Source: a virus
Reading direction: 5' to 3' (one strand)
DNA length: 20,631 bases
IMG/VR virus record: IMGVR_UViG_3300005436_000502
Location: 1 to 20,631 of that record
Shown: piece after piece, positions 1 to 20,631 of the stretch
How the letters are laid out: every line of letters begins with the position of its first letter
Position numbering within the stretch: position 1 is the stretch's first letter
Program-made: the position numbers and the translations under genes
Notes under the pieces: generated by a model
The model's database searches: none
Seen by the model: only the letters and a program-made list of their open reading frames with translations
What the model was told of the DNA's origin: nothing

Positions 1-243
1 ATGAACGGACTAACTGAACAACAGCAAAGAGCCTATGGGCAGCATTATAAAGGCTTCCAATTTGAGGTTGTGGACATTGCCGAAGCCTATGGATTGAATT
101 TTGCCGAGGGGAACGTGCTCAAATATTTACTACGGTGGCGGCGCAAGGATGGATTGACGGATCTCATGAAGGCGAGAGACTATCTCAATCGCTTAATTGC
201 TCAGGAAGAGAAACGACTCAGTGAGGATGGGAGCAATGGGTAA
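1..243 (+). CDS. DUF3310-like small phage protein (possibly truncated at 5' end)
   Basis: The 80-residue product has the pattern of the DUF3310 family, small phage proteins of unknown biochemical role, sometimes described as nucleotide-kinase-like. Visible family features are an early HYK (residues 15-17), a GNVLKYLLRWRRKDG stretch (37-51) and ARDYLNRLI (58-66), a helix rich in basic residues. The first codon is base 1 of the window, so whether this ATG is the true start or the gene extends upstream cannot be decided. Its TAA stop overlaps the ATG of the next gene (ATGGGTAA), so it heads the visible part of a translationally coupled operon. Family assignment is from pattern recognition only; function is unknown. 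Confidence 0.75.
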   Translation: MNGLTEQQQRAYGQHYKGFQFEVVDIAEAYGLNFAEGNVLKYLLRWRRKDGLTDLMKARDYLNRLIAQEEKRLSEDGSNG

Positions 244-454
244 AGACAAGAAGAAGAAACACAAGAAAAAGCACAAGAAGCAGGAAGAGGTGAGTACAGG
301 TGGGTGGGTGTATGAGTTTACCTATACGTTTCCTCTCACCAGTTTCGGAGCTGCTTCCACCGGGAATGGAACTGTGTGGAGCATGTATGTCCCGCCTGTA
401 CAGGTGCCGCAGACCTTTCAAGATGCCTTTGAGGATGGAGAGTTGGAACCATGA
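236..454 (+). CDS. Small lysine-rich protein with C-terminal 'DGELE' motif
   Basis: I choose the ATG at 236 because it overlaps the upstream stop and has a purine-rich GAGGATGGGAG just before it; an upstream in-frame start at 197 lies deep in the previous gene. The 72-residue product begins with about 17 residues that are mostly Lys and His (GKDKKKKHKKKHKK), a strongly basic tail that could bind nucleic acid. It then has an aromatic, probably beta-stranded middle and ends VPQTFQDAFEDGELEP. That ending closely resembles the end of the next gene product (VPDAFQRAFSDGELEL), so the two are probably paralogues. No known domain is recognised and the function is unknown. It shares ATGA with the next gene. 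Confidence 0.7.
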   Translation: MGKDKKKKHKKKHKKQEEVSTGGWVYEFTYTFPLTSFGAASTGNGTVWSMYVPPVQVPQTFQDAFEDGELEP

Positions 455-672
455 CATTTCCCGTGTGTAGTCAGTGCCTCAAGCCTATCATGTCACTCGG
501 TAGCGCTCTCACCATTGGTGACGTGTGTATGTGTCAGTCTCGAACACGGTTCGTGTGGATCAGTTTTGACCTTGTAACGCGTACGGGGCATGGTGTTATT
601 GAACGTGTTGAGCCTGAGCGTGTGCCAGATGCCTTTCAGCGAGCATTCAGTGATGGGGAGTTGGAGTTATGA
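451..672 (+). CDS. Small cysteine-motif protein with C-terminal 'DGELE' motif
   Basis: The 73-residue product opens with a probable metal-binding knuckle: C6-x2-C9 followed by C26-x-C28. The second half is beta-like and ends VPDAFQRAFSDGELEL, matching the end of the gene just upstream. The pair looks like a tandem duplication in which the N-termini diverged, one basic and one a cysteine knuckle. The start codon overlaps the previous stop (ATGA at 451-454), and the stop overlaps the next start in the same way (669-672). Function is unknown; a small zinc-binding accessory protein is an inference from the cysteine spacing. Confidence 0.72.
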   Translation: MTFPVCSQCLKPIMSLGSALTIGDVCMCQSRTRFVWISFDLVTRTGHGVIERVEPERVPDAFQRAFSDGELEL

Positions 673-938
673 ACAGTCAAACAGATTTTGTGAAACGCTA
701 TCCGTTTGGCTCTGATGCGCCAACGATACAACTTCCAGAATCGAAACCGATGCGCAGTTTCATCCCTGAACGCTTTTCCTTTACAGTTCGGGTTGAGGCG
801 TTGGTGGCGTTCGCTCGGATGAAAGGCTATTCTGAGGAAGATATTGCACGCATCCGGCAGCGACTCGAACCACCGTTGGAATTAATGTCAGTCTCGCTTG
901 ATGATATCTATGGTCCAGATGGAGAGGTAGAATCATGA
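669..938 (+). CDS. Hypothetical phage protein, 89 aa
   Basis: I do not recognise a family. The N-terminal third is polar and proline-containing. A helical segment follows (about residues 42-68, with VEALVAFARMKGYSEEDIARIRQRLE), then an acidic C-terminus. The helical part resembles a small helical bundle of the kind found in many phage accessory proteins, but no catalytic residues stand out. The gene is coupled at both ends by ATGA overlaps, and GGGGAGTTGGAGTT provides its ribosome site inside the preceding gene, so it belongs to the same polycistronic message. Real coding status is supported by the coupling and by the lack of a competing frame. Confidence 0.68.
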   Translation: MNSQTDFVKRYPFGSDAPTIQLPESKPMRSFIPERFSFTVRVEALVAFARMKGYSEEDIARIRQRLEPPLELMSVSLDDIYGPDGEVES

Positions 939-1159
939 GCAACGATATACTCTATGGCGCTACCGTTCGCATCACGAACAAGTTCGACCGGTTGTTCTTC
1001 GAGCAGGTTGGCACCATCACACGGATTTCAGTACGCACGCAGAAGGACGGGGCGTTAGGGAAAAACTATTATATTCAGGCACAGGATATTTCATGTGGAC
1101 GCTGGTTTCATCGTAGCGAGTTTGAGGTGATTGGGCAGCAGGCAGAGGTGACGCCATGA
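935..1159 (+). CDS. Small beta-rich (SH3-like?) hypothetical protein
   Basis: The 74-residue product has alternating short beta-type segments: YGATVRITNKF, QVGTITRISVRT, KNYYIQAQDI and WFHRSEFEVIG. This layout suggests a five-strand SH3-like or KOW-like barrel, as is common in small phage proteins. The fold suggestion is inference from the pattern only. The start overlaps the upstream stop (ATGA at 935-938) with GGAGAGG shortly upstream, and the stop overlaps the next ATG at 1156. No function is assigned. Confidence 0.68.
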   Translation: MSNDILYGATVRITNKFDRLFFEQVGTITRISVRTQKDGALGKNYYIQAQDISCGRWFHRSEFEVIGQQAEVTP

Positions 1160-1368
1160 AAGATGCACTCGTATTCGAGAAAGAAGTGTCGCTCAAGGAT
1201 TTACGCAATGGGGCTATCTTCGTGACACGGGATGGCGTCTACGCTGTGAAGACGGAGCATCATTTTCTCAATGGTATTAGCGTGTGTGTCTCGTTGGCGA
1301 ATGGCGAGTATACGCAGTTCAAGTACGGCAATTTGGAGATGGTCAGGGAAGTGAGGATAGCAGAGTGA
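1156..1368 (+). CDS. Small beta-rich hypothetical protein, 70 aa
   Basis: The 70-residue product contains VSLKDLRNGAIFVTRDGVYAV followed by a region with CVSLANGEYTQF and ends in VREVRIAE. The alternation of short hydrophobic strands and turns (RNG, RDG, NGE) suggests an all-beta fold resembling a small barrel. It is similar in size and style to the preceding gene product, although I see no clear sequence match between them. It is coupled by ATGA at its start, and its TGA stop overlaps the GTG start of the next gene (GTGA at 1365-1368). Function unknown. Confidence 0.68.
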   Translation: MKDALVFEKEVSLKDLRNGAIFVTRDGVYAVKTEHHFLNGISVCVSLANGEYTQFKYGNLEMVREVRIAE

Positions 1369-1946
1369 GCGAGAGAGAATTAGTACAAAAAATCTTGTCA
1401 TGGATTGAGCGCACTGACCAGGAGAATAGACAAGATGGCACTTCTGGGATGTGGGAACATCGCATGGTAGATAGGTATCTCGTGCTTACTGAGGATATCG
1501 AGAAGCTTTGCAAAGAACGATTGAATGCCCTATCTGAGGTGGGCGAGGAACAATTGTCAGGACATTTCCCCGTCATGTGTACTGGTGTTGGTCCAGAACT
1601 TGTTCACATACCTGCTAATACATCAATTCAACCCACCGATATCGAGGGTTTATGGGAGATTGTAAAGCAGGTGGCAGAACGCGATTCAACGTATGAGTAC
1701 GCGGCTGGACATAACTGCCCCTATTGCGACAGCTTCCTGCATAGCATCTCTGCTCCTGGAGAGACATTTTTGCACGAACAGGATTGTATCGTTACGAAAG
1801 CTCGGCAACTCATGGAATGGCGTAGGCAGCAGCCACGTATCAAGGTGACAGTTACGATGGATGGTGGAGGGTATTGCAATGCACCTCTTCCAAAGAATGG
1901 TGACGTGAGCGAATCCGGTATGGAAGGAAATACAGCAAATGAGTGA
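1365..1946 (+). CDS. Zinc-finger-like hypothetical phage protein, 193 aa
   Basis: The start is placed at the GTG at 1365, which overlaps the previous stop as GTGA and has GAGGATAG upstream. An earlier in-frame ATG at 1284 would lie inside the previous gene and is less likely. The protein begins with a helical, charged N-terminal half. A zinc-binding-like motif follows: C118-P-Y-C121, then H126, H137 and C141 (FLHEQDC). This Cys2/His-Cys arrangement is the only recognisable element. The C-terminal 40 residues are basic then glycine-rich. It lies among phage accessory genes before the packaging module. A nucleic-acid-binding role is plausible from the motif but not shown. Confidence 0.7.
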   Translation: MSERELVQKILSWIERTDQENRQDGTSGMWEHRMVDRYLVLTEDIEKLCKERLNALSEVGEEQLSGHFPVMCTGVGPELVHIPANTSIQPTDIEGLWEIVKQVAERDSTYEYAAGHNCPYCDSFLHSISAPGETFLHEQDCIVTKARQLMEWRRQQPRIKVTVTMDGGGYCNAPLPKNGDVSESGMEGNTANE

Positions 1947-2280
1947 CAAGAATATCGTCGTCGGGAATGTTCAGCAGTGGCTCCACATGGACAACACACC
2001 GTTTCGTGAGATACGCCAGTTATTGCCTGCGTTGCAACAGACAGTTGAGGACGTGCAGAGCGTGGCGTTCAAGGCTGAGGTGGTAGAGGTTCCGTCTCAG
2101 AATGAGAACAGCGAGTGGGTAGAGCATCAGGCGACTGGGAAACAGTGGTGGACGTTGGCATTTAGCGATGGGACGAAGACCACCTTTGAGCGGAATGATG
2201 ACGGGGTGTGCGTTGGGCGTGATCCTGGTGAGACTGTTGTTGAGAGCGCTCAGGCAGAGAATGCAGAAGGTGGTGATTGA
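1939..2280 (+). CDS. Hypothetical phage protein, 113 aa
   Basis: The gene overlaps the previous one by 8 bp (ATGAGTGA) and has GGTATGGAAGGAAA ahead of its ATG. The protein has a helical N-terminal half containing IRQLLPALQQTVEDVQSVAF, then a strand-rich region with KQWWTLAFSDGTKTTFERNDDG, and an acidic, alanine- and glutamate-rich tail. No family is recognised. The tryptophan-rich strand region resembles a small ligand-binding or protein-binding sheet, but this is speculative. It lies immediately ahead of a small membrane protein with which it shares a TGATG junction. Confidence 0.66.
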   Translation: MSDKNIVVGNVQQWLHMDNTPFREIRQLLPALQQTVEDVQSVAFKAEVVEVPSQNENSEWVEHQATGKQWWTLAFSDGTKTTFERNDDGVCVGRDPGETVVESAQAENAEGGD

Positions 2281-2465
2281 TGAAAACGTTGCTTGACTTT
2301 AATTTCCTCGTTATCCTGAATCTGCTTGTCCTCTTGCTCTGGCCTGCTTCTGGTGCAGTTGTTGGTGATCGGCGCAATGTCCTCTCGATTATCATGGTGG
2401 TCCTGACGGTCATTGCGGTGGTGGTTGATATCCTGTTTCTCGCTATTCGCGTGGTGAATGGGTGA
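2280..2465 (+). CDS. Small two-helix membrane protein
   Basis: The ATG at 2280 overlaps the previous TGA stop. The 61-residue product has two strongly hydrophobic stretches, about residues 8-27 (NFLVILNLLVLLLWPASGAV) and 34-57 (VLSIIMVVLTVIAVVVDILFLA), separated by a charged GDRRN turn. This predicts a helical hairpin in the cytoplasmic membrane with a short charged loop. The size and topology fit a class II holin or a superinfection-type small membrane protein, but no endolysin is adjacent, so I do not assign lysis. It is the only clear membrane protein in the small-gene operon. Confidence 0.68.
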   Translation: MKTLLDFNFLVILNLLVLLLWPASGAVVGDRRNVLSIIMVVLTVIAVVVDILFLAIRVVNG

Positions 2466-2485
2466 TTGAACAGAGGAGACAAATA

Positions 2486-3109
2486 ATGGGAATGATATCG
2501 CCACGCATTTTACTCCCACATACTCAGCGGCATGTGCTAACGAAAGAAGAACACCCTATGCAAGAAGTGCGGGGATTGGCTGAGGAGATGGGGCAAACGA
2601 TGATGCCACCACAGGGAGGGAGCGTGATCGCCCCACAGTCTGAGCGAGAATTGCCTTTTGCTTCACTTCCCTCTGGACAAAGCAATCAAGCAACGCTACG
2701 CCTAATGAAATCGATAGAAGAGCACATCCAGCATAGAGGTATTGGACGCATACGTATCTCAGCCTCGATCTGGCCCAGTTTGGGGAAACCTCAGACACCG
2801 GATGCGTGGCAACAAGCGTTATTGCTACCTGAAGGGTGGCGCGTTGAATTCGTTGAACACACCTCTCTCCAGATATTAGACGATACGTATTCGGTCTTTG
2901 TTTCACATGAAAGTATCCCTGTTATCGAAGCAGATCAGTATTACCCTGATGTTGTGCCTCACTATAGCGTTCTTTATGACCAGAAGACAGGGAAGAGAAC
3001 TCGGGTTGAACTGAACCGCATTGATATCCTGCAATGGGATGGTGAACACAGGGAGTTGATAAACGCTCCTAACTCTGGTGGGGATACGGACATGCGACAT
3101 GAGAAGTAA
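2486..3109 (+). CDS. Hypothetical phage protein, 207 aa
   Basis: The start is set at the ATG at 2486 because AGAGGAG lies 8 bases upstream; an in-frame GTG at 2462 within the previous gene has no comparable site. The N-terminal third is low-complexity and polar with proline and methionine (GQTMMPPQGGS). The rest looks globular and beta-rich, with a region containing PDAWQQALLLPEGWRVEFVE (about residues 103-122) and a later YSVLYDQKTGKRTRVELN segment. I recognise no family or active site. It is separated by 23 bp from the next gene, breaking the strict ATGA coupling seen upstream. Confidence 0.66.
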   Translation: MGMISPRILLPHTQRHVLTKEEHPMQEVRGLAEEMGQTMMPPQGGSVIAPQSERELPFASLPSGQSNQATLRLMKSIEEHIQHRGIGRIRISASIWPSLGKPQTPDAWQQALLLPEGWRVEFVEHTSLQILDDTYSVFVSHESIPVIEADQYYPDVVPHYSVLYDQKTGKRTRVELNRIDILQWDGEHRELINAPNSGGDTDMRHEK

Positions 3110-3132
3110 TCTGCTACTAGAAGGGGCATACT

Positions 3133-3336
3133 ATGCCTGAAAAGCCACGTGTACGTCTTCCTATAAAGAGTCCCGTGACAGGATACACCCTTGCGCTTAT
3201 GTCTCACGAGGGATTAGTTCTCTACTGCAAGCATACACGTACATGGGAAGTGCATTCCATTGATGAGATCCTACGCATGTATGAAGAAGTTACAAAAATG
3301 ACCGAGACTACTACTACTCAGGACAAGACGGCATGA
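3133..3336 (+). CDS. Small hypothetical protein, last gene before the late control region
   Basis: The 67-residue product starts at an ATG preceded by AGAAGGGGC. It begins PEKPRVRLPIKSPVTGYTLA and contains LVLYCKHTRTWEVHSIDEIL, resembling a compact beta-hairpin followed by a helix. The C-terminus is a threonine-rich polar tail. No known domain is recognised. It is the last gene of the small-gene operon: 139 bp of non-coding DNA with promoter-like and terminator-like elements follow before the terminase genes. Confidence 0.62.
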   Translation: MPEKPRVRLPIKSPVTGYTLALMSHEGLVLYCKHTRTWEVHSIDEILRMYEEVTKMTETTTTQDKTA

Positions 3337-3340
3337 GGAC

Positions 3341-3369
3341 TAGACGTGTTATAATTGCCGTGTTATAAT
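3341..3369 (+). promoter_or_regulatory. Candidate promoter with extended -10 ahead of terminase operon
   Basis: A perfect TATAAT at 3364-3369 is preceded by TG one base upstream (TGTTATAAT), an extended -10 element. TAGACG at 3341-3346 lies 17 bp upstream and matches the -35 consensus at four of six positions. A second identical TGTTATAAT lies 14 bp further upstream (3347-3355). The elements sit in non-coding DNA in the correct orientation for the packaging and structural genes, with initiation expected near 3376. This is sequence matching to the housekeeping sigma factor consensus only; activity is not shown. Confidence 0.55.
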
Positions 3370-3372
3370 TGC
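3345..3372 (+). repeat. Perfect 14-bp tandem direct repeat carrying two -10 boxes
   Basis: CGTGTTATAATTGC occurs twice back to back, at 3345-3358 and 3359-3372, with no mismatch. Each copy carries an extended -10 hexamer. The duplication could provide two staggered start sites, or repeated sites for a regulator that covers the -10 region. Slippage or a short duplication is the simplest origin. Confidence 0.85.
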
Positions 3373-3382
3373 TAGTAAAGAA

Positions 3383-3396
3383 ACTGCATTCGCAGT
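3383..3396 (+). other. Small hairpin in leader upstream of terminator
   Basis: ACTGC (3383-3387) and GCAGT (3392-3396) form a perfect 5-bp stem around the tetraloop ATTC. It lies just after the predicted transcription start and about 20 bases before the intrinsic terminator. The predicted leader RNA would therefore contain two successive hairpins. A role in transcription control is inference from position. Confidence 0.45.
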
Positions 3397-3414
3397 GACA
3401 TAGATATGGCCCTC

Positions 3415-3448
3415 GGTCGCCAACCATATAGGTGTGGCGACCTTTTTT
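3415..3448 (+). terminator. Rho-independent terminator between small-gene operon and terminase genes
   Basis: GGTCGCCA (3415-3422) pairs perfectly with TGGCGACC (3435-3442) around a 12-base loop and is followed at once by six T residues (3443-3448). It is oriented to stop transcription coming from the small-gene operon or from the promoter at 3341-3369. Because it lies only about 70 bases past that promoter and before the terminase genes, expression of the late genes would need read-through or antitermination, unless another promoter exists. Confidence 0.85.
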
Positions 3449-3475
3449 ATGCCCACATGGGAATGATGCGAGTCA

Positions 3476-3961
3476 ATGTCAGAAAATGTTAGTCTTACGC
3501 CCAAACAAGAGCGAGTCATTGGTGAATTACTGCAAGGAAAAACGATTGTTGATTCAGCAAAAGCCTGCGGAGTTGCCGAACAAACCGTCCATCGATGGTT
3601 GAAGGACTCGACGTTTCAGCGTGCGTATGATGAAGCTCGCCAACAATTGCTCAATCATTCCATCACGGCGCTCCAACTCAAGTTTGACAGGGCTGTCAAA
3701 ACGCTCGACCGCCATACGGATGCGCCCCAGACCATTCCGAGGGATCAGATACGGGCGGCTGAAGTCATTGTTGAGAAAACGCTGGAGACAGCCAAACTTG
3801 TCGAGCGGATTACCGAGCTAGAAAATCAACTTGCAGCACAAGAACAAGACAGGATGTATCTGGTGATGTTCGATCTGAGGACAGTCACCAAAGAGGAACG
3901 GGAGACACTGAAGGCTATTCATGATCGCATACGCTCCAGAACAACAACCGAAAACGCATAA
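3476..3961 (+). CDS. terS: Terminase small subunit (helix-turn-helix type)
   Basis: The small terminase subunit recognises phage DNA and recruits the large subunit during head packaging. The 161-residue product has the expected plan: an N-terminal helix-turn-helix around residues 24-44 (IVDSAKACGVAEQTVHRWLK) and a long helical middle. A coiled-coil-like stretch follows near residues 108-123 (AKLVERITELENQLAA), suited to oligomerisation, and then a charged C-terminus. It resembles the phBC6A51-type small terminase proteins. Position directly ahead of, and overlapping by 41 bp, the large terminase gene is the strongest support. The ribosome site is weak. Recognition of its DNA target site cannot be judged from sequence. 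Confidence 0.82.
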   Translation: MSENVSLTPKQERVIGELLQGKTIVDSAKACGVAEQTVHRWLKDSTFQRAYDEARQQLLNHSITALQLKFDRAVKTLDRHTDAPQTIPRDQIRAAEVIVEKTLETAKLVERITELENQLAAQEQDRMYLVMFDLRTVTKEERETLKAIHDRIRSRTTTENA

Positions 3962-5582
3962 CGATATCGAATTCGAGCGCTACCAATGGGAATCCATTTC
4001 GCTCTATGATTTCGTGTGCGAATTCTGGTCAGTGATTGAACCTGGAAAAACGTTCGTGCCAGGAAAGCACATTGAGGCCATATGCGAACACTTAGAAGCA
4101 GTACTCGACGGTCGAATTACCCGTCTTATCGTCAACATGCCTCCAAGACACGCGAAATCGTCCATTATTGGGGTGATGTTCCGGGCATGGGCGTGGGTGA
4201 AGAAATCCTCTATCCGTTTCCTCTGTGCTTCCTATGCGCTTTCTCTTGCCACACGTGATAATGTGAAGGTTCGTCGCTTGTTGCTTTCTCCCAAATTCCA
4301 GCAACATTACGGGCATCTCTTTACCTTGACCCGTGATCAAAATGCGAAAATCAAATTTGAGAATAACCAGCGTGGTTCCAGTCAGGCCGTCAGTTTTGGT
4401 GCAAGCACAACAGGTGAAGGTTTTGATATTGGCATTATCGACGATCCCCATTCTATCGACGAAACTCGTTCTGATGTTACACGTGAAGGAACACTGGAAT
4501 GGTTTAAGGATACATGGTGTACGCGTCCGAATGACCCAAAGACCAGCGCTATGATTGTGGTGGGGCAACGCGTCCACGAGCAGGACTTGAGCGGCTACAT
4601 TTTGAGCGGTGAGACTGGCGAACATTGGGTCCATCTCAACTTGGCAACTGAGTTCGAGCCACTTGATCGATGTGTGACACATCTCCCTGATGGTACAACG
4701 TTCTGGGAAGATTGGCGCGAATTAGAGGGGGATCTGCTCTGGCCTGATCGGTTTCCACGTGAAGTTGTTGAGCGAGCAAAACGACGACATGGACCATTCG
4801 CTTACGCTGCACTCTTCCAGCAACGTCCTACTCCTGCTATCGGCGGCATTTTTGATCAGCGCAATGAGCGGACATTTGAAGAAAACCATGATACCTATTT
4901 CTTGCATACTCCTGTTGGAATCAAACCAGTCAAAAAGGCGGCTTGTGAAGTCTTCATGACGGTGGACCCGGCTATCTCCGAGAAACAAACGGCTGATTTT
5001 ATGGTCATCGGCACCTGGGCAAAGACCCCTATCCGCGATCTGCTCCTCCTCAATATCAGGCGCGGACATTGGGGGCATGCTGACCAGCAAGACGAGATTG
5101 AAGAGGAGTTTAGAGAGTCGGGATCTGAGTATGTAGCTGTTGAGACAGTGGCATATCAGGCAGCGCTTTTTCAAGACTTGCTGGCAAAAGGCATCATGTG
5201 TAAACCGTTCACTCCGAAGTCTGATAAAGTGTTGCGTTCCAACGGTTCGGCTATTTGGCACCGCAATGGCAAGATGTATTTTCGTGCATTGGCAAAATGG
5301 TTGGAAGACTTACGTAAGGAGTTATACAAATTCCCGAAAGCGGCGAAGGATGATCAAGTTGATATGGTTTCCCTTGCTGGCATTGCTGTGCGCTCACGCG
5401 GTCCCCTTTCCGAAGATACTGATGAGGAGGAAATCCCAGAGCCAATTGAGGGTGCAGCAAGCGAAAAAGTCTCTTTCACACAGAACTGGCATGATCCCGA
5501 TGCCCTTGCGCCTGTTGTCATCTCGCAGCGTAAAGAAGTTGACGCATTTGCTTGGATTGAGCGTCATGGAGGGTGGGAATAA
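3921..5582 (+). CDS. terL: Terminase large subunit (ATPase and nuclease)
   Basis: This motor protein pumps DNA into the prohead and cuts it into genome lengths. The 553-residue product shows the ATPase half with a Walker A-like loop at residues 73-81 (MPPRHAKSS; alanine where glycine is usual), a Walker B IIDDPH at 172-177, and a coupling-type segment VGQRVHEQDLSG. The nuclease half has the RNase H-like acidic residues D349 (TVDPA), E408 (VAVET) and D478 or D481 (KDDQVD). Length is normal for the family. The start at 3921 is supported by GAAGG just upstream but overlaps terS by 41 bp; a later start would remove only unconserved residues. It ends one base into the portal start codon. Confidence 0.95.
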   Translation: MIAYAPEQQPKTHNDIEFERYQWESISLYDFVCEFWSVIEPGKTFVPGKHIEAICEHLEAVLDGRITRLIVNMPPRHAKSSIIGVMFRAWAWVKKSSIRFLCASYALSLATRDNVKVRRLLLSPKFQQHYGHLFTLTRDQNAKIKFENNQRGSSQAVSFGASTTGEGFDIGIIDDPHSIDETRSDVTREGTLEWFKDTWCTRPNDPKTSAMIVVGQRVHEQDLSGYILSGETGEHWVHLNLATEFEPLDRCVTHLPDGTTFWEDWRELEGDLLWPDRFPREVVERAKRRHGPFAYAALFQQRPTPAIGGIFDQRNERTFEENHDTYFLHTPVGIKPVKKAACEVFMTVDPAISEKQTADFMVIGTWAKTPIRDLLLLNIRRGHWGHADQQDEIEEEFRESGSEYVAVETVAYQAALFQDLLAKGIMCKPFTPKSDKVLRSNGSAIWHRNGKMYFRALAKWLEDLRKELYKFPKAAKDDQVDMVSLAGIAVRSRGPLSEDTDEEEIPEPIEGAASEKVSFTQNWHDPDALAPVVISQRKEVDAFAWIERHGGWE

Positions 5583-7072
5583 TGCCGAATCTCTTCACAC
5601 GTCTGATGACATCCTTTGCCATGAAACTCAATCCGGCATGGCTACATCTTTCCTCCTACTCGGATACGCCGCAAGCGATCACTATGAACCGCTCATATAA
5701 AACGTATGCAAAGGAAGGCTACAAAAATAGCGATACACTTTATAAGTGTATTTCCTATACCATTCGTAACGGCGCAACTATCCCGCCCAAGCTCTATACA
5801 GATACCACCTGTCAGAAGGAAATCGAACAGCATCCCCTGCTTGATCTGCTCAAGAGGCCCAACCCTGAGCAATCTGGGATCGCGTATCGTGAGGCGGTTC
5901 TCGGGTATAAGTTGCTTGCAGGCAATAGTTTCCAGTACGCTATCCGCGCACATAAGAAAGGTATCCCTGACGAATTGTGGCCCCTACGTCCTGATCGTAT
6001 GCAATTGCTTGTCGTTCCCCAGAAGGGGATAGTGGGGTATCGCCATGAGGATATGGACGTGCCGATTGATCCCGCCAACATCGGGCATACCAAATACTGG
6101 AATCCTGATGACGATAATGAGATCGGTATGGGGATGAGTCCGGTGGAAGCGGCCTCGCTCAATATCGACATGCAAATCGCTGGGAAGAAGTGGAATCTAG
6201 GACTCCTTCAGAACGGCGCACGTCCCCCTGGCATCTGGAAAATTCCAACGCTTATGGGGCCAAATGAACGCCAAAGGTTAGAGGAGAAATTAAACGAGAA
6301 ATTTGGCGGTGCCAAAGGTGCTGGCAAGAGTCCTCTGTTTGATGGAGGACTCGACTGGAAGGGGACAGGTCTGGCACCTGCACAGATGGACTACCTGGAT
6401 AGCCTGAAATTCAACGGTGGAGCTATCGCCAACATTTTTAACATTGCGCCTCAACTCGTGGGCGACTCCAGTGCATCCACCTACGATAATATGAAGCAGG
6501 CGAAGATCTGGTCCTACACTGAAGCGATCTTTCCTGAGCTTGATGACCTCTATGGACTTTGGAATATATGGCTGGTGCCGATGTACGCTGATTTAGCACG
6601 TAGCGGTGCCTATCTCACTTACGATAAAGAGAGCGTTGAGGTCATCCAGGAAATCATTCAAGCGCAGAAAGATGCTCAGACAGAACGCGCCAATAATCTC
6701 TGGCTTTCGGGCTTGCTCACTCAGAATGAGGCGCGGGAGATCGCGGGGCGTCCATCGCATTCACAGGGGGATGTCTACCGTATTGGTGACGTGTTGGTGC
6801 CTGCTGAGCAGTTGCGAGCCTATGCAGAACAAAGCTTGACACTTCCGGCTGCGCCACCGCTACCCCAACCAGAGCCACTTTCAGCCCTGCCTGCTCCCCA
6901 GCACACGGATGCGCCGATACTAGACGAGGGCGTGCAGCAAGAGAGTGAACCAGATCAGATGGAAACGAATACACGCAAAACATATACCGGTCTCTATCCG
7001 GTCGGACCTGCTCCTCGTCCGCGTCAGCAGCAACGAGAAGCGTATCAGCAATTCATGGCGGAGGTATTGTAA
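5582..7072 (+). CDS. Portal protein, HK97 family
   Basis: The portal forms the twelve-fold ring at one capsid vertex through which DNA enters and to which the tail connects. The 496-residue product matches the HK97/SPP1-type portal plan. It has an N-terminal YKNSDTLYKCISYTIRNGAT segment, PLLDLLKRPNPEQSG, a GNSFQYA strand, WPLRPDRMQL, then GMGMSPVEAASLNI and the clip and stem region FNIAPQLVGDSSASTYDNMK. The last 70 residues are proline-rich and probably disordered. I prefer ATG 5582, which overlaps the terL stop and follows GGAGG by 9 bases, over an in-frame GTG at 5573. It is followed without a gap by the prohead protease. Confidence 0.93.
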   Translation: MPNLFTRLMTSFAMKLNPAWLHLSSYSDTPQAITMNRSYKTYAKEGYKNSDTLYKCISYTIRNGATIPPKLYTDTTCQKEIEQHPLLDLLKRPNPEQSGIAYREAVLGYKLLAGNSFQYAIRAHKKGIPDELWPLRPDRMQLLVVPQKGIVGYRHEDMDVPIDPANIGHTKYWNPDDDNEIGMGMSPVEAASLNIDMQIAGKKWNLGLLQNGARPPGIWKIPTLMGPNERQRLEEKLNEKFGGAKGAGKSPLFDGGLDWKGTGLAPAQMDYLDSLKFNGGAIANIFNIAPQLVGDSSASTYDNMKQAKIWSYTEAIFPELDDLYGLWNIWLVPMYADLARSGAYLTYDKESVEVIQEIIQAQKDAQTERANNLWLSGLLTQNEAREIAGRPSHSQGDVYRIGDVLVPAEQLRAYAEQSLTLPAAPPLPQPEPLSALPAPQHTDAPILDEGVQQESEPDQMETNTRKTYTGLYPVGPAPRPRQQQREAYQQFMAEVL

Positions 7073-8637
7073 TGCCAACAAGCACAGTGGCGAGGGAGAC
7101 AAAAACCCTCTCCTTCCAGGTCAAGGCGACCGGAATTGCGACCAATAGCCAGGGGCAAGAGGTCGGGCAAATCGAAGCGTACGGGGCCGTCTTCAATAAC
7201 GTCGATGAGGGCAACGATCGTATTCTCAAGGGTGCTTTCGCACGGACCATCAATAATAGCAAGTCCCGTGCAAAATCTCGCGAGAAGCCCTATCTGCTCA
7301 AGATGCTTTGGCAGCATAAAACTGATGAAGTCATTGGTGGGTGGGCTGATCTCTCTGAGGACGACTTCGGGTTACGTTGCAAGGGGGATGTCCTACTTTC
7401 CACGCAGCGCGGACGCGAATACTATGAATTGGCAAAAGCGGGGATGATCGATGAGTTTTCGATCATCTATGATGTCATGCAAGGTGGCTCGCACTATGAT
7501 AAATCGGGCGTGCGTGACCTCTCAGAGTTACGCCTCTATAGCATCGACCCGGTAACGTTTGCCATGAATGACGAGACCTATCTCGTTGGCGTCAAATCGG
7601 CTACAGAAGTACCTGAACTCAAAACGGCGTGCGGGAGTACGTCAGGGCCGATTGGTCCACGTGATGAGAGTTGGGACGGGTCTGCTGCCAAGCATTGGAT
7701 TTGGGGGAAGGCGCTTGATGACGAGGGCAATGTCAAGCCATCCGTCGCGAAGAAATACTTCATGCGGGTGGATGGAGATCCTAGTCTAAAGGGATCGTAT
7801 GGCTACCCTTTCTGGACCAATGACCATATCAGCGTTGGAGGCGTCAAAGCGGTGGCAAATGCACTGGCTGGGGCGCGTAACGCTGATGCTGGCGAGGATA
7901 CCGCAGGGATGCGTCGTAAGGTAGAACGCCTGTATGGGCGCATTAATAGTAAGTATCCAGATGCCGAACCACTGGTTCCCCCCTGGAAAGACGATGACGG
8001 CAAAAAATTTTCTACCTGGCAGCGTAAGTCCTTTGAAGAACACTACAACGAAGAAATGTCTGAGGACCTTTTGGAAGACTTACAAGAGGTTTGGTATACC
8101 GCTTTTTGTAAAACCATTGTAGATGCCTTCAAAATAGGTGATGAGCCTGAAGTTGACGTCGGCGAAGCCCTGGATGCTTTCAAAATGCGATTTATGAAAG
8201 ATTGGCTTCCTCGCGCTGTTGAGTGCGGACTCTCTGAATATCTCGCCACTGACGACATGGATTCCCCCTTGCGTCTGTATGGATACTACGGTTATATGTC
8301 CAGCCGTCGCCCTCGATCTCAAAAGGCAGGTCGTTCGATATCCGCAGTCAACGCACAACGCATTCAGGACCACATAGATAATCTCAAAGCAATGGCGCGT
8401 GACCATATGAAGTCTATTCACTCGGTTGCCGATGACCTTGCGACGATAACGCAAGGCAGTGAAGCGTCTTACGGGAGCGACGAAGGTACGCCCGATGATG
8501 GACGACAAGAAGGGAAATCAGCCACCTCGTATACAGATACACGTGGCACTCAGGAGCGCCCGTCACCAGACACCGTGAATGAGGATGAAATTTCTGAATT
8601 CCTTCATCAATTGCAACACCTGAAGATCCCAAATTAG
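7072..8637 (+). CDS. Prohead protease (S78/U35 type) fused to DUF6582-like domain and long C-terminal extension
   Basis: This is the maturation protease that trims the capsid scaffold segment. Residues 1 to about 175 fit the HK97-type protease. They include GQIEAYGAVFNNVDEGNDRI, a catalytic-type His at 82 (LWQHKTDEVIGGW), Ser at 130 (IDEFSIIYDV) and ELRLYSIDPVTFAMND around 152-166. Residues about 200-325 resemble the DUF6582-type domain often attached to phage head proteins, with YGYPFWTNDHISVGGVKAV and a later ALAGARNAD. A further charged helical region of nearly 200 residues follows. At 521 residues it is much longer than the roughly 200-residue stand-alone protease. The start follows GGAGG and overlaps the portal stop. 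The protease call is strong; the extension's role is unknown. Confidence 0.88.
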   Translation: MPTSTVARETKTLSFQVKATGIATNSQGQEVGQIEAYGAVFNNVDEGNDRILKGAFARTINNSKSRAKSREKPYLLKMLWQHKTDEVIGGWADLSEDDFGLRCKGDVLLSTQRGREYYELAKAGMIDEFSIIYDVMQGGSHYDKSGVRDLSELRLYSIDPVTFAMNDETYLVGVKSATEVPELKTACGSTSGPIGPRDESWDGSAAKHWIWGKALDDEGNVKPSVAKKYFMRVDGDPSLKGSYGYPFWTNDHISVGGVKAVANALAGARNADAGEDTAGMRRKVERLYGRINSKYPDAEPLVPPWKDDDGKKFSTWQRKSFEEHYNEEMSEDLLEDLQEVWYTAFCKTIVDAFKIGDEPEVDVGEALDAFKMRFMKDWLPRAVECGLSEYLATDDMDSPLRLYGYYGYMSSRRPRSQKAGRSISAVNAQRIQDHIDNLKAMARDHMKSIHSVADDLATITQGSEASYGSDEGTPDDGRQEGKSATSYTDTRGTQERPSPDTVNEDEISEFLHQLQHLKIPN

Positions 8638-8662
8638 AGAAAAGAAAACACTTGATGGTATG

Positions 8663-8689
8663 CCTCGGTCACACAATTTTGTGTCGAGG
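8663..8689 (+). promoter_or_regulatory. Hairpin in the capsid gene leader
   Basis: CCTCG (8663-8667) pairs with CGAGG (8685-8689), and ACACA (8671-8675) with TGTGT (8680-8684), leaving a three-base bulge (GTC) on the left arm. No T-run follows, so it is not an intrinsic terminator. It lies about 15 bases upstream of the capsid start codon and just before the GGAG ribosome site (8695-8698), so it may stabilise the capsid message or tune its translation. That role is inference. Confidence 0.55.
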
Positions 8690-8704
8690 TGATAGGAGCA
8701 TTCT

Positions 8705-9982
8705 ATGCCGACACTACACGATATTATGGAGGAAGTGAAAAGCATCTCACATACGCTCAATGACCGTATCGATACGCTGGACAAAGAGCAGAAGCAGCTA
8801 GGTGAGTCGCTTACTTCCAAGACTGGTGAATTCCCCGCTGAGTACAAGGAATCGCTCGACCGCATGCAGCGCGATCTTGACGGACTCATGACAAAGGTCG
8901 ATCAAGCTCGGATTGAAGCGGCTCGACCAAACATCGCAGCCAAGAGTAAAGAGCGCAGTCAGGAACACAAAGCTTTTGTGAAGGCCATGCGCAAACAGGG
9001 CGACATCAACATGCTCTCTGATGACGAGAAGCGGCTCATCGTGCATTCCTATATGCCCGAGGAGCGCAAAGTTCTCTACGCAGGTGATGCCGTGAGTGGT
9101 GGTTTTTTCGCTGCACAAGAGTTCATCGACGAGTTGTTTGAGTACCGGCTGCTTATCTCAAATATGAGAAAGATTTGCCGCGTCCAGACGACTTCAGGCG
9201 AATCGGTCAAAATGCCTTCGCTTGCCGATGATGCCAGCGCGTACATGGCGACTGAACAATCTTCCTACACAGACAGCACCGACCCGACCGTCCATATGCT
9301 CAATATTCCAGTACATGAGGCACGTGGCAAATTGCGCATCTCTGAGCAAAACTTGGAAGATAGCATGTTTGATCTGGAGGCGCTCATCAAAGAGCGCCTG
9401 ATGCTGAAATTTACACAATTGGAGGGGAAGAAGTTTATTACTGGGACGGGGACGGGAGAACCTCGTGGTATCCGCAACTACCCAACGAAAGCCTCTAGTT
9501 CGTACTCGGGTGGCAGCGCAGGAAAGAATAACGTCATTGACGCTATCCCCTACGTCCAGAGTACCGCAGGTGTGGGCAAACTGAATGCGGACGACTTCTT
9601 GAACCCGCTAGGCGACCTCAAAGAAGACTACGAGCCGAATGTAACCTATGTAATGACACGCGGCACGCTCTGGACTGCCCGCCTCTTTAAAGACTCGCAG
9701 AACCGCCCGCTCTGGCAACCCTTTGCCGCCGATGGTCTTCCTGGCACCATCTATGGGCGTCCTTACGTTACAATGCCTGACATGGATGAGATCGCCACTG
9801 GGAACTATCCCCTGATCGTTGGTGATTTCTCGAAGTATATGATCGTGGATCGCCTGACCATGAACATGCGCCAGTTGAATGAGCTGTATGCGGAGCAAGG
9901 GTTGGTCGGATTCATCGCTCGTATTCGCTTCGGTGGCGATGTGTTGATCCCTGAAGCGTTCCGCCTGGTCAAAGTCAACTAA
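8705..9982 (+). CDS. Major capsid protein, HK97 fold, with N-terminal scaffold segment
   Basis: This is the main shell protein. Residues 1 to about 75 are charged and helical (EEVKSISHTLNDRIDTLDKE, later MQRDLDGLMTKVDQAR), the coiled-coil delta domain that acts as scaffold in HK97 and is removed by the protease. The mature part shows FDLEALIKERLMLKFTQLEG and GTGTGEPRGIRNYP (247-260), which are typical of HK97-type capsids. It ends in an FIARIRFGGDVLIPEAFRLVKV segment. At 425 residues, length is normal. The ribosome site GGAG is 6 bases before the ATG, and a hairpin precedes it. The exact cleavage site cannot be read from sequence but should lie between about residues 75 and 125. Confidence 0.93.
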   Translation: MPTLHDIMEEVKSISHTLNDRIDTLDKEQKQLGESLTSKTGEFPAEYKESLDRMQRDLDGLMTKVDQARIEAARPNIAAKSKERSQEHKAFVKAMRKQGDINMLSDDEKRLIVHSYMPEERKVLYAGDAVSGGFFAAQEFIDELFEYRLLISNMRKICRVQTTSGESVKMPSLADDASAYMATEQSSYTDSTDPTVHMLNIPVHEARGKLRISEQNLEDSMFDLEALIKERLMLKFTQLEGKKFITGTGTGEPRGIRNYPTKASSSYSGGSAGKNNVIDAIPYVQSTAGVGKLNADDFLNPLGDLKEDYEPNVTYVMTRGTLWTARLFKDSQNRPLWQPFAADGLPGTIYGRPYVTMPDMDEIATGNYPLIVGDFSKYMIVDRLTMNMRQLNELYAEQGLVGFIARIRFGGDVLIPEAFRLVKVN

Positions 9983-10027
9983 CACAACTTGTAAGGGGAA
10001 CCACTCTAACAAGGGAGGATAGATACA

Positions 10028-10504
10028 ATGCGAGATATTGTAAGTGAGATTGGCACCTTTTACAGCGGTCTCACTGCTGCACCAACCATCTCATCGACGC
10101 AAACCAGCGCAGCGGTCAAACTGACTGGGTATGACGGCGCGATGATTTACATTCTTGCCCCAACTGCAACCAGTGCTGGCACCATGACGCCAGTTGTGCA
10201 GTATACCAATGACGACGGCACAGGCAACCCGAATAGTGGCGGGTGGACCTCTGTTCCTACCAGTGATTTAGTCTTGTGGACTTCAACTTCTGCTACCGAC
10301 CGCACACCTGTACGAGTCGGTAATTCCCAGCCGTTGCAGTTGACCAGTTCAGTGGCACTCTACCAGCGGGTTGGATATGTCGGTGGTATTGCCGGAACAT
10401 CTGATTATATTCGCGTGGTCTCGACTGTCGCAAGTTCCTGGTCAGCCCCCTACGATGTGATTATCGTGCTTGGTCGCCCTCGTGTTCTGCCAGCGTCGGT
10501 CTAG
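10028..10504 (+). CDS. Beta-rich structural protein after capsid, candidate head decoration protein
   Basis: The 158-residue product is rich in Thr, Ser, Val and Gly with few charged residues, as in virion surface proteins. Segments such as AVKLTGYDGAMIYILAPTAT, TMTPVVQYTNDDGTGN and the closing YDVIIVLGRPRVL suggest a beta-sandwich. Small proteins of this style often follow the capsid gene and decorate the head. A strong GGGAGGA ribosome site lies 9 bases before the ATG. Position gives the decoration call; no signature motif proves it. A head fibre or other minor head protein is the main alternative. Confidence 0.5.
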   Translation: MRDIVSEIGTFYSGLTAAPTISSTQTSAAVKLTGYDGAMIYILAPTATSAGTMTPVVQYTNDDGTGNPNSGGWTSVPTSDLVLWTSTSATDRTPVRVGNSQPLQLTSSVALYQRVGYVGGIAGTSDYIRVVSTVASSWSAPYDVIIVLGRPRVLPASV

Positions 10505-10525
10505 TAGGCGCGAAAGGAGAAGAAT

Positions 10526-11080
10526 ATGCCATATCCAGTAGCGCCTGATGTGCCTGCGAATAGTGCAGCACCAATTGATGGGCAAAAGGCAAGTTATCGC
10601 GTAGCCGCACTCAAGCTTGCAGTAGCAACCGGCGCAAACGTGATTTTCACCCTCACTGGCAGCGCGACAAAAACCGTTCGCGTGACCAGAATTGAGTTGT
10701 CAGGCACGTGTGCAACGACAGCAAAGGCAGTCAATTTTTTCATCGCGAAGTATTCTACTGCGGCAAGCGGTGGCACGACTGGAACCGCACCTGCCATTGT
10801 GCCTCACGATAGCACCAATGCGGCGGCAACTGCGACCGTTGCGGTTTATACGGCAGATCCCACAGCAGGCACCGCCGTTGGCAATATTGCCACTGGCAAC
10901 CTGTTCATGGCTGTGACCGGATCAACAGTGGCACCCGGCCTCTATGCTGCTAGTTTTGGAGATCGACCATCACAGGATATCGTCTTGCGCGGGACATCTC
11001 AGCAACTTGGCATTAGCCTGAACGGTGAAAATACGGCGACATCTGTAGTCGATGTCGTGGTGGAGTTCACCGAGGAGTAA
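10526..11080 (+). CDS. Beta-rich virion structural protein, function unknown
   Basis: The 184-residue product is Ala-, Thr- and Val-rich with almost no charged residues in its first two thirds. It contains TKTVRVTRIELSGTCATTAK and ends in a strand-like VVDVVVEFTEE. The composition resembles the gene at the right end of the window, which also combines an early alternating strand region with long Ala/Thr/Ser/Gly stretches, so the two may belong to a common class of surface proteins. Good AAAGGAG ribosome site. It lies between the candidate decoration protein and the connector, so a head surface or head-vertex role is plausible but unproven. Confidence 0.55.
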   Translation: MPYPVAPDVPANSAAPIDGQKASYRVAALKLAVATGANVIFTLTGSATKTVRVTRIELSGTCATTAKAVNFFIAKYSTAASGGTTGTAPAIVPHDSTNAAATATVAVYTADPTAGTAVGNIATGNLFMAVTGSTVAPGLYAASFGDRPSQDIVLRGTSQQLGISLNGENTATSVVDVVVEFTEE

Positions 11081-11086
11081 TCTGGT

Positions 11087-11746
11087 ATGGGTAGCGTGTT
11101 CAAGGTCATCACCCCGCCATCGAGCGAGCCGATAACGCTGAGCAATGTGAAGGATTGGCTCAACATAGACTTCTCATCGAAGGATACGTTGATTTCCAAT
11201 CTCATCACTCGTGCACGTTCGTACGCTGAGACGGTGACAGGTCGCGCACTCGCTACCCAGCAGATTCAGCAGATTGACACGATTGCCCGTCCTGATGGAG
11301 GGGTGCTGTCAGGCCCAATCAAGCCTGGACCAAACTGGTATGTGTATAATGAACAATTAGGTGCTAACCCCTTTGGACCCGCCCAGTATTATCACGATCT
11401 GTCCATGCCGCCTATTCAATCCAGCAAGACGATCAGCGTCCAGACGAAGATTACAGCGTTTGATGACTGGGTGGATTTTGACCTCACCTCCCATCAAACA
11501 TGGATTGATGACACGTCGGAACCAGCGCGGATGTACTTTCAAGATCCGATTACAGCCAATTTCTGGAAGTTTGTGTACTGGACCGGTTACGATGCCACCT
11601 ATTCCTATGAGATCGCACCAGACATCTTGCAAGCGGTGTATGAGCTTGTTTCCTATTGGTATGACTATCGCGATGGTGGTGGAGACTCGGACCGTCTCCG
11701 GCAAATCCAAGCGAAGTTACTTGCGAAGCGGGTGATTTGGGCATGA
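11087..11746 (+). CDS. Head-tail connector (gp6-like adaptor)
   Basis: This protein forms the ring under the portal to which the head closure protein binds. The N-terminal 60 residues show the family pattern: PITLSNVKDWLNIDFSSKDT, then LITRARSYAETVTGRAL. These are the helices of the HK97 gp6 / SPP1 gp15-type adaptor. The 219-residue length is longer than the shortest members but normal for forms with an inserted beta domain. The C-terminus again is helical (APDILQAVYELVSYWYDYRD). GAGGAG lies 8 bases before the start. Its place after the capsid and before head closure is the usual order. Confidence 0.85.
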   Translation: MGSVFKVITPPSSEPITLSNVKDWLNIDFSSKDTLISNLITRARSYAETVTGRALATQQIQQIDTIARPDGGVLSGPIKPGPNWYVYNEQLGANPFGPAQYYHDLSMPPIQSSKTISVQTKITAFDDWVDFDLTSHQTWIDDTSEPARMYFQDPITANFWKFVYWTGYDATYSYEIAPDILQAVYELVSYWYDYRDGGGDSDRLRQIQAKLLAKRVIWA

Positions 11747-12120
11747 GAACGCAACGAACGGATAGCGGAGTGTACAATCGCCCTGCACAGGTCCAAGCAC
11801 CTGCCGCCTATGCGGATGATGGGCAAGGCGGCAATAGCAATGCAAACCAATGGACGATAGTGCGAAGTCCGATGATTCGCTTATTGCAACCAGCGAGTAT
11901 GAGGAATCTGTTCAGTCGATTGTACCAGTACAGCCAACTCTATCCAGACGCTACCCACTTTGCGACAATGCGCTATGCCAGTGATGTGACCATTGATGCG
12001 ACGATGCGGTTGCTCGTCTCGTATCGCACTTTCCAGATCATTGGCGCGGAAGATGTTGACCTGGAAAACGTCACCACGATTCTGGCATTGGTGGAATATC
12101 AAACGGGAGGGAGCCAATAG
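11743..12120 (+). CDS. Head closure / head-tail joining protein
   Basis: The ATG at 11743 overlaps the connector stop as ATGA and is preferred to an in-frame TTG at 11737. The 125-residue product has the general plan of the SPP1 gp16 / HK97 joining family: YNRPAQVQAPAAYADDGQGG near the N-terminus, a barrel-like middle with DATHFATMRYASDVTIDATM, and RLLVSYRTFQIIGAEDVD near the end. The family plugs the portal-adaptor channel after packaging and receives the tail. The assignment rests on gene order and on these strand patterns together. Confidence 0.75.
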   Translation: MRTQRTDSGVYNRPAQVQAPAAYADDGQGGNSNANQWTIVRSPMIRLLQPASMRNLFSRLYQYSQLYPDATHFATMRYASDVTIDATMRLLVSYRTFQIIGAEDVDLENVTTILALVEYQTGGSQ

Positions 12121-12564
12121 ATGGGATTGCCAACGATTGCCATCCAACAGGCTGCTCTTACCCGATATCGAGCAGATACAACCTTGCGAGGACTGCTTGG
12201 GGGAAATGCACCTACATGGAAAATCTTTGACGAGAACGGTGCGCCAACGAATACACCATTCCCGTACATGGTGGTCTATCCCATCAGAGCAGACAGTGGA
12301 ACAGCCCTGACGTTTGCACTTGATGCAGTAGACTCCATCTTCCATGTGAGTGTCTATACACAACAGGGGGCATCAGGTGGACTAGCATTTGCTCGATCTA
12401 TCGTCAAGCGGGTGTATGACACGACACATAAGATCCCGTTTGATCTCTCGTCCTCGGGGTTTACGAACTTCTTTCTGCTGTTTCAGAGTGAGGAGGTGCC
12501 AGAATCACGAGATGGAATCACACAGCAGATAGATGTCAAATTCAAATTGATGACACAGGGGTAG
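12121..12564 (+). CDS. Tail terminator / tail completion protein (DUF3168-like)
   Basis: Tail terminators cap the finished tail tube and join it to the head. The 147-residue product resembles the DUF3168 / SPP1 gp17 group. It has an N-terminal ALTRYRADTTLRGLLGGNAP helix and turn, FPYMVVYPIRADSG, a central VSVYTQQGASGGLAFARSIV, and a closing QIDVKFKLMTQG strand. GGGAGG precedes the ATG, which directly abuts the previous TAG stop. In many phages the gp10-like gene comes before the terminator; here the order is reversed and two small genes lie between. Confidence 0.72.
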   Translation: MGLPTIAIQQAALTRYRADTTLRGLLGGNAPTWKIFDENGAPTNTPFPYMVVYPIRADSGTALTFALDAVDSIFHVSVYTQQGASGGLAFARSIVKRVYDTTHKIPFDLSSSGFTNFFLLFQSEEVPESRDGITQQIDVKFKLMTQG

Positions 12565-12566
12565 CC

Positions 12567-12788
12567 ATGACATCAAAAAAACAAGACAAGACGCTTGATG
12601 AGAAACTAGCAGCGCTGGGCTACACAGATGGGATTGAGACCAAACCAGGACAGGAAGACATGCTGATGCTCTACGTGCAAGAACATCTCATCTGTTCCGT
12701 GTCCTACGCACTGGAGATGTCTGACGAGCAACTCAAGGCACTGCTCGATGAGACAGTACAAGGTGTGGAAGAGGGAGAGCAAGGCTGA
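12567..12788 (+). CDS. Small acidic hypothetical protein between tail terminator and gp10-like gene
   Basis: The 73-residue product has a lysine-rich start (TSKKQDKTLDEKLAALGY) and an acidic helical C-terminus (MSDEQLKALLDETVQGVEEG). No domain is recognised. It begins two bases after the previous stop, with GGGG 7 bases before the ATG, and its TGA stop overlaps the next start (TGATG). Small helical proteins in this position are common in phage tail modules but have no general function. Confidence 0.65.
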   Translation: MTSKKQDKTLDEKLAALGYTDGIETKPGQEDMLMLYVQEHLICSVSYALEMSDEQLKALLDETVQGVEEGEQG

Positions 12789-13096
12789 TGGCTGTAGTGC
12801 AAGAGTATCCCAAAGGGCGCGATTTCACTGCTGAGGAACTGATCGGGCGACAAATCAGAATTGAGGGTCCAGTCCCGAAAAGGGGAACACCACCTATCGG
12901 GGTTGGCATGATGGTGATTGCTGATGATGAGATGGTAGGCAATGTGACGAAGGTAGTGCTGAACATCGAACCGTGCAGTATCGTTGAGGCAACGTTGACG
13001 CTTTGGACAACAGGGCGAGATGTTCCCACTGAAGAGGTCACACTACGAGACAATATTGAACTGTCCTTCTCTGCCATCGTCTCAGAGGTGCAATAG
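12788..13096 (+). CDS. Beta-rich hypothetical tail-module protein, 102 aa
   Basis: The 102-residue product starts with a basic and polar segment (YPKGRDFTAEELIGRQIRIE). It continues as alternating strands, including VGNVTKVVLNIEPCSIVEAT and a final NIELSFSAIVSEV. The strand pattern is like a small beta-sandwich. No family is recognised. It is coupled through TGATG upstream and shares a single base (TAG/GTG) with the gp10-like gene downstream, so it is probably made together with the tail assembly proteins. Confidence 0.66.
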   Translation: MAVVQEYPKGRDFTAEELIGRQIRIEGPVPKRGTPPIGVGMMVIADDEMVGNVTKVVLNIEPCSIVEATLTLWTTGRDVPTEEVTLRDNIELSFSAIVSEVQ

Positions 13097-13500
13097 TGAG
13101 TGCAAAGGTCTCGGTTGTTCTTGAAGGTCTCGACACGGTGCTCAACAATCTCACAAAGATTGAGGAGAAGGCACCGCAGAACCTTCAAACACAGATCGAG
13201 CGACTTGCAAAGGACGCGAAACAAGTTTGGCAACAGAACACACATCGCAGATCGGGACGCATGCAGAGTGAGGAGCGTGTGGAAGTCGTTCGGTTTGGGT
13301 TCTCACTCAATAACATCACAAAATATTATGATTGGGTGAACGATGGGCATCTCACGGCGCGTGGATGGCGCACCCGACGTGGCTACCGTTTAGCGAAACG
13401 TCGCTCACGCGTTCCAGGGCAGCATATGACTGAGAAGGCAATGGAGTTCGTCACACAAAATATCCTAGAGTATCTCTCCAAATTTCTTGATAATGTATAG
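13096..13500 (+). CDS. HK97 gp10-like minor tail / head-tail protein
   Basis: This family is found in most siphovirus tail modules near the head-tail genes. The 134-residue product shows VVLEGLDTVLNNLTKIEEKA at the start and a basic HRRSGRMQSEERV segment. A YYDWVNDGHLTARGWRTRRG block, in which the tyrosine, tryptophan and Gly-His are typical, is followed by a helical C-terminus. It begins with GTG overlapping the previous stop; the AGAGGTG just upstream is the only ribosome site. Confidence 0.82.
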   Translation: MSAKVSVVLEGLDTVLNNLTKIEEKAPQNLQTQIERLAKDAKQVWQQNTHRRSGRMQSEERVEVVRFGFSLNNITKYYDWVNDGHLTARGWRTRRGYRLAKRRSRVPGQHMTEKAMEFVTQNILEYLSKFLDNV

Positions 13501-13511
13501 AGGAGACCGTA

Positions 13512-13721
13512 GTGACAACAAGCTCATCAATACAATATAATAGAAGCAGTGAGCAGGCAGAGCGAATCCCGGTCTTCTGCGACAAGACAAAAAAGTTGCT
13601 CACTCGCATTGATGCTGCGAGCCTTGTGCAGTTGATAGAAGTGCAAGGGGGGCAATGGTGCTGGTGTCGAGGTTGTCACATGGAACATCATATCCTGTGG
13701 AAAGACCTGACGCCGAAATAA
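13512..13721 (+). CDS. Small zinc-binding-like protein
   Basis: The 69-residue product starts with GTG after AGAGGAGACC, a strong ribosome site. It has one early cysteine (C23) and a dense C50-W-C52-R-G-C55-H56-M-E-H59-H60 cluster, which looks like a metal-binding site. No family is recognised. It sits between the gp10-like gene and an intrinsic terminator, closing the head-tail operon. A regulatory or assembly role is possible; nothing in the sequence decides. Confidence 0.6.
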   Translation: MTTSSSIQYNRSSEQAERIPVFCDKTKKLLTRIDAASLVQLIEVQGGQWCWCRGCHMEHHILWKDLTPK

Positions 13722-13727
13722 AACAAC

Positions 13728-13745
13728 GCCTGGTTATTTTCAGGC
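13728..13745 (+). other. Weak hairpin after the zinc-binding gene
   Basis: GCCTG (13728-13732) pairs with CAGGC (13741-13745) around an eight-base AT-rich loop. It lies 6 bases after the stop codon, but no T-run follows it, so at best it is a weak stop or message-stability element. The stronger terminator lies 38 bases further on. Confidence 0.35.
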
Positions 13746-13783
13746 TGTGAATAGACCAATCAAATAACTCAACCGGAGCCAAC

Positions 13784-13826
13784 AGAGCCATAACTGAAAT
13801 TTCGTTTCAGGTGTGGCTCTCTTTTT
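13784..13826 (+). terminator. Rho-independent terminator ahead of tail tube gene
   Basis: AGAGCCA (13784-13790) pairs with TGGCTCT (13814-13820). Inside it, CTGAAA (13794-13799) pairs with TTTCAG (13805-13810) around TTTCG, separated by matched three-base internal loops. The structure is followed by CTTTTT (13821-13826). This two-part hairpin with a T-run is a convincing intrinsic terminator on the + strand. It separates the head and connector genes from the tail tube, chaperone and tape measure genes, so the latter need read-through or a promoter that I do not see. Confidence 0.82.
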
Positions 13827-13857
13827 ATGCCATGCCGTCATGAGAAAGGAAAATCTC

Positions 13858-14238
13858 GTGACCGCTTTAGCAGGAATCGGCGCAAGTGCCTCTGGCGCGG
13901 CGACCGTTATCAATGAAGCATCCAAGTGGACGCTCAGCATTAAAAATGCCGTGAAGGATGTGACCCCATTTGGCGCATCCGGTAGTTGGCAGATCAACAT
14001 TCCAACGATTAACAGTTGGACATGTAAAGTCACTGCATTCATCGACGGGAGCGACACCGAACAGGTCAACCTCTACGCCCTCATCGGTACATCGGTGGCG
14101 CTTATCCTCAAAGTCGATGGCACCCACAACTTCGCCGGGAACGGCATTTTGACGGGCATTGATCCGTCAGTGGACGTACAAGGGGCAGAAACGGTAGATT
14201 TTTCATTCACTGGAACCGGAGCCGTTGCTTACACTTAA
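13858..14238 (+). CDS. Tail tube protein 1 (major tail protein-like)
   Basis: I choose the GTG at 13858 because AAAGGA lies 7 bases before it; in-frame ATG 13840 and GTG 13813 lack a ribosome site, and 13813 lies within the terminator hairpin. The 126-residue product is beta-rich with SKWTLSIKNAVKDVTPFGA (residues 22-40), KVTAFIDGSDTEQVNLYALI and a closing VDFSFTGTGAVAYT. This is the style of siphovirus tail tube proteins of the TP901-1/SPP1 kind. It shares a TPF-ASGS signature with the next gene product. Position before the assembly chaperones and tape measure supports the call. Confidence 0.72.
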   Translation: MTALAGIGASASGAATVINEASKWTLSIKNAVKDVTPFGASGSWQINIPTINSWTCKVTAFIDGSDTEQVNLYALIGTSVALILKVDGTHNFAGNGILTGIDPSVDVQGAETVDFSFTGTGAVAYT

Positions 14239-14260
14239 TGTACGAAATGGAGTATAAGCA

Positions 14261-14959
14261 ATGAGCGCATATGCAGGCATAAGCGGCGATGTATGGCTCT
14301 CAACATCGCCTCCCACAGCACTTGGCAGTCCTGAAACCGCCAATGATAGTGGCGACCATATCCACTATTTCATGGCAACGCATCAAGCCTGGGACTGGAC
14401 AAAAACGTTGACAGTGCAATGCTCACCAAATGGCTCGACGGGTTGGGCAACCGTCACAGACTATCAATTTTACTGGCCGGTCGGTGAAATTGTCTTCAAC
14501 ACTGCTAGATCGGTCGGGACCAACAACTTTGTGCGAATCTCGGCTGGTAGTTACTTCACGCTCTCTCAGTTGAGTGGTGCGCATGCCTGGAAAGCGCAAG
14601 CAAAGGCGAACACGAAGGACTGCACACCGTTCCAAGCGAGCGGAAGCTATGCCACCTATACAGCCACCACAAAGCAGATGACATTCAGTGTGGATTGCTA
14701 CAGCCAGGACGCTCGCATTCTCAACGAGATGATCGTAGGCGTGGGCAACATCAACACATCTGGTGGCATCGTGGTCTGCCAACTCTACTGGGACAAATCT
14801 GGAGGCAAACGCTATCAGTTCTTCGGACTGCCAACAGGCGTGGACACCACTGTTGCCGCCAACGACATTGACAAACAAAGCGTCAAGATGAGCGCTGACG
14901 GTCCGGTGTACGAAGTCCTGAGCAACACCTTTAATACAACCAATGTCAAACAGATGTAG
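14261..14959 (+). CDS. Tail tube protein 2 with N-terminal extension
   Basis: The 232-residue product has two parts. Residues 1 to about 105 form a beta-rich segment with TDYQFYWPVGEIVFNTARSV and FVRISAGSYFTLSQL, found in many phage tail proteins. Residues about 106-232 match the plan of the preceding gene product: AWKAQAKANTKDCTPFQASG, then MTFSVDCYSQDARILNEMIV and a closing VKMSADGPVYEVL. The two are probably paralogues, with this one carrying an extra domain. One may build the tube and the other be a minor tube or decoration form. GGAG lies 8 bases before the ATG. Confidence 0.7.
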   Translation: MSAYAGISGDVWLSTSPPTALGSPETANDSGDHIHYFMATHQAWDWTKTLTVQCSPNGSTGWATVTDYQFYWPVGEIVFNTARSVGTNNFVRISAGSYFTLSQLSGAHAWKAQAKANTKDCTPFQASGSYATYTATTKQMTFSVDCYSQDARILNEMIVGVGNINTSGGIVVCQLYWDKSGGKRYQFFGLPTGVDTTVAANDIDKQSVKMSADGPVYEVLSNTFNTTNVKQM

Positions 14960-14970
14960 AAAGCAATTCT

Positions 14971-15411
14971 ATGGAAACAACAGCAGAACTTGATACCAAA
15001 CAAGAGCCATCACCATCACCAAACGGACATGACGAGACGTGGAAGAGCTTTGATAGTGACGACGCATTCTTGCAGCACATCATCTCAAAAGAGCCTGTTG
15101 AGGAGCTTGTAGAGGTGCCTGAATGGGGTGTGAAGGTGTTATGCAAAGCTTTGTACGCTGAAGCGCGTATCGAGGTGGAAGCGCAAGCCTACGATTCCCA
15201 GCACAAGCGCACAAACTACGCTCCACACACCCATCTTGTCGTCATGCATGGTTGCTACAATCCCACAACGGGCAAGCGAGTATTCAACAAAACACACGAA
15301 GAGATATTGAAAGATCCGCGCAACGGTGGCGCTGTTGTGCGCTTGGCGTTTGTCATCCTACGGCTCTCTGGCATGCTCAGTGGTGATGTGGAACACGCGA
15401 AAAAAAACTAG
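14971..15411 (+). CDS. Tail assembly chaperone, short product (gpG-like)
   Basis: Tail assembly chaperones wrap the tape measure protein and guide tube assembly. The 146-residue in-frame product begins METTAELDTKQEPSPS and has a helical body with EVPEWGVKVLCKALYAEARI and a later AVVRLAFVILRLSGM. It lies in the standard position between tail tube and tape measure. Its last codons are AAA AAA AAC TAG, a slippery sequence just before the stop (see the frameshift entry). It is the equivalent of lambda gpG, the abundant form. The ribosome site is weak (AGAAAG). Confidence 0.82.
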   Translation: METTAELDTKQEPSPSPNGHDETWKSFDSDDAFLQHIISKEPVEELVEVPEWGVKVLCKALYAEARIEVEAQAYDSQHKRTNYAPHTHLVVMHGCYNPTTGKRVFNKTHEEILKDPRNGGAVVRLAFVILRLSGMLSGDVEHAKKN

Positions 15412-15740
15412 AGAATGGGACACTGTATGATGCCTACCGGCTCACTGAACGACTCGGCTACCGACATGTACAGGATTTCTTGCGAGATCAGACAGGCGGG
15501 CAATTGGCGGGATGGCTTGCGTACTTACGCATTGATGACGAGGTGCAAACGCAGCGACTCACCGTTGCCTTCATGAGAGCGTTTGGGGGCGGTCAACAAC
15601 CTGTACAACAGCCGGTACAGAGCGAGGAAGTCATCGATACAACTGATCCCGATTTTGTGAAGCACTTTCGAGGGATCAACTACGAAAAGCCGAAGCCGAG
15701 AAGACGGCAACCACAGAACACACAATTCATAACTGGATAA
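14971..15740 (+). CDS. Tail assembly chaperone, long frameshift product (gpGT-like)
   Basis: If ribosomes slip back one base on A-AAA-AAC at 15402-15408, translation continues in the next frame from CTA at 15408 and gives a 256-residue fusion. The extension reads LENGTLYDAYRLTERLGYRH, then helical and glutamine-rich stretches, and ends in a basic PKPRRRQPQ segment. Nothing in this second frame offers a good independent start close to the junction: the TTG at 15480 has no ribosome site, and the region between 15411 and 15480 codes for plausible chaperone residues. In lambda the equivalent T part binds the tape measure, and a similar role is expected here. Confidence 0.85.
15402..15408 (+). promoter_or_regulatory. 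-1 programmed ribosomal frameshift slippery site
   Basis: The heptamer A AAA AAC (X XXY YYZ) lies in the correct zero frame (AAA AAC), inside a run of eight A residues (15400-15407), with the zero-frame TAG immediately after it. The -1 frame is open from before this site to 15740. This matches the classical site used by tail chaperone genes of siphoviruses. I do not see an obvious downstream hairpin or an upstream Shine-Dalgarno-like stimulator; the adjacent stop codon may itself promote pausing. Confidence 0.88.
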
Positions 15741-15762
15741 GGAAAGGAGGTGAGAAAAGAAT

Positions 15763-18700
15763 ATGGCAGATGCGGGAGAAGTGAAAGCGAAAGTAACAAT
15801 AGAATATGACGGTTCAGGTATTAAACAGGCAAAAGAAGATTTAGCATCTCTTGCTGAGAGCGCAGGGCGTGTTGGGGAAAGTGCTGGGAAAGCTAGCGAA
15901 GGATTGACAGGGCTTGATGAGCAGATGGTGTCCAATGCGGAAAGTGCGCGAGGGTTCTCTTCTGTATTAAGCGAACTGCCAAAGATTGCAGAAGGTGGGA
16001 CATCAACCATTTCTGAGATGACCGGTATGCTCTCAGAGCATCGGGATGCCATAGAAGAGACAGGGACGGCGTATGAGTCATTCTCTGAGAATGTGCAGAA
16101 AGCGTCAAAGTCGCTTAGGGATGGTGCGGAGAGTGCGAACCTGCAAAATGCCAACCTCAATACCGTTGCGCAAATGTGGAATGATCCAGCGCCTTTTGAG
16201 ATGCTCCAACAACATCTACAGACAACAGGGCAAAGTTGGGCTGATTTCTCGACATCGGTGGGTGAAGATAGAGTTGCTCAAATCGAAGCGCTGAGAAGCC
16301 TCTCTGAAGGGTCGTATCCGTTGCTCAACACCATATCTTCTAATGTCGAAGCAACTGGCACCACCTTTGCAAAATCGGCTGAAAATATGCAGGTATTCAC
16401 TGAGGCAACAGGCAATAGTAGTAAAAATCTCAGTGAAATGGCTGCAAAGACGTATGATGCTGACCAGGCTGTCTCTGAATTTTTAGGGAATAGAAAAGGA
16501 TTTAGCGCGTTCGCCGATCAAGCCCAAACTGCCGATCAAGCCGTTGCTGAGTTTTTAGGAAAAACAAAAGCAGGTATCAATGAGTTTGGTGGAGTAGGTG
16601 AAGCACTGTACGGGCCAATGGAAGGCATAAAACCTGTAAGTCTTGGCGGGGCATTCAGCGAGGTGATGGGCGGCGTTGGAAACATGCTCAACGAGATCGC
16701 GATGCCTTTGATGGCTGCGCAGATGATTGGCATGGCTGTGCAACAAGTCGGACAGGCGATGTACGATAGTGCGGCCATCGCTGAAGGCCCAGCAGCACAC
16801 TCATTTGGCACTTTTACGGGTACTGTCGATGCGTTGGGGCAAAGTTTACAACATGCAACCGGGCAGTTTTCGGAAGGGTTTGGGAAAGCACTACTTCCAA
16901 CGCTGAATGCGCTAAACGATCAAGCATCGAGTGGTGATCTGGGTGGATTAGGGCAGTTTTTCGGTGGACTAGGCTCAACGATAGCCAATCTATCGCTCAT
17001 CACGACTGGTGTTGATCCGCTTGGGGGTATGCACGGACTCATCAATCAGGGTGCGGCACTGCTTGGCTTGCAACAACCATTTCAGGGGCCAGGACCAGTT
17101 TCTCAATCAGAAATTCAATATCAGCAACAAATGGCGGCTCTGCCGCAAACTGTGCAACAGAATGCACGACAATTGCAATATCAGGCGAACTTGACGATGG
17201 CTGATGCCACTAACCCGGAGTGGCTGGCTCAAAACAATGAGAATATGGCAAGTCAGAGAGCTGCTGCATATTTAATCCAAGATTACAATATCAGACACCC
17301 AATACCACAATCACAAGTTATCGCAAATGCACGCTACAACGCATACGCCGCTCAACAGGAACAGAACTATCAGGAACAAATGGCACAAGATGGTGGAGGG
17401 TATGGTCCAGTAGATTTTGGAGGGTTTTGGGGTGGCGTATTTGCAAATAACAATAGTGGATCGAATGCCAGTTCAAACCGCTATGGATCGCGTGCGCCAG
17501 GACAGATGGCAACTGGTGGAGGCTGGCAGGGTAGCGGCGGCGGTGGCTTTGATATCGGTGGTTTTTTCAGTGGCATAGGGAAATCACTAAGCGATATATG
17601 GACTGCGCCAAATGGTGGTGCCGATACGCTCGGCATGCTCTTTAGCCCGCAAGCCTGGGGATTCGGTCAAGCAGCAGCGCCTCAAACATTTACAGGTGGC
17701 TGTTTCGTTGCTGGGACGCCTGTCCTCATGGCTGATGGCACGAGCAAGCCTATTGAGGCATTGCGTGTTGATGAGCAGGTGTTGGCCCATGATGGTACAA
17801 AGCAAGTTCCTGCAACCATTATAGGCTGTATCAGTTTCCCAGCGAAGCAAACCTATGAACTGACGTTCTCAGATGGTAAGACGCTAACAACGACAGACTC
17901 ACACCCCCTTGCAGGGGCGGATGGCTGGAAATCTATTTCACCAGCAAGTACAGCACAAGAAAACCCTGGATTGCCTGTTACCGCGTTGCAAGTTGGAGAC
18001 GAGATTTACACCGCTGATGGCACGCTCTGTCGTCTCCTCTCCATCGAAACGCACGAAATAACAACCGTCTATAACATCACCGTCGATACAGTCCATACCT
18101 ACTACGCCGCTGGCATCCTGGTTCACAACGCGAAACAGGGTAATATCGGATCGCAAGTCGGGCAGCAAGCCTCTGAGCAAATTGGCGATATCCAGTTGCC
18201 GCATATAGACCTCTCTGGCATGGCCGCCCAGTTGGGCGGGAGCTTTTCAGGTATTCAACTACCTCATTTGGACATGTCAGGCATCGCGTCGGGACTCGGC
18301 AGTGCATTTTCTGGTATTTCGCTCCCCCATATCGATATGAGCGGCATTGCAGGCGGGCTTGCAAGTGCATTTACCGGGATATCCATGCCGCCTATTCCCG
18401 ATATTGGAAGTCAGATCAGCGGAGCGCTCGGTAGCATGTTCACTGGTATCTCCATGCCCGCCATTCCTGATATCGGCGGGCAGATAAGTGGAGCATTAGG
18501 GGGCATGTTTGGCGGCATATCGATGCCAAGTATTCCAGATATTGGCGGCATGATTTCAGGGGCCATGACCGGCATGTTCGGGGCCATTACCGTGCCTTCT
18601 CCACCTGAAGTTGGCGCGATGATTTCAGGGGCTATGAGCGGCATGTTTGGGGGTATTGATGTGCCATCACCTCCTGAAGTGGGAGCCATGATTAACGGAG

Positions 18701-19167
18701 CCATGTCAGGAATGTTTGGAGGTATCCAGGTTCCCACGCCGCCCGATGTAGGGGCGATGATTAACGGAGCCATGTCAGGAATGTTTGGTGGGATATCGGT
18801 TCCCTCAGTGCCATTTTTTGCATCAGGTGTGAGCAATTTTGCAGGTGGTGCGGCAGTGGTGGGCGAAGCTGGCATGGAAGTAACTGAGTATAACGGGCGC
18901 TATGCACTGTTCGACCAGGGCGCAACATTTGTCAATTTGCCAGCGGGAGCAAATGTCTATCCAATGCAAGATATGAATTCATATTCATCACCACGCATGA
19001 TGGCACAGGGGACAGGCAGCGGTGGCTTCTCACCTCTTAGCGTTGGAGGTGGCATGCCGCAATCCATCAATGTCAATGTCCATCTGGATTCACAAGCAAT
19101 TTTATCTGCAATAGGAATGCCGTTCGCGCAAGACATCAGGGTCGCGACTGGCAACAGAAGTTATTAA
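15763..19167 (+). CDS. Tape measure protein with internal Hint (intein-like) domain and C-terminal repeats
   Basis: The tape measure protein sets tail length and is threaded through the tube. The 1134-residue product starts after GGAAAGGAGGTGA, the best ribosome site in the window. Residues 1 to about 300 are charged and helical (VKAKVTIEYDGSGIKQAKED at the start). About 307-340 is a hydrophobic stretch with MPLMAAQMIGMAVQQVGQAM. About 440-640 is glutamine- then glycine-rich. Residues 647-789 form a Hint domain, about 810-1010 is an array of nine repeats, and the C-terminus (GVSNFAGGAAVVGEAGMEV, VNVHLDSQAIL) is typical of tape measures. Without the Hint domain 991 residues remain; with about 0.15 nm per residue that would predict a tail near 150 nm. 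The chaperone genes immediately upstream confirm the role. Confidence 0.93.
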   Translation: MADAGEVKAKVTIEYDGSGIKQAKEDLASLAESAGRVGESAGKASEGLTGLDEQMVSNAESARGFSSVLSELPKIAEGGTSTISEMTGMLSEHRDAIEETGTAYESFSENVQKASKSLRDGAESANLQNANLNTVAQMWNDPAPFEMLQQHLQTTGQSWADFSTSVGEDRVAQIEALRSLSEGSYPLLNTISSNVEATGTTFAKSAENMQVFTEATGNSSKNLSEMAAKTYDADQAVSEFLGNRKGFSAFADQAQTADQAVAEFLGKTKAGINEFGGVGEALYGPMEGIKPVSLGGAFSEVMGGVGNMLNEIAMPLMAAQMIGMAVQQVGQAMYDSAAIAEGPAAHSFGTFTGTVDALGQSLQHATGQFSEGFGKALLPTLNALNDQASSGDLGGLGQFFGGLGSTIANLSLITTGVDPLGGMHGLINQGAALLGLQQPFQGPGPVSQSEIQYQQQMAALPQTVQQNARQLQYQANLTMADATNPEWLAQNNENMASQRAAAYLIQDYNIRHPIPQSQVIANARYNAYAAQQEQNYQEQMAQDGGGYGPVDFGGFWGGVFANNNSGSNASSNRYGSRAPGQMATGGGWQGSGGGGFDIGGFFSGIGKSLSDIWTAPNGGADTLGMLFSPQAWGFGQAAAPQTFTGGCFVAGTPVLMADGTSKPIEALRVDEQVLAHDGTKQVPATIIGCISFPAKQTYELTFSDGKTLTTTDSHPLAGADGWKSISPASTAQENPGLPVTALQVGDEIYTADGTLCRLLSIETHEITTVYNITVDTVHTYYAAGILVHNAKQGNIGSQVGQQASEQIGDIQLPHIDLSGMAAQLGGSFSGIQLPHLDMSGIASGLGSAFSGISLPHIDMSGIAGGLASAFTGISMPPIPDIGSQISGALGSMFTGISMPAIPDIGGQISGALGGMFGGISMPSIPDIGGMISGAMTGMFGAITVPSPPEVGAMISGAMSGMFGGIDVPSPPEVGAMINGAMSGMFGGIQVPTPPDVGAMINGAMSGMFGGISVPSVPFFASGVSNFAGGAAVVGEAGMEVTEYNGRYALFDQGATFVNLPAGANVYPMQDMNSYSSPRMMAQGTGSGGFSPLSVGGGMPQSINVNVHLDSQAILSAIGMPFAQDIRVATGNRSY
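16459..16572 (+). repeat. Imperfect direct repeat within tape measure gene, two 42-bp units
   Basis: 16459-16500 and 16531-16572 encode related segments: ADQAVSEFLGNRKG and ADQAVAEFLGKTKA. The DNA has diverged at many third positions, so this is an old duplication with a 72-bp offset. It may reflect helical repeats of the tape measure body or a change of tail length by duplication. Confidence 0.6.
17701..18129 (+). other. Hint domain (bacterial intein-like / mini-intein) inside tape measure protein
   Basis: Residues 647-789 of the tape measure form a complete Hint fold without a homing endonuclease. Block A begins at Cys647 after Gly-Gly (CFVAGTPVLMADG), with IEALRVDEQVLAHDG following. Block B is TTTDSHPL with the Thr711-x-x-His714 pair that drives the N-S acyl shift. 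ALQVGDEIYTADG follows. Blocks F and G are VYNITVDTVHTYYAAGILVH then N789, so the penultimate His788 and terminal Asn789 are present. The next residue is Ala790, not Cys, Ser or Thr. Classical splicing is therefore not expected; known BIL-type domains with such ends mainly cleave at one or both edges. The domain keeps the tape measure frame open on both sides. Confidence 0.92.
18190..18792 (+). repeat. Tandem repeat array in tape measure gene: 3 x 63 bp plus 6 x 69 bp
   Basis: The array encodes three 21-residue units (IQLPHLDMSGIASGLGSAFS-type) followed by six 23-residue units (ISMPAIPDIGGQISGALG-type), 201 residues in all, plus a degenerate tail starting ISVPSVP. The common pattern is I-x-hydrophobic-P-x3 (D/E), then Gly-rich and small hydrophobic residues, then FxG. 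The last two 69-bp units share a stretch of more than 30 identical bases, which shows recent duplication. The repeats are almost uncharged, suggesting a packed or membrane-facing structure rather than the coiled coil of most tape measures. Confidence 0.92.
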
Positions 19168-19179
19168 GGAGCAAATACT

Positions 19180-19221
19180 ATGGGAGCAGCCACGTGTCAG
19201 GAGGGTAAAAATAGTGTCTGA
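19180..19221 (+). pseudogene. 13-codon ORF resembling the start of the downstream structural gene
   Basis: After the tape measure stop, GGAG and 8 bases later an ATG open a frame of 13 codons, MGAATCQEGKNSV, ending at TGA. Aligned without gaps to the start of the gene at 20191 (MGACTAQGQAG), 23 of 36 bases from the ribosome site onward agree, including ATGGGAGC and CACG. It looks like the leftover 5' end of that gene, or of a tandem paralogue, separated from its body by the endonuclease insertion. A 5' exon of an intron-split gene is a second possibility. A chance similarity of two gene starts is the third. Confidence 0.45.
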
Positions 19222-19222
19222 A

Positions 19223-19252
19223 TTGGCTTTACAGGCTGGTTTATGGTATAAT
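19223..19252 (+). promoter_or_regulatory. Candidate promoter for the endonuclease gene
   Basis: TTGGCT (19223-19228) lies 18 bp before TATAAT (19247-19252), which is also preceded by TGG, an extended -10. Transcription would start near 19259. A promoter of its own fits a selfish gene inserted into a late operon. The assignment is by consensus match only. Confidence 0.5.
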
Positions 19253-19296
19253 AAACACATTATTCATGTGTTGCCCCCGCGCTGTTGCAACCAGCC
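19234..19296 (+). other. Nested inverted repeats upstream of endonuclease gene
   Basis: GGCTGGTT (19234-19241) and AACCAGCC (19289-19296) are a perfect 8-bp outer pair. Inside, AACACAT (19254-19260) and ATGTGTT (19266-19272) form a perfect 7-bp stem with a TATTC loop. No T-run follows, so this is not a terminator. It may be a structured leader, an operator over the promoter it overlaps, or part of an intron-like RNA. Confidence 0.6.
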
Positions 19297-19330
19297 GAGG
19301 GCATGGAAACATCTGTTAAGGAGACGTTTC

Positions 19331-20110
19331 ATGGATACCTTACCACCTCATGCCAACAATGACAAGCTCTCACCTTATATCCCTCACGCTTCTGGCATCT
19401 ATAAGATTACCTGTATAGTGAATGGAAAGTTTTATATTGGCAGCGCGGTAGATCTCAATACGCGACGATATGATCATTTCAGCACGCTGAGACGGAACAC
19501 ACACGCTAACCCTCACTTACAACGCGCATTCAACAAGTACGGGAAAGAAGTTTTCACCTTTGAAATTTTAGAGCTGGTGCTTATTCCTGAGATGCTCACG
19601 GCAAGAGAGCAGTATTGGTTCGATAAGTTACGCCCGTTTGGACGGAGGGGCTACAACATTGCCCCTATCGCCGGATCAAACTTGGGGAAACATCACACCC
19701 CAGAAACACGCGAAAAACTAAGGCAGATCCATCTTGGCACGAAAATGCCCCCTGAATCTGTAGAGAAGTCGAGACAAGCCCTCTTGGGAAGAAAACTCAC
19801 TGCTGAACAATTAGAAAAGCGAAGAGGCAGAAAGCATACACCCGAAAGCATTGAGAAGATGAGGGCAAGAAAGCCGACACCTGAGACGCGGGAGAAACTG
19901 AGAGCAGCCAAAAGTTCCCCTGAAGCACGTGAACAACTGAGGCAGAGACAACTCGGCAAGAAGCTATCTCCTGAGACAAAGGAGAAACTTCGGCAGAAAA
20001 ATCTAGGAAAGAAAATGTCGCCTGAAGCAATCAAAAAGTCTTGGGATGTCAGGCGTGCTAAGCAAAAGGAAAGATTATCACAAAACGCTTGTGAAGACAT
20101 ACAACCATAA
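19331..20110 (+). CDS. GIY-YIG homing endonuclease with NUMOD3 repeats
   Basis: The start at 19331 follows AAGGAG by 7 bases; an in-frame upstream start at 19214 has no such site. The 259-residue product has the GIY-YIG nuclease fold at its N-terminus: GIY at 22-24, YIG at 35-37, Arg45/46 and His49 (RRYDHF), Glu93 (REQYW) and Asn109 (YNI). From about residue 115 it carries eight NUMOD3-type units, such as TPETREKLRQIHLG and SPETKEKLRQKNLG, ending SPEAIKKSW. NUMOD3 units bind DNA along the target in I-TevI-like enzymes; eight is more than usual. Such enzymes cut alleles that lack the element and spread by repair. Its place between two structural genes and the nearby gene-start remnant support a mobile origin. 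Confidence 0.93.
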   Translation: MDTLPPHANNDKLSPYIPHASGIYKITCIVNGKFYIGSAVDLNTRRYDHFSTLRRNTHANPHLQRAFNKYGKEVFTFEILELVLIPEMLTAREQYWFDKLRPFGRRGYNIAPIAGSNLGKHHTPETREKLRQIHLGTKMPPESVEKSRQALLGRKLTAEQLEKRRGRKHTPESIEKMRARKPTPETREKLRAAKSSPEAREQLRQRQLGKKLSPETKEKLRQKNLGKKMSPEAIKKSWDVRRAKQKERLSQNACEDIQP

Positions 20111-20140
20111 CATTTTCGGTAATCTAATGTCGTTATCAAT

Positions 20141-20173
20141 TCTCCTCAGATGCCTAAAAACTCTCTGAGGGGA
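20141..20173 (+). promoter_or_regulatory. 10-bp hairpin before the last gene's ribosome site
   Basis: TCTCCTCAGA (20141-20150) pairs with TCTGAGGGGA (20164-20173), including one G-T pair, around a 13-base loop. Only two bases separate it from AAAGGAG (20176-20182), the ribosome site of the gene at 20191. There is no T-run. It could modulate translation of that gene, protect the message end after the endonuclease gene, or form the 3' part of an intron-like RNA. Confidence 0.55.
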
Positions 20174-20190
20174 ATAAAGGAGTTAATTTT

Positions 20191-20631
20191 ATGGGAGCTT
20201 GCACGGCGCAAGGCCAAGCGGGTACAGGAGCATCAGTTTCGTGGGCGAACGCGGAAGGCGGGGTAACTTTTAACCTCGCCGATTCCATCACCTCAACGAC
20301 GCCAATAGCTATCCCGACTAGCACCGGCACCAATTTTTCGTGGATCAAGAACCTCGTGATTGCGGTGACAGTGACAGGGACAACGACACTTTCGAATAGA
20401 ACCATCAAAATGTCAGGCTCACCATCAACTGGCCTTGCGATGTTCTGGAAAGCGGTGGCCGTTGCGTCATATGCGCAAGCAGCATCAGGCAATCGCCCAA
20501 CTGCAAGCGGCTCGAATGGAGCCACACCAGCCGGCTACACGGCCATGACGACAAGCGCTGTACAGTATGACGGTTCAAGCGTGGCGTCATCGAGCACCGG
20601 ACCAAACGGGAGCATGGCGGTTTGTGTTATC
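20191..20631 (+). CDS. Virion structural protein, beginning only (runs off the window)
   Basis: An open frame with AAAGGAG 8 bases before its ATG continues without a stop to the end of the window, giving 147 residues. The N-terminal segment (MGACTAQGQAGTGASVSWAN) leads into strand-rich sequence: FSWIKNLVIAVTVTGTTTLS, then Ala-, Ser-, Thr- and Gly-rich stretches. Composition is like the head-region gene at 10526-11080, and both look like exposed beta-structured virion proteins. After the tape measure one expects distal tail or tail-tip proteins, so a tail surface role is most likely. No specific family is recognised. Confidence 0.72.
   Translation, partial: MGACTAQGQAGTGASVSWANAEGGVTFNLADSITSTTPIAIPTSTGTNFSWIKNLVIAVTVTGTTTLSNRTIKMSGSPSTGLAMFWKAVAVASYAQAASGNRPTASGSNGATPAGYTAMTTSAVQYDGSSVASSSTGPNGSMAVCVI

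Follow-up and report, generated by a model that had tools for sequence, protein, structure and literature searches.

In phages lambda and T5, the tape measure protein (TMP) undergoes cleavage while the tail is being built; T5 pb2 is cut between a hydrophobic stretch and a C-terminal muralytic part, the small piece being kept as a trimer in the tail tip (PMC10038345). The C-terminus of lambda gpH is located in the tip (PMC10721106). In both proteins the cut is proteolytic, with host involvement reported for T5.

Type-A bacterial intein-like (BIL) domains end in His-Asn and possess no nucleophile at the +1 position; they form an N-terminal thioester and cyclise the terminal Asn, with cleavage as the dominant outcome and ligation by the freed amine as a possible one (PMC4031507). 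In described examples, such as Cth BIL4 (2LWY), Tetrahymena BUBL1 BIL2 (6Y75) and the MafB/FhaB type, the domain goes with a toxin or a ubiquitin-like unit. The inteins of phage enzymes (TerL, helicase, polymerase and NrdA) lie within conserved motifs of these enzymes and use a +1 Cys, Ser or Thr for splicing. In polymorphic toxins, a PT-HINT domain (PF07591) is followed by a variable C-terminal part with a toxin domain. The locus described here carries a Hint domain in a phage TMP, where the predicted break lies between a rod with a hydrophobic stretch and a C-terminal piece, as in gpH and pb2, but where the putative cutter is a domain of the TMP itself.

Genomic context and layout of the tape measure protein

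The 20,631-nucleotide stretch of DNA analysed here (the window) comes from IMG/VR, where it is the virus contig IMGVR_UViG_3300005436_000502, and all relatives of its TMP are encoded on metagenomic contigs. Profile searches of its ORFs revealed a siphophage morphogenesis cassette with genes for a terminase (3921-5582), portal (5573-7072), protease (7072-8637) and capsid (8705-9982), and tail completion genes at 12121 and 13096. A tail assembly chaperone gene (phrog_344, E 3.5e-10) is located on the plus strand at 14971-15411. Its 3′ end reads GCG AAA AAA AAC TAG and includes a slippery heptamer, A AAA AAC (15402-15408), before the stop codon; from this heptamer the −1 frame is open into a gpG/gpGT-like ORF at 15480-15740. 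Judged from the sequence, this is the arrangement of lambda gpG/gpGT.

The gene that follows on the plus strand (15763-19167) is an intact ORF for 1134 amino acids with at least 12 distinct relatives in IMG/VR, and by its sequence context it is a lambda-type TMP gene. It encodes a long helical protein and lies after the frameshifting chaperone gene; in relative L006, profiles confirmed that the gene for the major tail protein is followed in turn by those for the chaperone and the TMP. The window protein matched none of the PHROG TMP profiles (phrog_26705, of unknown function, gave E 0.0043), so it is identified as a TMP by its position, helices and repeats. The window TerL shows at most 36% identity in matches to isolates, and GTDB genomes, when searched with the TMP core, yielded no relative. 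The TMP matched 31 GenBank phage records, and seven of these are named TMP or minor tail protein; in these seven the match is confined to the repeats, and in none (0/7) does it include the Hint.

Residues 1-646 (15763-17700, plus strand) comprise a predicted helical rod and a Gly-rich linker that ends with Gly646. The AF2 model of the whole TMP, of low confidence here, places the helices within residues 1-541 and leaves 541-646 unstructured, and 17 of the last 60 residues before the Hint are Gly. Comparison with the relatives showed that residues 308-400 (MLNEIAMPLMAAQMIGMAV...AIAEGPAAHSFGTFTG; 16684-16962, plus strand) form the most conserved core, which is also the most hydrophobic stretch of the protein. 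Behind the Hint, the same comparison revealed repeats in residues 790-1013 (LPHIDLSG..., then MISGAMSGMFGGI...; 18130-18801, plus strand), similar to repeats of Lactobacillus phage TMPs. Residues 1014-1134 (FASGVSNFAGGAAVVGEAGME...LPAGANVYPM...; 18802-19164, plus strand) are a conserved C-terminal module with the motif VGExGxE, common to the window TMP and its relatives and kept with and without a Hint. In the whole-protein model the only confident fold is at residues 645-790, flanked by unstructured stretches, and a small β module is suggested, with low confidence, near 1021-1065.

A free-standing gene for a GIY-YIG endonuclease with NUMOD3 (19214-20110, plus strand, E 2e-10), separate from the Hint domain, lies directly 3′ of the TMP gene. 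It sits between this gene and the next tail gene (window 19170-20200). A start-like fragment of the latter (ATGGGAGCAGCCACG, about 19180) precedes the endonuclease gene and its full start follows at 20191, the pattern that an insertion duplicating or splitting the tail gene would leave. A group I intron around the endonuclease gene was considered, but gave no Rfam match.

A BIL-like Hint domain in the tape measure protein

Residues 647-789 (143 amino acids; 17701-18129, plus strand) form a Hint/BIL-like domain. The sequence-only reading had placed such a domain at exactly these coordinates, in frame within a complete TMP and flanked on either side by typical TMP sequence; this is borne out by the chaperone with its frameshift site, the helices in 1-541, the repeats and the C-terminal module. 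The proposed identity holds as well. Pfam Hom_end_hint matches residues 647-789 above its cut-off (E 2.5e-8), as does TIGR01443 (intein C-terminal region). PT-HINT scored 24.3 bits alone, 27.9 with frame neighbours and 20.3 in another search (cut-off 27.7). Solved BIL and intein chains were matched by sequence and by fold. An AF2 model of the Hint from 22 aligned natural sequences has a mean pLDDT of 89.5, with nearly all values above 90, and its best PDB match in Foldseek is Tetrahymena BUBL1 BIL2 (E 6.5e-12, TM 0.81/0.86); further matches are intein splicing domains and Cth BIL4 (E 2.2e-9).

The active-site residues singled out beforehand are all found in the intact ORF. The N-terminal nucleophile Cys647 (block A, 17701-17703) follows Gly-Gly, block B reads T711-D-S-H714 (17893-17904), and block G, L786-V-H788-N789 (18118-18129), ends the stretch GILVHN with the Asn cyclisation site. 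The +1 residue is Ala790 (18130-18132), which is no nucleophile; all these codons are on the plus strand. The domain thus has the N-terminal Cys, TxxH block, C-terminal His-Asn and lack of Cys, Ser or Thr at +1 of type-A BILs, which also provide the best fold match, and like these it is inserted in a region of the host protein that varies in length and sequence and is Gly-rich in most relatives. Unlike the type-A BIL hosts, the host protein is a phage TMP, and what follows is repeats and the TMP C-terminal module. With phage inteins the domain shares the fold and active-site blocks, but class 1 inteins have Cys, Ser or Thr at +1 and occupy conserved motifs, often with an endonuclease, whereas here a 143-residue domain without endonuclease is found in a linker before Ala790. 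An ordinary intein does not fit this +1 residue and site, although splicing as such is considered below. PT-HINT domains may by profile belong to the same Hint subfamily, with scores on either side of the cut-off, and are also followed by a variable part. However, a profile search of residues 790-1134 found no toxin families, and this part is common to Hint-free TMPs, so that delivery in the style of polymorphic toxins was rejected.

Conservation among relatives and a Hint-free allele

Sequence collections were scanned with short patterns, and the counts of relatives and loci are lower bounds. At least 12 further distinct TMP relatives span the Hint site and at least 11 carry a Hint at the same place; the set consists of L002-L006, L021, L026, L029, L034, L039, the L287-L291 type and the near-identical, Hint-free L030-L033. 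Of the 143 positions, 25 do not vary across the 12 Hint alleles; they include C1, T65, H68, H132, H142 and N143 of the domain (including Cys647, T711, H714, H788 and N789 of the window). These six catalytic residues are all kept in alleles that are 45-74% identical to that of the window (naive p 1.7e-5, a value that ignores kinship). The loss of block residues in relatives, named in the sequence-only reading as an outcome that would refute a self-processing Hint, was thus not seen. Every one of the 12 alleles has Gly immediately before Cys. The residue after Asn is Ala in six, Ile in two, Lys in three and Ser in one (L287-L291). The lack of Cys, Ser or Thr at +1, noted earlier for the window, thus extends to ten of the 11 other lineages. 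Absence of these residues in 11 of 12 lineages fits type-A BILs, which mostly cleave (PMC4031507), and the Ser, as far as sequence can tell, shows how thin the boundary between BILs and inteins is in this TMP family. A Lys is present at +1, +2 or +3 in all 12 TMP alleles (AK, IK, SK, K, IAK; 18130-18135 in the window), the remaining flank being variable.

Mean identity is 57% for the Hints, 34% for the N-flanks and 37% for the C-flanks, and in 54 of 55 pairwise comparisons the N-flank has diverged further than the Hint. Between the window and L003, dN is 0.17 in the Hint vs 0.50 in the N-flank; dS values of 1.26 and 1.91 are high and make dN/dS rough. Profiles, fold and conservation rule out a chance motif, and a dead domain is ruled out by the catalytic residues in 12/12 alleles and the low dN. 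Hint distances do not correlate with C-flank distances and at least three types of C-terminal repeats occur behind the same Hint, which indicates that the C-terminal parts are exchanged or evolve fast; the C-terminal module is present in every complete relative. In a tree of 133 Hints, eleven from the TMP family of the window form one clade (SH-aLRT 100), as under shared descent.

Two features of the relatives concern TMP length. The TMPs of L287 and L289 (1008 and 992 amino acids) are identical wherever aligned; the 16-residue difference is probably one C-terminal repeat unit, from natural copy-number change or an assembly effect. The TMP of L034 (2686-7245; about 1520 amino acids) contains the N-part segment NxxAFQDxxxxPxxFxxLxxYLxxTGQTxxxFxxSIG several times over, an apparent extension of the ruler by duplication.

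The search for Hint-free alleles at the same position, suggested in the sequence-only reading, was successful. L033 is continuous across the site (...GGLFGGNAQT-EAIASRDVSHLSTAGFGGSLTN-SGVGTQQVELSHTFTA...), whereas its sister L004 reads ...GGLFGGNPQT-PSPVGG[Hint]AKGAMTA-SGTGTEQVTLAHTFTA.... In a tree of the flanks, for which no root was inferred, L033 is nested within Hint-carrying sequences (support 96/98 and 100/100), best read as loss of the Hint. The existence of the L030-L033 allele implies that the Hint is dispensable and cleavage not obligatory in this family; evidently, to judge from this allele, the TMP can function as one chain. An HNH-like endonuclease ORF, recognised by eye, is located just upstream of the Hint-free TMP gene in L031 (5039-5773).

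Hint domains in other tape measure families and phage proteins

The TMP relatives, the Hint-free allele and the recurrence of Hints in other TMP families go beyond the sequence-only reading. PHROG TMP profiles matched L063 (4.6e-63), L045 (2.4e-33) and the 5′-partial L196 (3.9e-9), in which 92, 92 and 114 residues, respectively, follow the Hint. L240, with 78 residues after the Hint, is followed by a distal tail protein gene (1e-7). It is a homologue of L236 (4e-50), in which 180 residues follow the Hint, and also of a Paracoccus phage protein annotated as TMP (2e-4). L045 and L063 share a homologous N-part (2.5e-23), which leaves at least three further N-terminal TMP families (L045/L063, L236/L240 and L196). 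In each of the five proteins the Hint directly precedes a C-terminal tail of 78-180 residues; tails such as AAQGGQVYAGKPTLVGEAGQEVFVPP (L240) resemble the module of the window, with weak likeness between families (E 0.02-0.03). Because TMP Hints from outside the window family are scattered in the tree of 133 Hints, which has low resolution here, Hints probably entered TMP families independently. Among the matches listed in the pattern scans, L063 found only itself, and L045 itself and two weak partial matches. Three other Hint matches examined belong to a polymerase-like intein, an RHS protein and a toxin-like protein. The searchable, largely open-access journal literature yielded no report of a Hint within a TMP; the Hint is a known domain in a new and recurrent setting.

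Hints are common in other phage proteins (L040-L109, L196-L272), of which several are tail proteins (phrog_2048, phrog_33450), and also occur in phrog_358 proteins of unknown function. They are often found at the extreme C-terminus after a Gly run and often in tandem (VHN-K-CFIAGT). Most have Lys at +1, which is also favoured in cellular matches. The tail-fibre-like proteins of L012-L014 (ORF 5077-6498) end in a hedgehog-like Hint that starts with CFAPGT and lacks the terminal His-Asn.

Proposed self-processing and alternative explanations

From the domain, its fold and active site, its position and its co-occurrence with TMPs, recurring across TMP families, we infer activity, cleavage rather than splicing, and the fate and use of the pieces. 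Residues 647-789 are probably an active type-A BIL autoprocessing Hint that mainly cuts at both of its ends, between the rod and the C-terminal part. The Hint would sit in a flexible linker between the helical rod (1-646) and the repeats with the tip module (790-1134). After folding, Cys647 would form a thioester with Gly646, and Asn789 would cyclise; because Ala follows Asn, cleavage at both ends would be the main outcome. The rod would be released as 646 residues, the Hint as a free domain of 143, and the C-terminal piece, which would remain with the tail tip, as 345. The Hint would thereby take over, as part of the chain, the task that proteases perform on lambda gpH and T5 pb2. More speculatively, as the sequence-only reading suggested, it could replace protease-dependent trimming and time release of the tip end or the setting of tail length.

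The Hint might instead splice out and leave a continuous TMP of 991 residues, by BIL-type ligation through the freed amine or, in the lineage with +1 Ser (L287-L291), by class 1 splicing. Type-A BILs can ligate their flanks in the absence of a +1 nucleophile (PMC4031507), L033 is continuous across the site, and every complete relative keeps the C-terminal module. We nevertheless regard splicing as rather unlikely, since the reported main outcome for the +1 Ala, Ile or Lys of 11 of 12 lineages is cleavage and a need for exact re-ligation is not obvious in a variable linker. Processing could also be one-sided, by Asn789 cyclisation or N-terminal thioester hydrolysis only, such that the Hint stays on one piece, perhaps as plug or anchor of the tail tip. 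Cleavage at one end is common among BIL domains (PMC5874633) and the Hint itself is well conserved, but Cys647 and block B vary no more than block G does, which suggests that both half-reactions are selected and makes this outcome improbable.

Equally improbable is a selfish mini-intein that has no role for the phage and homes with the help of nearby endonuclease genes. The GIY-YIG gene directly after the TMP gene, the HNH-like ORF that precedes the Hint-free TMP gene in L031 and the existence of a Hint-free allele would agree with homing, and introns with homing endonucleases often interrupt TMP genes (PMC10448857). However, the Hint contains no endonuclease, its site is a variable linker instead of a conserved motif, and most lineages lack a +1 nucleophile. 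Moreover, L004 and L006 have no endonuclease among ORFs of at least 120 amino acids just after the TMP gene, the Hint-free allele is nested among Hint-carrying ones as after a loss, and other TMP families have a Hint at a comparable position. Cleavage at both ends by a type-A BIL thus remains our preferred reading. The wider proposal is more tentative: self-processing TMPs may be a convergent class, with a Hint acquired independently in front of the C-terminal module by siphophages that are not related, and with the cut serving tail maturation. On this view, a folded 16-kDa domain in each TMP chain would probably be too bulky to stay inside the tail tube, and its removal would therefore either control the growth of the tube or come after it.

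Implications for tape measure processing

How and why TMPs such as lambda gpH and T5 pb2 are cut in their C-terminal part is a long-standing question. A TMP that naturally carries its own putative cutter, with cuts predicted to the residue and a Hint-free allele makes this question directly testable, as point mutations would abolish the cut and leave proteases untouched. The same arrangement in at least three other kinds of TMP suggests, from the sequences at hand, that some phages process the TMP without a separate protease. Recurrence over several TMP families would show that a chain break directly ahead of the C-terminal module has a use of its own.
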